Shown here: positions 1 through 64,000 of the stretch, piece after piece
Position numbering within the stretch: position 1 is the stretch's first letter
Layout of the letters: each line of letters opens with the position of its first letter
DNA from: an alpha proteobacterium U9-1i
GTDB lineage: Bacteria > Pseudomonadota > Alphaproteobacteria > Caulobacterales > Aquidulcibacteraceae
NCBI GenBank assembly: GCA_000974665.1
Contig: BBSY01000003.1
Location: 434,001-498,000, forward strand
Direction of reading: 5' to 3'
DNA: 64,000 bases
Notes under the pieces: model-generated
Told to the model about the DNA's origin: nothing
The model's input: only the letters and a program-made list of their open reading frames with translations
Databases searched by the model: none
Program-made: the position numbers and the translations under genes

Positions 1-1
1 C

Positions 2-232
2 TCCGCCGAGCAAGTTCGCGTTCAAGTGGGCCAACGCAGCGGCGGCATGGCCGAGATCTTGGCTGGTGTCGCCGAGGGCGACCAGATCATCACGCAAGGC
101 GTGCAAAGCGTGCGGCCGGGTCAGCCGGTGCGTTTCGGCGATGGCGCGCCGGGCGATGGCGGCCTGCGCGATCGCACACCGGCGGCGTCGACCGCGCCCG
201 CGCCCGACCGTGCTCAGCAACGGCGGAGTTAA
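2..232 (+). CDS. RND efflux membrane fusion protein, C-terminal part (partial)
   Basis: The frame is open to the left edge and ends in TAA at 230-232, so this is the last ~76 residues of a longer protein. The visible part reads as the membrane-proximal end of an HlyD/AcrA-type periplasmic adaptor: 'VRVQVGQRSGGMAEILAGV' followed by 'GDQIITQGVQSVRPGQPVRF', the usual final strand motif of these adaptors. A Pro/Ala-rich tail follows. The gene ends 3 bases before the RND pump, consistent with an adaptor-pump operon. The adaptor would link the inner-membrane pump to an outer-membrane channel. The family is clear from the motif and neighbour; the substrate is unknown. Confidence 0.85.
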   Translation, partial: SAEQVRVQVGQRSGGMAEILAGVAEGDQIITQGVQSVRPGQPVRFGDGAPGDGGLRDRTPAASTAPAPDRAQQRRS

Positions 233-235
233 GCC

Positions 236-3200
236 GTGACGCTTTCCGATCTCTCGGTTCGCCGGCCCGTCCTCGCAACGGTGTTTTCGCTCATCATCAT
301 CGCCTTCGGCGCGATTGCCTTCACGACCTTGCCGTTGCGCGAATTGCCGGACGTGGACCAGCCGGTCGTATCGGTGAGCGTGTCCTATCCAGGCGCCTCG
401 GCGCAGGTGGTGGAAAATCAGATCACGAGGCCGATCGAGGATCAGCTCTCGGGCATTGACGGCATCGATCTCATCCGATCGTCGAGCCGTGATGGACGCT
501 CTTCGGTCAATATCGAGTTCTCGCTCGACCGCGATCTGGAAGACGCCACCAATGATGTCCGCAACGCGGTGGCGCGGGCGCAAGGGCAATTGCCCGTCGA
601 TGCGCTTGAGCCGGTGGTGCAGAAGAACGACGCCGATGCCGATCCGATCCTTTGGTACAGCCTGGAATCGACGACGCTCGACCGCATTGCGCTGACCGAC
701 TACGCCGAGCGCTACATTGTCGACCGCCTCTCCGTCGTCGATGGCGTCGCGAGCGTTCGCGTGTTTGGCGGATTTACGCGGTCGTTGCGGATTTGGCTCG
801 ACACCAACGCCATGGCCGCGCGCGGTCTCACCGTGCAGGACGTTGAAAACGCGCTGCGCTCGCAGAATGTGGAATTGCCGGCGGGATACGTGCAGAGCGA
901 GGAGCGCGACTATCAGGTCCGCGTCGCGCGCGCTTTCGATACGCCGGAGCAATTCGATCGCTTGCCCCTGCGCAGCGGCGCCGATGGCGCGGTGGTGCGG
1001 TTGGGCGATGTCGCGCGCATCGAGATCGCGCCGGATGAAACGCGCCGCCTCTTCCGGGGCAATGGCGTCGATCAAGTCGGCATCGGCGTGGTGCGCCAGT
1101 CGCAGTCCAACGCGTTGGATGTCGCACGCGGCGTGAAGGCCGAGGTCGAGAACGTCGAAGCGGCGCTGCCCGAGGGCGTGCACATGGTGCTCACCACGGA
1201 TTCGACGCTGTTCATCGACCGCGCGATCGAGCGGGTGGGCGCTACCTTGATCGAATCCACGTTGCTCGTCGTGTTCGTGATTTTCCTGTTCCTCGGCAGC
1301 TGGCGCGCCGCGTTTGTGCCGGCCGCTGTTATACCGGTGTGCCTCGTCGGCTCGTTTTTGATCCTCTCGATCTTCGGCTTTTCGATCAATCTGCTGACGC
1401 TTATGGCGTTGGTGTTGGCGATTGGGCTTGTGGTCGACGATTCCATCGTCGTGCTGGAGAACGCGCAGCGCCGCGTGGACACGTTGGGCGAGCCGCCGTT
1501 GGTGGCCGCCGAGCGTGGGACGCGGCAGGTGTTCTTCGCGGTTATCGCGACGTCGGCGGTGCTGGTGGCGGTGTTTGCGCCGCTTTTGTTCGTCGGGGGC
1601 TATGTCGGGCGTTTGTTCGTTGAACTCGCCGTGACGGTGGCGGGCGTTGTCGTAATTTCGGCTTTCGCGTCGCTGTCGCTGTCGCCGATGATGTGTTCGA
1701 AGCTCATCAAGCCGGCCAAGCAGAGCACATGGCTCACGCGCTTCATGGACGGCATGCTCGATAAATTGCGGGCGTCCTATCGCGCGTCGCTTGAAGCGGC
1801 GATGAATGCGAAGCCGATCGTGTTTGCGCTGTTCGGGTTCGTTATCCTCGGCGGGGGCTTCATTTTCACGCAGCTCTCGTCAGAGCTGACGCCGACGGAA
1901 GACCGCGGCCAGATCCAGATTTCGATCAATGGCCCGGAAGGCGCGGGCTTTGAATACACGCAACGCGTCGTGAACCAGGTCGAAGCCATCTTGCTCGAGT
2001 ATGTTGAACGCGGCGAGGTTGCGCGCATCACGCTGATGGCGCCGGGGTTCGGCGATGCGGGAACATCGCGTTTTTCGAGCGGCGGCGGGCGGCTTACGCT
2101 TACCAATTGGGAAGAGCGCGAGCGCAGCTCCGCGGACATCGAAACGGAATTGAACCAGCGCTTCGCGCAAATCCCCGGCGCCGTCGTGCGCGCGCGGGCC
2201 GCGAGCGCATTCCAGCGCGGCGGCGGGGGCGGCGAAGGCGCATCGATCGTGCTGCTTGGCTCGACCTACGAGCAAACAGCGGCGGTGGCGCAACGGATCG
2301 TCGATCGGTTGCGCGACAACCCGAACTTCCAGCGTCCGCGCATGGACTACGAACCAAATTCGCCGCGTGTGCTGGTCGAGATCGACCGCGAGCGCGCCGC
2401 GTCACTTGGCGTATCCGTGCAGGCGATTGGACGCACGCTTGAGGCGACGATGGGCTCGCGCCGCGTGAATACGATCACCGATCGTGGCGAGGAATATTAC
2501 GTCTACCTGCAAGCCGAGCGTGACGAACGCTCGACGGTGGATGACCTCGGCAACAAGTTCGTGCGCTCGGACCGCACTGGCGAATTGGTGCCGCTGTCGA
2601 GCTTGGTCACCTCGCGCACGGTGGGCGACGCATCGGAACGCCGCCGCACCAACCGCCAGGCGGCGGTCACGGTCGGCGCGTCAATCGCCGGCGATTATGC
2701 GATCGGCGATGCGATCCAGGAATTGGAGACGATCGCCCGCGCTGAGATCGGCAACGAGCCGATCGCCATCGATTACACGGGGGCGGCGCGGCAGTTCAAG
2801 CAGGCGACCGGCGCCATTGGCTTTGCCTTTGGGTTTGCGCTGCTGATCGTGTTCCTGGTGCTGGCGGCGCAGTTTGAGAGTTTCGTACACCCGCTTGTGA
2901 TCATGCTGGCGGTTCCGCTCGCGGTTTCGGGCGGATTGTTCGGGCTCTTCCTGTTTGACAACACGCTCAACATCTACAGTCAGATCGGCTTGATCATCCT
3001 CATCGCGCTTGGGGCGAAGAACGGGATTTTGATCGTCGAATTCGCCAATCAGATGCGCGACGAGGGCCGATCTATTCGAGACGCCATTCTCGAAGCGTCG
3101 GACCTGCGCATTCGTCCGGTGTTGATGACCTCGATCGCGACCGTCGTTGGCTCGATCCCGCTCATCATCGGCCACGGCGCCGGCGCGGAGAGCCGGATGA

Positions 3201-3370
3201 CGATCGGCGTGGTGATTTTCTTCGGCCTCTCGGTCGCGACCTTGCTGACGCTGTTCGTGGTGCCGGTGTTCTACGACCTGTTGGCGCGCTACACGAAATC
3301 GCCAGAGGCGACGGCTAAGCAGATCGAAGAGTTCGACCACGCCGAAGCGGCGGCGCGGCCCGCCGAGTGA
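236..3370 (+). CDS. RND multidrug efflux transporter, inner-membrane pump (HAE1 type)
   Basis: The 1044-residue length is normal for an AcrB/MexB-class proton-driven exporter. It starts with GTG four bases after the adaptor stop. The N-terminus 'LSVRRPVLATVFSLIII' is the first membrane helix. A large periplasmic loop follows, then helices with 'GLVVDDSIVVLEN' (the paired Asp of the proton relay in TM4) and, in the C-terminal half, 'LGAKNGILIVEFANQ' (the relay Lys of TM10). The second periplasmic loop has a Gly-rich insert ('RGGGGGEGAS', ~660). It works as a trimer with the adaptor encoded just upstream; an outer-membrane partner gene is not in the window. Family assignment is firm; substrate range cannot be read from sequence. 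Confidence 0.96.
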   Translation: MTLSDLSVRRPVLATVFSLIIIAFGAIAFTTLPLRELPDVDQPVVSVSVSYPGASAQVVENQITRPIEDQLSGIDGIDLIRSSSRDGRSSVNIEFSLDRDLEDATNDVRNAVARAQGQLPVDALEPVVQKNDADADPILWYSLESTTLDRIALTDYAERYIVDRLSVVDGVASVRVFGGFTRSLRIWLDTNAMAARGLTVQDVENALRSQNVELPAGYVQSEERDYQVRVARAFDTPEQFDRLPLRSGADGAVVRLGDVARIEIAPDETRRLFRGNGVDQVGIGVVRQSQSNALDVARGVKAEVENVEAALPEGVHMVLTTDSTLFIDRAIERVGATLIESTLLVVFVIFLFLGSWRAAFVPAAVIPVCLVGSFLILSIFGFSINLLTLMALVLAIGLVVDDSIVVLENAQRRVDTLGEPPLVAAERGTRQVFFAVIATSAVLVAVFAPLLFVGGYVGRLFVELAVTVAGVVVISAFASLSLSPMMCSKLIKPAKQSTWLTRFMDGMLDKLRASYRASLEAAMNAKPIVFALFGFVILGGGFIFTQLSSELTPTEDRGQIQISINGPEGAGFEYTQRVVNQVEAILLEYVERGEVARITLMAPGFGDAGTSRFSSGGGRLTLTNWEERERSSADIETELNQRFAQIPGAVVRARAASAFQRGGGGGEGASIVLLGSTYEQTAAVAQRIVDRLRDNPNFQRPRMDYEPNSPRVLVEIDRERAASLGVSVQAIGRTLEATMGSRRVNTITDRGEEYYVYLQAERDERSTVDDLGNKFVRSDRTGELVPLSSLVTSRTVGDASERRRTNRQAAVTVGASIAGDYAIGDAIQELETIARAEIGNEPIAIDYTGAARQFKQATGAIGFAFGFALLIVFLVLAAQFESFVHPLVIMLAVPLAVSGGLFGLFLFDNTLNIYSQIGLIILIALGAKNGILIVEFANQMRDEGRSIRDAILEASDLRIRPVLMTSIATVVGSIPLIIGHGAGAESRMTIGVVIFFGLSVATLLTLFVVPVFYDLLARYTKSPEATAKQIEEFDHAEAAARPAE

Positions 3371-3853
3371 TCAGTTCGCGGTTTCGACCATCAGATAGGC
3401 GATCAGATCGCGGCGCTGGGTTTCGTTTCGTACGCCGGCGAAGGCCATGCGATTGCCCGGCAAGAAAGTCTGTGGGTTTGCGAGCCACTGATCGAGTTGT
3501 GCGGCGTCCCAGGTGAAGTTCGCGGCCTGCACGGCTTCTGAATAATTGAAGCCTTCGACCGTGCCGATTTCGCGGTTGAAGACGTGGTGCAGGTTCGGTC
3601 CAACGCGGTTGCCGGCGCCTTCGTCGATCGTGTGGCACGAGCGGCACTGCGCGAAGACGCGGCGGCCAGCCTCGTAATCGGCAGCATTGTAGGGCGCGGG
3701 CAGCGCGGCGAGCGCGGTTTGAATTTCCTCGGGCGTGGGGCCGGCCGGCGCAGCGGGCGCCGGCGCTTCGGCTGTCGGTGTGGAGGGCGTTGAAGCGGGT
3801 TGCCCACAAGCGGCCAGAGTGAGCGCGAGAACGGACACGGCAATCAAACGCAT
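3371..3853 (-). CDS. c-type cytochrome lipoprotein (cytochrome c2-like)
   Basis: A ~160-residue protein with a lipoprotein signal ('LALTLAAC', lipobox Cys at ~19), a Pro/Ala-rich spacer, then one class I cytochrome c domain. The haem motif is 'CRSCH'; the distal ligand is probably the Met in 'GNRMAFAGV'. It should carry electrons at the periplasmic face of the inner or outer membrane. The start at 3853 is preferred over an ATG three codons upstream because AGGA lies 8 bases before it. The gene converges on the RND pump gene with the two stop codons abutting in the palindrome TGATCA. The partner oxidase or reductase is not visible. Confidence 0.9.
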   Translation of the reverse strand: MRLIAVSVLALTLAACGQPASTPSTPTAEAPAPAAPAGPTPEEIQTALAALPAPYNAADYEAGRRVFAQCRSCHTIDEGAGNRVGPNLHHVFNREIGTVEGFNYSEAVQAANFTWDAAQLDQWLANPQTFLPGNRMAFAGVRNETQRRDLIAYLMVETAN

Positions 3854-3948
3854 GACACACATCCTGCTGAAGGCGGCGCAAGTGTCACACGCCGCGCCCT
3901 AGGTGCAACCATTGGCTCGCGCGTCAGAGCGCCGCGCGGTCCGCGAAA

Positions 3949-4024
3949 TGGTGCCGCCAGAGGGACTCGAACCCCCGACCCCCTGATTACAAATCAGGTG
4001 CTCTACCAGCTGAGCTATGGCGGC
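3949..4024 (-). tRNA. tRNA-Thr (anticodon TGT)
   Basis: Read on the minus strand the 76 bases fold as a full cloverleaf: acceptor GCCGCCA pairs with TGGCGGC, D stem GCTC/GAGC, anticodon loop TTTGTAA with anticodon TGT, T loop TTCGAGT. The 3' CCA is encoded. Confidence 0.97.
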
Positions 4025-4115
4025 GCCGGCGCTCCTTCTGCCAGCACCTGCTTGCGATCGGAACCAGCAAAATCGCTGGGGCGTTCCTCTCCTGACGGGC
4101 ATCAGGAGAGAAATC

Positions 4116-4328
4116 ATGTCAATCACCAAGAAAATCCTGGCCATGACGGCCGCAGTGTCGCTGGGCCTTTTGGGCGCGTGCGGTACGTTGACCGGTGCGG
4201 CCACGGGCGCCGCCGTGGGAGCGGCTGTGGGCAATAATACCGGCGATGGCGACGCGGCCGAAGGCGCCGCGGTCGGCGCGGCGGCCGGCGCTGTCGCCGG
4301 CACGATCGTCTCGCCGCCACGCGAATAG
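4116..4328 (+). CDS. small glycine-zipper lipoprotein
   Basis: A 70-residue protein. The signal peptide 'MSITKKILAMTAAVSLGLLGAC' contains a good lipobox (LGAC), so it should be lipidated and exported. The rest is Gly/Ala repeats of the type 'GAATGAAVGAAVG' and 'GAAVGAAAGAVAG', a glycine-zipper pattern that packs as tight helices in membranes; this is seen in Omp16/YMGG-like outer-membrane proteins. ATG at 4116 is preceded by AGGAG. The in-frame ATG at 4017 lies inside the tRNA and was not used. Function beyond an envelope role is unknown. Confidence 0.75.
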   Translation: MSITKKILAMTAAVSLGLLGACGTLTGAATGAAVGAAVGNNTGDGDAAEGAAVGAAAGAVAGTIVSPPRE

Positions 4329-4398
4329 CCGCCTTCGGCAGCTTGAACCTTTCCCCCGCCGGCCGCTGTTTGATAAGGACAGCGCGCCGGTGGGGACG

Positions 4399-5712
4399 AT
4401 GGCTGAAGGCACGAGCTCAGGTATCAACGCTAAATTGTTCGGCACAGGGCCGAAGCGCATCTTGTCGCTTGATGGCGGCGGGGTGCGCGGACTTTTGGCG
4501 CTGGGGATACTCAGCGAGCTCGAGCGGCGGTTGAAGCGCCGGAGCGGCACACCGAGTTTCCGGCTGGCGGACTATTTCGATCTCATCGGCGGGACGTCGA
4601 CGGGCTCGATCATCGCTGCGGCGTTGGCGATGGGCAAAAGCGTTGGCGAGGTTTCAGCTCTCTACCACGAATTGGCGCCGGCCGTGTTTGCGGCGGAGGG
4701 CGCCAATGCGGGCATCCGCAAAGCGCGGTTCGATTCCGACAAACTGAACGACGTGCTCGCGCGAGAATTTGGCGATCATGAATTGGGATCGCCCGCCCTG
4801 AAGACGGGCTTTGCAGTGTTTGCAAAGCGCATCGACACCGGTTCGGCCTGGACGCTGACGAACAATCCGCGCTCGGCGTTTTGGGAAGGGCCGCCCGGGG
4901 GCTATCCGAACAAGAGGTTTCAGATCCGCCAATTGGTGCGCGCCAGTGCTGCGGCGCCAACGTTTTTTGAAGAATGCCACGTTCGCTTGATCCCCGAGGG
5001 CGAGCCTGTGCCGCCGGGCGCAGATGCGATTGGCGAGTTCGTGGATGGCGGTGTCGCCGCTTTGAACGATCCGAGCCTGCAATTGCTGAAAGTCGCGACG
5101 TTGAAGCATTACGGCTTCAATTGGCCTTCAGGCGACGACCGCTTGATGATGATCTCGATCGGCACAGGATATTGGCGTCCGGCGCTGCGTTACGACACGT
5201 TGCAAAACGATTTGCTGCACACGGTGGCGCCCGCCGCCGCGCGCGCGGTGTTTGCGCTGACCAGCATGATCCATGATGCCTCGCTCAATACGCTGGTGAC
5301 GATGCAGGCGCTGTCGGCGCCGCCGAGGCCGTGGCGGATCAACAGCGAAATCGAGGACATGCGCGGCGCGCATTTGTCCCCGGTGCCGGTGCTGCATTTT
5401 CAGCGCATGGACGCGCGCCTCGATGACGAGAGCGAGATCCGTCGCCTCGGGCTGAACTATTCCGCCGCGCAGTTGGAGGCCATGAAGGACATGGCCACGG
5501 GCGAGACCAGTACGCTCGCGCATCTGGAAGAGATCGGCCGACGCGTGGGCGACGATTATTTTCGTCGCCGCGTCCAAACCGAGCCGGATTGGGAGCGCGC
5601 GATCCTCCCGGCGCGGTTCGATCCGCCTGGGTTCACAGGGCCCAAAGGACCAGCGCAAAGCCGGATTGAGGCGATGGGACGGATATTCGGCGGACGTCCC
5701 CGAAAGGGATAG
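4399..5712 (+). CDS. patatin-like phospholipase (acyl hydrolase)
   Basis: 437 residues with all patatin landmarks: oxyanion-hole loop 'DGGGVRG' (25-31), nucleophile elbow 'GTSTG' with Ser67, and the catalytic Asp in 'DGG' (216-218). These enzymes use a Ser-Asp dyad to release fatty acids from phospholipids. No signal peptide or membrane segment is seen, so it is cytosolic or exported by a non-Sec route. A GTG at 4390 is an alternative start, better spaced from AAGGA at 4375-4379. The ~150 C-terminal residues after the catalytic core are not recognised. Neighbours are an envelope lipoprotein and two muramidases. No cyclic-nucleotide synthase is adjacent, so it is not an obvious CBASS effector. 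Confidence 0.9.
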   Translation: MAEGTSSGINAKLFGTGPKRILSLDGGGVRGLLALGILSELERRLKRRSGTPSFRLADYFDLIGGTSTGSIIAAALAMGKSVGEVSALYHELAPAVFAAEGANAGIRKARFDSDKLNDVLAREFGDHELGSPALKTGFAVFAKRIDTGSAWTLTNNPRSAFWEGPPGGYPNKRFQIRQLVRASAAAPTFFEECHVRLIPEGEPVPPGADAIGEFVDGGVAALNDPSLQLLKVATLKHYGFNWPSGDDRLMMISIGTGYWRPALRYDTLQNDLLHTVAPAAARAVFALTSMIHDASLNTLVTMQALSAPPRPWRINSEIEDMRGAHLSPVPVLHFQRMDARLDDESEIRRLGLNYSAAQLEAMKDMATGETSTLAHLEEIGRRVGDDYFRRRVQTEPDWERAILPARFDPPGFTGPKGPAQSRIEAMGRIFGGRPRKG

Positions 5713-5828
5713 CGGCGGCGGTCGGTTTCCCTTTGCGGGAGGCGCCGTGGCGTGGTTAACCGGAGGCCGGCAAAACGCCGGCCCAGAGGGGCTGGGACGG
5801 CCCGAACGCGGCGACAAAGGGGACTTTC

Positions 5829-7346
5829 ATGAGCTTCTGGGATTCTGTGTTCCGGGCCGTGTTTGGCAGCCGCGGGGGCAAGACGACGTCGCCTCCGCCG
5901 CCACCCCCGCCACGCGCACCTCCACCCCCGCCTCCGGCCGCGCCGCGTCCGCCGGCTGCGCCACCCGCGCCGCCGCCGGCCGCGCCACCCGCACCGGCTC
6001 CGGCAGCACCACCTGCGCCGCCGCCCGCGCCGCCGCCGCCGCCGGCGCATGCGCCACCGACGCCGCCCGCGCCGCCACCAGCCGCTCCGCCTGCGCCGCC
6101 GCCAGCGGCGCCACAGCCTTCCGCGCCGCCTGCCGGCTTCTCCATCGATGGATTGCGCGCGCAGAACGCGGCGCGACTGACCAACGCCGACATCGACGCT
6201 GCCGCGCAGCGGCTGGGCGTTGAGGCAAATGCACTGCGCACCGTGATCCGTGTCGAGAGCGCGGGTCCGGGGTTCAGCGCGGACGGCAAGCCGCTTATTT
6301 CGTTCGAGCCGTATTGGTTCAGCGTCGCCACGGGCGGACGCTTCGATGCGTCTCATCCCAACGTGTCGCAGCCGACTGTTCGGCGCGCCGATCTCGGCGG
6401 CAATCAAGCTGCGCGCTATGCCAAGCTGGCTGAGGCGTATGGACTTGATGCGGCGGCCGCGCTCGGCGCGACAAGCTGGGGCGCGTTTCAGACGCCTGGG
6501 CGCTACTTCGCGCAAGCAGGCTATCCGAACGTGTTCGCGTTCGTGAGCGACATCTCGCAATCGGAAGCGCGCCAATTGACGGCGTTCGAGCAATATTTGC
6601 GCAATCAGAGCCTGATCGACGAATTACAGCGCAAGGATTGGGAGGGCTTTGCCCGCGCTTACGAAGGCGATCAGGGTTTTGCTGCTTACGCCAATGCGCT
6701 TTCCGCTGCTTACACGGCGGTGTCGCGCGACAATCCGTCGGGCACGCACTTCCTCGATACGCTGATCGCGGTGTCGCGCGCGGGCTTGACGCAGGCCGAT
6801 TACGAAGCCGCGGCCGCGCGACTTGGGTGTGAGCGAGAGGCGATCCAAGCCGTTGTCGAAGTGGAGAGTGGGGCGTCCGGTTTCGCCACGAACGGCAAGC
6901 CGATCATTCTCTATGAGCCGCACATCTTTTCGCGCCTCACCAGCCGGCGCTTCGACGCCAGCAATCCGACTGTTTCCTATCCAACATGGGACCGCACGCT
7001 CTATCCGCGCGATCAGGCTGGCCGTTGGGCGCAGATGCGCGAGGCGTATGGCCTGGACGCTGAGGCCGCCGTCGCGTCGGCGAGCTGGGGCCGTTTCCAG
7101 ATCATGGGCATGAATTACGAACGCTGCGGTTTCACCAAAGCCACCGATTTCGTGGCTGATATGGCCAAGAACGAAGTGCAGCAGCTGAAGGCGTTTGAGG
7201 GCTTCGTGCGTTCGTCTGGCATCGCCGACGAATTACAGCGTCTCGACTGGGAAGGCTTCGCGCGCGTTTATAACGGGCCGGGGCAGGTGGAGCGGTACGG
7301 GCGCTTGATGCGTGAGGCGTATCAGCGGCTGAAGGGTGTGGCGTAG
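5829..7346 (+). CDS. double N-acetylmuramidase-domain protein with Pro-rich linker
   Basis: 505 residues in three parts. Residues 1-16 ('FWDSVFRAVFGSR') form a short amphipathic peptide. Residues ~20-110 are almost pure Pro/Ala. Two domains of the N-acetylmuramidase family (formerly DUF3380, phage and T6SS lysozyme type) follow at ~120-300 and ~315-500. The second has the usual motifs 'VEVESG', 'YEPHIFSR', 'ASWGRFQIMG' and 'YNGPG'. The first keeps the Glu ('RVESAG') but has 'FEPYWFS', 'TSWGAFQ' and 'YEGDQG'. There is no Sec signal or membrane helix. The expected activity is peptidoglycan glycan-strand cleavage. The next gene is a one-domain paralogue with the same N-terminal peptide. The polyproline run probably needs EF-P for translation. 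Confidence 0.85.
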   Translation: MSFWDSVFRAVFGSRGGKTTSPPPPPPPRAPPPPPPAAPRPPAAPPAPPPAAPPAPAPAAPPAPPPAPPPPPAHAPPTPPAPPPAAPPAPPPAAPQPSAPPAGFSIDGLRAQNAARLTNADIDAAAQRLGVEANALRTVIRVESAGPGFSADGKPLISFEPYWFSVATGGRFDASHPNVSQPTVRRADLGGNQAARYAKLAEAYGLDAAAALGATSWGAFQTPGRYFAQAGYPNVFAFVSDISQSEARQLTAFEQYLRNQSLIDELQRKDWEGFARAYEGDQGFAAYANALSAAYTAVSRDNPSGTHFLDTLIAVSRAGLTQADYEAAAARLGCEREAIQAVVEVESGASGFATNGKPIILYEPHIFSRLTSRRFDASNPTVSYPTWDRTLYPRDQAGRWAQMREAYGLDAEAAVASASWGRFQIMGMNYERCGFTKATDFVADMAKNEVQQLKAFEGFVRSSGIADELQRLDWEGFARVYNGPGQVERYGRLMREAYQRLKGVA

Positions 7347-7371
7347 CGGCAAGAAGCGCGGGGGGTGAGTG

Positions 7372-8199
7372 ATGGGTATCTTCGACGCGTTGTTTCGAGC
7401 TGTGTTTGGCAGCCGCAGCAGCAAATCCACGACGACCACCTCGCCGCCGCCAGCGCCGAAGCCGGCGCCGCCGCGCCCTCCGGTAACGCCACCAACGCCG
7501 CCGCCGGCTGCGCCGCCGCCGCCTCCCGCGCACGGCAACGCATCGCCGCCCCCACCGCCGAGACCGCCAGCGCCGCCTGCACAGCCGACCGACTATCTCT
7601 CAACCTTGCGGGCCGAGAGCCGTGCGCCGCTGACGCGCGCGGATTTTGAACGCGTCGCTGCGGCTCTGAATTGCGAGTGGGAAGCGGTGGGCGCGGTCGC
7701 GGAAGTGGAGTCAGGGCCGCTTGGCGGGTTTGGACCGGATGGGCGCCCGATCATCTTGTTCGAGCGGCATCTGTTTTCGCGTCACACCAGTTCGCGCTAC
7801 GACGCCACGCACCCGACGATTTCCAACCGCACCGGAGGCGGCTATCCGAGGACGCAAGCCGAACGTTGGGCGCAGTTGGAGCAGGCTTATGCGCTTGATC
7901 CCGAGGCGGCGCTGAAAAGCGCAAGCTACGGCCGCTTCCAGGTGCTGGGCCAAAACTATCCGAATGGCGGCTTCGCCAACGCGCATGCGTTCGTTTCGTC
8001 CATGGCGCGTTCCGAGCAAGGGCAGCTGCAAAGCTTTGTCGACTTCGTCCGCGCCAACAATTTGGGCGATGAACTTCAGCGCAAGGATTGGGTGGGCTTC
8101 GCCAGCCGGTACAACGGCCCGAGCTACGCTCAATTCCAGTACGACACCAAGATGGCGGCGGCGTATCAGCGGCTGAAGAACAACCCGCCGACGTCCTGA
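7372..8199 (+). CDS. N-acetylmuramidase-domain protein, paralogue of upstream gene
   Basis: About 275 residues. The N-terminus 'GIFDALFRAVFGSR' matches that of the upstream gene, followed by Thr/Ser and a Pro-rich linker to ~75, then one muramidase domain with 'EVESG', 'FERHLFSRHTS', 'ASYGRFQVLGQNY' and 'YNGPS'. This domain resembles the second domain upstream more than the first. No signal peptide is visible. ATG 7372 is used; a GTG one codon earlier is also possible. The gap to the upstream gene is only 25 bases, so the pair is probably one transcript that arose by duplication. Delivery route to peptidoglycan is unknown. Confidence 0.85.
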   Translation: MGIFDALFRAVFGSRSSKSTTTTSPPPAPKPAPPRPPVTPPTPPPAAPPPPPAHGNASPPPPPRPPAPPAQPTDYLSTLRAESRAPLTRADFERVAAALNCEWEAVGAVAEVESGPLGGFGPDGRPIILFERHLFSRHTSSRYDATHPTISNRTGGGYPRTQAERWAQLEQAYALDPEAALKSASYGRFQVLGQNYPNGGFANAHAFVSSMARSEQGQLQSFVDFVRANNLGDELQRKDWVGFASRYNGPSYAQFQYDTKMAAAYQRLKNNPPTS

Positions 8200-8255
8200 G
8201 CGCGGACCGGCTGGCCTTGCTTTAGTCCGCTTCGAGCGCCTACATCCGCGCGACC

Positions 8256-9977
8256 ATGGCACGCTATCTCATCACGTCCGCACTTCCGTACATCAACGGC
8301 ATCAAGCATCTCGGCAATCTGGCCGGTTCCATGCTGCCGGCGGACGTGCATGCGCGTTTCCGGCGCCTGCAGGGGCACGAGGTGCTCTACATTTGCGCCA
8401 CCGATGAGCACGGCACGCCGGCGGAGCTTGCCGCAGCCGAAGCGGGCCAGGACGTACGCGCTTATTGCGATGAACAATATAAAATCCAGAGAGACGCCTG
8501 CGCGGGCTTCAAGCTCTCGTTCGACCATTTTGGCCGTTCGTCCAACCCGCCGAACCACAAACTCACACAGGCGTTCTGCGAAGCGTTGGAGAAGAACGGT
8601 CTGATCGAAGAACGGGTGACGCGCCAGGTTTACTCAATCGATGACGGCCGCTTTCTGCCGGACCGCTATGTCGAGGGCACGTGCCCGCATTGCGGGTTTG
8701 AGCGCGCGCGCGGCGACCAGTGTGACAATTGTCAGCGTCTGCTGGATCCAACCGATCTGATCAACCCGCGCTCCAAAGTGTCGGGCTCATCCAACATCGA
8801 AGTGCGCGACACCGCGCATCTCTTCTTGTTGCAGCCGAAGATGCAGGAGCGCGTGCGCGCGTGGGTCGATCGCGCCGACGCGTGGCCGTCGCTGGCGCGT
8901 TCGATCGCTTACAAATGGCTGGACGAAGGCCTGATCGATCGCGCCATCACGCGCGACCTCTCCTGGGGCATCAGGGTGACGAAGGACGGCGCGGTGCGGC
9001 CGGGCTTTGAGAACAAGGTGTTCTATGTCTGGTTCGACGCACCCATCGAATATATCGGCTCGACCGTCGAATGGAGCGAAGCGACCGGCAATGACTGGGA
9101 ACGCTGGTGGCGCACCGACAAAGGTGCAGGCGACGTCACCTATGTCGAGTTCATGGGCAAGGACAATGTCGCGTTCCACACCGTAAGCTTTCCGATCACG
9201 ATCATGGGTTCTGGCGAGCCTTGGAAGCTGGTTGACCGCTTGAAGGCGTTCAATTGGGTCACGTGGTATGGCGGCAAGTTCTCGACCAGCGAAAAGCGCG
9301 GCATCTTCATGGACCAGGCGCTCGAATTGCTGCCGAGCGATTATTGGCGCTGGTATCTGATGGCGAACGCGCCGGAGAGCTCCGACGCGGCATTCACGCT
9401 TGAGCAATTCCAGCAGACCATCAACGCCGACCTCGCCAACGTGTTTGGCAATTTCGTGAACCGCATCACGCGCTTTGCGGCGTCGAAGTTCGACAGCGCG
9501 GTGCCGGATGGTGGAACGCCGGGCGAGCATGAAGCCAAGCTCGCCAAGGAATTCGCAGAGCGGCTGGCCGCGCTGACGCAATGCCATGAACAAATGGAGA
9601 TGCGCAAAGCCGCCGCCGAGTTGCGGGCGATCTGGGCGGCTGGGAATGAGTATTTGCAGGTCGCCGCGCCTTGGACAGCGCTGAAAACGGATCGCGACGC
9701 GGCCGCCGTCGGCGTGCGCACTGGGCTGAACGCGGTGGTGCTGTTTGCAATCCTCGCGCAGCCCTTCATCCCGGATGCAGCGAAGACCGTGCTCGATGCG
9801 ATGGGTGTGCCGGACGCAAATCGTCGGTGGCCGGCGCCTGAGGATAGCGGCGTTTGGGATGCGCTGCCGCGTGGCTTGGCCTTTACGCCGCCAGACGTAT
9901 TGTTCCGGAAGATCGAAGACACAGACGTCGCCGCGTGGGCGGCGCGCTTCTCCGGCGGTGGCGACCAGGCGGCTTGA
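8256..9977 (+). CDS. metG: methionyl-tRNA synthetase
   Basis: 573 residues, a class I synthetase that charges tRNA-Met in the cytosol. The HIGH-type signature is 'GIKHLGN' near residue 18, preceded by 'SALPYINGI'. The zinc knuckle '[17 protein letters not shown]' lies at ~146-162. The KMSKS-type signature is 'FSTSEKRG' at ~345. It lacks the C-terminal tRNA-binding dimer domain of longer MetRS forms. Starts at ATG 8256 in a 56-base gap after the muramidase gene and is probably transcribed separately. Confidence 0.97.
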
Positions 9978-10064
9978 TCAAGTCCGCGTGAGACTCGGAC
10001 AATCTTGCGCATTCCTGCGACGATCGGAGTCAGAAGTGAAGCGTGTCGCGCGTAGTGTGCGCCG

Positions 10065-10835
10065 ATGGAGTCGCTTTTGACATCTACGCGTGCTGAGGGC
10101 GAAGCGTTCTTGGCCGCTGCGTTCGATCACGGAAACGTGTCACGCGCGCGAGAAGCGCTCCGAGATCACAGCCGTGTGCATCTTGCGAATTTCCTTCCAC
10201 GCGCGAGTGCACTTTCCTTGTGTGAGGCCAGCGCACGCGCGCCGTGGAAGCTTTTGCTCAATCACGGCCGACAGACTTTTCAGGTGCCGTTCGATCAACT
10301 CGCCGCAATGGGGCCGGAAAAACGCGACGCCATGTTCGGCGAAGTGTACCGCAACGCCAGCGAGCATTTTCAGTATCTTTACGAGTGCCACCACATTGCC
10401 AACGAGTACGCATCCGGCGCCGTGCGCGTTGGCGCGCTAGCGGAATTCTACGAGACGCTCAATTCCGAACGTGGCATAGCGGCGTTACGGACGCTCGTCG
10501 GCGATCAACGCATCGCTTATGTCGATGCGATCGCTACCCGCTATCGCTCTGGGCATTTTTTGACGGCGCACAACGACGAGGTGGCCGATGAAGGCCGCCT
10601 TTACGCTTACGTGCTCAATCTCACGCCGCAATGGCGCGCCGATTGGGGTGGCCTGCTTATGTTCTTGTCGGACGAGGGCCACATCGCTGAGGCTTACACG
10701 CCACGCCTCGGCGCGCTGAACATCTTCACCGTGCCGCAGGTGCACGCAGTGAGTGTCGTCACGCCGTTTGCGGGCGCACCGCGTTGTTCGATCAGCGGCT
10801 GGTTCCGTTCCGCGCGTCCGGCAGCGAGAAGCTGA
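10065..10835 (+). CDS. 2OG-Fe(II) oxygenase (prolyl-hydroxylase-like)
   Basis: 256 residues. The double-stranded beta-helix ligands are visible: HxD as 'HND' (His169, Asp171), the distal His227 in 'PQVHAVS', and Arg240 as probable 2-oxoglutarate binder. This is the prolyl 4-hydroxylase/Ofd1-like arrangement. The N-terminal ~100 residues are helical and unrecognised. It probably hydroxylates a protein or small-molecule side chain in the cytosol; the substrate cannot be told from context. It lies alone between metG and a small membrane protein. Confidence 0.85.
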   Translation: MESLLTSTRAEGEAFLAAAFDHGNVSRAREALRDHSRVHLANFLPRASALSLCEASARAPWKLLLNHGRQTFQVPFDQLAAMGPEKRDAMFGEVYRNASEHFQYLYECHHIANEYASGAVRVGALAEFYETLNSERGIAALRTLVGDQRIAYVDAIATRYRSGHFLTAHNDEVADEGRLYAYVLNLTPQWRADWGGLLMFLSDEGHIAEAYTPRLGALNIFTVPQVHAVSVVTPFAGAPRCSISGWFRSARPAARS

Positions 10836-10936
10836 AAGCCAGCAAACGTGTCGCCGCGGTGCTGGACGGCGCCGGGCAACCCCCCTAAACCTGCCGCTTC
10901 GGGGTATTGGAGCGTCCTCAGGGGAGGGGTGTGACG

Positions 10937-11272
10937 ATGCAGGAATTCATTGATCAATCGATCCAGGTGCTGCGTGACGGCTTCACGCAGATCAACGATC
11001 CCAAGGGATTGTTGATCGCGCTGGCGGCGACCGTGTTCTTAGGCTCTTGGAAGCAATGGATTCCGGTGTCGCTTGTGGCGGTGGTGATCCACATCGCGGT
11101 TGAACGCTTGGCGCCGGTTCTGGCGGGCGATGGCGGCGAAGTTACGCTGCCGCCTTTGATGGACGAGGCGTTCTGGACGCGCACCGGCGTGCTGTTCGTG
11201 GGCTATCTGATCGTCATCGCGGTGTTCTTCTTCGTGAAGCGGATGCTGACCGGCGGCGGCAAAGCGCACTGA
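10937..11272 (+). CDS. small membrane protein of unknown function
   Basis: 111 residues. Hydrophobic stretches at ~25-37, ~43-60 and ~85-105 suggest two or three membrane helices, separated by a short acidic loop ('AGDGGEV'). It ends in basic 'KRMLTGGGKAH'. The start ATG at 10937 is 7-8 bases after a strong GGGGAGGGG. It converges on rlmB with a 3-base gap. Not recognised as a named family. Confidence 0.7.
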   Translation: MQEFIDQSIQVLRDGFTQINDPKGLLIALAATVFLGSWKQWIPVSLVAVVIHIAVERLAPVLAGDGGEVTLPPLMDEAFWTRTGVLFVGYLIVIAVFFFVKRMLTGGGKAH

Positions 11273-11275
11273 GGG

Positions 11276-12010
11276 TTAGCGGCGCGCCGCTTCGTAGAGC
11301 GCGATCGCCGCGGCGACGGAAACGTTTAAGCTTTCCATGTTCGGGGCGATCGGAATGCGCGCGCGCTTGGCGCACGCTTCGGCGACGCCTTCGCGCAAAC
11401 CCTTGCCCTCGGCGCCCAGCACGAATGCGCTCGCGCGTGCGGGATCGATAGCGTCCGCCAAGGGCGTATCGGTTTCGCCCTCGAGCGCGATGGTGACATA
11501 GCCCATCGCCGCGAGGTCGCCGATCGCGCGGGAGATGTTGGCGACGCGTACATGCGGCACCAATTCAATGGCGCCGGCGGCGGCTTTGGCGAGAACGCCC
11601 GTCAGGGGCGGTGATCGTCTATCCTGCATCACCACGGCGCGCGCGCCGAACGCGGCGGCCGAACGAAACGCCGCGCCGACGTTTTGCGGATCGGTGACGC
11701 TGTCGAGAATAAGCACGGGGCGCGCATCGCGGGGCGCGCAGGCCGCCTCAAGCGACAGCGGTTCAAGCGGGCTTGCGCGGACGGCCAATCCCTGGTGGAC
11801 GGCGCCTGGCGGCAGCATGCCGTCGATCGCCTCGGGATCCAGAACTTGAACATCCACGCCTTGGGGCACGCGGGGCAGTGAGTTGCGGCTGGCGACAACG
11901 CGCTCGATGCGTCGCGCCGGATTGGCCAGCACGGCCAAGCTCGCATGGATGCCCCACACCCAGGACGGCCCACCGGTTTCGGCCTCGAACTGCCGACGCG
12001 GCGTGCGCAT
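11276..12010 (-). CDS. rlmB: 23S rRNA (guanosine-2'-O)-methyltransferase RlmB
   Basis: 244 residues, SpoU/TrmH (SPOUT) family. An N-terminal L30e-like substrate-binding part (~15-90) precedes the knotted domain with its three motifs: 'DSVTDPQNVGAAFRSA', 'FVLGAEGKGLRE' and 'PNMESLNVSVAAAIA'. RlmB methylates the ribose of a guanosine in 23S rRNA domain V (G2251 in E. coli) using SAM. The gene is transcribed away from tRNA-Tyr. Confidence 0.92.
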   Translation of the reverse strand: MRTPRRQFEAETGGPSWVWGIHASLAVLANPARRIERVVASRNSLPRVPQGVDVQVLDPEAIDGMLPPGAVHQGLAVRASPLEPLSLEAACAPRDARPVLILDSVTDPQNVGAAFRSAAAFGARAVVMQDRRSPPLTGVLAKAAAGAIELVPHVRVANISRAIGDLAAMGYVTIALEGETDTPLADAIDPARASAFVLGAEGKGLREGVAEACAKRARIPIAPNMESLNVSVAAAIALYEAARR

Positions 12011-12131
12011 CTGGGGTGCTGTTTGGCCGCCATGACGTGGCTTGAGCGGGGGAGGGGACCTGCTTATAAGACGCGCTCCGCGAAAGACCGAGGCGCCTCA
12101 TAAGCCCTCAGCCCGTCGCGGAAGCAAGGCC

Positions 12132-12217
12132 GGAAGGGTGGCCGAGTGGTTAATGGCAGCAGACTGTAAATCTGCCCGCGCGAGCGTACGCTGGTTCGAA
12201 TCCAGCCCCTTCCACCA
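12132..12217 (+). tRNA. tRNA-Tyr (anticodon GTA)
   Basis: 86-base class II tRNA. Acceptor GGAAGGG pairs with CCCTTCC, the anticodon arm reads GCAGACTGTAAATCTGC with GTA at 12165-12167, a long variable arm follows (GCGCGAGCGTACGC region), the T loop is TTCGAAT and the 3' ACCA is encoded. Confidence 0.97.
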
Positions 12218-12258
12218 GCCTTGGCTGCGCGTAGCGCGCTAAGGGATGTGCTGTGCGC

Positions 12259-13896
12259 CTAGGCGCGCATGGCGCCGGCGGCGAACGGCAGTTTTTGAGC
12301 CGGCGCATTGAGCATCGCGATAATGTCGGCCATCGGCATTGGTTTGCCGATCAAATAACCTTGGGCGACGTCGCAACCCATTGAAGCAAGCAAAGCCAGC
12401 GTTTGGCGCGTCTCCACGCCTTCGGCGGTTACCTTCATTCCCAAGCTGTGCGCCAGATCGATTGTCGATTTGATCAAGAGCGCGTCGCGCCCGCTTTCGG
12501 CCGCCGACAGCACGAAGGTTTTGTCGATCTTCAGCTCCTGGGCGCGAATTTGCTTGAGGTAGGAAAGCGACGAGAGGCCCGAGCCGTAATCGTCGATGGA
12601 TATGCCCACGCCCGCTTCGCCGCACCGCGCGATGGTGGCGAACGCCAGAGCGGCGTTGTCGATGACCGCTGTTTCAGTGATTTCGAAGCAGATTGACGCC
12701 TCAGCGTTCGCGATCATGGCGAGGGCCTTGTCGGCGAAGGCCGTCTCGCCCAGAAGCCGGCCCGAGACGTTCACTGACACCGGCAGATCGTGACCGGCGG
12801 CGCGCATGTTCGCCTGCTCGGCGATGGCGCGCGCGAGCACCCATTCGGTGACGCGGCGCACGTGGCCGGTGTCTTCAGCCATGGTGATAAAGATATCTGG
12901 CGAGATCATCCCGCGTTGGGGATGGCGCCAACGCATGAGCGCCTCGACGCCTGAAATCTTGCCGGTGCGCAGATCGTACTTGGGTTGATGCGCCAGGTAG
13001 GCGTCGCCATTGCTCATCGCGGCGCGCAGTTCGCTCATCAAGGCCAGATTACGCCGAGGGTCGCCGTATGCGGCCGCGTCAAACAGGCCGACCCTTCGGT
13101 TGGCTGCGCGCGCTTGATCAATCGCGACGCTGGCCTGTGTGATCATGTCGCCCGGTGTGGCGGCGTCGGTCTGCCGAGCGATGCCGATCGTGACGATGAC
13201 ATCGATCGCGTCATGGCCGATGCGCACCGGGACGTCGATACGGCGGAGAATATTCGCGCCAAGTGCGAGCAGGGCGGCGTCCTCGCGCGCCGGCAAGATG
13301 ACGCCCAGCGTATCGGCCGACAGGCGCGACACCCGCGCGGCGCCGCAAATGTCCTTCAGTCTCCCGCCGAGCGTTTTCACCACTTCGCCGGCCATTTGGT
13401 AGCCGATGGCGTTGCGGACGTGATGAAAGCGATCGATGCCAACGGCGGCGATTGCCATGCCCGTGGCGTTGCGCGCTTGCAAAGCCATCGCCGCTTCGAA
13501 CGAGCGGCGGTTCTGCAGCGCCGATTCCGGATCGTGCATGGCCAGCTGGCGGATGCGCCGTTCGCGTTCTTTCATGCCGCCGGCCATTGTGTTGAAGCGT
13601 TCGGCCAAGCGCGCGATTTCTGCGTAAGAAGCGATTTCGACATGGGCCTCTTCGCCGCGCTCCAGTTTCCGCGCGGCTTCATCAAGCGCGGTGATGGGCC
13701 GCGTCAGGGATCGTGCGAGCAACCAACTGCCAATCGCTACGGTCGCCAGGCCGACAAGCGCGATCGCGCCGAAAAGCCAGGGTAGGGCGGTAGCTGGTGC
13801 GAATGCGACGGACACGCCGATCGCCAGCATCGCCGCAGCGAACAAGCCTGAATAGAGCAGCGTGAGTTTGACGCCGAGGTGTCGGAAGCTGAGCAT
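12259..13896 (-). CDS. HAMP / degenerate GGDEF / EAL protein (c-di-GMP phosphodiesterase)
   Basis: 545 residues. Two membrane helices (~8-28 and ~37-62) flank almost no periplasmic loop. A HAMP segment ('SWLLARSLTRPITALDEAA') and a GGDEF-like domain (~115-275) follow; its signature is 'SADTL' instead of GGDEF, so cyclase activity is unlikely. The C-terminal EAL domain keeps 'GVEALMRW', 'NVSGRLL', 'EITETAVI', 'IDDYGSG', 'KIDKTFV' and 'AEGVET', the metal- and substrate-binding set of active phosphodiesterases. It should hydrolyse c-di-GMP, with the GGDEF-like part possibly regulatory. It converges on tRNA-Tyr. Confidence 0.92.
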   Translation of the reverse strand: MLSFRHLGVKLTLLYSGLFAAAMLAIGVSVAFAPATALPWLFGAIALVGLATVAIGSWLLARSLTRPITALDEAARKLERGEEAHVEIASYAEIARLAERFNTMAGGMKERERRIRQLAMHDPESALQNRRSFEAAMALQARNATGMAIAAVGIDRFHHVRNAIGYQMAGEVVKTLGGRLKDICGAARVSRLSADTLGVILPAREDAALLALGANILRRIDVPVRIGHDAIDVIVTIGIARQTDAATPGDMITQASVAIDQARAANRRVGLFDAAAYGDPRRNLALMSELRAAMSNGDAYLAHQPKYDLRTGKISGVEALMRWRHPQRGMISPDIFITMAEDTGHVRRVTEWVLARAIAEQANMRAAGHDLPVSVNVSGRLLGETAFADKALAMIANAEASICFEITETAVIDNAALAFATIARCGEAGVGISIDDYGSGLSSLSYLKQIRAQELKIDKTFVLSAAESGRDALLIKSTIDLAHSLGMKVTAEGVETRQTLALLASMGCDVAQGYLIGKPMPMADIIAMLNAPAQKLPFAAGAMRA

Positions 13897-14175
13897 TGTT
13901 AGCGTAGGAAACCGGCGGCCGCCGCCGAAGCGCCGTTATCGATCATCGGCCGCATCGAGGTTCGCATGGGGCACGGCTAACATTTGACTGGTGAACGCAC
14001 GGTAAAACGCTGCGGCTCGTTCCGAGCTTTGGCCGTCTCCGCGTGAGCGCCGTGGTTGCAACCTTACGGACACGAAACAGCGTTCGTGCGTTCGGGGTGG
14101 CTGCAAAAGCGGCTAGCGCCCCGCCGGCGGCTCGGCTTGACCGGGTGAGCCAAACCGGGTGTAACGCGCGCCATT
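13897..14175. other. intergenic region, no gene seen
   Basis: About 280 bases between the divergent EAL gene and tRNA-Gly. No credible reading frame, RNA fold or strong promoter pair was found. It must hold the promoters of both flanking genes. Confidence 0.5.
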
Positions 14176-14249
14176 GCGGGTATAGCTCAATGGTAGAGCA
14201 ATAGCCTTCCAAGCTAAAGACGAGGGTTCGATTCCCTCTACCCGCTCCA
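14176..14249 (+). tRNA. tRNA-Gly (anticodon TCC)
   Basis: 74 bases. Acceptor GCGGGTA pairs with TACCCGC; the anticodon arm is TAGC-CTTCCAA-GCTA with anticodon TCC; the T loop is TTCGATT; discriminator T and CCA are encoded. Confidence 0.97.
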
Positions 14250-14298
14250 GCCTCCGCAGCGCGCGATGTCGGCCTGGCAAGCCAGATAGAGGTCGAGC

Positions 14299-14754
14299 AT
14301 GGCTGTTTACGTCGATGCCGACGCCTGTGCGGTAAAGAACGAAATCTACAAAGTTGCACTGCGGCTCGGCGTGCCGGTCTTCGTTGTCGCCAACACCTAT
14401 CTGCGTGTGCCGTCGCATGCGTTGCTCAAGGCCGTGGCGGTCGATGCGGGGCCAGACGTGGCCGATGATTGGATCGCCGAGCGCGCCGGCATGGCTGACG
14501 TTGTCGTCACCTCTGATCTGCCGCTTGCGGATCGCTGTTTGAAAGCGGGCGCCATCGTGCTCGCGCAAACCGGCAAGGAATGGACGTTGGCGTCCATCGG
14601 CGCGGCTTTGGCGTCGCGTGCGGTGATGGAGCATTTGCGCTCGTTCGGGGAAGGCGGCGGCGGGCCACCGCCATTCAGCGCCGCCGATCGCTCGCGTTTC
14701 TTGTCGGCGTTAGATGCGGCGCTTCATAAGGCGGCCAAGCGCGGCGCTACTTGA
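14299..14754 (+). CDS. YaiI/YqxD family protein (UPF0178, DUF188)
   Basis: 151 residues, close to the family's usual length. The N-terminus 'VYVDADACAVKNEIYKVA' and the central 'VVTSDLPLADRCL' are the hallmark acidic motifs of the UPF0178 family, which has a PIN-like fold; the acidic residues probably bind metal. The biochemical function of the family is not established. The stop overlaps that of the convergent dodecin gene. Confidence 0.88.
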   Translation: MAVYVDADACAVKNEIYKVALRLGVPVFVVANTYLRVPSHALLKAVAVDAGPDVADDWIAERAGMADVVVTSDLPLADRCLKAGAIVLAQTGKEWTLASIGAALASRAVMEHLRSFGEGGGGPPPFSAADRSRFLSALDAALHKAAKRGAT

Positions 14755-14947
14755 GCACAAAACTTACTTTCATATTCACGCGCCATTCGCTGATCTTGCC
14801 GTCCTTGCACTTGACCTTGATGTCTTGAACCCAGGCGCCTTCGACGTCGTCCAGCGTATCCGCGGCCTTGGCGACGCCCGCTTCGATCGCGTCTTGCAGC
14901 CCCGCCTTCGATGACGCGGTGATTTCGATCACTTTGGCGACGGCCAT
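14747..14947 (-). CDS. dodecin family flavin-binding protein
   Basis: 66 residues, full length for a dodecin. It reads 'VIEITASSKAGLQDAIEAG' then 'VEGAWVQDIKVKCKDGKI' and ends in beta-strand 'EWRVNMKVSFVL'. Dodecins form hollow dodecamers that store or buffer flavins (or CoA) in the cytosol. The flavin-stacking Trp is present in 'GAWVQD'. The start ATG at 14947 follows GGAGGAACG. The TonB receptor lies upstream on the same strand with a ~60-base gap, so co-transcription behind the riboswitch is possible. Confidence 0.93.
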   Translation of the reverse strand: MAVAKVIEITASSKAGLQDAIEAGVAKAADTLDDVEGAWVQDIKVKCKDGKISEWRVNMKVSFVLK

Positions 14948-15008
14948 GAGCGTTCCTCCCATTCGAGATGAGAGGAACGCTATGCCCGCCGGAGCGTAAC
15001 CGCAATGT

Positions 15009-16877
15009 TTAGAAGCGGGCGCGCACGCCGATTGTGCCGGCGCGCGGAGAGGCGGCAAACGCTGCCGGCTGCTCGTAGGTTTCGTCGGTCAGATTGTCGA
15101 TGCGGGCGAACACTTCGGCGCGATCGTCGAGCTTATAGGTCGCGGCCAGCGCGCCGACATGGAACCCGTCGACTTCGCGATTGCTGCTTATGAAAGCGCC
15201 GGCGTCGCTGTAGGTGACGTCCGTTCGCTCGCCGACATAGTCCCAGCTGAGCGAGAATGCGAGGCGCTCGGTGGGCGAGACGCGCGCGTCGAGCATAAGT
15301 GCGTGTTCGGGCCGGCGTGTGAGCGGCCGATCAGCTATGGCGTCACGGGCGTCGGTCCAGGCATACGCCAGGCGTATCGAAGCCCAGTCGGTGAGCGCCG
15401 TTTCGACATACGCCTCGGCGCCGTCGATTTCGGCTTCGTCGACATTGACGTTTTGCAGTAGGCCAAAATTGTAGTTGATCATGTTGTCGATGCGGGTCTG
15501 GTAATAGGATGCGCCGAGCGTGAGCGTGGGGTTGAGCGTCCAATCGGCGCCGATCTCCCATGATTGAGATTCTTCCGCTTCAAGATCAGGATTGCCGATA
15601 TTGAAGAAGCTTTGCTCAAACCGCTCGCTCAGCGACGGCGCTTTGAAGGCCGTGGCGTAGGACGCAAACAGCCGCAGCGACGCGAGGTTCGCGACGATGC
15701 CGGCGCCATAGGTGGTTCGCGCACCAAACTGGTCGTAATCGTCCCAACGGATTGAGCCGGTTGCGGTCAGCACATTGTTGAACGCGTATTGGCCGATGGC
15801 GTAAACGCCGACCTGATCTTCGCCGACGCTGAGCGGGTTGGCGAATTGCGGTTGGGTCTCGATTTCGTTGCGTTCGAACGCAACGCCGCTCGTGAGTGTT
15901 ACCGGCCCGTGCGCGTAGGTGGCGACGAGATCGGCGAAGGTGCGATCGGACTCGGCGGCGCTGGTTTGAAAGCCGCTGTCGGTTTCGCCGCGTTGGCTGA
16001 GGACTTGACCTCCTGACAGGCGGAAATTCAGCGCCGATCCCCCTTCCATCTCCGCGCCAAGCCGCCAGAGACGTTGCGAGGATTCGTTTTCGAGATCGGA
16101 ATCATCGGCGCGCAGGTCGAAGAACGCGCCGCCGGAGAAGGTGTCATACTCGGCCTCGGTTTCTCGCGCTCGGACCAGCGCGTCGAATGCGAACACGCCG
16201 CCGTCGTGGCGCACGCTGGCCGTAAAGGTTGAAATGCTTGAGCTGTCCTCGTCGCCCGTATGGGTGACGATCCGCTCTGGCACCGCGTCGAAACCCTCGG
16301 TTTCGAGGAACTCGCCGCTCACGCCATACTCGAAGCCGTTGGTGGCGCCGGCCGCGCCGGCGAAGCCTCGCACCGTTTCAAAGGAACCGACTGCCAGTTC
16401 GAGGAATGGTGCGAACGCTTGCTCGCCGCCGCGGCGCGGAATGATGTTGACCACACCGCCCACCGCATCCGAGCCGTAGATGCTCGAGGCAGGTCCGCGC
16501 AGCACTTCAACGCGCTGGATGGCGCCCAAGGTGTCTTGGCCGAAATCGTAGGCGGCGTTGGGGCCAGCGGAATCGTTCAGACGGATGCCGTCGAACAACG
16601 CCAAAGCGTGCTTGGAATTGGCGCCGCGTAGAAAGACCGAGCTTTGTTGACCCGCGCCGCCGCCCTGCACGGCGGTGCTGCCGACCGCTTCGGCGAGTGT
16701 GGTTATTGATCGCGCTTCGAAATCGTCGCGGTTGATCACTTCGATGCGCGCCGGCAATTGCGCCAGCGGCGTCGGCGTTCGCGTGGCGGTGACGACGATC
16801 TCGTCGCTTTGCGCGTAAGCCGGCAAGGCGACGAGCGAACTGAGCAGCAATGCCGCGATTTTCAATGTGTGGCGCAT
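15009..16877 (-). CDS. btuB: TonB-dependent outer-membrane receptor, BtuB-like (vitamin B12)
   Basis: 622 residues from ATG 16877. A Sec signal ends at 'PAYAQS', the TonB box region is 'DEIVVTATR', the plug domain runs to ~150 ('RIEVINRDDFEA', 'VFLRGANS', 'VEVLRGPASSIYGSDAVGG') and a 22-strand-type barrel follows, ending in the aromatic 'GVRARF'. The length fits BtuB (~600). The cobalamin riboswitch about 150 bases upstream supports corrinoid transport. An open frame extends upstream to 17174 but crosses the riboswitch, so that start was rejected. B12-binding residues were not checked individually. Confidence 0.92.
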   Translation of the reverse strand: MRHTLKIAALLLSSLVALPAYAQSDEIVVTATRTPTPLAQLPARIEVINRDDFEARSITTLAEAVGSTAVQGGGAGQQSSVFLRGANSKHALALFDGIRLNDSAGPNAAYDFGQDTLGAIQRVEVLRGPASSIYGSDAVGGVVNIIPRRGGEQAFAPFLELAVGSFETVRGFAGAAGATNGFEYGVSGEFLETEGFDAVPERIVTHTGDEDSSSISTFTASVRHDGGVFAFDALVRARETEAEYDTFSGGAFFDLRADDSDLENESSQRLWRLGAEMEGGSALNFRLSGGQVLSQRGETDSGFQTSAAESDRTFADLVATYAHGPVTLTSGVAFERNEIETQPQFANPLSVGEDQVGVYAIGQYAFNNVLTATGSIRWDDYDQFGARTTYGAGIVANLASLRLFASYATAFKAPSLSERFEQSFFNIGNPDLEAEESQSWEIGADWTLNPTLTLGASYYQTRIDNMINYNFGLLQNVNVDEAEIDGAEAYVETALTDWASIRLAYAWTDARDAIADRPLTRRPEHALMLDARVSPTERLAFSLSWDYVGERTDVTYSDAGAFISSNREVDGFHVGALAATYKLDDRAEVFARIDNLTDETYEQPAAFAASPRAGTIGVRARF

Positions 16878-17030
16878 GGAAGCGTCCCTCGGATGCGGCG
16901 CGCATCGACCCCACGGGGCGCGCCATTGCAACGACTGGCGGGGCGCGGAATGCGCGGGGCCGCCCGCGTCGCTGCTGCGGAGACGTCCGGTTCGTTCGGC
17001 TGGACCCGGCCGAGGAACGAGCGACTGCGA

Positions 17031-17215
17031 CGGCAGGTCTCCTGGCTCACGGGTCTTTGCGCTTCCGCCGCCTTCCCACCCCGGCGAACCGGAGAAGTGG
17101 CGTGTTGGCGGGGCGCTCGCCGTTGACAGTTGCGGGCACAGCCGCGGATTGGAGGCCAAGGTCTGAAAGACCAACCTCGCACCGCGTTCCCTCTTGGCGT
17201 CCTCTCGGACGACCG
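17031..17215 (-). promoter_or_regulatory. cobalamin (AdoCbl) riboswitch upstream of btuB
   Basis: On the minus strand the sequence contains the conserved pieces in order: GGGAACGCGGTG, the core CCGCGGCTGTGCCCGCAACT, GCCACT, GGGAAGGCGG and the B12 box GAGCCAGGAGACCTGCC (17032-17048). Boundaries are approximate. A ~150-base leader (16878-17030) separates it from the btuB ATG; no gene is seen in that leader. Binding of adenosylcobalamin is expected to switch off btuB. Confidence 0.93.
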
Positions 17216-17279
17216 TCGCGAGATCGGCCTAGCGCCGCTGGCGGCGAAGTCCAACCCCATTCCCCAACGAATCCGGGGC

Positions 17280-17307
17280 TTGACGCCCACGCGAGGGGGG
17301 CTAAAGA
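17280..17307 (+). promoter_or_regulatory. candidate sigma-70 promoter for tuf
   Basis: TTGACG at 17280-17285, 16-base spacer, TAAAGA at 17302-17307, followed by a ~85-base leader to the tuf ATG. It faces away from the btuB riboswitch. The -35 match is good and the -10 moderate. Confidence 0.5.
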
Positions 17308-17385
17308 CCCCAACCTTATTGCGCTGCGGCCCCTGCTGCGGCGCGCGTTTTATCGACAGCCGCCCGGAGCGCACGAGGACCCACG

Positions 17386-18576
17386 ATGGCCAAGGAAAAG
17401 TTTGAGCGGACGAAGCCGCACTGCAACATCGGCACGATCGGCCACGTTGACCACGGCAAGACGACGCTGACGGCGGCGATCACGATGGTGTTGGCCAAGA
17501 AGGGCGGCGCGAAGGCGATGAGCTACGCCGACATCGACGCGGCCCCGGAAGAAAAGGCGCGCGGCATCACCATCAACACCGCGCACGTCGAGTACGAGAC
17601 GGCTGACCGTCACTATGCGCACGTCGATTGCCCCGGCCACGCCGATTACGTGAAGAACATGATCACGGGCGCCGCGCAGATGGACGGCGCGATCCTGGTT
17701 GTGTCGGCCGCCGACGGCCCGATGCCGCAGACCCGCGAACACATCCTGCTCGCCCGCCAGGTCGGCGTGCCGGCGCTGGTCGTGTTCTTGAACAAGGTCG
17801 ACATGGTCGACGACGCCGAATTGCTCGAGCTGGTTGAGATGGAAGTGCGCGAGCTTCTCTCGGCGTACTCGTTCCCCGGCGACGACATTCCGATCGTCAA
17901 GGGCTCGGCGCTCGCCGCCGTTGAAGGCCGCGACGCGCCGATCGGCGAAGACGCGATCATGAACCTCATGACCGCCGTCGACACCTACATCCCGCAACCG
18001 GCGCGTCCGCTGGACATGCCGTTCCTGATGCCGGTCGAAGACGTGTTCTCGATCTCGGGCCGCGGCACGGTCGTCACCGGCCGCGTCGAGAAGGGCATCG
18101 TCAAGGTGGGCGAGGAAATCGAAATCATCGGCATCCGCCCGACCGTGAAGTCGACGGTCACCGGCGTTGAAATGTTCCGCAAGCTGCTCGATCAGGGCCA
18201 AGCCGGCGACAACATCGGCGCGCTGCTGCGCGGCATCGATCGCGAAGGCGTCGAGCGCGGCCAAGTGCTCGCCAAGCCCGGCTCGATCACGCCGCACAAG
18301 AAGTTCGAATCCGAGGTGTACATTCTCACCAAGGAAGAAGGCGGCCGTCACACGCCGTTCTTCACGAATTATCGTCCGCAATTCTATTTCCGCACCACCG
18401 ACGTGACCGGCATCTGCCAGCTGCCGGACGGCGTCGAAATGGTGATGCCGGGCGACAACATCAAAATCACCGTCGAGCTGATCAGCCCGATCGCCATGGA
18501 CCAGGGCCTGCGCTTCGCCATCCGCGAAGGCGGACGCACCGTCGGTTCGGGCGTTGTGGCGAAGATTTTGGAATAA
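17386..18576 (+). CDS. tuf: translation elongation factor Tu
   Basis: 396 residues, full length. The GTPase motifs are 'GHVDHGKTT', 'RGITINTAH', 'DCPGHADY' and 'NKVDMVDD'. It delivers aminoacyl-tRNA to the ribosome. Here it is a single-gene unit with its own promoter and a strong terminator. The usual upstream rpsL-rpsG-fusA genes are absent, and rpsJ lies 2.4 kb downstream beyond two unrelated genes. Confidence 0.99.
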
Positions 18577-18606
18577 AACGACGAACCGACAGGTTCGAGC
18601 GACAGA

Positions 18607-18637
18607 GGGCCGCTTCCGAAAGGAGGCGGCCCTTTTT
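18607..18637 (+). terminator. rho-independent terminator of tuf
   Basis: Stem GGGCCGCTTCC / GGAGGCGGCCC with a GAAA-type loop, followed by TTTTT. It lies 30 bases after the tuf stop. Confidence 0.9.
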
Positions 18638-18738
18638 GCGCCTACGACGCATCCAATCCTCTGAAGTCTCGCATCCGTCGAGAAGGAGGCGTGCGACGTC
18701 GGGACCGTCCGGCTGCGTGCGTCCACAGGGAGGAAGCC

Positions 18739-19542
18739 ATGCGGATGATTGCGATGACGGCGCTCTTGATGAGCGTAAGCGGCGCGGCCTGGTCGGCGCC
18801 AAATGAGCGCACGCCGTGCGTGGCGTTCAATGCCGCGAGCATCAACGCGGTTGAAGTCGCGCGGATTTCGGCGGAAGCCGTCGCCGACGCGCAAAGCGAT
18901 CTGATGCGCCAAGATTTGCAGACACGCGCGCGAACGGAAGCGGCGCTGGATCGTTTCGAGCGCGCCGATCTGCATCACCGCACGGGCGAACGCACGAATG
19001 GCGAGCGCACCTATCGCATCCATTCCGATCATGAACTGACGCCGGAGGAAGAAGCGCGCATCGAAGCGCAGGTGGAAGCAGCGCTGGAACGCGCCGCCGC
19101 CGCAACGGCGCGCGCCCAACATCTAAGCGCGGAGCAACAGGCCCGGATCCAGGCACGCGCTGCAGCGGCCGTGGAGCGTGCCGAACACGCCCGCGCCCGT
19201 GCGGCGGCCGCGCACAACGGTGAAGGCCGCTATCGCATTTACACCCGCGACGAAATGAGCCCTGAGCAAGTCGCGCGGTTGGAAGCGCAAATCGAAGCCG
19301 CCGTCGCGAGCGCTACTTCCGCCAGTGTGCGGGTCGCCGAGGTGATGGCGCGGGTTGAGGCGCGGATGGCTGAGATCGAAAGCCGTAACGGCTTGCGCCA
19401 GGCCGAACTCACCGCCGAACAAGAAGCCCAGATCGAGGCGGCATTGGAGCGCGCCGAAGCGGCCATCGAGCGGGCGGCTGAAGCCATGGAGCGGGCCCAA
19501 GAGCGGCGCCGCGACCGCCTTGAGGGTGGCGACGAAGACTAA
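18739..19542 (+). CDS. exported Ala/Glu/Arg-rich coiled-coil repeat protein
   Basis: 267 residues. A Sec signal ('MIAMTALLMSVSGAAWSAP') is followed by long charged helices rich in A, E and R. An internal duplication is visible: 'YRIHSDHELTPEEEARIEAQ' (~92-111) and 'YRIYTRDEMSPEQVARLEAQ' (~170-190), each followed by a helical run of about 50 residues with 'EAALERAA'-type heptads. It should be a periplasmic elongated coiled coil; no family is recognised. ATG 18739 follows GGGAGGAAG; an in-frame ATG at 18691 would hide the signal peptide. The gene sits between tuf and rpsJ, with a terminator on each side. Confidence 0.75.
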   Translation: MRMIAMTALLMSVSGAAWSAPNERTPCVAFNAASINAVEVARISAEAVADAQSDLMRQDLQTRARTEAALDRFERADLHHRTGERTNGERTYRIHSDHELTPEEEARIEAQVEAALERAAAATARAQHLSAEQQARIQARAAAAVERAEHARARAAAAHNGEGRYRIYTRDEMSPEQVARLEAQIEAAVASATSASVRVAEVMARVEARMAEIESRNGLRQAELTAEQEAQIEAALERAEAAIERAAEAMERAQERRRDRLEGGDED

Positions 19543-19565
19543 TCATTTCGCCTCAGCGATGCAGG

Positions 19566-19598
19566 AAGGGCCGCCTCATGGGGCGGCCCTTCTTCGTT
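19566..19598 (+). terminator. rho-independent terminator of the coiled-coil gene
   Basis: Stem AAGGGCCGCC / GGCGGCCCTT with a TCATGG-like loop, followed by CTTCGTTT. The stem is nearly the same as that of the tuf terminator. Confidence 0.75.
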
Positions 19599-19674
19599 TG
19601 GGCTTGCATCCACCGGCCCGACATGGGGCATCCTTTAGCCAAAGGCGCGCTGCTTGGGCGCGAGGGAGGCGTGG

Positions 19675-20658
19675 ATGGAGCGCTTTGTTTTTGTGACGGC
19701 GGTGACCGTTGCTATCATTTTCGGCGTGTTCGCCATGTTTGGCGGCGTCCACTGGAACATGGACTGGGATGAGGCGGACGCTCACGGCGTGGCGCCGGTT
19801 GTGGCGTTGGCTGCGGGGCGGGCGGAGCCGCAGACCTATGCCGGCAGCGAAGTCCGTCTGCGCCATGTGGCGGCGTTTATCTCGGTCGTGCCTGAGGATC
19901 GAACCGACGTTTCCGTTGAGATCGACAATCCGGGCGGCGCGCCGATGCCGGCGATTTCGCTCGACGAGGAAGATGTGGTCGTCGACGGCCAGCTCCGTGG
20001 TCGGATCGAAAATTGCCGTGACGACGGTGTCGAGCTGCGGGGCTACGGCTTCGTCGCCAACGACCAATTGCCCCGGATTACCATTCGGACGCCGCGGACG
20101 CTGGTCATTGGCGTGTCCGGCGCCGGCCGCACCGAGATTGGTGAAACCCAAGCCCTGGACGCCGATTTCAGTGGCTGCGGCACGGCGACGCTGGCGGCGG
20201 TAGCCGGCGACCTCCGGGTCGAACTGTCCGGCTCCGGCGAAGTGCGCGGCGCCGGCGCGCAGACCTTAGATGCCGAAATCGCCGGGTCCGGCGAGATTGA
20301 GGTCGGCCCGGTCGCTAACGGCGCGGACGTCTCGATCGCAGGCTCTGGGTCGGTGGCGATCAATGGCCTCACGGGGCCGTTGGAAAGCAGCGGCGCCGGC
20401 TCCGGCTCCATTGAAGTGCGCGGTGGCTCGATCACCACGGCCACGGTGGACCTCGCCGGTTCGGGCGATGTAACGATCTCAGCCCCCGTGCAGCGTCTGG
20501 AGGCCTCGATCGTTGGCTCCGGCGATGTGGACGTAAACGCCGCCGTTGGCGAAGTTGACGCGGAAATCGCCGGTTCTGGCAACGTCACCGTCCAGTCTGT
20601 GACCGGCAATGTCCGCAAGCAGATCATGGGTTCTGGCGACGTGACTGTGGGTGGGTGA
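19675..20658 (+). CDS. membrane-anchored GIN-domain (DUF2807-like) beta-solenoid protein
   Basis: 327 residues. One N-terminal membrane helix ('FVFVTAVTVAIIFGVFAMF') acts as an anchor. Residues ~60-145 form an unrecognised beta-rich part. From ~145 to the end there are about nine short beta repeats, each ending in a turn such as 'LSGSGEV', 'IAGSGEI', 'LAGSGDV', 'IVGSGDV' or 'IAGSGNV'. This is the pattern of the GIN/DUF2807 'putative auto-transporter adhesin' head domain, a right-handed beta-solenoid. It is probably periplasmic or surface-facing; its ligand is unknown. ATG 19675 follows GAGGGAGGC. It lies just before the S10 ribosomal operon with no functional link to it. Confidence 0.8.
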   Translation: MERFVFVTAVTVAIIFGVFAMFGGVHWNMDWDEADAHGVAPVVALAAGRAEPQTYAGSEVRLRHVAAFISVVPEDRTDVSVEIDNPGGAPMPAISLDEEDVVVDGQLRGRIENCRDDGVELRGYGFVANDQLPRITIRTPRTLVIGVSGAGRTEIGETQALDADFSGCGTATLAAVAGDLRVELSGSGEVRGAGAQTLDAEIAGSGEIEVGPVANGADVSIAGSGSVAINGLTGPLESSGAGSGSIEVRGGSITTATVDLAGSGDVTISAPVQRLEASIVGSGDVDVNAAVGEVDAEIAGSGNVTVQSVTGNVRKQIMGSGDVTVGG

Positions 20659-20663
20659 AAAAT

Positions 20664-20696
20664 CGCCGCGCGGGCGTGCTTGACGCCTGCGCGGCG
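20664..20696 (+). terminator. strong hairpin after GIN-domain gene (possible terminator)
   Basis: CGCCGCGCGGGCG pairs with CGCCTGCGCGGCG (13 pairs, one G-U) around a 7-base loop, six bases after the stop codon. No T tract follows, so termination is uncertain. It overlaps the -35 of the candidate rpsJ promoter. Confidence 0.4.
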
Positions 20697-20708
20697 CCCC
20701 TGTATCTG
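20680..20708 (+). promoter_or_regulatory. candidate promoter of the S10-spc-alpha operon
   Basis: TTGACG at 20680-20685, 17-base spacer, TATCTG at 20703-20708. It would give a ~240-base leader before rpsJ, which fits long regulated leaders of ribosomal operons. The leader contains the small inverted repeat TAAGCTTTGCTTA near 20730. No other gene is seen in 20659-20956. Confidence 0.45.
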
Positions 20709-20956
20709 ACCGCCCTTCGAGCCGGCCGTAAGCTTTGCTTAGACGCGGTTCGCACTTAACGCGACATCGACCCGATGGCCTGAAAGGCCTGGGCTGAACG
20801 CGGGGCCGGACGGCCCTCCGTCGCTGTTTCTTGCGAAACCTCCCGTTAGCTTAGCCGCCCGTCTGGTTCGGAACGGCGTTTTTCTTCGTCGGCGCGTGTC
20901 CTCGAGGTGGGGCCGCGGCGACGTGTTTTGCGTCCTGGCATTCGGGAACAAGAGCG

Positions 20957-21271
20957 ATGATGCAGCAAAATATCCGGATCAGGCTGAAAGCCTTCGATCA
21001 CCGCACGCTCGACCTCTCCACCAAGGAGATTGTGTCGACGGCGAAGCGCACCGGCGCGACCGTAGTAGGCCCGGTGCCGCTGCCGACGCGTATCGAGAAG
21101 TTCACCGTCAACCGCTCGCCCCACATCGATAAGAAGAGCCGCGAGCAGTTCGAAATCCGCACGCACAAGCGCGTGCTCGACATCATCCAACCGACCCCGC
21201 AGACCGTCGACGCGCTGATGAAGCTCGACCTCTCCGCCGGCGTCGACGTTCAAATCCAAGTGTTGGGTTGA
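20957..21271 (+). CDS. rpsJ: 30S ribosomal protein S10
   Basis: 104 residues, normal length. It reads '[15 protein letters not shown]', '[20 protein letters not shown]' and '[11 protein letters not shown]', all S10 hallmarks. First gene of the S10 cluster. Two consecutive ATGs (20957, 20960) could start it; the second matches the usual 'MQxQNIRI' form better. S10 is also NusE, a transcription antitermination factor. Confidence 0.98.
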
Positions 21272-21276
21272 GCGCC

Positions 21277-22098
21277 ATGAGCAACACGATCTCCAACAAA
21301 GAATTTGGCCGCACCGGCGTGATCGCGCGCAAGCTCGGAATGATGCGCCTGTTTGCGGAAGACGGCGCGCACGTGCCTGTCACGGTGCTCGATCTTGAAG
21401 GTTGCCAAGTGATCGGCCGCCGCACGGTTGAAGCCGAGGACTTCACCGACTCCACCGGCGCCAAGGTTGATCTCAAGCTGACGAAGTCGCGCAAGAACGA
21501 AAAGAAGACCGACCAGAGCCGCGCCCCGAAAGGCAATGGATACGTCGCGCTTCAACTCGGCGCCGGCAAAGCGAAGGCCAAGCGCGCCACGCAAGCCGAG
21601 CGCGGCCAGTTCGCGAAATCCAAGGTGGACGTAAAAGCCATCGTCCGCGAATTCCGCGTCAGTGCAGACAATCTCGCTCCGGTCGGCGCCGTTATCAGCG
21701 CCGACCATTTTGTTGCCGGCCAGAAGGTCGATGTCTCGGGCATCACCATCGGCAAGGGCTTTGCCGGCGCCATGAAGCGCTGGAACTTCGGCGGCCTGCG
21801 CGCGACGCACGGCGTGTCGGTGTCGCACCGCTCGCACGGCTCGACCGGCCAACGCCAGGATCCGGGCAAGGTGTTCAAGGGTAAGAAGATGGCGGGCCAT
21901 CTGGGCGACGAACGCGTCACCACCCAGAACCTCGTCGTTGTGAAGACGGACGCCAAGCGCGGCCTCATCTTCGTGCGCGGCGCTGTGCCGGGCGCGGAAG
22001 GAAGCTGGGTTGAAGTGCGCGACGCCGTGAAGGCGAAGCTGCCGAAGGACGCCCCGAAGCCGGGCGCGTTCACGACCGCTGAAGGGGCTGCGGCATGA
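21277..22098 (+). CDS. rplC: 50S ribosomal protein L3
   Basis: 273 residues, longer than E. coli L3 (209). '[13 protein letters not shown]' and '[18 protein letters not shown]' with '[16 protein letters not shown]' are canonical. The extra length is an insertion near 45-100 and a C-terminal tail ending 'FTTAEGAAA'. L3 initiates 23S assembly and contacts the peptidyl-transferase centre. ATG 21277 is used in place of the TTG at 21268 that overlaps rpsJ. The stop overlaps the rplD start as ATGA. Confidence 0.97.
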
Positions 22099-22793
22099 AG
22101 CTCGATATCATCACTCTCGACGCCAAGAAGGCGGGCTCGATCGACCTCGATGATTCCGTTTTCGGCATCGACCTGATCCGCGGCGATATCCTGCAGCGCA
22201 TGGTGAAGTACCAACTCGCCAAGCGCCGCGCCGGCACGCACAAGACGCAATCGCGCGGCGAAGTCTCGGTCACGCACTCCAAGCTCTACAAGCAAAAGGG
22301 TACGGGCCAAGCGCGCCACGGCGCCAAGAACGCGCCGATCTTCCGCGGCGGCGGTCATGCGCACAATCGTCTGCCGCGCGATTACGCGCACGATCTGACG
22401 AAGAAGTTCCGGGCGCTGGCGCTGCGGCACGCCCTCTCCGCCAAAGCCAAGGCCGGCGAGATCGTGATCGTTGACGCGGTGGCGTTGAAGGAGCCGAAGA
22501 CGGCGGCTTTGCGCACGCAATTGTCGAACCTGAAGCTCGACAAGACGCTGATCATTGCTGGCGCGGAAGTGGATGCGAACCTCGCCCGCGCCGCGCGCAA
22601 CATTCCGCGCCTTGACGTGCTGCCGAACGCTGGCCTGAACGTTTACGACGTCCTGCGCTGCGGCAAGCTGGTGCTGACGGTGGACGCCGTGAACGCGATC
22701 CACGCCCGCTTCAAGAAGGACGGCGAAGCTGCCGCTCCCGCGAAGCGCGCGCCGGCGAAAAAGAAAACCGCTGAAGAAGGAGCCGCAGCATGA
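22095..22793 (+). CDS. rplD: 50S ribosomal protein L4
   Basis: 232 residues. The extended loop with '[20 protein letters not shown]' is the L4 arm that lines the exit tunnel. A Lys/Ala-rich C-terminal extension ('[18 protein letters not shown]') goes beyond the E. coli protein. Coupled to rplC and rplW by ATGA overlaps. L4 often autoregulates the S10 operon; no regulatory leader could be confirmed here. Confidence 0.97.
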
Positions 22794-23086
22794 GCGCGCT
22801 CAACAAACACTACGACACCATTCTCGCGCCGGTGATCACGGAAAAGGCTACGCTGCTCTCTGAGCACAACAAGGTCATGTTCCGCGTTCCCCTCGAAGCG
22901 ACCAAGGACGACGTGAAGGAAGCGGTCGAGAAGCTCTTCAACGTCAAGGTTGGCGCGGTGAATACGATCCGCGTGAAGGGCAAAACGAAAATGTTCCGCG
23001 GCCGCCCCGGCAAGCGTTCCGACACCAAGAAGGCGATCGTGACGTTGCTCGACGGCTATTCCATCGACGTGACGACGGGGCTCTGA
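22790..23086 (+). CDS. rplW: 50S ribosomal protein L23
   Basis: 98 residues, normal. '[21 protein letters not shown]' is split by the usual loop, then '[18 protein letters not shown]'. L23 forms the docking site for trigger factor and SRP at the tunnel exit. ATGA overlap with rplD. Confidence 0.97.
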
Positions 23087-23091
23087 AGCAC

Positions 23092-23928
23092 ATGGCGCTC
23101 AAGCAATTCCGCCCGACTTCGCCAGGCCGCCGCCAGCTCGTGATCGTTGACCGATCCGAGTTGCACAAGGGCAAGCCGGTGAAGGCGCTGACCGAAGGCC
23201 TCACCAAGTCCGGCGGCCGCAACAATATGGGCCGCGTCACCGCGTTCCGTCATGGCGGCGGTCACAAGCGCACCTATCGCATGATCGACTTCAAGCGCCG
23301 CAAGTGGGGCGTTGAGGCGACGGTCGAGCGTCTCGAGTACGATCCGAACCGCACCGCGTTCATCGCGCTGTTGAAGTACAAGGACGGCGAACTCGCCTAC
23401 ATCATCGCGCCGCAACGCCTGAAGGCTGGCGACACGGTGGTCGCCGGTGAGAAGGTGGACGTGAAGCCCGGCAACGCGATGCCGCTGAAGTCGATCCCGG
23501 TCGGCACGATCGTGCACAATGTTGAGCTGAAGCCGCTGAAGGGCGGCCAGATGGCGCGCGCGGCGGGTTCGTACGCGCAAGTCGTTGGCCGTGACACCGG
23601 CTACGCGCAATTGCGCATGATGTCTGGCGAAGTGCGCATGGTGCAGGACACCTGCATGGCCACGATCGGCGCGGTGTCGAACCCCGACAACATGAACGAA
23701 GTGTGGGGCAAGGCCGGCCGCTCGATTTGGATGGGCCGTAAGCCCACCGTTCGCGGCGTCGCCATGAACCCGGTCGATCACCCCCACGGCGGCGGTGAAG
23801 GCAAGACTTCCGGCGGCCGTCACCCCGTGACGCCGTGGGGCAAGAAAACGCGCGGCCCGAAGACCCGCAAAACCCAAGCGTCGGATCGTCTGATCATCCG
23901 CCGTCGTCATTCGAAGAAAACGAGCTGA
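23092..23928 (+). CDS. rplB: 50S ribosomal protein L2
   Basis: 278 residues, normal. '[20 protein letters not shown]' and '[15 protein letters not shown]' (with the conserved His of the peptidyl-transferase region) identify it. Five bases after rplW. Confidence 0.99.
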
Positions 23929-23935
23929 GGAAGAT

Positions 23936-24214
23936 ATGCCGCGTTCCGTTTGGAAAGGCCCGTTCGTCGACGGTTATCTGCTCGCCAAGGCCGACAAGGC
24001 CGCGGGCGGTGGTCGTCGCGAAGCGATCAAGACCTGGTCGCGCCGCTCCACCATCATGCCGCAATTCGTCGGCCTCACCTTCCAAGTTCACAACGGCAAG
24101 CAATTCACGCCGGTGCTCGTGAGCGAGGACATGGTTGGCCACAAGCTTGGCGAGTTCGCGCCTACCCGCAATTACTTCGGCCATGGCGCCGACAAAAAAG
24201 CGAAGAGGAAGTAG
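23936..24214 (+). CDS. rpsS: 30S ribosomal protein S19
   Basis: 92 residues. '[14 protein letters not shown]' start, '[13 protein letters not shown]' and '[16 protein letters not shown]' are canonical. It binds 16S rRNA in the head with S13. Confidence 0.99.
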
Positions 24215-24217
24215 GCC

Positions 24218-24607
24218 ATGGGTAAGCCCAAAGCCCCTCCCAAGCAGGCTTCGAATGAGGCGCGTGCAGTGCTCCGCACGGTCCGCATCAGCCCGCAGAA
24301 GCTGAACCTTGTGGCGCAGTCGATCCGCGGCTTGTCGGCGGAAAAGGCGCGCAACGAGCTTCTGTTTTCGCGGAAGCGCATCTCCAAGGATGTGCTGAAG
24401 TGCCTGCAATCGGCGATCGACAACGCTGAGAACAACCACGGCCTCGATCTCGACGGCCTGGTGGTGAGCCAAGCGCATGTCGGCAAGAATTTCAGCATGA
24501 AGCGCATGCACGCCCGCGCCCGTGGCCGCGGCGTGCGCATCGAAAAGATGTTCTCGCAGCTCACGATCGTGCTGCGCGACATGACCAAGCAAGCCGAGGC
24601 CGCGTAA
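24218..24607 (+). CDS. rplV: 50S ribosomal protein L22
   Basis: 129 residues. '[17 protein letters not shown]' and the beta-hairpin '[16 protein letters not shown]' that reaches the exit tunnel are present. The N-terminus has ~12 extra polar residues. TAATG overlap with rpsC. Confidence 0.98.
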
Positions 24608-25407
24608 TGGGTCAGAAAGTCAATCCGATCGGTCTGCGCCTCGGCGTCAACCGCACATGGGACAGCCGCTGGTACGCCAACACCGGGCAGTACGCGACGC
24701 TGCTTCACCAAGATCTCGCGATCCGCAAGTATCTGCGTGAAAAGCTGAAGGCCGCCGGCATCTCCAAGATCATCATCGAGCGTCCGCTGAAGAAGTGCCG
24801 CGTGACGGTTCACACCGCCAAGCCCGGCGTCGTCATCGGCAAAAAGGGCGCTGACATCGAGAAGCTTCGTAAGGAGCTCGCGAAGATGGCGCCGGACGCC
24901 GAGGTTCACCTGAACCTCGTCGAAGTGCGCAAGCCGGAAACCGATTCCAACCTGGTCGCCGAGGGCGTGGCCCAGCAGCTTGAGCGCCGCGTTGCGTTCC
25001 GCCGCGCCATGAAGCGGGCGATGCAATCGGCCATGCGCTTGGGCGCGCAAGGCATCCGCATCAACGTGTCGGGCCGTCTGGGCGGCGCGGAAATCGCGCG
25101 CATGGAATGGTACCGCGAAGGCCGCGTGCCGTTGCACACGCTGCGCGCTGACGTCGATTACGGCACCTGCGAAGCTGATACGGCCTACGGCAAGATCGGC
25201 GTGAAGGTGTGGATCTTCAAAGGCGAGATCCTTGAGCACGACCCGATGGCGCAGGACAAGCGCGCTATGGAAAGCGGCGAAAACCGCGAGCGCCGCGATC
25301 GCGACCGGCCTGCCCGCGATGATCGTCCGCCGTCAAATGATCGTCCGCGTCGCGGCCGTCGTCCGCCTCGTGGCGGCGACGAAGCTGCCCCGGAATCGGA
25401 GGCATAA
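24607..25407 (+). CDS. rpsC: 30S ribosomal protein S3 with Arg-rich C-terminal tail
   Basis: 266 residues. '[20 protein letters not shown]', the KH motif '[17 protein letters not shown]' and '[14 protein letters not shown]' are canonical S3. After residue ~218 there is a ~45-residue low-complexity tail rich in Arg, Asp and Pro ('[20 protein letters not shown]', '[10 protein letters not shown]') ending acidic. S3 lines the mRNA entry channel and acts in helicase activity with S4 and S5. The tail is coded in frame without any sign of frameshift. Confidence 0.97.
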
Positions 25408-25413
25408 CCCACC

Positions 25414-25830
25414 ATGATGCAGCCGAAGAAAACCAAGTTCCGGCGCGCCCATAAGGGCCGCATCAAAGGGAACACCAAAGGCGGCGCCGCTCTCAATTTC
25501 GGAGAGTACGGCCTGAAGGCGCTTGAGCCGAACCGCGTCAACGCACGCGAGATCGAAGCTTGCCGCCGGGCCATCACGCGCGAAATGAAGCGCCAGGGCC
25601 GCGTCTGGATCCGCATCTTCCCGGATGTGCCGGTGTCACAGAAGCCGGTCGAAGTCCGCATGGGTAAGGGCAAGGGCGCGGTTGAGTATTGGGCAGCGCG
25701 CGTCGCGCCTGGCCGGATCATGTTCGAGGTCGACGGCGTGCCGGAAACGGTCGCCCGCGAGAGCCTGCGCCTCGGCGCGGCGAAGCTGTCGGTCCGGACC
25801 AAGATCGTCGCGCGGATGGAGGGTCTCTAA
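25414..25830 (+). CDS. rplP: 50S ribosomal protein L16
   Basis: 138 residues. '[16 protein letters not shown]' start and '[20 protein letters not shown]' with '[15 protein letters not shown]' are canonical. Two ATGs at 25414 and 25417 are equivalent starts. The stop overlaps the rpmC start (TAATG). Confidence 0.98.
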
Positions 25831-26039
25831 TGGCTGAACAAGCGATCAAAGACGTCCGTGGTTACGACGAAGCGCGCCTCAAAGAAGAGCTGGCGTCGCT
25901 GAAGAAAGAACAATTCAACCTTCGTTTCCAACAGGCGACTGGCCAGTTGGAAAAGCCTTCCCGCATGAAGGACGTCCGCCGCGCCATCGCACGCGTGCAG
26001 ACAGTGCTTCGCGAGAAGTCTCCGAAGGCCAAGGTTTAA
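25830..26039 (+). CDS. rpmC: 50S ribosomal protein L29
   Basis: 69 residues, normal. '[19 protein letters not shown]' and '[10 protein letters not shown]' give the L29 two-helix hairpin. ATG 25830 overlaps the rplP stop by one base. Confidence 0.97.
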
Positions 26040-26056
26040 GGCAAGGAACGAGTACG

Positions 26057-26296
26057 ATGCCGCGCCGTGTAATGTCCGGAACGATCGTGAGCGACAAAGG
26101 CGACAAGACTGTTGTCGTGCAGGTGGAGCGCACCTATCTCCACCCGCTGCTCAAAAAGACCGTGCGCCGGTCTGCGAAGTTCCACGCCCATGACGAAGCC
26201 AACGCCTACAAAACGGGCGAGAAGGTCAACATTCAAGAATGCCCGCCGAAGTCCAAGCTGAAACGCTGGGAAGTCGTCGGCCGCATCGGAGCATAA
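26057..26296 (+). CDS. rpsQ: 30S ribosomal protein S17
   Basis: 79 residues. '[20 protein letters not shown]', '[19 protein letters not shown]' and '[19 protein letters not shown]' are canonical OB-fold S17 motifs. Confidence 0.98.
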
Positions 26297-26300
26297 GCTC

Positions 26301-26669
26301 ATGATCCAGATGCAAACCAATCTTGAGGTCGCCGACAATTCCGGCGCCAAGCGCGTAATGTGCATCAAGGTGCTTGGCGGCTCAAAGCGCCGCTACGCCA
26401 CCGTGGGCGACATCATCGTCGTGTCCGTAAAGGAAGCGATGCCGCGCGGCCGCGTGAAGAAGGGCGATGTCCGCAAGGCGATCGTCGTGCGCGTGTCGAA
26501 GGACATCAAGCGCAAGGATGGCTCGACCATCCGCTTCGATTCCAACGCCGCAGTTCTGATCAATCAACAAGGCGAGCCGATCGGCACGCGTATCTTCGGA
26601 CCGGTGCCGCGCGAACTTCGCGCCAAGAACCAAATGAAGATCATCTCGCTCGCGCCGGAGGTCCTCTAA
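26301..26669 (+). CDS. rplN: 50S ribosomal protein L14
   Basis: 122 residues, exact family length. '[20 protein letters not shown]' and '[10 protein letters not shown]' are diagnostic. TAATG overlap with rplX. Confidence 0.99.
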
Positions 26670-26989
26670 TGGCTGCGAAGATTAAGAAGGACGATTTCGT
26701 GATCGTCCTGGCCGGCAAGGACAAGGGCAAGAGCGGCAAGGTCATCAAGGTGCTCAAGGAAGATGAGCGCGTGGTGGTCGAAGGCGTGAACATGGCCAAG
26801 CGCCATACCAAGCCCGACGTGAAGAACCCGCAAGGCGGCGTCATTCAGAAGGAAGCGTCGATCCACGTGTCGAACGTGGCGATCCGCGACCCGAAGACCG
26901 GCAAGCCGACGCGTGTTGGTTTCAAAATGAATGACAAGGGCGTGAAGGTCCGCGTGGCCAAGGGCTCGGGAGTTGAGATCGATGTCTGA
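26669..26989 (+). CDS. rplX: 50S ribosomal protein L24
   Basis: 106 residues. KOW motif '[20 protein letters not shown]' then '[11 protein letters not shown]'. The last eight bases overlap the rplE start. Confidence 0.98.
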
Positions 26990-27629
26990 CGCCGATAAGG
27001 GCGCGAAGGCCAAGGCGGCCGCAGCGGAAAAGAAAGCGAAGGCAGCCGCCGCCGCTTCCAAGCCGCGCGCGCCCAAGCCAGCCGATTACGAGCCGCGCAT
27101 GAAGACGCGCTATCGCTCGGAAATCCGCGCCAAGATGAAAGAGCAGTTCGGCTACACCAACGAAATGCAGATCCCGACCGTTGATAAGGTGGTGATCAAC
27201 ATGGGTGTCGGCGAAGCGGTTGCTGACACCAAGAAGCTGAAGTCGGCGATGGACGCGCTGGCGCTGATCGCCGGCCAAAAGCCGGTCGCGACCAAGTCCA
27301 AGAAGTCCATTGCTCAGTTCAAACTGCGCGAAGGCATGAGCGTTGGCTGCAAGGTCACGCTGCGCAAGGACCAGATGTACGAGTTTCTCGACCGTCTGGT
27401 GACGATCGCGCTGCCGCGCGTGAAGGACTTCCGTGGCTTGAACGGCAAGAGCTTCGACGGCCGCGGCAACTTCGCGATGGGTATCAAGGAACACATCGTG
27501 TTCCCTGAGATCAATTACGACGACATCGACCAGATTTGGGGCATGGACATCATCGTTTGCACGACCGCGCGGACCGATGATGAAGCCAAGGCCTTGTTGA
27601 AAGAATTCGATTTCCCGTTCCGGAACTGA
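26982..27629 (+). CDS. rplE: 50S ribosomal protein L5 with Lys/Ala-rich N-terminal extension
   Basis: 215 residues against ~179 in E. coli. The L5 core starts at '[19 protein letters not shown]' (~40) and includes '[11 protein letters not shown]' and '[13 protein letters not shown]'. Before it are ~35 residues of mostly Ala, Lys and Pro ('[20 protein letters not shown]'). The start ATG at 26982 overlaps the rplX stop; an internal start at the core Met is possible but has no clear RBS. L5 binds 5S rRNA. Confidence 0.95.
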
Positions 27630-27677
27630 TCGGCGCGAGCTGATCCACCCCTGAACGCATCGGGAGAGAGTGAGAGT

Positions 27678-27983
27678 ATGGCGAAGACGAGCTCTATCGA
27701 ACGCAACAAAAAGCGTGAGCGCATGGCGAAAAAGTACGCCAACCGCCGCGCGAAGCTGCGTGCGCAGGCCCTCGACGAATCCTTGCCGCTTGAGGAGCGC
27801 TTCGACGCGCGCCTGAAGCTGGCGCAAATCCCGCGCAACGCGTCTCCGACGCGCGTGCGCAACCGCTGCGAACTGTCAGGCCGTCCGCGCGCCTTCTATC
27901 GCAAGCTCAAACTCTCGCGGATCGCGCTGCGTGATCTGGCCTCGAAGGGCCAGATCCCCGGCATGGTCAAGTCGAGCTGGTGA
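27678..27983 (+). CDS. rpsN: 30S ribosomal protein S14 (zinc-independent form)
   Basis: 101 residues, the long form. '[20 protein letters not shown]' start and '[20 protein letters not shown]' near the end. Only one Cys remains in that region, so it is the zinc-free (C-) type. Confidence 0.98.
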
Positions 27984-27993
27984 GGGTGGTCCT

Positions 27994-28389
27994 ATGAACC
28001 TGAACGATCCCGTCGGCGATCTCATCACCCGCATCCGCAACGCGCAAATGCGCGGGCGCTCGAAGCTGTATTCGCCGGCTTCGACACTCCGCGTGCGCGT
28101 GCTGAATGTGCTCGTCGAAGAAGGCTACATTCGTGGCTTCAGCGAAGTCGAAAAAGAGGGCCACAAGGAACTCGAAATCGAGCTGAAGTATTTCGAAGGC
28201 GCGCCGGTGATCCATGAGATCCAGCGCGTGTCGAAGCCCGGCCGCCGCGTCTATTCTTCGATCAAGGATCTGGGCCTGGTCCGGAACGGCCTCGGCATCT
28301 CGATCCTGTCGACGCCGAAGGGCGTGATGAGCGACGCCGCCGCGCGCGCTCAAAACGTCGGCGGCGAAATCCTCTGCGAGGTCTACTAA
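27994..28389 (+). CDS. rpsH: 30S ribosomal protein S8
   Basis: 131 residues from ATG 27994. '[18 protein letters not shown]', '[10 protein letters not shown]' and '[14 protein letters not shown]' are canonical. S8 is the usual translational repressor of spc operons. Confidence 0.98.
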
Positions 28390-28390
28390 G

Positions 28391-28924
28391 ATGTCCCGCC
28401 TCGGCAAGAAACCGATCCCCGCCCCGTCCGGCGTCACCGTCACGGTGAAGGGTCAGGACGTGAACGTGAAGGGTCCGAAGGGCGCCTTGGCGTTCCGCGT
28501 TCACGACGACGTCGAAGTCTCGTTCGGCGACGGCGCGATCGCGGTGAAGCCGCGTCACGAAACGCCGCGCGCCCGCGCGCTCTGGGGCACGACGCGCGCC
28601 GTCCTCGCCAACAATGTGAAGGGCGTGACCGAGGGTTTCGACAAGACGCTGGAAATGACCGGTGTCGGCTATCGCGCGGCGATGCAAGGCAAGAACTTGC
28701 AGCTCCAACTCGGCTACAGCCACGAGATCAATTACGCCCCGCCTGAAGGCATTGTGATCGCGGTGCCGAAGCCGACCGAAATCAAGATCTCCGGCATCGA
28801 CCCGCAAGCCGTTGGTCAAGTCGCCGCTGAAATCCGCTCGTACCGTCCGCCAGAGCCCTACAAGGGCAAGGGCGTGCGCTACACCGGCGAATTCATTCGC
28901 CGCAAGGAAGGCAAGAAGAAGTAA
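28391..28924 (+). CDS. rplF: 50S ribosomal protein L6
   Basis: 177 residues. '[17 protein letters not shown]', '[20 protein letters not shown]' and '[16 protein letters not shown]' are diagnostic. Confidence 0.99.
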
Positions 28925-28927
28925 GCC

Positions 28928-29290
28928 ATGCCGCGCAAGCTCACCTCCACCGAACGCCGCACGCAGCGTGTCCGCACTCGGCTCAAGAAGGACGCGACGG
29001 ATCGTTTGCGTCTGTCTGTTCACCGGTCGTCGAAGAACATTTCGGCGCAGCTGATCGATGACACCAAGGGCGTCACCGTTGCTGCTGCTTCGACGCTCGA
29101 AGAAGCCTTCAAGAAGGACGGCAAGACCGGCGCCGATAAGGCGGCCGCGATCGCCATCGGCAAGCTGATCGCCGAACGCGCGAAGGCGAAGAAGGTCTCC
29201 AAGGTCGTGTTCGACCGCGGTTCTTACATTTTCCACGGCCGCGTTAAGGCGCTGGCCGACGCCGCCCGAGAGGGCGGTCTCGAGTTCTGA
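28928..29290 (+). CDS. rplR: 50S ribosomal protein L18
   Basis: 120 residues. '[18 protein letters not shown]' and '[20 protein letters not shown]' are canonical. Binds 5S rRNA with L5. Confidence 0.99.
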
Positions 29291-29300
29291 GGAAGCAACG

Positions 29301-30005
29301 ATGACCGACGAATCTGCAGGCGCAGGCGCTCCGTCCGAACAGCCACGCGGCCCACGCGGTCCGCGCGGCCCGCGTCGCGGTCCTCCTGGCGGCGGCGGCG
29401 CTGGCCGTGGTCCAGGCGGCAATCGCGACAATCGTCGTGACAGCCGTGGCGGTCCGCGCGGCCAGGACGAAGAGCGCGACAGCGAGTTCGTGGACAAGCT
29501 CGTCGCTATCAACCGTGTCGCCAAGGTCGTGAAGGGCGGTAAGAACTTCGCGTTCGCCGCGCTCGTTGTGGTCGGCGACAAGAAGGGCCGTGTTGGCTTT
29601 GGTCACGGCAAGGCGCGCGAAGTGCCGGAAGCGATCCGTAAGGCGACCGAAGAAGCCAAGAAGTCACTGATCCGCGTGCCGCTGCGCGAAGGCCGGACGC
29701 TGCACCATGACGTCGATGGACGCTGGGGCGCGGGCAAGATCATGCTGCGCGCAGCGCCCGCCGGTACGGGCTTGATCGCCGGCGGCCCGATGCGCGCCGT
29801 GCTCGAAGTGCTCGGCGTGGCGGACGTCGTCGCCAAGTCGAAGGGCTCATCGAACCCCTACAACATGGTGCGCGCGACATTCGACGGTCTGAAGTCGCAA
29901 AGTTCGCCCCGTCACGTCGCCAACCGCCGTGGCCTCAAAGTGTCCGATCTCGTCAACCGTCGTAAGGACGGCGCGAGCCTCGGCGAAGTTCCCGCGGAGG
30001 GCTGA
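29301..30005 (+). CDS. rpsE: 30S ribosomal protein S5 with Arg/Gly/Pro-rich N-terminal extension
   Basis: 234 residues against ~167 in E. coli. The core begins at '[20 protein letters not shown]' (~62) and has '[15 protein letters not shown]' and '[18 protein letters not shown]'. The first ~60 residues are low complexity with repeated '[10 protein letters not shown]', '[11 protein letters not shown]' and '[10 protein letters not shown]', an RGG-like segment. S5 lines the mRNA entry channel next to S3, which has a similar Arg-rich tail here. ATG 29301 follows a GAGGAA. No closer alternative start is supported. Confidence 0.97.
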
Positions 30006-30008
30006 TAG

Positions 30009-30206
30009 ATGGCGCCGAAGAAATCCGCTGCTGGCAAGGTGAAGGTACGCCGGATCGGCAGCCCCATTCGCCGTGATGGCAGCCAACGCGCGACGCTGAT
30101 GGGCCTTGGCCTGAAGCGCGCGAACCAAGTGGTTGAGCTTGAGGATACGCCTTCGATCCAAGGCATGATCCGCAAAGTTCACCACCTCGTCGAAATCGTG
30201 AAATAA
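30009..30206 (+). CDS. rpmD: 50S ribosomal protein L30
   Basis: 65 residues. '[20 protein letters not shown]' then '[20 protein letters not shown]', typical of bacterial L30. Confidence 0.97.
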
Positions 30207-30235
30207 GACGGCCCCGCCGTCGGAGCGTAAGCGCC

Positions 30236-30721
30236 ATGAAACTGAACGAACTTGCCGACAATCCCGGCTCCACTAAGAAACTGATGCGCGTTGGTCGCGG
30301 CGTCGGCTCTGGTAAGGGCAAGACGGGCGGCCGCGGCGTGAAGGGTCAAAAGTCCCGTCGCGGTGTGGCCATCAATGGCTTCGAAGGCGGCCAGATGCCG
30401 TTGCACATGCGTATGCCGAAGCGCGGCTTCAACGCGCTGAACAGCCAGACCACGCAGTGGATCAATCTGGGGTCGCTGCAAAAGGCAATTGATAACAAGA
30501 AGATCGACGCGAAGGCCGAGATCACCGAAGACACGTTGGTTGAAGCCGGCGTGCTGCGGCGGAAGAAAGACGGCGTTCGCCTCCTTGCGCGCGGCGAACT
30601 GAAGGCCAAAGTGAGCATCGCTGTCACCGGCGCTTCGGCCTCGGCGATCGCCGCGGTCGAAAAGGCTGGCGGCACAGTGACGCTGCTGAAGCCGCCCGCG
30701 GCGGAAGAAGCGGCGACGTAA
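30236..30721 (+). CDS. rplO: 50S ribosomal protein L15
   Basis: 161 residues. '[20 protein letters not shown]', the Gly-rich '[16 protein letters not shown]' and '[17 protein letters not shown]' are diagnostic. Confidence 0.98.
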
Positions 30722-30806
30722 TCTAGTAGAGAGCCCGACTCAAAACGGGCTTCGCAGTCGCGTCCGCATCGACCTCGGTCGGACTTAAGGGGAGTGGTCC
30801 GCCCTC

Positions 30807-32153
30807 ATGGCATCAGCCGCAGAGCAGCTTGCCGCTAACATCAATTTCGCGGCCTTCGCCAAGGCCACGGAACTGCAGAAGCGCATCTGGTTCACACTGG
30901 TCGCGCTCGTCGTCTATCGCGCCGGCACCTTCATTCCGATCCCAGGCATCGACCCGGCGGCGTTCGCGCAAGCGTTCCAATCGCAGGCCGGCGGCATCCT
31001 CGGCATGTTCAACATGTTCTCCGGCGGCGCCGTTGAGCGGATGGCCGTCTTTGCGCTGAACGTTATGCCGTACATTTCGGCCTCGATCATCGTGCAGCTG
31101 ATGGCGACGTCGATCCCATCACTTGAGCGCTTGAAGAAAGAAGGCGAAGTCGGCCGCAAGCAGCTCAACCAGTACACACGTTACCTGACGTTGGTGCTGG
31201 CGATCGTCCAATCTTACGGCATCTCTGTCGGCTTGAGTTCAAGCACGGGCGTCGTCACCGATCCGGGCGTTTTCTTTATTGCCTCGACGATGATCACGCT
31301 GACCGGCGGGACTATGTTCCTGATGTGGTTGGGCGAGCAGGTGACGGCGCGCGGCGTCGGCAACGGCATTTCGCTCATCATCTTCGCGGGCATCGTCGCG
31401 GAAATGCCGCGCGTTGTGGGCCAGATGCTCTCGCTGGTGCGGGTGGGCGACCTCAACTTCTTCGCCGTGCTGATGCTTGGCGCGCTGATGCTCGCGTGCA
31501 TCGTTGTCATCGTGTTCATGGAGCGCTCGCAGCGTCGCATCGTCGTCCAGTATCCGAAGCGTCAGCAAGGCAATCGGATGTTCATGGGCGAGAGCTCTTT
31601 CTTGCCGCTGAAAATCAACAGCGCGGGCGTTATCCCGCCGATCTTCGCATCGTCGCTGCTGCTGCTGCCGACGACGTTCATCAGTTTCACGGGCATGGGA
31701 ACCAACACGCCGGATTGGCTGACGCAGCTGCAAGGGTTCATTGGCTACGGCCAGCCGGGCCACATGTTCCTTTACGGCTTGGGCATCATCTTCTTCTGCT
31801 TTTTCTACACGTCGATCGTGTTCAATCCGGAAGAGACCGCCGACAACCTGCGTAAGTATGGCGGGTTCGTTCCGGGCTATCGGCCGGGCAAGAAAACAGC
31901 GGAGTACCTCGACTACGTGCTGACGCGCCTCACCGTTATCGGCGCGATCTACATCACGGCGGTCTGTTTGCTGCCGGAAATCCTCTCCACCTATTATTCG
32001 ATCCCATTCTATCTCGGCGGCACGTCAGTAATGATCGTGATCTCTGTGACGCTCGATACGGTGGCGCAAATCCAGTCGCACTTGGTCGCGCACCAATATG
32101 AGGGGTTGATCAAGAGGTCGAAATTGCGCGGCGCTGGAGCGCCTAAGCGATGA
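30807..32153 (+). CDS. secY: Sec translocon subunit SecY
   Basis: 448 residues with about ten membrane helices. '[14 protein letters not shown]' (first helix), the plug region, '[14 protein letters not shown]', '[13 protein letters not shown]' and '[14 protein letters not shown]' (cytosolic loop that contacts the ribosome and SecA) are canonical. Forms the protein-conducting channel with SecE and SecG. It overlaps adk by four bases (ATGA). Confidence 0.99.
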
Positions 32154-32722
32154 ACCTGATCCTCTTCGGTCCGCCCGCGGCCGGAAAGGGCACCCAGGCA
32201 AAGCGCCTCGTCGCTGGCCGCAAGTACGTCCAACTCTCCACCGGCGACATGCTGCGCGCGGCGCGTGCGTCGGGTTCGGAGCTGGGTTTGCGGGTTGCTG
32301 CGATCATGGACGCGGGCAATTTGGTCTCCGATGAGATCGTGACTGAACTGATCGAGGACGCGCTCGACCGCAATGCCGACGCGGCCGGGTTCATTTTCGA
32401 CGGCTATCCGCGCACCGTGGCCCAGGCCCGCTCGCTCGACGCGCTGCTCGCCCGCCGCGGCCAGGCCATCGATTTGGTGCTGCGCCTTGAGGTTGATCCG
32501 GAGGCCCTGCTGGCGCGGATCGCCAAACGCTACGCCGAAGAGGGCCGGGCCGACGACAATCCGGATGCCTATAAAGTGCGTTTGAAGGCCTATCTGGATC
32601 AAACAGCGCCGCTCGTCCCGTACTACCAGGAGCAGGGCAAGATGCACGGCGTGGACGGCATGGCCGACGTTGAAACCGTGTCCGCCGGCATCGCTTCGGC
32701 GCTGGACGCGCCGCGCGCCTAA
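32150..32722 (+). CDS. adk: adenylate kinase
   Basis: 190 residues, the short form. P-loop '[14 protein letters not shown]', '[10 protein letters not shown]', '[12 protein letters not shown]' and a short LID ('[15 protein letters not shown]') without zinc Cys. Interconverts AMP, ADP and ATP. Coupled to secY as in many bacteria. Confidence 0.98.
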
Positions 32723-32785
32723 GGGCGCCCCTCCGGACGCGACGAAAAATCACCTGATACCCCGGTTTTGGGCGCCTCGGTGGTG

Positions 32786-32813
32786 TTGACGGGGCGGGGG
32801 CGGGGGCTTACAT
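32786..32813 (+). promoter_or_regulatory. candidate internal promoter before rpsM
   Basis: TTGACG at 32786-32791, 16-base very G-rich spacer, TTACAT at 32808-32813, in the 209-base gap between adk and rpsM. It could give extra expression of rpsM-rpsK-rpoA-rplQ. The -10 match is weak. No gene was found in the gap. Confidence 0.35.
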
Positions 32814-32931
32814 CCCCTCCCTTCGCATGGCCATGAAGCGCCGCGCCGTACGTTCCCAGCTGGGGGCGGCGACGCTGGGCGCTTTATTCCATGGCCTGTG
32901 CAACGGATAAGAGAAATTTGGAGGGGGCTCC

Positions 32932-33312
32932 ATGGCCCGTATCGCCGGCGTAAACATCCCGACCCAGAAGCGCGTGGTCATCGCGCTTCAATACATTCAC
33001 GGGATCGGCAAGCACTACGCCCAGGAAATTTGCGACAAGGTGGGCATCGCCGCCGAGCGCCGCGTGAGCGAATTGACGGATGCCGAAGTGCTCCAAATCC
33101 GCGAAGCGATTGACCGTGACTACACGGTTGAGGGCGATCTCCGCCGCGAGACGGCCACCAACATCAAGCGTTTGATGGATCTGGCCTGCTATCGTGGCCT
33201 GCGTCACCGCCGCGGCTTGCCGGTCCGTGGTCAGCGCACGCACACCAACGCGCGTACCCGCAAAGGCCCGGCCAAGCCGATCGCCGGTAAGAAGCAAGCG
33301 ACCAAGAAGTAA
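32932..33312 (+). CDS. rpsM: 30S ribosomal protein S13
   Basis: 126 residues. '[20 protein letters not shown]' and '[20 protein letters not shown]' are diagnostic. ATG follows a strong GGAGGGGG. Confidence 0.99.
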
Positions 33313-33324
33313 GGACACGCCGCA

Positions 33325-33714
33325 ATGGCTAAGGAATCTACGCGCGTCAAAAAGCGTGAACGTAAGAACATCGCCACCGGCGTCGCCCACGTCGCGGCGT
33401 CGTTCAACAACACGATGATCACGATCACCGACGCGCAAGGCAACGCGATCGCCTGGTCGAGCGCCGGCACGATGGGCTTCAAGGGCTCGCGTAAATCGAC
33501 GCCGTACGCCGCGCAGGTCGCCGCCGAAGATGCTGGCCGCAAGGCGATGGAACACGGCATGCGCACGGTCGAAGTGAACGTGTCGGGTCCAGGGTCGGGC
33601 CGCGAGAGCGCGCTGCGTGCGCTGCAAGCGGTGGGTTTCACCGTGACCTCGATCCGCGACGTGACGCCGATCCCACACAATGGCTGCCGCCCGCCGAAGC
33701 GCCGCCGCGTCTAA
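33325..33714 (+). CDS. rpsK: 30S ribosomal protein S11
   Basis: 129 residues. '[20 protein letters not shown]', '[14 protein letters not shown]' and the C-terminal '[13 protein letters not shown]' are diagnostic; the last contains the Asn-Gly site that can form isoaspartate. Confidence 0.99.
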
Positions 33715-33773
33715 CGGGTTCGCACATCAGCAGGCGGCGCGAGAAACGCGACGCCGTTTGGAACAGAGACAAG

Positions 33774-34796
33774 ATGCAATCGATCGAAAAGAACTGGCTT
33801 GAACTGATCCGCCCGAAAAAGCCGCTCATCGAGCACGGCTTCGACGCGAACAAGCGCGCCACGTTGATCGCTGAACCGCTTGAGCGCGGTTTCGGCATGA
33901 CGCTTGGCAACGCGCTGCGCCGCGTGCTGCTCTCCTCGCTGCAGGGCGCGGCGATCACCGCCGTGCAAATCGACGGCGTGGTCCACGAGTTCAGCTCGAT
34001 CCCGGGCGTTCGCGAGGACGTCACCGACATCGTGCTGAACCTGAAGCAGGTCGCCATCCGTATGCGCGGCGAAGGCCCAAAGCGCGTGATGCTGAAGGCG
34101 GACGGCGCGGGCGAAGTGAAGGCCTCGGCCATCCAAACCGTGTCCGACATGGAAATCCTCAACCCCGACCACGTGATCTGCACGCTGGATGAGGGCGCCT
34201 CGCTCCGCATGGAGCTGACGATCAACAACGGCAAAGGCTATGTGCCCGCCGAGCAGAACCGCCCGGATGACGCGCCGATCGGCCTGATCGCCATCGACGC
34301 TATCTATTCACCGGTGAAGCGCGTCGCCTATCGCGTGGAAAACACCCGCGAAGGCCAGGTGCTCGACTACGACAAGCTGATCATCGAAGTCGAAACCAAC
34401 GGCGCGATCCGCCCGGAAGATGCGATCGCCTACGCTGCGCGCATCCTGCAAGACCAATTGCAGATCTTCATCACCTTCGAAGAGCCGAAGCAGAAGAAGG
34501 AAGGCGCCGACAAGCCGGACCTTCCGTTCAATCCGGCTTTGCTCAAGAAGGTTGACGAGCTCGAGCTTTCGGTGCGTTCGGCCAATTGCTTGAAGAACGA
34601 CAACATCGTTTACATCGGCGACCTGATCCAGAAGTCGGAAGCGGAAATGCTCCGCACGCCGAACTTCGGCCGGAAGTCCCTGAACGAGATCAAGGAAGTG
34701 CTGGCGACGATGGGCCTGCACCTCGGCATGGCCGTCGAGAACTGGCCGCCGGACAACATCGAAGACCTCGCGAAAAAGTACGAAGATCAAATCTAA
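33774..34796 (+). CDS. rpoA: RNA polymerase alpha subunit
   Basis: 340 residues. N-terminal assembly domain with '[20 protein letters not shown]' and '[18 protein letters not shown]'. C-terminal DNA-binding domain with '[16 protein letters not shown]' and '[17 protein letters not shown]'-type motif ('[17 protein letters not shown]'). Dimerises to start polymerase assembly and binds UP elements and activators. Confidence 0.99.
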
Positions 34797-34807
34797 GGTA
34801 ACGCGCC

Positions 34808-35227
34808 ATGCGCCACGGTACTGGACATAAGAAACTCAACCGCACGGCCAGCCACCGTCAGGCGATGTTCGCCAACATGGCCGCGTCGTTGATCAAGCAC
34901 GAGCAGATCGTGACGACGCTGCCGAAGGCGAAAGCGCTTCGCCCCGTGGTGGAACGTCTGGTGACGCTGGCCAAGAAGGGCGATCTCGCGTCGCGCCGTC
35001 TTGTCGTGTCGCGTATGCGCGACGAGACCCAAGCCAAGAAGCTCTTCGACACGTTGGCCCCCCGCTACAAGGCGCGCGCTGGCGGCTACACGCGCGTGCT
35101 GAAGGCGGGCTTCCGCCACGGCGACAACGCTCCGCTCGCAGTGATCGAATTTGTCGATCGCGACGAGGACGCGCGTGGCCAGGACAGCGGTCCGCGTCCG
35201 GAAGCGATCTACACCGACGAAGGCTGA
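34808..35227 (+). CDS. rplQ: 50S ribosomal protein L17
   Basis: 139 residues. '[20 protein letters not shown]' and '[17 protein letters not shown]' are canonical. A short acidic tail ('[20 protein letters not shown]') follows the core. Last gene of the operon. Confidence 0.98.
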
Positions 35228-35252
35228 CCGCCTCGAGATCGAATTGAATTAA

Positions 35253-35279
35253 GGGCCCGCCGCACTGGCGGGCCTTTTC
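35253..35279 (+). terminator. rho-independent terminator of the ribosomal operon
   Basis: Stem GGCCCGCC / GGCGGGCC with loop GCACT, followed by TTTTC. It lies 25 bases after the rplQ stop. Confidence 0.92.
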
Positions 35280-35317
35280 TGTTACACGCCTGACATCGCA
35301 GGTGGTTAGATGGCGGG

Positions 35318-36538
35318 ATGATCCGCCTCGCCCTCGCGCTTGCCGCCCTCGTCTTCGTCTCCGCTTGCACGCACACGCGCGAGGCGTCGCCGGCGCCGCT
35401 TATCCTGGTGTCGATCGACGGCTTCCGCGCCGACTACCTCAATCGCGGCGTGACGCCTACACTGTCGCGTCTCGCCGCCGAAGGCGCGCGCGCGTCGATG
35501 CGACCGTCGTTTCCGTCGAAAACGTTCCCCAACCATTACACCATCGTGACCGGCCTCCGCCCTGATCATCACGGCGTCATCAACAACCGCATGGAAGATC
35601 CCGAACGGCCGGGGGTCGTTTTTTCGCTCTCTGATGTTGCGGTCACCAGCGACCCGATCTGGTGGCGTGACGGCGTTCCGATCTGGGTGACGGCGGAGCG
35701 TCAGGGCGTGCGGACCGCTACGATGTTTTGGCCCGGATCGGACTTTGAGCTTCATGGCAGCCGGCCAAGCGAATGGCGCGCGTTCGATATGGGCGTGCCC
35801 TCCGAGGCGCGCGTGGACACATTGCTTTCTTGGTTCGATGCGCCGGCCGACGAGCAACCGCGCTTCGCCACACTCTACTTCGATATCGTCGACACAGCTG
35901 GCCACACGTATGGGCCACATGCGCCTGAGACCAATGCGGCCGTTGCGCTGGCTGACGCCGCCATCATGCGTTTAGTCGATGGCCTCGCCGCGCGCGGCGT
36001 TAGCGCCAATCTCGTCATTGTCGCTGACCACGGCATGGCCGAAGTTTCCGAGGACCGGCTCCTCGATCTCGATGCGATGGCGCCGGCGACGATCGCGCAC
36101 ATCGTGTGGGATGGGCCGTTCGCCGGCATTGCTGCGCTGCCCGGTCACGAGGCGGAACTTGAGGCCGCCTTGGTGGGCCGCCGCGCGCACGATGAATGCT
36201 GGCGTCGCGGGGAGCTGCCGGCGCGGCTGCACTACGGCACGCATCGACGGACGCCGCATGTTGTGTGCCTGGCTGACATTGGCTGGCGCTACCGCAGCGC
36301 GACGATCCCGCATTGGGCAGGCGCCCCTTCGCGTGGAGATCATGGCTTCGACAACGCTGCCCCCGACATGGCCGCAGTCTTTGTCGCCCACGGTCCAGCG
36401 TTTCGGCGCGGCGTCGCCCTTGCGCCTTTTGACAACGTATCGGTCTATCCGCTGCTGACGCGCTTGATTGGCGTTACGCCGGAAGCGAACGACGGCTCCA
36501 TCGCCGACATTGCGCCGGCGCTGCGCGATCCTCGTTGA
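35318..36538 (+). CDS. nucleotide pyrophosphatase/phosphodiesterase lipoprotein (ENPP-like)
   Basis: 406 residues, alkaline-phosphatase superfamily. Lipoprotein signal 'LALAALVFVSAC'. Metal and nucleophile motifs of the NPP family are in order: 'SIDGFRADY', 'SFPSKTFPNHYTIVTGLRP' (nucleophile Thr in KTFPNH), 'DTAGHTYGP', 'VADHGMAE' and 'HGFDN'. The enzyme should cleave phosphodiester or pyrophosphate bonds of nucleotides in the periplasm or at the outer membrane using two zinc ions. It follows the ribosomal terminator and is independent of it. Confidence 0.92.
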   Translation: MIRLALALAALVFVSACTHTREASPAPLILVSIDGFRADYLNRGVTPTLSRLAAEGARASMRPSFPSKTFPNHYTIVTGLRPDHHGVINNRMEDPERPGVVFSLSDVAVTSDPIWWRDGVPIWVTAERQGVRTATMFWPGSDFELHGSRPSEWRAFDMGVPSEARVDTLLSWFDAPADEQPRFATLYFDIVDTAGHTYGPHAPETNAAVALADAAIMRLVDGLAARGVSANLVIVADHGMAEVSEDRLLDLDAMAPATIAHIVWDGPFAGIAALPGHEAELEAALVGRRAHDECWRRGELPARLHYGTHRRTPHVVCLADIGWRYRSATIPHWAGAPSRGDHGFDNAAPDMAAVFVAHGPAFRRGVALAPFDNVSVYPLLTRLIGVTPEANDGSIADIAPALRDPR

Positions 36539-36589
36539 CATATACTTGCGAAAAGATAGAAATATTGGCGTAACGGAAAAGGTTGTGCC

Positions 36590-37054
36590 ATGAGCGATTA
36601 TTACCGGCCGAAGGGTCTGTCGAGCGCGGTGATCTACAAGGACGCCAAGGCGGCGTTCCGGTGGCTGGAAGATGCTTTCGGCTTCGAGCCGTTGATGGCG
36701 ATCACAGATGCCGATGGAAATCTCGTTCATTCCGAGATGAAGTTCGGCGAGTCCGTCTTGATGGTCGGTTATGAATGGAACGAGGCGAGCAAGAGTCCAC
36801 GAGGGCTCGGCGGCGCTAATACGCAAACGGTGCACGTGCAGCTCGATGAGGACGTCGATCTCCATTGTGAGCGCGCACGCAAAGCTGGCGCCGTGATCCT
36901 GCAAGAGCCCGACACGCAATTCTACGGAGACCGCACCTATCGCGCACGCGATCCCGAGGGGCACGTGTGGACGTTCGGTCAAACGGTTCAAAAAATCACG
37001 CCTGCGGAATGGGACAAGAAAATCGGCGTCACCACCAAGACGCGGCTCGATTGA
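36590..37054 (+). CDS. VOC family (glyoxalase/bleomycin-resistance-like) protein
   Basis: 154 residues. Two beta-alpha-beta-beta-beta repeats; 'AAFRWLEDAFGFEP' and 'FYGDRTYRARDPEGHVWTFG' are the common VOC signatures. Often a metal-dependent lyase or antibiotic-binding fold. It is the first gene of a three-gene coupled operon with an ArsR-type repressor and an AHSA1 protein, a combination seen repeatedly in Proteobacteria. The substrate is unknown. Confidence 0.88.
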   Translation: MSDYYRPKGLSSAVIYKDAKAAFRWLEDAFGFEPLMAITDADGNLVHSEMKFGESVLMVGYEWNEASKSPRGLGGANTQTVHVQLDEDVDLHCERARKAGAVILQEPDTQFYGDRTYRARDPEGHVWTFGQTVQKITPAEWDKKIGVTTKTRLD

Positions 37055-37380
37055 GCGCCGCGAAAATTGATCGCACGCTTGCCGCGCTCGCCGATCCGCA
37101 TCGGCGCCGCGCGGTGGAGCTGCTCGGCCAGCGCCCGCGTCGCGCAGGCGAATTGGCCGAGGCGCTGGGCCTGCCTGCTCCGGCGATGAGCCGGCATTTG
37201 CGTGAACTCAAACAGAGCGGGCTCGTTGAGGAAACCCACCCTGAGTTTGATGCACGTGTGCGCATCTACACCTTGAAGGAGGGCGGCATGCGCGATCTCA
37301 AACGCTGGCTTGAGGACGCGGAAGCGCACTGGGCGCGCCAACTCACGGCGCTGAAGGCGCACGTTGAGAAGAAGAAATGA
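37051..37380 (+). CDS. ArsR-family winged-helix regulator
   Basis: 109 residues. 'KIDRTLAALADPHRRRAVEL' and the HTH 'AGELAEALGLPAPAMSRHLR' followed by the wing 'ARVRIYTLKEGG' identify an ArsR/SmtB-type repressor; no metal-binding Cys pair is present. The most likely start is TTG at 37051, which overlaps the TGA of the VOC gene. No ATG is available without a large unrelated extension. It probably autoregulates this operon. Confidence 0.88.
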   Translation: MSAAKIDRTLAALADPHRRRAVELLGQRPRRAGELAEALGLPAPAMSRHLRELKQSGLVEETHPEFDARVRIYTLKEGGMRDLKRWLEDAEAHWARQLTALKAHVEKKK

Positions 37381-37844
37381 ACTCGGTTCTCGTCGCGCTG
37401 CGCATCGACGCGCCGCCGCAGCAAGTGTTTGACGCCTTCGTCAACGACATCGCTTTGTGGTGGACGCCGGACGATCTGTTTCGTCTGACGCCGCGCGGCG
37501 ATGGCGTCTTGCGGTTCGAAGGGGGCGAAGGCGGCCGGCTGGTGACGACGCTCCCCAACGGTAAGGAATTCGAGGTCGGCAAGACAACGTCTTGGGCGCC
37601 GCCCAAGAAGCTTTCCTTCACATGGCGGCAGGCGACGTTTGCCGAGGGGCAGGTCACCCACGTCGAGGTTGTGTTCGAAGCCGTGGGCGAGCAAACCCGC
37701 GTGAGCGTCACGCATAGCGGCTGGGACAGCGTCCCCCAGGAGCACGTCGCCCGGCACAATTTCCCGGAGCGCGTTTTTCTCCAGCGCCAGGGCGAGCATT
37801 GGCGGGCCCTGCTGGCCAGCTTGCACGGCCTGTCGCGCCGCTGA
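37377..37844 (+). CDS. SRPBCC/AHSA1-domain protein
   Basis: 155 residues of the START-like Aha1 C-terminal fold: 'RIDAPPQQVFDAFVNDIALW', 'KLSFTWRQATF', 'THVEVVFEAVGEQTRVSVTH' and 'GWDSVPQEHV'. The fold binds hydrophobic ligands. ATGA overlap with the ArsR gene. The exact ligand is unknown. Confidence 0.9.
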   Translation: MNSVLVALRIDAPPQQVFDAFVNDIALWWTPDDLFRLTPRGDGVLRFEGGEGGRLVTTLPNGKEFEVGKTTSWAPPKKLSFTWRQATFAEGQVTHVEVVFEAVGEQTRVSVTHSGWDSVPQEHVARHNFPERVFLQRQGEHWRALLASLHGLSRR

Positions 37845-37933
37845 GGCGGGTGGTCGCGCATTACCGTGGCGCCTTGTTTCCGCCCATCCCCGGCGCCACA
37901 TGCGGACCCGTCCTTTTGACGGGGTTTGGACGC

Positions 37934-39382
37934 ATGAAGATCGACCGCGCATTCCTCTTGAGCGCCGCGCCGTTCGCCGCTGGCGGCTTCTTGGCCGGCG
38001 CATTGGTGATGGCGCCGCTGGCCGCTCAAGAATTCCGCGCCAACGGTGAACCTCAGTTGCAGTTGGTCCAGGCCCAGCAGCTGCCCCGTGCGGTGCCGAA
38101 TTCGCAAGGGCAGGTGCAGCTTTCGTATGCGCCTGTGGCTGCCCGCGCCGGGCCGGCTGTCGTGAACGTTTACGCGCAGCGTGTCGTGCGTGGCATGTCG
38201 CGCGACCCGTTCTTCGGCCGGTTTAGTGCGCCGCGCGTTGAGCAATCGCTTGGGTCAGGCGTGATTGTACGCGCGGACGGCATCATCGTAACGAACAACC
38301 ACGTCATCGAGGGCGCGCAATCCTTGAAGATTGTGATGGCTGACCGACGGGAATTCGACGCCGAGCTGGTGCTCGCAGACCCGCGCGTTGATCTCGCGGT
38401 TCTGCGCATCGATGCGGGATCGGAGCGCTTGCCGACTTTGCCGTTCGCCAATACCCAATCCGATCTGCAGGTTGGCGATCTTGTGCTCGCCATCGGCAAT
38501 CCATTCGGCCTACAGCAAACTGTGACGAGCGGCATCATCTCGGCCCTGGCGCGCACCGAAGTGGGCGTCAGCGACTACGCGTTCTTCATTCAGACCGACG
38601 CCGCGATCAATCGTGGCAATTCCGGCGGCGCACTGGTGGATATGAGCGGCGCGCTGGTTGGCATCAACAGCTCGATCTATTCGGAAAGCGGGGGCTCAAA
38701 CGGCATTGGCTTCGCCATACCGGCGGAGATGGTGCGCCGAGTTGTGGAATCAGCGGTTTCCGGCGGCGATCGGGTGGTGCGTCCATGGCTGGGCGCGCGT
38801 GTTCAGGGCGTCACCCAGGACATTGCCCGCTCCATGGGACAGAGCGTGCCCCAGGGCGTGTTGGTGACGCAGCTCTATCCCCGCTCCGCCGGCGAGCGCG
38901 CGGGCCTTCGCCAGGGTGATGTGATTTTGAGCGTGGCTGGCAGCGCCGTTCACGATGAGGCCGGCGTGCGCTATCAATTCGCGACGCAACGGCCCGGCGC
39001 CCGAGTGCCGCTGGAGATCGTGCGCGACGGCGCCCGTCGAACCTTGAACGCGAGCGCTGAAGCGCCGCCCGGCGGGTCGCCGGAGGCGAGGGAGCTTACC
39101 GGTCGCCATCCGCTCTCCGGCGCGCGCGTGGTCACGCTGACGCCGGCGACGGCGGAAGATGCGGGGCTCGATCCGTTCGCAGCTGGCGTGTTCATTCAGG
39201 CGCTCGACCGAGGCGGCGTCGCCGCGCGCGTCGGCTTCCGGCCGGGCGACATTATCTCAACCCTCAATGGCCAGCGCATCACTGATGCGGCCGCGCTTGA
39301 TCGTCAGCTCGCGCAGGCGCGTGCTTGGGTGATCGGCATGGAGCGAAACGGCCAGTCCGGCGAAATCCGCTTCGGGATGTAG
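37934..39382 (+). CDS. Do-family periplasmic serine protease (DegP/DegQ-like)
   Basis: 482 residues from ATG 37934. The N-terminal membrane or signal segment ('AAPFAAGGFLAGALVMAPLA') is followed by a trypsin-like domain with triad His123 ('TNNHVIEG'), Asp153 ('RVDLAVLRID') and Ser230 ('GNSGGAL'). Two PDZ domains follow (~280-365 and ~395-480), with 'GVLVTQLYPRSAGERAGLR' and 'GVFIQALDRGGVAARVGFRP'. This is the HtrA protease-chaperone layout for clearing misfolded envelope proteins. An ORF start at 37799 overlaps the upstream gene and lacks sense. Confidence 0.93.
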   Translation: MKIDRAFLLSAAPFAAGGFLAGALVMAPLAAQEFRANGEPQLQLVQAQQLPRAVPNSQGQVQLSYAPVAARAGPAVVNVYAQRVVRGMSRDPFFGRFSAPRVEQSLGSGVIVRADGIIVTNNHVIEGAQSLKIVMADRREFDAELVLADPRVDLAVLRIDAGSERLPTLPFANTQSDLQVGDLVLAIGNPFGLQQTVTSGIISALARTEVGVSDYAFFIQTDAAINRGNSGGALVDMSGALVGINSSIYSESGGSNGIGFAIPAEMVRRVVESAVSGGDRVVRPWLGARVQGVTQDIARSMGQSVPQGVLVTQLYPRSAGERAGLRQGDVILSVAGSAVHDEAGVRYQFATQRPGARVPLEIVRDGARRTLNASAEAPPGGSPEARELTGRHPLSGARVVTLTPATAEDAGLDPFAAGVFIQALDRGGVAARVGFRPGDIISTLNGQRITDAAALDRQLAQARAWVIGMERNGQSGEIRFGM

Positions 39383-39389
39383 CGGACGC

Positions 39390-39701
39390 TTAGCGGCAGG
39401 ACCGGCGCGCGCGCAGGCGCGAACCGGAGGACGCGTCGTCGCGGCAAACGCGCTCGCGGCGTTCTTCCGCCGCGGGTTGCTGGGTAGGCGTGTTCTGTGC
39501 CTCCTGAACGACGGGCGCTTCGGTAATTGCCGTCGTCTCGGTTCCGGCAGGCGCAGTTTCTGCAGGGGCGGTTTCGTTGCCTGGATCGGCCGCTGCGGCC
39601 GGTTGTTCCGCGGAGGCCGCCGGTGTGGCGCCATCCGTCAGCGCCGGGGCTGGGGCACCAGCCACGGCCTGAAACATCGCAACCAAAACAAGCTCAAGCA
39701 T
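39390..39701 (-). CDS. small exported Ala/Pro/Thr-rich protein with C-terminal Cys pair
   Basis: 103 residues. A short hydrophobic N-terminus ('MLELVLVAMFQAVAGAPAPA') may be a signal peptide. The middle is low-complexity Ala, Pro, Thr and Glu. The last 20 residues hold a Cys-x6-GSR-x6-Cys motif ('CRDDASSGSR', 'RARRSC'). Similar Cys...(T)GSR/H...Cys tails occur in other small hypothetical proteobacterial proteins, from memory. Convergent with the Do protease gene. Function unknown. Confidence 0.6.
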   Translation of the reverse strand: MLELVLVAMFQAVAGAPAPALTDGATPAASAEQPAAAADPGNETAPAETAPAGTETTAITEAPVVQEAQNTPTQQPAAEERRERVCRDDASSGSRLRARRSCR

Positions 39702-39846
39702 GCAATCGGCCCCCGAACGGAAATCGCGCGCACCCTAAAAAGCGCCCGGCGCCTGAGCAATTGGCAACTGCAGCGACGCGTGCACTTTTCGACGAGACGG
39801 ACTTGGCTTGCTGCGATTGGCGGCTTCGGCTGTTAGGTTAAGAGCC

Positions 39847-41157
39847 ATGAGCGATCTCTTCGAAGCGGCCGGACTAGACGGAGCGGCCCCGCGCCCGTTG
39901 GCGGACCGGCTGCGGCCCAAGCGACTCGACGAGGTTGTGGGCCAAGATCATTTGCTTCAGGCGCTTGGTCCGATCGGTCGCATGGTCGCTCAAAAGCGGT
40001 TGGCGTCGATGGTGCTCTGGGGCCCGCCTGGCGTTGGCAAAACCACCATCGCGCGCTTGTTGGCCGAAGAGACCGGGCTCGAATTTCAGCAAATCAGCGC
40101 GGTGTTCTCAGGCGTCGCCGATTTGAAGAAGGCGTTCGAAACCGCGCGCGGCCGCCGCGCTTCCGGCAAAGGCACGCTGTTGTTCGTGGACGAGATCCAT
40201 CGCTTCAATCGCGCACAGCAGGATGGTTTCTTGCCCTATGTGGAAGAGGGTGTGATCACACTCGTCGGCGCCACCACTGAAAATCCCAGCTTCGAGATCA
40301 ACGCGGCGTTGCTCTCGCGTGCGCAAGTGTTTGTGCTGAAGCGTCTGGATGATGCGGCGCTCGAGCTTTTGCTCGCCCGCGCCGAGGCGCTGCTTGGCAA
40401 GAAGCTGCCGCTCACGCCGGATGCGCGCATCGCGCTCGCCAACATGGCCGACGGCGATGGACGCTATCTGCTGACGCTTGCCGAAGAAGCGTTTGCACTA
40501 GCCTCAACCCAAATGCTCGACGCACCGCAACTTGGCCAGCTGTTGCAAAAGCGCGCGCCGGCCTACGACAAAGATCGCGAAGAGCACTACAATCTCATAT
40601 CGGCGCTCCACAAAAGCATTCGCGGTTCCGATCCGGATGCGGCGCTCTATTGGCTCGCGCGCATGGTGGTTGGCGGAGAGGATTTGCTGTTCATCGCGCG
40701 ACGTATCGTGCGCGCCGCGGCCGAGGACATCGGCCTTGCTGACCCGACTGCGCTGTTGATCGCGAACGCGGCAAAGGACGCGGTGCACTTCATCGGTCCG
40801 CCCGAAGCGGAATTGCATCTGGCGCAAGCAGTACTGCATCTCGCCACGGCGCCTAAGTCCAACGCGGCGTACATTGCGTGGAAGCAGGCCAAGAGTGCTG
40901 CCAGCGAAACGGGCTCGCTGATGCCGCCCAAGCACATCTTGAACGCGCCGACCAAGCTCATGGAAAACGAGGGATACGGCAAAGGCTATTCCTACGACCA
41001 CGAGGCGCCGGACGCGTTTTCGGGTCAGAACTACTTTCCCGATGGCATGAAGCGTCGCCGCTTCTACGACCCCGCAGGGCGAGGCCGTGAGCAGCCGATC
41101 AAGGAGAGGTTGGACCATTGGGCCAAATTGCGCGCGGAGCGTGCGGAAAAGGGCTGA
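39847..41157 (+). CDS. rarA: replication-associated recombination ATPase RarA (MgsA)
   Basis: 436 residues. 'RPLADRLRPKRLDEVVGQDH' start, Walker A 'GPPGVGKTT', Walker B 'LLFVDEIHRFN', sensor 'VGATTENPSFEIN' and the C-terminal 'HKSIRGSDPDAALYWLARM' tetramerisation domain are all canonical. RarA acts at stalled replication forks with SSB. ATG 39847 follows GTTAAGAGCC; upstream ATG 39808 is less likely. Confidence 0.95.
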   Translation: MSDLFEAAGLDGAAPRPLADRLRPKRLDEVVGQDHLLQALGPIGRMVAQKRLASMVLWGPPGVGKTTIARLLAEETGLEFQQISAVFSGVADLKKAFETARGRRASGKGTLLFVDEIHRFNRAQQDGFLPYVEEGVITLVGATTENPSFEINAALLSRAQVFVLKRLDDAALELLLARAEALLGKKLPLTPDARIALANMADGDGRYLLTLAEEAFALASTQMLDAPQLGQLLQKRAPAYDKDREEHYNLISALHKSIRGSDPDAALYWLARMVVGGEDLLFIARRIVRAAAEDIGLADPTALLIANAAKDAVHFIGPPEAELHLAQAVLHLATAPKSNAAYIAWKQAKSAASETGSLMPPKHILNAPTKLMENEGYGKGYSYDHEAPDAFSGQNYFPDGMKRRRFYDPAGRGREQPIKERLDHWAKLRAERAEKG

Positions 41158-41263
41158 GCGGCGGGCTCTCGACGGAATTCCCTCCCCAACGAGGCGAGTG
41201 GGTTTCAGCCGTCCAAATGGTCGGCTAACGTAACCCTCATTACCGAGCAGTGAGGGGCTCATT

Positions 41264-43348
41264 ATGAAGATCAGACTTGCCGCGGCGTTTGCCGTGTTCG
41301 CGCTTGCTTCGACAGTGGCGGTGGCTCAGCCAGCGCGCGGCCCAGCGAATATTCTCACCAGCGCTGACGTGTTCAATCTCGAGCATGCCGCCAACCCGCG
41401 CATTTCGCCCGATGGCCGTTTGGTGGCCTATGAGCGCGTGTCTGGCGACATCATGGCGGATCGCTTCCGCCGCGCGATCTGGTTGGTCGATGCCGATGGC
41501 CGTACGCATCGTCCGTTGGCGCAGAGCTCAACGGGAAATTTCACGCAACCAGTCTGGTCGCCAAACGGTCGGGCCATCGCGTACGCCGCCAACGAGAACA
41601 ACCGCAACGAACTGCGCGTGTTCTATCTCGACACGCAACGCTCAGCGACGATCGCGCGCCTCGCCGGCGGGCCCGCCAACCTCACTTGGTCGCCTGATGG
41701 ATCGTCGCTCGCGTTCCAGATGTTTACCGAAGCTGATGATTCACGCGGGCCGCGCATGCCCGACCGGCCGGATGGCGCGGAATGGGCCCCGCCCGCGCGC
41801 GTCCTGGAGCGCACGCAAATCCGCGCCGATGGCCAAGGCTTCCTCCCGAACGGCAGCATTCAGATTTATGTCGTGCCCGCCGATGGCGGCGCACCGCGCC
41901 AGCTGACCTATGGCGAAGCCAACCAAAACGGCCGCATGTCGTGGACATCGGACGGCCGGCGTTTGATCTTCGCGGCGAACGCCGAGGAAGGCTTTGAGCG
42001 GCAGCCGAACGAGAGCGACGTCTATTCGCTCGACATTGGTTCGGGCGCGATCCGCCGGCTGACCACGCGCGACGGTGAAGAGGGCTCGCCGATCTTGTCG
42101 CCCGATGGACGGCGCATGGCGTATGTTGGCTTTGACGATCGCCGGCAGGGCTATCAGGTGACGGAACTCTACGTCGCCAACGCCGATGGCTCGAACCCAC
42201 GCTCACTCACCGCTTCGCTCGATCGCGACGTGCAGGCGCCGCAATGGGCGGGCAATGGCACGCTCTACTTCCTGTTCGTCGACCAAGGAATCACCAAGCT
42301 CGGCCGCATCAGCGCCAATGGCGGACGCGTCGAGACGGTGCTCACCGGCATCGGTGGCGTGACGTTTGGGCGTCCCGGCACGAACGGCGCATTCAGCGTC
42401 AACAATTCCGGCCGCTACGCTGTCACCACTGCTAACTCGACGCGCCCTTCAGACATCTCCGTAGGCTCGGGCGGCAGCGCGCGGCGGCTGACCTACCTCA
42501 ACGAGGATGTGCTTGCGAACAAGCGCATCCCTGAGGCCACGCACATCACGACGCCGTCGAGCGCGGATGGGCGCCCGGTTCACGGTTGGATTGTGCGTCC
42601 GCCGAATTTCGATCCGAGCCGGCGCTATCCGTTGATCCTGGAAATCCACGGCGGCCCGTTTTCTGCCTATGGCCCGGTGTTTTCACCGGAAGTGCAGCTC
42701 TATGCGGCCGCTGGTTACGTTGTGGTGTTCTCGAACCCGCGCGGATCGACATCGTATGGCGGTGAGTTTGGCAACCTGATCCACCACGCGTATCCGAGCC
42801 AGGATTACGACGATCTGATGAGCATCGTCGACGCGACCATCGCGCAAGAACCGATCGACACCGAACGGTTGTATGTCACTGGCGGTTCGGGCGGCGGTGT
42901 GTTGACGGCCTGGATCGTGGGCCACACCAACCGCTTCCGTGCGGCGCTGTCGGAGAAGCCCGTCATTAATTGGCTGAGCTTCAACAATTATTCCGACCTG
43001 CAATTCCTCACCAACGATTATTGGTTCGGTGAGCACGTGTGGGAAGAAGGTGCGGCGGCGCGCTATTGGGCGCGTTCACCGCTGGCTTACGTTGGCAACG
43101 TCACCACGCCGACGGCGTTGATGGTGGGCGACGCCGACGCGCGCACGCCGATGAGCGAATCCGAGCAATTCTATCAGGCGCTGCGCGCGCGCAACGTGCC
43201 GACACGTCTGACGATCATCCCCGGCGCGCCGCACAACATCGCGCATCGGCCATCGAACATTGCGATGAAAGTCGGCGTGACGCTCGGTTGGTTCGCCGAA
43301 TATGGCGGTCCGCAAGTGCCTGACCCGAACACGGGCGAGCAGAACTGA
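41264..43348 (+). CDS. secreted S9-family peptidase (prolyl oligopeptidase-like), copy 1
   Basis: 694 residues. Signal peptide 'AAAFAVFALASTVAVAQPA'. An N-terminal WD40/PD40 beta-propeller (~30-400; repeats such as 'ISPDGRLVAYE', 'WSPNGRAIAYA', 'LSPDGRRMAYVG') gates the C-terminal alpha/beta hydrolase. The triad is Ser542 in 'GGSGGG', the second Asp of 'GDADARTP' (~625) and the His of 'GAPHN' (~657). It should trim peptides in the periplasm or outside the cell. The next gene is a close paralogue 18 bases away. Confidence 0.93.
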   Translation: MKIRLAAAFAVFALASTVAVAQPARGPANILTSADVFNLEHAANPRISPDGRLVAYERVSGDIMADRFRRAIWLVDADGRTHRPLAQSSTGNFTQPVWSPNGRAIAYAANENNRNELRVFYLDTQRSATIARLAGGPANLTWSPDGSSLAFQMFTEADDSRGPRMPDRPDGAEWAPPARVLERTQIRADGQGFLPNGSIQIYVVPADGGAPRQLTYGEANQNGRMSWTSDGRRLIFAANAEEGFERQPNESDVYSLDIGSGAIRRLTTRDGEEGSPILSPDGRRMAYVGFDDRRQGYQVTELYVANADGSNPRSLTASLDRDVQAPQWAGNGTLYFLFVDQGITKLGRISANGGRVETVLTGIGGVTFGRPGTNGAFSVNNSGRYAVTTANSTRPSDISVGSGGSARRLTYLNEDVLANKRIPEATHITTPSSADGRPVHGWIVRPPNFDPSRRYPLILEIHGGPFSAYGPVFSPEVQLYAAAGYVVVFSNPRGSTSYGGEFGNLIHHAYPSQDYDDLMSIVDATIAQEPIDTERLYVTGGSGGGVLTAWIVGHTNRFRAALSEKPVINWLSFNNYSDLQFLTNDYWFGEHVWEEGAAARYWARSPLAYVGNVTTPTALMVGDADARTPMSESEQFYQALRARNVPTRLTIIPGAPHNIAHRPSNIAMKVGVTLGWFAEYGGPQVPDPNTGEQN

Positions 43349-43366
43349 GAGCAAAAGGGGGGCGTC

Positions 43367-45460
43367 ATGATGGTTCGGGGGCTGGCGGCGTTTGCCGTCC
43401 TTGCGTTGGTGTCAACGGCGGCGTTCGCCCAGCCGCAGCGTGGACCTGTCAACACTTTGACGGCGGCGGATGTGTTCAACCTCGAACACGCCGCCAATCC
43501 GCGCATTTCGCCAGATGGCGCGCTTGTCGCCTACGAGCGTGTCACTGGCGACATTATGACGGACCGGTTCCGGCGCTCGATCTGGTTGGTGGACGATGAC
43601 GGACGCGCGCATCGGCCGATGGCGCAGGGTTCGGGTGAATACACACAACCGGTATGGTCGCCGAACGGGCGTGCAGTCGCCTATGTTGCGGCCGAAGGCG
43701 GGCGCACCGAATTGCGCGTGTTCTACATCGATACCCAACGCTCAGCGACGATTGCACGTTTGGCGGCCGCCGCGACGAACCTCACTTGGTCGCCAGACGG
43801 CGCTACGCTGGCGTTTCAGATGTTGGCGCGCGAGGCGCCAAGCGCTTTGCCGCGCCTGCCGTCACGCCCGGAAGGCGCGCAATGGGGGCCGACATTCAAT
43901 GTCTATGAACGCAGCACGTATCGGTTCAACGGTCAGGGCTATCTGCCCAACGGCTCGACGCAAATCTTCGTTGTGCCCGCCGATGGCGGCGCGCCGCGCC
44001 AACTGACATTCAGCCGCGCCGACCTCAACGGCCGCATGTCCTGGACGCCGGATGGCCGGCGTTTGATTTACGCCGCTAACGCGGAAGAGGGTTTCGACGC
44101 GCAATGGGTGGAATCTGACGTCTATTCGTTGAATGTCGCGGACGGCGCTATTCGACGGCTCACGTCGCGCGACGGGCGCGAGGATCAACCAGCGCTTTCG
44201 CCAGACGGTCGGCGCATGGCGTATGTAGGCTTCGACGATCGTCAGCAGGGCTATCAGGTAACCGAGCTTTACGTCGCCAATGCCGATGGCTCGGGCGCGC
44301 GCTCGATTACGCCGTCTTTGGATCGCGATGTTGGCAATCCGCAATGGGCTGGCAATGGCTCAATCTATTTCCTGTTCGTGGATCGCGGTGAAACCAAGCT
44401 CGGCCGTATCAGCGCCGGTGGCGGGCGCGTGACGACCGTGCTGGACGGCATCGGCAGCGCAGGCCTCGGCAGACCCGGCACCACAGGCGCGTTCACCGTG
44501 ACCAACGGCGGGCGCTACGCTGTCACAACGGGAACGTCGCAACGTCCGGCGGATGTGTCCATTGGCTCAGGGAGCGCCGCGCGCAGGCTGACCTCGCTCA
44601 ATGACGATCTGCTCGCAACAAAGGAAATCCCCCAAGCCACGCGCATCACCGTGCCCTCGAGCGCCGATGGCCGGCCAGTTGACGGGTGGATTATTCGACC
44701 GCCGAATTTCGATCCGAGCCGTCGCTACCCGATGGTGCTGGAGATTCATGGCGGCCCATTCGCGGCCTACGGCCCGGCGTTCTCGACAGAGTTTCAGCTC
44801 TACGCGGCCGCAGGCTATATTGTCGTCTATTCAAACCCGCGCGGATCGACATCGTACGGCAGTGACTTCGGCAACCTGATCCATCACGCCTATCCGAGCC
44901 AGGATTACGATGACCTGATGAGTATCGTCGATGGCGCCATCGCGCAGGAGCCGATCGACACCGAACGGCTTTATGTAACGGGCGCGTCTGGCGGTGGCGT
45001 TCTAACAGCGTGGATTGTGGGCAAGACGAATCGTTTCCGCGCCGCGCTATCTGAAGCGCCAGTGATCAACTGGACGAGCTTCAACCTCTATACAGACGTG
45101 AACGTGCTCGCGAACGATTACTGGTTCGGCGAACCAGTGTGGGCGGAAGGCGCGGTCAACCGCTATTGGGCGCGCTCGCCGCTCTCCTTGGTGGGCAACG
45201 TGCAAACGCCGACAGCTTTGATGGTGGGCGAGGCCGATTACCGGACGCCGCGTTCCGAGGCCGAGCAATTCCATCGCGCTCTGATGATGCGTGGCATCCC
45301 CACGCGTCTCATCACCGTTCCCGAAGCTTCGCACACGATCGCCGCACGCCCGACTGGCCTCGCCGCCAAGATCAGCGCAGCGCTGCAATGGTTCAGCGAA
45401 TACGGCGGCCCACCCGTGCCCAATCCGGATACGGGCGAGCAGCGCACGGCGGCGAACTAG
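43367..45460 (+). CDS. secreted S9-family peptidase, copy 2
   Basis: 697 residues, colinear with the upstream gene end to end. Signal peptide 'LAAFAVLALVSTAAFAQPQ', PD40 propeller, hydrolase with 'GASGGGVLTAW' (Ser), 'GEADYRTP' (Asp) and 'EASHTIA' (His). Many blocks are identical between copies, for example 'VFNLEHAANPRISPDG' and 'NLIHHAYPSQDYDDLMSIVD', while the substrate-side loops differ. Start ATG 43367 or 43370. A tandem duplication with probable divergence in specificity. Confidence 0.93.
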   Translation: MMVRGLAAFAVLALVSTAAFAQPQRGPVNTLTAADVFNLEHAANPRISPDGALVAYERVTGDIMTDRFRRSIWLVDDDGRAHRPMAQGSGEYTQPVWSPNGRAVAYVAAEGGRTELRVFYIDTQRSATIARLAAAATNLTWSPDGATLAFQMLAREAPSALPRLPSRPEGAQWGPTFNVYERSTYRFNGQGYLPNGSTQIFVVPADGGAPRQLTFSRADLNGRMSWTPDGRRLIYAANAEEGFDAQWVESDVYSLNVADGAIRRLTSRDGREDQPALSPDGRRMAYVGFDDRQQGYQVTELYVANADGSGARSITPSLDRDVGNPQWAGNGSIYFLFVDRGETKLGRISAGGGRVTTVLDGIGSAGLGRPGTTGAFTVTNGGRYAVTTGTSQRPADVSIGSGSAARRLTSLNDDLLATKEIPQATRITVPSSADGRPVDGWIIRPPNFDPSRRYPMVLEIHGGPFAAYGPAFSTEFQLYAAAGYIVVYSNPRGSTSYGSDFGNLIHHAYPSQDYDDLMSIVDGAIAQEPIDTERLYVTGASGGGVLTAWIVGKTNRFRAALSEAPVINWTSFNLYTDVNVLANDYWFGEPVWAEGAVNRYWARSPLSLVGNVQTPTALMVGEADYRTPRSEAEQFHRALMMRGIPTRLITVPEASHTIAARPTGLAAKISAALQWFSEYGGPPVPNPDTGEQRTAAN

Positions 45461-45534
45461 AACGCGCACTTTGCTGAAAGTACGCGCCCTCGCCTTTCGG
45501 GCGGGGTAGGACAGGGTGCAAACGCCACTCTGTC

Positions 45535-46284
45535 ATGTCGAGACGACACTCCCACCCCCTACCGGCGCTAACGCCGGAAGACGCGGCCTATACGCGTTCT
45601 CTCGTCATTGCCGAGGACGCGCACATGCTTGTGTTCAACAAGCCTGCGGGGCTTGCGGTGCAGGGTGGAGCCGGCGTCACGCGCAGCTTCGAGGAGTTGC
45701 TCGCCGCCTTTGCCAAGTCGAACGGCAAGCGTCCGCGTCTTGTCCACCGGCTGGACCGGGAAACCTCAGGCGTGCTCGTTGCGGCGCGGACCCAGCCGGC
45801 CGCCGCGTTTCTCTCGCAAGCCTTCGCGACGCGCGACACGAAGAAGACGTACCTCGCCATCGTCTGCGGTGGAGCGCCCGATCCGGCCGAGGGCGAAGTG
45901 AAGTTGGCGCTCAAGAAGTCCACCCGCGCAGGGCTCGACATTATGGAGGTTGCCGCCAACGGCCAGGCCGCGCTGACGCACTACCGCACGTTGGCCGCCA
46001 CACCCGCTGCCGCCATGGTTCTTCTGGAACCGGAGACGGGGCGAATGCACCAGCTGCGCGCGCACATGGCCGCCCTGGGGCGACCGATCGCGGGAGACGG
46101 CAAATATGGGGGCCTCTTCAGGCTTGGCGGCGTCGATGTTGCGAGCCTTTTGTTACATGCCGCCGTCCTCGACCTGCCGCACCCCGAGGGAGGCCGCCGG
46201 CGTTTCAGCGCCCCGCCGCCTCCGCATTTTCTGAAGGCGGCGAAATCACTGGGGCTTGATCACGCGCTCCCGCCGCAAACCTGA
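45535..46284 (+). CDS. RluA-family pseudouridine synthase without S4 domain
   Basis: 249 residues. 'LVFNKPAGLAVQGG', catalytic motif 'LVHRLDRETSGVLV' (Asp74) and 'LEPETGRMHQLRAHMAALGR' are the RluA/C/D core. No N-terminal S4 RNA-binding domain. It modifies uridines in rRNA or tRNA; the target is not evident. A second family member (rluC-like) lies 1 kb downstream. Confidence 0.92.
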   Translation: MSRRHSHPLPALTPEDAAYTRSLVIAEDAHMLVFNKPAGLAVQGGAGVTRSFEELLAAFAKSNGKRPRLVHRLDRETSGVLVAARTQPAAAFLSQAFATRDTKKTYLAIVCGGAPDPAEGEVKLALKKSTRAGLDIMEVAANGQAALTHYRTLAATPAAAMVLLEPETGRMHQLRAHMAALGRPIAGDGKYGGLFRLGGVDVASLLLHAAVLDLPHPEGGRRRFSAPPPPHFLKAAKSLGLDHALPPQT

Positions 46285-46326
46285 TAAAAGGTGCGTCGCG
46301 GGGAAGCTTTGCCCAGGATCGACGCG

Positions 46327-46836
46327 ATGATTCGACAATTCATATGTGTGTTGGCGCTGGCCGCAGTGACGGCATGCGCCTCTACGCCCGTTTATGGCCC
46401 AGCGCTCGCCCCAGGCCGGGCGGGCTTTACCGAAACTCAGATCGAAGCGAACCGCTTCTTCGTCACCTATCGTGCGCCCAACGGCGCCGAAGAGACGTTG
46501 CTGCAGGATTACGCATTGCTGCGCGCCGCCGACATCACGCTCGCCAACGGGCGCGACTGGTTCTGGGTGGATCGCCGCACCACCGACGGCGCCGCGAGTG
46601 CGTATCGGGGCCCAAGCTTCGGTGTGGGTGTAGGCGGCGGCTCGTGGGGCCGACGCAGCGGCGGCGGCGTGAGTGTCGGCATGAACTTCCCACTCGGCGG
46701 TGGAGGGGGCGCGCGTGCAACGGCGGCGACCTTGGAAATTCGTTTGGGTTCGGGTGTGAAACCTGACGAGGCCAACGCCTACGACGCCCGCGCCGTCGCG
46801 GCGAGCCTGCGTGCGCAATTCGGGACGCCGCGATGA
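46327..46836 (+). CDS. CC0125/CC1285-like lipoprotein
   Basis: 169 residues from ATG 46327. Lipobox 'LAAVTAC'. 'EIEANRF'-type start ('TQIEANRFFVTYRAPNGAEE'), 'LLQDYALLRAADITLANGRD' and 'DWFWV' resemble the CC0125/CC1285 lipoprotein family of Caulobacterales and relatives. A Gly-rich segment ('GVGVGGGSWGRRSGGG') precedes the C-terminus. It overlaps crcB (ATGA). Function unknown; outer-membrane location likely. Confidence 0.75.
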   Translation: MIRQFICVLALAAVTACASTPVYGPALAPGRAGFTETQIEANRFFVTYRAPNGAEETLLQDYALLRAADITLANGRDWFWVDRRTTDGAASAYRGPSFGVGVGGGSWGRRSGGGVSVGMNFPLGGGGGARATAATLEIRLGSGVKPDEANAYDARAVAASLRAQFGTPR

Positions 46837-47189
46837 TCAACCTGCTTTTGGTAGCGCTCGGCGGCGCCTTAGGCTCTGCCGCACGCTACGGAGTGGGATT
46901 GGCGGCGGCGCGCTGGCTGGGCGCGGGATTTCCGTGGGGCACGCTTGTGGTGAACATAGCCGGCGGGCTCGCGATGGGCCTGCTGGCGGCGCGGACGCAA
47001 GAGGGCGAGGCGCTCCGGCTGCTGATCGGCGTTGGTGTTTTGGGCGGTTTCACTACGTTTTCGGCGTTCTCGCTTGAAACCGTGCGGCTGATGCAGCAAC
47101 GCCCTGAATTGGGGTTGGCTTACATCGCTGCGTCGCTCGCTTTGAGCGTCGGTGCATGTTGGTTAGGATTGATGCTGGGGCGTCCATGA
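46833..47189 (+). CDS. crcB: fluoride channel CrcB/Fluc
   Basis: 118 residues with four membrane helices. 'GGALGSAARYGVGLAAARWL', 'WGTLVVNIAGGLAMGLL' and 'GVLGGFTTFSAFSLETVRLM' are the Fluc hallmarks, including the polar track Asn and Thr/Phe residues. It forms a dimer that exports F-. No fluoride riboswitch was seen upstream. It overlaps the lipoprotein and rluC genes by four bases each. Confidence 0.95.
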   Translation: MINLLLVALGGALGSAARYGVGLAAARWLGAGFPWGTLVVNIAGGLAMGLLAARTQEGEALRLLIGVGVLGGFTTFSAFSLETVRLMQQRPELGLAYIAASLALSVGACWLGLMLGRP

Positions 47190-48181
47190 AGGCGGTCGAA
47201 TCCGTCGAGGTCAGTCACGACGATGGTGAAAGCCGGCTCGACCGCTGGCTGCGCCGGCGCTACCCGCACCTCAATCAGGGCCAAGTCGAAAAACTGATCC
47301 GCACCGGGCAAGTGCGCGTCGATGGCGCGCGCGCCAAGGCGTCCGATCGTGTGGCCGCGGGGCAAGTCGTGCGTGTGCCTCCGCTGCCCGACGCTGCGGC
47401 GCGATTGCCGGCCGGCATGAGCGGCAAGGACGTCGATTTCGTCCGCTCGCTGGTGATCCATAAGGACGACGACGTCATCGTCATCAACAAGCCGCATGGG
47501 TTGGCCGTTCAGGGCGGCACCAAAACGGTGCGCCATCTCGACGGCCTGCTCGAAGGCCTGAAGTTCGAGAACGAGAAGAAGCCCAAGCTCGTCCATCGCC
47601 TCGACCGCGATACTTCCGGTTGCCTCGTGCTCGCGCGCCACCCGCGTGCGGCGGCCTTCTTGGGCGAGGCGTTTCGCGATCGCGATACGGACAAGATTTA
47701 CTGGGCGATCGTCGCCGGCAGTCCGCGCCCGAAATTGGGGGAGTTGCGCAGCTGGATGCGCAAGGCGCCGGGGGTTCACGATGCTGACCGCGAGATGATG
47801 CAGAGCTGCCTTCAGCAGGATGAAGGCGCCGTGCACGCTGTGACGCAATACGTGGTTCTGGCGTCGGCCGGCGGGCGCGCGTCCTGGGTGGCGCTACGCC
47901 CCGTCACGGGACGCACGCATCAGCTGCGCTTCCACATGGCCGAGCTTGGGCATGCGATCGTCGGCGATCCGAAATACACGTCCGATCGCGAGACCCCTTC
48001 AGGGCTGGACGATAAGCTGCTTCTGCACGCGCGGGCTTTGCGTCTGCCCCATCCGACGAAGGGCGAGATCAACGTCACGGCGCAGCTTTCGCCGCATATG
48101 GCCGCCGCGTTCGAAACGCTTGGCTTCGACGCCCGTGAAGCAAAAGACCCGTTCGAGCCGTTTGCCGCGTCGCGGAAGTAG
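47186..48181 (+). CDS. rluC: 23S rRNA pseudouridine synthase RluC-like (S4 + RluA)
   Basis: 331 residues from ATG 47186 (ATGA overlap with crcB). S4 domain ~15-65 ('SRLDRWLRRRYPHLNQGQVE', 'RTGQVRVDGARAK'), then the catalytic core with 'LVHRLDRDTSGCLV' (Asp140) and 'RPVTGRTHQLRFHMAELGH'. RluC makes three pseudouridines in 23S rRNA of E. coli; RluD is the alternative assignment, but the neighbourhood order and S4 spacing favour RluC. Confidence 0.88.
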   Translation: MKAVESVEVSHDDGESRLDRWLRRRYPHLNQGQVEKLIRTGQVRVDGARAKASDRVAAGQVVRVPPLPDAAARLPAGMSGKDVDFVRSLVIHKDDDVIVINKPHGLAVQGGTKTVRHLDGLLEGLKFENEKKPKLVHRLDRDTSGCLVLARHPRAAAFLGEAFRDRDTDKIYWAIVAGSPRPKLGELRSWMRKAPGVHDADREMMQSCLQQDEGAVHAVTQYVVLASAGGRASWVALRPVTGRTHQLRFHMAELGHAIVGDPKYTSDRETPSGLDDKLLLHARALRLPHPTKGEINVTAQLSPHMAAAFETLGFDAREAKDPFEPFAASRK

Positions 48182-48182
48182 C

Positions 48183-49976
48183 ATGAAGTCCTACGACGTC
48201 TCCGCACTCGCCAATGCCGCGCACGAACTGCTACGGCAAGGCGATGCCGTAGGCGCCGAACGCGTGCTCTCGCCGGTGTTTGATCAGCTGAAAGCCGAAG
48301 CGTCGGTCATGCACCTGATGGGGCTGATCAAGAAAGCGCAGAATAAGCTCGTTGAAGCCGAGAAGCATTTGCGCGGCGCTATTTCGCACGCGTTGAGCGA
48401 GGGTTCTTACTACAACGATCTCGGCGTTGTGCTGCAGGCAAGAGGCGAGTTCGAGGAGGCCGCGCGCGTTTTCCGAGCCGCCATCGCGTTGTTGCCCGAT
48501 GCGGGCGCCGTGCGTGTGAATCTTACGCGTTGCCTAGTGGCGTCCGGGCAGTTGAAGGAAGCTGATCACGAGGCGCGAACCTACATCAGTGTGGCGCCTG
48601 GCGCCGAGAGTTGGACGCTCCTGCATCAGGTGCAGCGCGCTCAGGAGCGCCACCGCGATGCATTGGTGTCGGCGGAAACGGCGCTTCGCTACGCGCCCAA
48701 ACTGCGCAGTTTGCGGATCAATTACGCCGCATCGTTGGATCGGCTAGGCCGCGGCAAGGAAGCGCTGCCGATCTACAGCGAATTGGTCCGTGAGAATGTG
48801 GAATCGCCGGATCTTGCCTTGGCGTTTGCGCGCGCGCTCTACGCGGAGGGTGAAAAGCAAGACGCGGAGACCGTACTCGAGCAGGCGTCGAGCGCTTGGC
48901 CCGAGGCGGCGAACTTGCACGGTGCGCTGGCGCGGATGCGTTGGCTTCGGGGCGAAGGCGAGCGCGCGGGCGCGTTGATTGAGCAAGCGATCGCCAAACG
49001 GCCATCCGATCTTGGCCTACGCCTTTTGTGTGCTGACGTGCATCATCGCGGCGGCCATGACGCCCGCGCGCTCACAATTCTGGACGAAGCGCTGCGCGCC
49101 GCGCCGGACCAGCCGGCGTTGCTCGCCGCGCGCGGCATAGTGTTGGATGAGCTGAACCAATTGGATGAGGCAGTGCGCACATTCGAGCGCGCGCTGCTTG
49201 TGCAACCGGGCGCGGCGTCCACGCAGCGAAACCTCGTCTCGACATTGTTGCGCGCCGGCCGCCCGCAGGAGGCGTTGGGGCTAGCGAGGACAATCCGTCA
49301 ACAGGCGCCGGACGATCAGTTGCTGATCGCCTGCGTCGCGTCGGCGCTGCGGATGCTTGGCGATCCGGCGTACGGGCGCTTCAACGATTATGCGCGCTAT
49401 GTCCGCAGTTACGATATTCCAGCGCCACGTGGTTTCTTCACGGCAGACAATTTCAATGCGTCGCTGGCGGAGATATTGCGCGTTCAGCATCGGGTAAATG
49501 CACATCCTCTGGACCAAAGCCTGACGCACGGTACGCAGACCGGCCGCAGTCTGCTTGCGAGCGAGGAGCCCAATCTGCTGGCTTTCTTCAAAGCGGTTGA
49601 AGCGGCGATCCGAGACTACGTGGCGGCGCTGCCGTTGGGCCTGGATGATCCGGTGGGGCGGCGCAAAAGCGATCGCCAACTCATGACGTCGTGCTGGTCG
49701 GTTCGCCTGACGCAGGGCGGCGCCCAGCCGAACCACGTGCACGACCAAGGCTGGCTGAGTTCGGCCTATTATGTGGCGCTCAATCCAGCCAAGGGCGCCA
49801 AAGGGCGGCTCAAGTTCGGCGAGCCGCATCGGCCAATGCCCGGCTGTTCGCCGGATCATTTCGTCGAGCCAAAGGTCGGGACGCTGGTGTTGTTTCCTTC
49901 CTATATGTGGCACGGCACGGAAGCGTTTGGCGGGGCCGAGCGGCTCTCGCTCGCTTTCGACGTTGTGCCTGCATAA
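48183..49976 (+). CDS. TPR protein with C-terminal 2OG-Fe(II) oxygenase domain
   Basis: 597 residues. Residues ~1-400 are tetratricopeptide repeats ('GVVLQARGEFEEAARVFRAA', 'GIVLDELNQLDEAVRTFERA'). The C-terminal ~190 residues fit the putative 2OG-Fe(II) oxygenase family PF13759: 'CWSVRLTQGGAQPNHVHDQG' with likely iron ligands His and Asp in 'NHVHDQGW', then 'GTLVLFPSYMWHGTEAF' with the distal His. Probably hydroxylates a protein bound by the TPRs. It starts one base after rluC, so translation is linked. Confidence 0.87.
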   Translation: MKSYDVSALANAAHELLRQGDAVGAERVLSPVFDQLKAEASVMHLMGLIKKAQNKLVEAEKHLRGAISHALSEGSYYNDLGVVLQARGEFEEAARVFRAAIALLPDAGAVRVNLTRCLVASGQLKEADHEARTYISVAPGAESWTLLHQVQRAQERHRDALVSAETALRYAPKLRSLRINYAASLDRLGRGKEALPIYSELVRENVESPDLALAFARALYAEGEKQDAETVLEQASSAWPEAANLHGALARMRWLRGEGERAGALIEQAIAKRPSDLGLRLLCADVHHRGGHDARALTILDEALRAAPDQPALLAARGIVLDELNQLDEAVRTFERALLVQPGAASTQRNLVSTLLRAGRPQEALGLARTIRQQAPDDQLLIACVASALRMLGDPAYGRFNDYARYVRSYDIPAPRGFFTADNFNASLAEILRVQHRVNAHPLDQSLTHGTQTGRSLLASEEPNLLAFFKAVEAAIRDYVAALPLGLDDPVGRRKSDRQLMTSCWSVRLTQGGAQPNHVHDQGWLSSAYYVALNPAKGAKGRLKFGEPHRPMPGCSPDHFVEPKVGTLVLFPSYMWHGTEAFGGAERLSLAFDVVPA

Positions 49977-49984
49977 GGGGAGCC

Positions 49985-50449
49985 ATGGCGAAGATCGACC
50001 TCACAACCGCGCCAAGCGGGCAGGGCACGCGCTATCCCGCGCCGTACGACGAACCGTGCAAGAAGCGGCGCTGGCTGAGGCTTGGCGATGCGGCGGGTCT
50101 TACGCAATTCGGGGTCAATGTTGTCACGCTCGATCCTGGTGTGTGGTCGAGCCAGCGCCACTGGCACGAGAAGGAAGACGAGTTCGTGTTCATGCTGGAA
50201 GGTGAACTCGTGCTTGTTACCGACGCGGGCGAAGCGATCATGCGCCCCGGCGATTGCGCGGGCTTCAAGGCGGGCGTGCATGACGGCCACAAACTCGAGA
50301 ACCGCTCCGACACGCCCGCGCGGTTTCTTGTTGTCGGCGGGCGCGATGATGAGGATTGGGGCGAGTACTCGGACATCGACATGAAGTTTTGGCCGAAGCG
50401 CTACTCCGGCGGCGGCGGCTACACGCGCAAGAACGGGGACAAGATTTGA
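49985..50449 (+). CDS. cupin-domain protein
   Basis: 154 residues. Cupin motif 1 is 'SSQRHWHEKEDEFVFMLEGE' (His, His, Glu metal ligands), motif 2 'PGDCAGFKAGVHDGHKLEN'. The C-terminus 'YSDIDMKFWPKRYSGGGGYT' recurs in a subgroup of such proteins. Likely metal-dependent; substrate unknown. It follows the dioxygenase by eight bases and overlaps the HAD gene (TTGA). Confidence 0.88.
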   Translation: MAKIDLTTAPSGQGTRYPAPYDEPCKKRRWLRLGDAAGLTQFGVNVVTLDPGVWSSQRHWHEKEDEFVFMLEGELVLVTDAGEAIMRPGDCAGFKAGVHDGHKLENRSDTPARFLVVGGRDDEDWGEYSDIDMKFWPKRYSGGGGYTRKNGDKI

Positions 50450-51105
50450 GGCGCCTCGCCGTCTTCGATCTCGACGGCACGTTGGTCGATAGCCGCCACT
50501 CGATCGGCGAAGCGATGGCGCAGGCCTTCGCCGCGCTCGATCTGCCGCCGCCGAGCTATGACGAAACCCGCCGCATCGTTGGCCTTTCGCTCGTGCCGGC
50601 GCTGCAAATTCTGGCGCCGCATCTCGATCCCGCGCGCTGGCCTGAGCTGGGCGTCGCCTACAAGAACGCCTTCGTCCGCAATCGCGAGAACGGCATACGC
50701 GAACCGCTCTATGACGGCGCGCGCGAGACTTTGGAGCGGATGCGCGCCGCGGGTTGGCTGATGGGCATCGCCACCGGCAAGGCGCGTCGCGGCATTGATC
50801 ACGTACTCGCCGCGCACGATCTGTCCAGCTTCTTCGATTGCGGCTTCTGCGCCGATGACGGGCCGGGAAAGCCTGATCCGCACATGCTTGCGCTCAACAT
50901 GCAGGCGCTCGACGTTGACCCTGAGCACACGGTGATGATCGGCGACACGACGTTCGACATGGAAATGGCTCGCGCGGCGGGCGCCTATGCGCTGGGCGTC
51001 AGCTGGGGCTTTCACACCGCCGATGAGATCGCCGCGCACGCGCATGAGATCGCCCACGACTTTCCGACGCTGAACGCGATGCTCGCAAGCTGGCGCGCCG
51101 CATGA
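50446..51105 (+). CDS. HAD-superfamily hydrolase (phosphoglycolate phosphatase-like)
   Basis: 219 residues from TTG 50446, which overlaps the cupin TGA. Motif I 'FDLDGTLVDS' (Asp8, Asp10), motif II/III 'GIATGKARRG' and 'GPGKPDPHML', motif IV 'MIGDTTFDMEMARAAGA'. The cap is alpha-helical (subclass I). It dephosphorylates a small sugar or glycolate phosphate. The frame stays open upstream but only overlapping the cupin gene. Confidence 0.9.
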   Translation: MRRLAVFDLDGTLVDSRHSIGEAMAQAFAALDLPPPSYDETRRIVGLSLVPALQILAPHLDPARWPELGVAYKNAFVRNRENGIREPLYDGARETLERMRAAGWLMGIATGKARRGIDHVLAAHDLSSFFDCGFCADDGPGKPDPHMLALNMQALDVDPEHTVMIGDTTFDMEMARAAGAYALGVSWGFHTADEIAAHAHEIAHDFPTLNAMLASWRAA

Positions 51106-51803
51106 GCACCGATCTTGCCAAGCGCTTCTACCAAACCGCGAGCGTCAGCGAAGATGGTGCGAGTGTTCTGCTTGACGCGCGCACTTTGCGCACACCGGGC
51201 GGGGCGGTCTTTCGCGCGCCGGCGCGCGCGCTTGCGGAAGCCATGGCCGCGGAGTGGAACGCGCAAGGCGACCACATAGCGCCCGCAACGATGCCGCTGA
51301 CGCAGCTCGCGTTCGCCGCTGTCGATATAACGCCCAAGCGCCGTCCCGAGATCGCGCACGACGTTGCAAAGTATGCCGAGACCGATCTCATCTGCCATCG
51401 CGCCGAAGCCCCCGCTGTGCTTGTGGCGCGCCAGGCGGTGGCGTGGGACCCGTTGGTGGCATGGGCAGAGCAACGTTTCGGGCAGCGCCTTCACGTCGTC
51501 AGCGGCGTGCTCCCCGCCGATGTGCCCGCCGCCGCGATCGCAAACATCGAACGCGCGGTCGGCGATTTGGACGATTTCCGCGCCACCGCGCTTGCGCAGT
51601 CCACTATGCTGACAGGCTCGGTCTATCTGGGCTTTGCGCAGTTGGAGGGCCGCATCAACGCCGCCGAGGCGTACGCAGCCGCGACCGTCGACGAAGCCTG
51701 GAGCATCGAGCGCTGGGGCGAGGATTCCGAGGCCGGCGCCCGCCTCGATCGCCTCAAAGGCGATCTAGACGCGGTATCGCGCTTCCTCGCCGCACTCGGC
51801 TAG
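51102..51803 (+). CDS. ATP12-family F1F0-ATPase assembly chaperone
   Basis: 233 residues. 'KRFYQTASVSEDGASVLLDA', 'LRTPGGAVFRAPARALAEAM', 'EWNAQGDHI', 'TDLICHRAEAP' and 'YLGFAQLEGRINAAEAYAAA' match the mitochondrial/alphaproteobacterial ATP12 family, which assists assembly of the F1 alpha subunit. ATGA overlap with the HAD gene. The family is a good marker of alphaproteobacterial origin. Confidence 0.93.
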   Translation: MSTDLAKRFYQTASVSEDGASVLLDARTLRTPGGAVFRAPARALAEAMAAEWNAQGDHIAPATMPLTQLAFAAVDITPKRRPEIAHDVAKYAETDLICHRAEAPAVLVARQAVAWDPLVAWAEQRFGQRLHVVSGVLPADVPAAAIANIERAVGDLDDFRATALAQSTMLTGSVYLGFAQLEGRINAAEAYAAATVDEAWSIERWGEDSEAGARLDRLKGDLDAVSRFLAALG

Positions 51804-51835
51804 CCATCCGCCGCTTGTCATCCCACTCAGCTTCC

Positions 51836-51935
51836 GTCATCCCGGACGCGCGAAGCGCGATCCGGGATTCAGGGGCAAACGCGCCGGCCTACGATCATCT
51901 GGGTCCCGGCTCTCGCTTCGCTCGGCCGGGATGAC
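51836..51935. repeat. REP/BIME-like intergenic palindromic element
   Basis: The ends are inverted copies, GTCATCCCGG (51836-51845) and CCGGGATGAC (51926-51935). Inside are two smaller palindromes: CGCGCGAAGCGCG (51847 region) and CTCGCTTCGCTCGG (51913 region). An extra half copy GTCATCCC lies at 51817. Such units are commonly dispersed between genes of alphaproteobacteria; other copies cannot be searched here. Confidence 0.7.
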
Positions 51936-51962
51936 GCATCCTGAGAAGGGGTCCGCAAAACC

Positions 51963-53495
51963 ATGAAAGACATCATCGAAGCCCTGGAAGCCAAGCGCGC
52001 GGCGGCGCGTGCGGGCGGCGGCGAGAAGCGGATGGCGTCGCAGCACGCCAAGGGCAAGCTCACCGCGCGCGAGCGCATCGAGCTCTTGCTCGACGAAGGC
52101 TCGTTCGAGGAGTTCGACATGTTCGTTGAGCACCGTGCGCACGAGTTCGGCATGGCCGACCAGAAAATCCCCGGCGACGGCGTCGTCACCGGCTGGGGCA
52201 CGATCAACGGGCGGCTGACTTACGTTTTCTCGAAGGACTTCACCGTGTTCGGCGGTTCGCTGTCGAAGGCGCACGCCGAGAAGATCTGCAAAGTGCAGGA
52301 CATGGCGATGAAGAACGGCGCGCCGATCGTCGGCATTTTCGACGCTGGCGGCGCGCGTATTCAAGAAGGCGTCGACAGCCTCGCCGGCTACGCCGATATC
52401 TTCCAGCGCAACATTCTCGCGTCCGGCGTCGTGCCGCAGATCAGCGTGATCATGGGGCCGTGCGCGGGCGGCGATGTGTATTCGCCGGCGATGACCGATT
52501 TCATCTTCATGGTGCGCGACACGTCCTACATGTACGTGACCGGCCCTGAGGTGGTGAAAACGGTGACGAACGAGATCGTCACGCATGAGGAATTGGGCGG
52601 CGCGCGCGTGCATGCGTCGAAATCGGGCGTCGTCGATGGCGCGTTTGAGAACGATTTCGAGACGCTGACGCAGATGCGCCGGCTGATCGATTTCCTGCCC
52701 GGCTCGAACCGCGAAAAACCGCCGACGCGCCCGCACTATGACGATATCATGCGCGAGGAACCTTCGCTCGACCGCTTGATCCCGGACAATCCGAACAAGC
52801 CATATGACATGAAAGAGCTGATCGAGAAGGTCGCCGACGAGGGCGATTTCTTTGAGATCGGCGCCGATTTTGGCAAGAACATCATCACCGGTTTTGCGCG
52901 CCTTGACGGCGCGCCGGCGGGCTTTGTCGCCAACCAGCCGATGACGCTCGCGGGCGTGCTCGACATTGATGCGAGCCGCAAAGCCGCGCGCTTCGTGCGC
53001 TTCTGCGATGCGTTCAACATTCCGATCATCACCTTCGTGGACGTGCCGGGTTTCCTGCCGGGCACCAAGCAGGAGCTGGGCGGCCTCATCAAGCACGGCG
53101 CGAAATTGCTGTTCGCTTACGGCGAAGCAACGGTGCCGAAAGTCACGGTGATTACGCGCAAGGCCTATGGCGTCGCGTATGACGTGATGAGTTCCAAGCA
53201 TTTGCGCGGCGACGTGAACTACGCGTGGCCGAGCGCTGAGATCGCGGTGATGGGCGCCAAAGGCGCCGTCGAGATCATCTTCCGCGCCGACATCGGCGAC
53301 GCCGACAAGATCGCCGCCCGCACCAAGGAATATTCCGACCGCTTCGCCAACCCGTTCGTGGCGGCGTCACGCGGCTATCTGGATGACGTGATCATGCCGC
53401 GCGAAACGCGTCGGCGGATCATCCGGGCGCTGCAGAGCTTGAAGAACAAGAAGCTCGAAAACCCCTGGAAGAAGCACGACAATATTCCGTTGTGA
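51963..53495 (+). CDS. pccB: acyl-CoA (propionyl-CoA) carboxylase beta subunit
   Basis: 510 residues, carboxyltransferase subunit. '[20 protein letters not shown]', '[20 protein letters not shown]', '[17 protein letters not shown]' and '[17 protein letters not shown]' with 'AYGGAYDVM'-like '[18 protein letters not shown]' are diagnostic. It transfers carboxyl from biotin to propionyl-CoA, giving methylmalonyl-CoA; the downstream mutase needs B12, which fits the btuB gene. The biotinylated alpha subunit is not in the window. Confidence 0.94.
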
Positions 53496-53501
53496 GGTCT
53501 T

Positions 53502-54140
53502 GTGGCGCGCGATGACGTTGAAAAGCGAGCGTCAGAGATTCGCGCCAGGGGACTGGCGGCCGAGCAAGAACTAGCTGCGCTGGAAGAAGCGCAAGACGAA
53601 GAGCGTAAGCAGTTCGTTCGTCGATTCTCGGCGGCACTGCTGGAGCGAACACCGCACGCCGTACAGTGTCTAGCGATCGATCCCAACGAAGACGAGTTGG
53701 GCGTATTGGTGCGCTTCCATTTCTATATAGACAGCAAAGCGAGATTTAATGACGTCGCGCAGATTGGCGTTGATCGCGCGGAGCGTAAAGGTGACGATTG
53801 GGAGTTCAGCTACTACCTGCGCCCGAGCGCGGGGGCGTATGGGGTTGAACTAGACGGCGGTGTGGAGGAGTTGGCTTACGCGCAGCAAGGTGAGGTGCTG
53901 ACCGCCGCTACTGCGCTTGTTATAGAAATGATGGCGAACGTCGTTGCCAGTGGCGGTCGCTTGGGGACACCAAGCGAAGTGACGGCCATGCTGGCCGCAG
54001 CCGAAAAGGAAAAGGCCGCGCAACAATCCGCTGCGCGGAAGGAGCGCGCAAGGAGCCAACGTCGCGGTTGCCTCGTTATTTTTCTGGGGTTCGTCGGGTT
54101 TTGCATGCTGATGGGGCTGCTAAACAACGCAACGTCATGA
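53502..54140 (+). CDS. unknown protein with C-terminal membrane anchor
   Basis: 212 residues, GTG start at 53502, six bases after pccB. The N-terminus (~1-45) is a charged helix, the middle (~55-110) is beta-rich with 'LGVLVRFHFYIDSKARF', and ~150-185 is again charged and helical. One membrane helix lies at the very end ('GCLVIFLGFVGFCMLMGLL'), leaving only five residues after it, as in tail-anchored proteins. There is no signal peptide. No family recognised. The base composition looks slightly less GC-rich than its neighbours. Confidence 0.7.
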   Translation: MARDDVEKRASEIRARGLAAEQELAALEEAQDEERKQFVRRFSAALLERTPHAVQCLAIDPNEDELGVLVRFHFYIDSKARFNDVAQIGVDRAERKGDDWEFSYYLRPSAGAYGVELDGGVEELAYAQQGEVLTAATALVIEMMANVVASGGRLGTPSEVTAMLAAAEKEKAAQQSAARKERARSQRRGCLVIFLGFVGFCMLMGLLNNATS

Positions 54141-54147
54141 GTCCGGT

Positions 54148-54312
54148 CCTTCTCCCGCATGGGCGGGAGAAGGTGGTCGCGGAGCGACCGGATGAGGGTG
54201 GGGGCCGCACGCGAACGGCGCGCGTCAACACAAGCGCTTCATCCTGCGCCTCGCCCCCTTTGCCCGGTTCGAGCAAGCTCGAACCGACCTCTCCCCCTCG
54301 TGGGGGAGAGGT
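54148..54312. repeat. hairpin-rich intergenic repeat unit
   Basis: Four perfect or near-perfect inverted repeats follow one another: CCTTCTCCCGC/GCGGGAGAAGG (54148-54173), GGTCGC/GCGACC (54175-54189), GGTTCGAGC/GCTCGAACC (54266-54285) and ACCTCTCCCCC/GGGGGAGAGGT (54287-54312). This composite resembles short dispersed repeats of alphaproteobacterial genomes. No coding capacity. Confidence 0.7.
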
Positions 54313-54340
54313 GCTAGCTCAGGGCGCACGGAGAGACGCC

Positions 54341-54853
54341 ATGCGCACCATGATTCTTGTCATCCCGTTTTTGCTCGCTGCTTGTGGACAAGCCGCGCCG
54401 CCGGAGCCTGCAGCGGAAATCGCCGCGCCTGCGCCGGTGGGCGAGCCGATGTCCGCCGGCATGTTGGGGGCGATGTCGGAGAATGTGCCGGAGGAGGCTG
54501 CGGCGCTCACCATCGAAACTGGCCGATTGGTGTTCGCGAGCCCGGATGCTGTCGAAACCTTCGCGCTGCCGACGCAATTTATCGGCGCTGTCGATCCTTC
54601 GACGCTCATCGCCGCTGGCGGGCAAAGCTTCGCCGCCGCCGCGCCGGGCGTGAATCTCACGCGCGTCGAGGTGCGCGCAATTTTTGGCGGAACGCCGCAG
54701 GCTTTGTGTGGTCTCGCGCAGGCCACGCACGTCGCGATCATGAGCGCCGAGCCGCTGACGGGCGTGGTGCTGATCGCGTTCACCGGCGTCGACGCGCCCG
54801 GCCCCGAGGCGCGCGATAGCGCGGTGTGCGCGACTTATACCTACGCGGTCTAA
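54341..54853 (+). CDS. small lipoprotein, family A copy 1
   Basis: 170 residues. Lipobox 'PFLLAAC'. A Pro/Ala linker then a beta-rich domain with 'ALTIETGRLVFASPDAVETF', one Cys in 'ALCGLAQATH', and the C-terminal block 'FTGVDAPGPEARDSAVC'. The same C-terminal block ('FTGDEAPGPDATDSRVC') occurs in the lipoprotein at 55530, so the two are paralogues. Two conserved Cys may form a disulfide. Function unknown. ATG 54341 is chosen by the signal peptide. Confidence 0.72.
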   Translation: MRTMILVIPFLLAACGQAAPPEPAAEIAAPAPVGEPMSAGMLGAMSENVPEEAAALTIETGRLVFASPDAVETFALPTQFIGAVDPSTLIAAGGQSFAAAAPGVNLTRVEVRAIFGGTPQALCGLAQATHVAIMSAEPLTGVVLIAFTGVDAPGPEARDSAVCATYTYAV

Positions 54854-54961
54854 AGCTGCGGGCCGCTGGGCAGTTTTCGCTGCACCGATCGAAGCAGTCT
54901 TGCTGATGGGTAATGCCGCCGCGCCGCGTGCGCTGCTACCGTCAACGCGGGAGGGCCGTTT

Positions 54962-55435
54962 ATGCGCCAAATTCTGATTGTGATGATGCTTGCTGCGTCG
55001 GCGTTTGTGAGCGGTTGCGCTACGCAAACCGGTGGCGCGATGATTGCTCGCGACGACGTGATGGAGAATTCGCGGCGGATCGTGGAGGCCTATGCCGCCT
55101 CGTGGAACGCCGGAGACATGGCGCGCTTCGGCGCGCTCTACGCGGCTGACGCCCGGCATGTGAACACGTCCGGCGAGTTCTTGCGAGGGCGCAGCGCCAT
55201 CGTCGCCACGCACCGGGCCAATCGCGAACGCTATTCCGCCGGCGTACGCATGGCGACGCGGCTCGAGGGCGCGCGTGCAATCACAGACGACGCGATCGTC
55301 GCGGTGATGATCATGGAAATCGTCAACGATCCCGCGCGCCCTGGCGAAGTCCAGGCCACGCGCGTGACCTTGACGTTGGCGCGGCGCGACGGCGACTGGC
55401 TGATCGCCCAGGCTCAGGCTTCGGCGGCCGGCTGA
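54962..55435 (+). CDS. lipoprotein with SnoaL/NTF2-like (DUF4440-type) domain
   Basis: 157 residues. Lipobox 'SAFVSGC'. The domain reads 'IVEAYAASWNAGDMARFGAL', 'YAADARHVNTSGEFLRGRSA' and 'VTLTLARRDGDWLIAQAQAS', the usual pattern of SgcJ/EcaC/SnoaL-like cone folds. It may bind or turn over a small molecule in the envelope. It lies between two related lipoproteins. Confidence 0.82.
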   Translation: MRQILIVMMLAASAFVSGCATQTGGAMIARDDVMENSRRIVEAYAASWNAGDMARFGALYAADARHVNTSGEFLRGRSAIVATHRANRERYSAGVRMATRLEGARAITDDAIVAVMIMEIVNDPARPGEVQATRVTLTLARRDGDWLIAQAQASAAG

Positions 55436-55529
55436 ACCTCGCGATCGGCGGCGAACACAGACGACCAAGAGCGCGCGAATTGCGATGGGCGCCGTCGCGG
55501 GCGAGGCGCGGACGGCGTAACAATCGCGC

Positions 55530-56093
55530 ATGCGCGCCCACACGCTCCCCCTGGCGCTTTTGGCCTTTCTTGCGCTGGCTGGCTGCGGCGATGCGGTTGA
55601 ACCCGTGTCGCAGGCGCAAGCGAGTGTGAGCACGTCGCCACCGCCTCTGCTTGGCGCGTTCAAGGCGCAGTCAGAAACCGCGCGCGCGGTTACCGGGAAC
55701 GTGCGCGTTGAGCGCGGCGGGCTGTTGTTTGCGAATGGTGTGACGCTTTACACGCGCGGCCTTGAGCCGCGACGTGGCCACGATCGCATCGCCCGCGGTG
55801 GCGAGAGCTACGCCGCCGCCGTGGTCGGTTCGAGCAACGTCGTTGTGGAATTGCGGCGGGTGAACCAGCAGGTGATTTCGCCAGACGCGGCCGCGATCCA
55901 CGGCGCCTGCGATACGGCCGAGCCGCCACGCTACCTCGCCATCGTTTATGAACCTCCGGCGCGCACAATGAAACTGATCGTATTCACCGGCGACGAAGCG
56001 CCAGGACCGGATGCGACCGACAGCCGGGTGTGCGCGATCTATGGCTTCATGGCGCCCGAGGGGGCGCGTACACGCGAAGGCGTGGTGCTCTAA
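55530..56093 (+). CDS. small lipoprotein, family A copy 2
   Basis: 187 residues. Lipobox 'LALAGC'. Beta-rich domain with 'VRVERGGLLFANGVTLYTRG', Cys in 'HGACDTAEPPRYLAIVYEP', and C-terminal 'FTGDEAPGPDATDSRVCAIY'. The order of these blocks matches the lipoprotein at 54341. Function unknown. Confidence 0.72.
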   Translation: MRAHTLPLALLAFLALAGCGDAVEPVSQAQASVSTSPPPLLGAFKAQSETARAVTGNVRVERGGLLFANGVTLYTRGLEPRRGHDRIARGGESYAAAVVGSSNVVVELRRVNQQVISPDAAAIHGACDTAEPPRYLAIVYEPPARTMKLIVFTGDEAPGPDATDSRVCAIYGFMAPEGARTREGVVL

Positions 56094-56144
56094 GCGCGCT
56101 CAGCAAAAGTGTGACGCGGTTTTGCGTCTGATCGCGCGAGCAAT

Positions 56145-56633
56145 CTAGTCGGCCTTTCGGAACGGTTTGGTCGGCTCGCCCAGTTCGTAGAACTCAGTGC
56201 CGCCCGGCGTTTGCATGAGCAGATAGCGTTTATCGAGGTTGGGGTACGTGACGACTTCGATCGGCTTGTCCTCGCCGCCCATGAGGTAGGTGCATTCTTC
56301 GTCAAACGTGTTGCGCAACAGATGCGGCACAGAGGGCGTTGCGAAACCCATGAAGTCACCGGGGCCGACCTCCACGCTGCGTCCGTCGATCTCGGCCATG
56401 GCGCGGCCGGAGACGATGTAGATCCACTCTTCTTCATGCATGTGCGCGTGATAGGCAAAGCTGTCCTTGCCTGGCGGCAGGCGCACGAGTGAAACATGCG
56501 CGCGGCTCATGCCGGCGAGGCGCGAGAGGGCGGCGGCGCGAAACAATGAGTTGGGATTGAGCTGTTGCGTAAACGGCCGCATCGTCGGCGCGATCTCGCC
56601 GGCTCGCCACAGCGCCTTCTTGGTGTCGCTCAT
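56145..56633 (-). CDS. cupin-domain protein
   Basis: 162 residues. Cupin motif 'YHAHMHEEEWIYIVSGRAMA' (two His, two Glu) and 'VEVGPGDFMGFATPSVPHLL'. The end 'PGGTEFYELGEPTKPF' is unrecognised. Likely a metal-binding isomerase, dioxygenase or sensor. ATG 56633 lies 11 bases after the bpt stop on the same strand, so the two may be co-transcribed. Confidence 0.85.
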   Translation of the reverse strand: MSDTKKALWRAGEIAPTMRPFTQQLNPNSLFRAAALSRLAGMSRAHVSLVRLPPGKDSFAYHAHMHEEEWIYIVSGRAMAEIDGRSVEVGPGDFMGFATPSVPHLLRNTFDEECTYLMGGEDKPIEVVTYPNLDKRYLLMQTPGGTEFYELGEPTKPFRKAD

Positions 56634-56643
56634 CCGATCCCCA

Positions 56644-57387
56644 TTAGAACTCGACCGGTTCGTAGCGCCGCCAGGCGCCGCCGAGCAGCAGCTCAAGCGG
56701 TTGGAATTCGCCTTTGTAGGCCATCTTGTCCGAGCCGGGGATCCAATAGCCGAGATAAAGAAACGGAAAACCCGCGGCGCGCGCTTGCTGGATGTGATCG
56801 AGCACGGTGTAAATGCCGAGCCCGCGCTTCGGGGCATCGGGATCGAAGTACGAATAAACCAGACTCAAACCGTCGCCGAGAACGTCAACGAGCGCGGCGG
56901 CCGCGAGCTCGCCCTTCGAAGGGCCGGCGCTGTAGCGATACTCGACGATGTGCGTGCGCACGGCGGTCTCTTCGACCATGGCCGCGTACTCGCTCATGCC
57001 CATCTCGGCCATCCCGCCATCGGAATGACGTGACTTTAGATAACGCCGCAGCAACCAAAATTGCTCTTCAGTCGCCTCCGCCGGACGCAGCGCGCGCGTT
57101 AAGTCAGCGTTGCGCGCGATGCCCTTGCGCCAGCGCTTGGTGAACGCGAACTCGTCCACCACCACACGCGCCGAGACGCAGCTTGCGCAGCCGTCACAGG
57201 AGGGGCGGTAGGCGATGTTTTGCGAGCGGCGAAAGCCGGCTTGCGTCAGCGCGTCGTGCAACGAACCGGCGTCGGCGCCGTCTAAAGCGGTGAAAACCTT
57301 GCGCTCGCGTCGGCCCGGCAGATACGGGCACGGCGACGGTGCGGTGAGGTAGAACCGCAAGTTCCGCGTAGGGAAGGGCTTGGTCAC
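56644..57387 (-). CDS. bpt: aspartate/glutamate leucyltransferase Bpt (arginyltransferase-like)
   Basis: 247 residues from GTG 57387. 'LTAPSPCPYLPGRRERKVFT' and 'YRPSCDGCASCVSARVVVDE' carry the conserved Cys set of the ATE/Bpt family, and the C-terminus has 'SLVYSYFDPDAPKRGLGIY' and 'YLGYWIPGSDKMAYKGEF'. Bpt attaches Leu to N-terminal Asp or Glu, feeding the ClpS/ClpAP N-end rule pathway. The longer frame to 57465 adds residues not typical of the family. Confidence 0.92.
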   Translation of the reverse strand: MTKPFPTRNLRFYLTAPSPCPYLPGRRERKVFTALDGADAGSLHDALTQAGFRRSQNIAYRPSCDGCASCVSARVVVDEFAFTKRWRKGIARNADLTRALRPAEATEEQFWLLRRYLKSRHSDGGMAEMGMSEYAAMVEETAVRTHIVEYRYSAGPSKGELAAAALVDVLGDGLSLVYSYFDPDAPKRGLGIYTVLDHIQQARAAGFPFLYLGYWIPGSDKMAYKGEFQPLELLLGGAWRRYEPVEF

Positions 57388-57582
57388 GCGCGTCCATCGT
57401 CCCTGAAGGCGGCGCGCCGTCAAGCGCGTCTGGCTTAACCAAGGTGCGCGGATTGTGTTGCCCAAACTTAAATTGGGGCGAGGTTTGCCGATTTAGGTAC
57501 GCCAGCGGGAGAAAATGTGTTTAGATGACCGCCTTGATCGGACATTTGGGGGAAGGTCCGGCCCGGAGCGAAGGAGCGCCCC

Positions 57583-57804
57583 ATGGCCATGCCTGTCACG
57601 ACCATCCTGTCTCATCAGGACGAACTTGCGCGCAAAGCGCTCTCCGTCACCGGCGACATGAACGAGGCTGGCCTGCTGGTCGGCAGGGTGATGTCGCGCG
57701 CGTTTGACCGCCTGGAAAAGGGCGCTGCGGAAGACGCGATCACCGCCGCGCTGCGGCGGGATCTGGACGCGCTGATCACCAAGCTTCGCCGCAAGGCGAA
57801 CTAG
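57583..57804 (+). CDS. small protein resembling sigma-factor region 2
   Basis: 73 residues. ATG 57583 follows GGAGCGCCCC. 'LARKALSVTGDMNEAGLLVG' and 'VMSRAFDRLEKGAAE' resemble the conserved region 2 helices of ECF sigma factors, but the acidic DLVQ-like core is altered and regions 2.4 and 4 are absent. The remainder is helical and basic. It converges on msrB with overlapping stops in CTAG. Function unknown; could be a regulator remnant or a stand-alone small protein. Confidence 0.6.
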   Translation: MAMPVTTILSHQDELARKALSVTGDMNEAGLLVGRVMSRAFDRLEKGAAEDAITAALRRDLDALITKLRRKAN

Positions 57805-58265
57805 AGCGCTTCTCCACGTCCAAGCGGATCGGGCAGCGGCTCCCCGTCGGCCACGAATTGCAGCGCTGCCGAATTGATGCAGTAGCGCAAGCCCGTGGGG
57901 CCCGGCCCGTCCGGAAACACGTGGCCTTGATGGCTTTCGCAGCGCGCGCAGCGGGTCTCGACACGGCGCATCCCGTAGGAATTGTCCTCGATGCCGAGCA
58001 CATGGGCAGGATCGACGGGCGCGGTGAAGCTTGGCCAACCGGTGCCGCTTTCAAATTTGGTGTCCTGCCGGAACAGCGGCAGGCCGCAGAGGCGGCAGCA
58101 ATAGACGCCTGGCTTTTTCTGATTGAGCAGGCCGCCACAGAAGGGCGCCTCGGTGCCATGGTTCAGCAGCACGCGGCGTTCTTCGGCGTCGAGGGAGCTT
58201 TCCAGGCGGATGCGGTCATCCGTGGTGGGCGGCGTGAGGTCAAAACCGGATTGCGAGCGGGTCAT
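57801..58265 (-). CDS. msrB: peptide-methionine (R)-S-oxide reductase
   Basis: 154 residues. Zinc sites 'CRLCG' and 'CARCESHQGHVF', substrate loop 'FESGTGWPSFTAP', catalytic Cys in 'GLRYCINSAAL'. Reduces methionine-R-sulfoxide in proteins. ATG 58265 is preceded by AGGA at a good distance; an ATG at 58289 has no RBS. Confidence 0.95.
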   Translation of the reverse strand: MTRSQSGFDLTPPTTDDRIRLESSLDAEERRVLLNHGTEAPFCGGLLNQKKPGVYCCRLCGLPLFRQDTKFESGTGWPSFTAPVDPAHVLGIEDNSYGMRRVETRCARCESHQGHVFPDGPGPTGLRYCINSAALQFVADGEPLPDPLGRGEAL

Positions 58266-58330
58266 CTGTGGTCCTATGCCGGTGGACATTCGGCGTGGCC
58301 GCGGGTGTGGTTACATCGACAATATAGGGA

Positions 58331-58735
58331 TCAGACGACCGTTTCGCGCGCATCGTAGAGTTTGGCCAAATCCTTCATCAGGCTCTCTGCGCCGGTGCGG
58401 ATTTGTGCGTCGGTGAAATGCGTCCTCAAAGCGCGCGTGGCGTGCGCGAGGCCTTTCGGGGCGAGCTTCAGCTTGCGACGATGCTTGCGCGCAAGATGCT
58501 CGACCAGTAGTTCGGCCTTCTCCGCGGCCGGCGCAACGAGCGGCGACAATGTTCGCGCGAGCTCGCCCGCCAATGTATCGCGTGCCGATTTGGGGTTTCG
58601 CGCAGGGGCGAGCGCCGCGAAAAGCGAACGGTCGTTGTGCGCGCGGATGAGCGCGAAGAGGCGCTTCAATTCTGGCTTGCCGCGCTTGCCGCACAGCGCT
58701 TTGAGCGCTTTCCGCTGGGCGGCGTCCAAGCTCAT
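58331..58735 (-). CDS. small basic helical protein coupled to TIR-ParA
   Basis: 134 residues, strongly basic and almost all helix ('LKALCGKRGKPELKRLFALI', 'EHLARKHRRKLKLAPKGLAH', 'LMKDLAKLYDA'). No signal, membrane segment or known motif. Its ATG overlaps the TGA of the TIR-ParA gene, so both are translated together. By analogy with ParA systems that use a small partner protein (ParB, McdB or PpfA-type), it could be the ATPase partner or a DNA or RNA binder. This is inference. Confidence 0.75.
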   Translation of the reverse strand: MSLDAAQRKALKALCGKRGKPELKRLFALIRAHNDRSLFAALAPARNPKSARDTLAGELARTLSPLVAPAAEKAELLVEHLARKHRRKLKLAPKGLAHATRALRTHFTDAQIRTGAESLMKDLAKLYDARETVV

Positions 58736-60006
58736 TGGCCGCTCCGGCGCAGCACAGCGGCCGCGGTGCGGACGAGCGCTTCCTTCACCGGCCGGCTGCC
58801 CATGCGGACCATAGCGGTGTTGTTGATGGGATTGACGGTGATCCGCTCGCTGGGGACAGCGCGCAGGGCGCCGGAATACGGCACCTCCTCGGGCAGAAGC
58901 GCCGAGCCGAAGAAGGGCGCCGCAATGATCTCGGCGCGCGTCAGGGCGTCGGCGGTGTCGGGGGTTTGGGCGCGTGTGCGATCGTTCACGCCGTTCAGGA
59001 CGACCGAGAACTCCCCAGGTCGCAAGGACCTTCCCCGAACTTCGCGCACGACGTGCTCGAGCATGTTCAATCCGGTGAGTGAGTACTTCTCCGGCCGCAC
59101 GGGGGCAACGATGTGATCGGCGGTGGTGATGGCCAGGCGCGTGAGGAATGTCGCACACGGGTTGGAATCGATGATGACGGCGTCCGAGCGTTCGCGCAGC
59201 AGCGCCACGAGTTGCCGGAAGCGCGTAAAGGCCTCGGCCTTATCGCGCTCGGAGCGAGCGTCCAGCGTAAACTCGAACAAACGCTCATCGCCGGCGATGA
59301 GGTCGAAGCGGGGTTGCTTGGAACGCTTGGTGCGGTTGAGCGGCACGGCGAGGTCGGCGAACGCCGACACCGGCAAACTCTCGCCGCCGCGCGCCGTCAG
59401 CACCGAATAGATTGTGCGGTGATCGTCGCGCAGGCGGTTGCGTTCGCCGGGCGGCAAAAAGTACTGAGTGAGGTTATGCTGTGGGTCGAGGTCGATGAAG
59501 CTGATGGCGCGTTTGTCGGCGAGGTGAGCAGCGGCGAACAAATTCGCCGCCAGCACGGTTTTGCCGACACCGCCTTTGATATTGAGCATGGCGATTACGC
59601 GTCCGCGCCGTGTGCTGGCGTTGCGGCCGGCCTCGGCGATACGCGCCATGGTTTCCGCGCCCACGCCACGGCGAAGGTCGATTGCCTGATCGACCTCAAG
59701 GGTTGCGGCGATCCATGAATCTGGCGCGATCTCGCCGGCCTGGATCAGCACAATCGAGCGGCCGTTGTTGAGCGCGACGGCGACTTCGCGGCGCATCCAC
59801 ATGCTGTCTTGCGCCGCAGGGGAGGCGATGACGACGAGGAAACTGGCTTCGCCGACGGTTTGGATCAGCGCTGGAATATTCTCCTGCGCGCGCAGTTCTG
59901 GGCCTGAGCGCGTCACCGCCCAGCCGTTGCGTTCCAATTCAGCGCCCACGGCAAGCGCGGCGGCCTCGTCGGCCGCTTCAAACGCCAGATATGCCGCAAT
60001 GGCCAT
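58732..60006 (-). CDS. TIR-like domain fused to ParA/MinD-type ATPase
   Basis: 424 residues. Residues ~1-125 match a TIR_2-like fold: 'AYLAFEAADE' strand A, 'AIGQTVGEASFLVVIASP'-like 'LIQTVGEASFLVVIASP', and 'SMWMRREVAVALNNGRSIVL', where Glu74 aligns with the catalytic Glu of TIR NADases (SARM1 'WVHKEIVTAL'). A short linker leads to a ParA ATPase: deviant Walker A 'KGGVGKT' (144-150), 'FIDLDPQHNLTQYF', Walker B 'VIIDSNPCATFLTRLA' and 'VAPVRPEKYSLTGL'. ParA proteins position cargo or plasmids by dimerising with ATP on DNA; TIR domains cleave NAD+ or signal. The combination and the coupled small gene suggest a positioning or defence switch. Neither activity is proven. Confidence 0.85.
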   Translation of the reverse strand: MAIAAYLAFEAADEAAALAVGAELERNGWAVTRSGPELRAQENIPALIQTVGEASFLVVIASPAAQDSMWMRREVAVALNNGRSIVLIQAGEIAPDSWIAATLEVDQAIDLRRGVGAETMARIAEAGRNASTRRGRVIAMLNIKGGVGKTVLAANLFAAAHLADKRAISFIDLDPQHNLTQYFLPPGERNRLRDDHRTIYSVLTARGGESLPVSAFADLAVPLNRTKRSKQPRFDLIAGDERLFEFTLDARSERDKAEAFTRFRQLVALLRERSDAVIIDSNPCATFLTRLAITTADHIVAPVRPEKYSLTGLNMLEHVVREVRGRSLRPGEFSVVLNGVNDRTRAQTPDTADALTRAEIIAAPFFGSALLPEEVPYSGALRAVPSERITVNPINNTAMVRMGSRPVKEALVRTAAAVLRRSGQ

Positions 60007-60180
60007 GTCGGCCGCTTCCCCTCGTCCATCCCCCGCTGGACTCTAGTCGGGCGCATTACGGCTTGGCAATCAGGCGGCTGCCACGGATCAGGTGCGCGCA
60101 TTGGACTGGCGCCGCCTTTTTGATGTCCAGAATGGCGGCGGTGATGCTGGCGCCGCACCCTGTCGTGAGACTGGAATGAA

Positions 60181-61500
60181 ATGCCTGACGCAGACCTCAT
60201 AGACATTTTTCAACGCTTGGCGATGGCGTTGGGCATCGGCTTTTTGGTCGGCGTCGAGCGTGGCTGGAAGCATCGCGACGCCCCTGACGGCGCACGGGCG
60301 GCGGGCTTGCGCACTCATGCCGTCATCGGGCTGACGGGCGGCGTGGCCGGCGCGCTGTTGCCATTTGTCGGCGGGCTCGGCTTCGCCACGATCAGCGTCG
60401 CGGTGTCTGCCGCGCTTATCGCTTTCAAGTTGCGCGAAAGCGAGCGCGACGATGACGTGTCGGTGACGGGCACCATCGCCGGCCTGCTCGTCTATGCGCT
60501 TGGCGTCTATGCGATGGTCGGCGATCTGCGCGTGGCGGCGGCGGTTGGTGTCACACTCGCGGGCCTCCTGGCCTTCAAGGACACGCTGCACGATTGGTTG
60601 GACAAGCTGACCTGGAAGGAGCTTCGTTCAGCGCTGCTGATCTTGGCGGCGACGGCAATCGCATTGCCATTGTTGCCTGACCGACCGGTCGATCCCTGGG
60701 GCGCCGTCAATCCGCGCGAACTGTGGTTGTTGACGATTCTCGTCGCTGGCGCTTCGTTCGCTGGATATGTAGCGGTGCGCCTTCTCGGCGGCGGCGTTGG
60801 CGTGCTTGCCGGTGCAACGGTTGGCGCGGTGGTGTCGTCCACGGTTGTGACCGCAGAACTTGGGCGGCGTGCGAAGGCAGGCGATACATCAATGGCGGTG
60901 GCTGCCGCCGGCGCATCGCTTGCAGCGGCGGTAAGCCTCACACGCGTTGGCATCCTCGTTTCGGCGATCGCCGCCCCGGTGTTGATGCACGTCGCGCCTG
61001 CTTTGGGAGCGGCGGTGTCGGTGTTTGCCGGGTTTGCTTGGGTTCTGGCGCGCTCCGACGGCGCTAAGGCAAAGGGTGAGACGAAGCTCTCGAGCCCGCT
61101 TGATCTCAAATCGGTGGCGAAGTTCGCGTTGTTTCTCGGCGCGGTCATCGTGGTGGGGCGTTTGGTCTCGGATGCGTATGGCGAAGCGGGCCTGCTGCCC
61201 TTCGCGGCGGCAGCCGGCATCGCCGATGTTGATGCGGCGACACTCGCGGCGGCGAGCCTTGTTCGAAGCGGGCTTTCGCCTGAAGCCGGCGCGCACGCCA
61301 TTTTGGTCGCGGCGTTGGTGAACACGTTCGCCAAAGGGGTGATCGGCTTTGTGACGGGTGGACCGCGCTATGCGGGCCTCTATCTGGCCGCCGCGGCGCT
61401 CGCGGCCACAGTGGCTGCGGCGGCATGGCTCTTTGCCGAACCGTTGATTGAGCCCATCTTGGGTGTGGAGGCCTCGCTTCCGACACGAGCAATCGGCTAG
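60181..61500 (+). CDS. MgtC/SapB family membrane protein with DUF4010
   Basis: 439 residues. N-terminal MgtC-like block ('LAMALGIGFLVGVERGWK', 'GLRTHAVIGLTGGVAGALL') and a long C-terminal DUF4010 part with many membrane helices ('LWLLTILVAGASFAGYVAVR', 'GVLAGATVGAVVSSTVVTAE'). Inner-membrane protein; transport of Mg2+ or other ions is often proposed but unproven. ATG 60181 is divergent from the TIR-ParA gene across a 174-base gap. Its stop is directly followed by the aroG ATG. Confidence 0.9.
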   Translation: MPDADLIDIFQRLAMALGIGFLVGVERGWKHRDAPDGARAAGLRTHAVIGLTGGVAGALLPFVGGLGFATISVAVSAALIAFKLRESERDDDVSVTGTIAGLLVYALGVYAMVGDLRVAAAVGVTLAGLLAFKDTLHDWLDKLTWKELRSALLILAATAIALPLLPDRPVDPWGAVNPRELWLLTILVAGASFAGYVAVRLLGGGVGVLAGATVGAVVSSTVVTAELGRRAKAGDTSMAVAAAGASLAAAVSLTRVGILVSAIAAPVLMHVAPALGAAVSVFAGFAWVLARSDGAKAKGETKLSSPLDLKSVAKFALFLGAVIVVGRLVSDAYGEAGLLPFAAAAGIADVDAATLAAASLVRSGLSPEAGAHAILVAALVNTFAKGVIGFVTGGPRYAGLYLAAAALAATVAAAAWLFAEPLIEPILGVEASLPTRAIG

Positions 61501-62892
61501 ATGCGACTGAACATGCGTGAAAAATGGTCCCCCGCGTCGTGGCGCGCTAAGCCCGCTAAGCACATCCCGACGGATTATCCCGACCCGGCCAAATTGGCCG
61601 AGGTCGAGGCCATTCTGCGTTCCTATCCGCCGCTCGTGTTTGCCGGCGAAGCGCGGAACCTGAAGGCGCGCCTGGCCGACGTTGCGGCGGGCAAAGCGTT
61701 CTTGCTGCAAGGCGGCGACTGCGCCGAGAGCTTCAAGGAATTCCACCCCGACAATATCCGCGATTGGTTCCGGACTTTGATGTCGATGAGCGTCGCGCTG
61801 ACGTTTGCCGGCCAAAAGCCGGTGGTGAAGCTTGGACGCATCGCCGGCCAGTTCGGCAAGCCGCGCTCGGAGCAAACTGAAACGCAGAATGGCGTCACCC
61901 TGCCATCCTACCGGGGCGACAACATCAACGGCATGGAGTTCACGCCTGAGAGCCGCATTCCCGACCCTGAGCGGTTGGTCAAAGCCTATTCGCAATCAGC
62001 CGCGACACTGAACCTGATCCGCGCCTTCGCAAACGGCGGCTACGCGGATTTGCACAACGTGCATCGTTGGATGCTCGGTTTCGTTGAAGGAAGCCCGCAG
62101 GGCAAACGCTACCGCGAGACCGCCGAACGCATCACTGAATCGATAGCGTTCATGGAAGCGTGCGGCATCACCCCGGAAAGCGTGCCGCAGGTGCGCCACG
62201 TTGATGTGTACACCAGCCACGAGGCGCTGTTGCTCGGCTATGAAGAAGCGATGACGCGCGTCGATAGCACCAGCGGCGATTGGTACGACACCAGCGCGCA
62301 TTTTGTGTGGCTCGGCGACCGCACGCGCCAACTCGATGGCGCCCACGTCGAATTCGCCCGCGGCATCAAGAACCCGATCGGTATGAAGTGCGGGCCGTCG
62401 CTGGAGCCGGATGATCTCCTACGCCTGGTCGACGTGCTGAACCCCGAGAACGAGCCGGGGCGGTTGACGCTGATTGCTCGTTTCGGCGCAGAGAAAGTGG
62501 AAGCCGGGCTGCCGAAGATTGTGCGCGCCGTCGTGCGTGAAGGGCGCAACGTCGTGTGGTCCTGCGATCCCATGCACGGCAATACGCTGAAAACGGATTC
62601 CGGCTTCAAGACGCGCCCGTTCGACAGGATCATGGCCGAAGTGCGCGCGTTCATGGCCGCGCTGCCGGCGGAAGGCGCCTATCCGGGCGGCGTGCATGTA
62701 GAGATGACGGGCCAGCAGGTTACCGAATGCCTGGGTGGCGCAACGGCGGTGACGGAGGAGGACTTGTCCTCGCGCTATCACACCCATTGCGATCCACGCT
62801 TGAACGGCGCGCAAGCGATCGATCTGGCGTTCCTGATCGCCGAGCATCTGCGCGGCGTGCGCACCAACGGAACGAAGGCGAAAGCCAGCTGA
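61501..62892 (+). CDS. aroG: class II 3-deoxy-7-phosphoheptulonate (DAHP) synthase
   Basis: 463 residues, class II (plant/Mycobacterium type). '[12 protein letters not shown]', '[18 protein letters not shown]', 'SRIPDPERL' and '[11 protein letters not shown]' are diagnostic, with Cys and His metal ligands. Condenses PEP and erythrose 4-phosphate, first step of aromatic amino acid synthesis. Its ATG directly follows the preceding stop. Feedback type not readable. Confidence 0.95.
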
Positions 62893-63827
62893 TGCGCATC
62901 GCTGTTCAGATGGATCCGATCGACACGATGATTGTTGATCGCGATACCTCGCTTGTGCTCATGGTGGAGGCGCAGAAGCGCGGTCACGAGCTTTGGTGGT
63001 TCACGCCGAACGAATTGTTCGTCGATGCGGGCGTCGTGAAGGCGAAAGCGCGGCGCGTGAGCGTGCGGCTGGAGCACGACAACCATTACACCACGCACGA
63101 AGAAGCTGTGCGCGTGGCGAACGATTTCGACGTGATCCTGGTGCGTCAGGATCCGCCGTTCGACATGGGCTATGTGTCGAACACGTATTTGTTGGAGCTG
63201 ACCAAAGCGCTGGTGCTCAACCCGCCGCGCGGCATCCGCAACATCACCGAGAAGCTCTCAATCCTGAAGTTCCCAGAGCTGACGCCGCCGACTTGGGTCG
63301 GACGCGATCTCGACGCGTTAGAAGCATTCGCAAAGCGCTTCGATCAGGTTGTGCTGAAAGTGCTGTTCATGATGGGTGGCGACGGCGTGATTCGGCTTTC
63401 GCCGCACGACGCCGATTTCCGCAACCGGGCTGGCAAATTCATCGAAGCCGTTGGCCGCGAACCGATCATGGCGCAGGCGTTTCTGCCCAGCGTCAAAAAC
63501 GGCGATCGGCGCGTTTTCGTGCTGGGCGGCGAAGCCATCGCGGCCATTCGGCGGATGCCGCCGGAAGGCGATTTCCGCGCGAACCTGCACGTCGGCGGCA
63601 AGGCCTTGGCGACTGAGCTTGAGCCAGGAGACCGCAAGGTGGCGCAGGCGGTGGCGCCGCTGCTCCGTGAAGAGGGCATACTTTTCGCTGGCCTTGATGT
63701 GATCGACGGACGCCTCATCGAGATCAACGTGACCTCGCCCACGCTTGTTCAGCAGCTCCTGAGCTTCGGCGGGCCGGACCTGCCGAAGCTCTTTTGGGAG
63801 CGTGCGGAAAAGATGGTCGCCGCTTGA
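62892..63827 (+). CDS. gshB: glutathione synthetase
   Basis: 311 residues, normal length. ATP-grasp enzyme: 'VILVRQDPPFDMGYVSNTYL', 'NPPRGIRNITEKL', 'VLKVLFMMGGDGVIRL', 'QAFLPSVKNGDRRVFVLGGE' and 'FAGLDVIDGRLIEINVTSPT'. Joins gamma-glutamylcysteine and glycine. It overlaps the aroG stop by one base. Confidence 0.97.
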   Translation: MRIAVQMDPIDTMIVDRDTSLVLMVEAQKRGHELWWFTPNELFVDAGVVKAKARRVSVRLEHDNHYTTHEEAVRVANDFDVILVRQDPPFDMGYVSNTYLLELTKALVLNPPRGIRNITEKLSILKFPELTPPTWVGRDLDALEAFAKRFDQVVLKVLFMMGGDGVIRLSPHDADFRNRAGKFIEAVGREPIMAQAFLPSVKNGDRRVFVLGGEAIAAIRRMPPEGDFRANLHVGGKALATELEPGDRKVAQAVAPLLREEGILFAGLDVIDGRLIEINVTSPTLVQQLLSFGGPDLPKLFWERAEKMVAA

Positions 63828-63833
63828 GCGCGC

Positions 63834-64000
63834 TTAGTGCTTGACGAAGCGCAACGTCATGCGGTCGCTCTCGCCGATTGCGTCAAACTCCGTGTGATCG
63901 AAATTTGGGTTCGCGGGCTGGCCGGAGGGCGCGGATTGGCGCACCGGCGGCAATGTCCACACGCCGAACGGGTGATTGTGATCGTCGCGCGGATTGGCGT
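63834..64000 (-). CDS. SAM-dependent methyltransferase (COG4798-like), C-terminal part (partial)
   Basis: Minus strand, stop TAA at 63834-63836, frame open to the right edge; about 54 residues are visible. They begin 'ANPRDDHNHPFGVWTLPPVR' and end 'GESDRMTLRFVKH'. This fits the tail of the periplasmic predicted-methyltransferase family COG4798, where a 'xxTDRFVLKFVKP'-like end is usual. The N-terminal part lies outside the window, so the assignment is tentative. Confidence 0.6.
   Translation of the reverse strand, partial: ANPRDDHNHPFGVWTLPPVRQSAPSGQPANPNFDHTEFDAIGESDRMTLRFVKH

What the first reader, a model, noticed from the sequence alone, without database searches (positions are those of the whole stretch)
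58732..60006. TIR-like domain fused to a ParA/MinD ATPase
The first ~125 residues look like a TIR_2 domain and keep a Glu (Glu74) at the position of the NADase catalytic Glu; the rest is a complete ParA ATPase with deviant Walker A KGGVGKT. TIR domains usually join STING, SAVED or NLR-type sensors, and ParA usually stands alone. A fusion could tie NAD+ cleavage or signalling to a DNA-bound positioning cycle, for example as a plasmid or phage sensor. I know of no characterised system of this form.
Basis: partly seen in the sequence, partly recalled or inferred. Interest (0 to 1): 0.8.

Follow-up and report, generated by a model that had tools for sequence, protein, structure and literature searches.

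The report
TIR-ParA fusion with small basic partner
A bacterial gene joins an immune-type TIR domain to a complete ParA motor of the kind that positions DNA and other cargo; it is inherited at one chromosomal site with a small partner gene, and in a related family the TIR domain has lost its catalytic residue but is still kept, which points to a docking role rather than a weapon.

Summary
The fusion is real. On the minus strand (60006-58732) a 424-residue protein has a TIR domain (Pfam TIR_2 above cut-off; model matching SARM1 and SPARTA TIRs) joined to an intact ParA/Soj-type ATPase. A 134-residue basic protein overlaps its stop by 4 nt. Glu74 aligns with the SARM1 catalytic Glu.

The defence/plasmid-sensor reading is not supported for this gene. 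It sits beside a class II DAHP synthase-like gene in its genus and in a second family (40 of 42 loci fetched there; the other two contigs end). It is dispensable: 7 of 30 genus genomes lack it with both neighbours kept. No full-length match was found among plasmids, phages or viral contigs. The Glu is kept in 18 of 18 aligned genus homologues but is Asp or Gln in 42 of 42 from the second family, where close pairs show purifying selection on the TIR. So the TIR is kept there without the Glu.

Sporadic paralogues, one in this genome near a nuclease-like gene, keep the Glu and may be defence-like. Best reading: a ParA-type positioning switch with TIR as assembly module and the partner as regulator. 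NAD+ cleavage in this genus is untested. I saw no described system of this form in the listings of ten library searches.

The parts
58732..60006 (-). TIR-ParA fusion protein, 424 aa
   Evidence: 19 relatives, 17 of them intact and near full length
59659..59988 (-). TIR domain (about residues 7-116), with Glu74 in the R-R-E-V-A segment
   Evidence: PF13676 37.9 bits; own-genome hit G000:C3:493659-493988; model and Foldseek; alignment to SARM1
58735..59604 (-). ParA/MinD-type ATPase domain (residues 135-424), Walker A KGGVGKT, FIDLDPQ, VIIDSNP
   Evidence: AAA_31 84.4 bits; Foldseek to Soj; the five motif residues checked (K, K, D, D, D) are invariant in 72 of 72 homologues
58331..58735 (-). small basic partner protein P0002, 134 aa, pI 10.8; its start codon overlaps the TIR-ParA stop by 4 nt
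   Evidence: same 4-nt overlap in 18 of 18 genus rows; pI
60181..61500 (+). divergent neighbour (called DUF4010/MgtC-like by eye; no family search run), in the gene order of 17 of 18 genus loci
   Evidence: ORF
61501..62892 (+). class II DAHP synthase-like gene (aroF2; named by eye), conserved neighbour of TIR-ParA in two families
57801..58289 (-). msrB-like gene (named by eye) downstream, conserved neighbour and far border of the empty site

Best explanation
It is a chromosomal ParA/MinD-type switch, inherited at a conserved site. The ATPase half most likely cycles between a free form and an ATP-bound, nucleoid-binding dimer. The small basic protein of the overlapping gene most likely acts as its ParB/McdB-like regulator or cargo adaptor. 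The N-terminal TIR domain works mainly as a protein-docking or assembly module that links the cycle to a cargo or makes dimers cluster, not as a phage-triggered NADase. Shown: the domains, the gene pair, the conserved site, loss of the Glu in the second family, purifying selection on its TIR. Inferred: the ATPase cycle, DNA binding, the partner's role, the TIR's non-catalytic role.
For: The five ATPase motif residues checked are invariant in 72 of 72 homologues, and the fold is Soj/ParA. Conserved site: aroF2 beside the gene in 40 of 42 second-family loci fetched (42 of the 58 found; the other two contigs end there), in 6 of 6 sister-genus core loci of the own family, and in 15 of 18 genus rows with the other three contigs ending early. 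The Glu is D (29) or Q (13) in 42 of 42 second-family proteins and D, D, D, A, H, E in six sister-genus ones, yet TIR dN/dS stays low, 0 to 0.18, in the eight both-Asp second-family pairs with ParA dS below 0.67. Partner gene with 4-nt overlap in 18 of 18 genus rows. In the genus the TIR varies more (60.6% mean pairwise identity over 16 rows) than the ParA half (84.7%), as a docking surface might. In ParABS, ParB activates ParA through an N-terminal motif (PMC12462528, abstract and outline only).
Against: In the genus the Glu and mostly the Trp of the TIR motif are kept (E 18 of 18, W 16 of 18), which would fit catalysis here. No ORF matching the P0002 profile follows the gene in the 42 second-family loci, so the partner is not needed by all members; but that profile also misses four of the small ORFs beside other copies, so this absence is not proof. 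The ParA tree rejects one clade for all 67 core rows (p-AU 0.0007, long branches), so simple single inheritance at the site is not shown. The gene is absent in 7 of 30 genus genomes and frame-disrupted in one. Faster change of the TIR could also be relaxed constraint. DNA binding, ATPase activity and cargo were not tested.
Confidence: 0.5

Rival explanations
1. An armed system in this genus: ParA dimers gathering on DNA bring TIR domains together and switch on NAD+ cleavage or a nucleotide signal, held off by the partner protein; a stress or anti-phage device carried on the chromosome.
For: Glu74 position invariant in the genus (18 of 18) and aligned with the SARM1 Glu; sporadic paralogues keep the Glu (5 of 5) and one has a pPIWI-associated nuclease-like ORF about 3.5 kb downstream; each of the 25 Glu-bearing rows of the 72 (18 genus, L059, L056, 5 sporadic) has a small same-strand ORF downstream.
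Against: Conserved chromosomal site; Glu lost in the second family and most sister-genus rows with the TIR still under purifying selection. The genus TIR has an atypical first strand and BB loop, judged by eye from recalled TIR motifs. PADLOC gives only a weak ThsB match, E 0.053, for P0001 and none for P0002.
Confidence: 0.22
2. A former accessory conflict module (canonical TIR-ParA plus partner, as in the sporadic paralogues) that became fixed at the aroF2 site and is being repurposed, with catalysis lost lineage by lineage.
For: Sporadic copies have more canonical TIR motifs by eye, lie at several sites and fall beside both core groups in the ParA tree; at least four E/non-E changes on the tree; unfused relatives found sit in ParA-small ORF-third ORF modules, two of them on IMG/VR viral contigs.
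Against: The tree has very long branches and no trusted root, so the direction is not shown; homology of the unfused modules' small ORFs to P0002 was not established (hhalign probability 13%).
Confidence: 0.18
3. A TadZ/CpaE-like polar assembly factor: flavodoxin-like N-domain plus ParA ATPase serving a pilus or surface machine.
For: 3fkq, a two-domain protein that I recall as a TadZ, is rank 8 in the full-model Foldseek search; NCBIfam CpaE_hom_Actino matches residues 71-176 weakly (23 bits, cut-off 154).
Against: Poor superposition on 3fkq (TMq 0.34, rmsd 11.9); the N-domain matches TIRs, not receivers, in the rows shown; no pilus gene noticed among the conserved neighbours, which were followed for ten genes only.
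Confidence: 0.05

Closest known systems
ParA/Soj, MipZ, McdA (ParA/MinD family)
   Same: Intact deviant Walker A and other ATPase motifs; Soj is the best structural match; a small basic operon partner
   Different: N-terminal TIR domain; partner shows no Pfam, NCBIfam, PADLOC or PHROGs relation to ParB or McdB; scores below the NCBIfam ParA equivalog cut-offs
TadZ/CpaE (atypical receiver domain plus ParA ATPase; description recalled)
   Same: Order of a flavodoxin-like N-domain and a ParA ATPase
   Different: N-domain here is a TIR by Pfam and by fold
TIR NADase effectors (SARM1, SPARTA TIR-APAZ, Thoeris ThsB)
   Same: TIR fold and Glu74 aligned with the SARM1 Glu
   Different: Joined to ParA; Glu absent from the second family; only sub-threshold ThsB matches
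Inactive MinD/ParA-like effector domains in VMAP conflict systems (PMC7159879, 12 of 17 passages shown)
   Same: A ParA-like domain used in multi-domain conflict proteins
   Different: Those are described as predicted inactive; here the ATPase motif residues are intact in 72 of 72

Membership tests
TIR domain (Pfam TIR_2) | Score above the curated cut-off | tested here: met
   37.9 against 28 bits; TIR_2 at E<=0.01 in 20 of 20 second-family and 11 of 11 other homologues scanned (20 of the 42 fetched second-family proteins were given)
TIR domain (Pfam TIR_2) | TIR fold | tested here: met
   Model pLDDT 93.1, best PDB matches TIRs
TIR NADases | Catalytic Glu | tested here: met
   Glu74 aligned to SARM1; E in 18 of 18 genus rows, but 0 of 42 second-family rows
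TIR NADases | NAD+ cleavage | not testable with these tools
   needs an enzyme assay
ParA/MinD ATPases | Deviant Walker A, A' and Walker B residues | tested here: met
   72 of 72
ParA/MinD ATPases | ATP-dependent dimerisation and DNA binding | not testable with these tools
   needs biochemistry
ParABS partition systems | ParB-family partner | tested here: not met
   P0002 matches no family above cut-off
ParABS partition systems | parS-like centromere sites | not tested
   no repeat search made around the operon
TadZ/CpaE | Receiver-like N-domain | tested here: not met
   TIR instead
Known anti-phage systems (PADLOC 2023) | Match to a system protein | tested here: not met
   only ThsB at E 0.053 for P0001, none for P0002

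The most novel reading that the evidence does not exclude
In this genus the protein is a DNA-clocked NAD+ enzyme: the ParA cycle gathers TIR domains on the nucleoid, so NAD+ cleavage or signalling is gated by DNA occupancy and by the partner protein, while a sister family has turned the same TIR into a catalytically dead docking module of the same ParA switch.
Probability: 0.2. Interest if true: 0.85.

Novelty: new variant of a known kind. Interest (0 to 1): 0.5.

Why it matters
It shows a TIR domain built into an otherwise intact ParA-type ATPase and kept at one chromosomal site in two families, with the catalytic residue lost in one and kept in the other. This gives a natural comparison for asking what TIR domains do when they do not cut NAD+, and whether ParA cycles can gate TIR assembly. 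It also adds a ParA-partner gene pair for which I found no described function.

Tried and rejected
Rejected: a receiver-like (TadZ/CpaE) N-domain, on fold. Rejected: plasmid or phage partition gene. Of the records with a match, 0 of 1117 plasmids and 0 of 15 phages have a place covering 80% of P0001, and 0 of 33 plasmids for the paralogue. A viral-contig scan gave nothing for P0001; of 32 viral loci for alignment A3 all listed matches begin at query residue 89 or later; I read the ORFs at six of them and saw no TIR fusion (in two of the six, L129 and L139, the frame read was not the ParA ORF, so four are informative). Not shown: single inheritance at the aroF2 site, because holding all 67 core rows together is rejected (p-AU 0.0007); long branches make the tree unsure. 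Not established: homology of P0002 to the small ORFs beside unfused ParA relatives (probability 13%). Likely, on thin data: homology to the small ORFs beside three sporadic paralogues (probability 93%, E 2.8e-7, three rows on one side). Rows dropped before the counts over 72: L025 (contig ends inside the gene), L027 and L102 (frame-disrupted, the same genome), L028-L047 (genome-handle loci of the genus, mostly the same sequences as L009-L026, and the window's own copy), L002 and L008 (a weak hit, and a second copy of the L048 locus). Two further full-length matches outside these sets, G107:C12 and G110:C1, were not fetched. The dN/dS values are simple Nei-Gojobori estimates in high-GC genomes, from 26 non-overlapping pairs chosen by ParA dS, and are rough.

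Full report
Observation. The gene lies on the minus strand, 60006 to 58732, ATG start, 424 residues. Pfam gives TIR_2 at residues 7-114 (37.9 bits, cut-off 28) and AAA_31 at 136-325 (84.4 bits). A second ORF, P0002 (58735-58331, 134 aa, pI 10.8), overlaps it by 4 nt and matches no family above cut-off. The AlphaFold model of residues 1-130 (18-row alignment) has mean pLDDT 93.1; its best PDB matches are TIR domains of SARM1, SPARTA and plant receptors. A diflavin protein, DNPH1 and BcmB, folds of the same broad class, appear lower in that list. The full model (mean pLDDT 77.5) matches Soj/ParA first; 3fkq, which I recall as a TadZ, is rank 8 with a poor superposition. A profile search places Glu74 on the Glu of the SARM1 W-V-H-K-E segment; E-values there are weak, 0.012 for the best TIR and 0.024 for SARM1.

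Relatives and site. The named-genome scan found 19 loci, 66-73% identical; 17 are intact and near full length. In an order-wide search of 398 genomes, 89 have a match at E<=1e-50. By my count of the rows these are 23 of 30 in the own genus, 7 of 30 other genomes of the own family, 58 of 93 of family f2, and one of f4. Of the 23, one (G033) has only a paralogue; of the 7, one (G067, L063) is not beside aroF2. A class search of 385 genomes and a phylum search of 398 gave full-length matches only inside the order; the five other matches cover the ParA part alone. Fusions too distant for the E-value limits (1e-30, 1e-35) could be missed.

The site is conserved. P0001, P0002 and msrB stand in the same order in 18 of 18 loci among L009-L027 (L025 is too short to show it), with the DUF4010-like gene in 17 of them (not L021). 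aroF2 is seen in 15 of 18 aligned genus rows, the other three contigs ending early, in 6 of 6 sister-genus core rows, and beside the f2 gene in 40 of 42; L070 and L086 end at contig edges. These 42 are the f2 loci I fetched out of 58. In the f4 row L056, aroF2 lies about 1.7 kb away with two ORFs between. In f2, 35 of 42 loci have an opposite-strand ORF of 300 aa or more ending close to the TIR-ParA stop, and none of the 42 has a following same-strand ORF that matches the P0002 profile. Seven of 30 genus genomes lack the core gene, while their aroF2 and msrB matches lie 0.6-2 kb apart on one contig in all seven; two of these genomes are less than 90% complete, but the shared contig covers the site. 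In one genome (G202, L027) the frame is disrupted. So the gene is dispensable.

The Glu. Among 72 aligned homologues (window not included) the Glu column is E in 18 of 18 genus rows, 5 of 5 sporadic paralogues and the one f4 row; D in 29 and Q in 13 of 42 f2 rows; and D, D, D, E, A, H in six own-family sister rows. The five ATPase motif residues checked are invariant in 72 of 72. Close f2 pairs show low TIR dN/dS although the residue is Asp: 0 to 0.18 in the eight both-Asp pairs with ParA dS below 0.67. More distant pairs, of all groups, give higher and less reliable values, up to 0.94. The f2 TIR is therefore kept for something that does not need the Glu. Within the genus the TIR is less conserved (mean pairwise 60.6%) than ParA (84.7%) over 16 rows; this fits a docking surface, but also looser constraint.

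Partner and paralogues. P0002 homologues overlap by 4 nt in 18 of 18 genus rows. Small ORFs also follow L048, L053, L054, L055, L056 and L063; L063's is a clear relative (E 3.4e-10), L048's a weak one (25 bits), the other four do not match the P0002 profile directly, and those of L048, L053 and L055 together match it at hhalign probability 93%. The paralogue in this genome (G000:C3:398207-399499) is followed by a PHROG-family ORF and, about 3.5 kb on, a pPIWI-associated nuclease-like ORF (53.4 bits). Two others (L053, L055) lie between a dxs-like gene and flagellar genes, named by eye. Unfused ParA relatives L106, L111, L112, L114 and L115 have a small overlapping ORF and then an ORF of 230-239 aa, with sub-threshold DUF5677 similarity in three; the relation of their small ORFs to P0002 is not shown.

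Tree. A ParA-domain tree of 77 rows (72 plus five unfused) joins the own-family core with L063, and the f2 core with L056 and then the other sporadics. One clade of all 67 core rows is rejected (p-AU 0.0007), and at least four E/non-E changes are needed. Long branches limit both results. Either the site was filled more than once or copies left it; I do not choose.

Mechanism. I think the protein works as a ParA-type switch: ATP-bound dimers on the nucleoid, released by a partner that stimulates hydrolysis, with the TIR docking cargo or clustering dimers. The precedent of a partner (ParB) that activates ParA is from the abstract of PMC12462528. Shown: domains, gene pair, site, Glu loss, selection. 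Inferred: ATPase cycle, DNA binding, partner action, TIR docking. An NAD+-cleaving role in this genus and in the sporadic copies is open.

Literature. I saw the listings (top rows only, for example 20 of 89 papers) of ten searches of the open-licence library and no TIR-ParA description among them; two of the ten were aimed at TadZ/CpaE and at phage-satellite ParA rather than at TIR-ParA. Four papers were opened: PMC7159879 (12 of 17 passages) describes predicted inactive MinD/ParA-like effector domains in conflict systems; PMC11271474 (4 passages) mentions TIR and ParA-like proteins separately; PMC9503650 has none of the words ParA, MinD, SIMIBI or Soj in its main text; PMC12462528 by abstract and outline. 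Subscription papers are mostly not held.

Verdict. Confirmed as a fusion.

Noticed in passing
G000 (own genome), 25 places listed: The genome has 25 TIR_2 matches, all over the Pfam cut-off, many in long open frames.
   Followed up: no
L048:6205-12290 (G000:C3:398207 onwards): Second TIR-ParA with a more canonical TIR, a small overlapping ORF and, further down, a pPIWI-associated nuclease-like ORF.
   Followed up: partly
L106, L111, L112, L114, L115: Unfused ParA relatives followed by a small overlapping ORF and a third ORF of 230-239 aa (sub-threshold DUF5677 in L106, L111, L112).
   Followed up: partly
L049:7222-8838: A caspase-like gene (Peptidase_C14, 88 bits) lies directly downstream of TIR-ParA in one f2 genome.
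   Followed up: no
L027 and L102 (Terricaulis sp. MAG, G202): The TIR-ParA frame is broken into several ORFs while P0002 and neighbours are found; may be a pseudogene or an assembly error.
   Followed up: no
window 51826-51945: A 47-nt inverted repeat, 81% complementary, between two ORFs.
   Followed up: no
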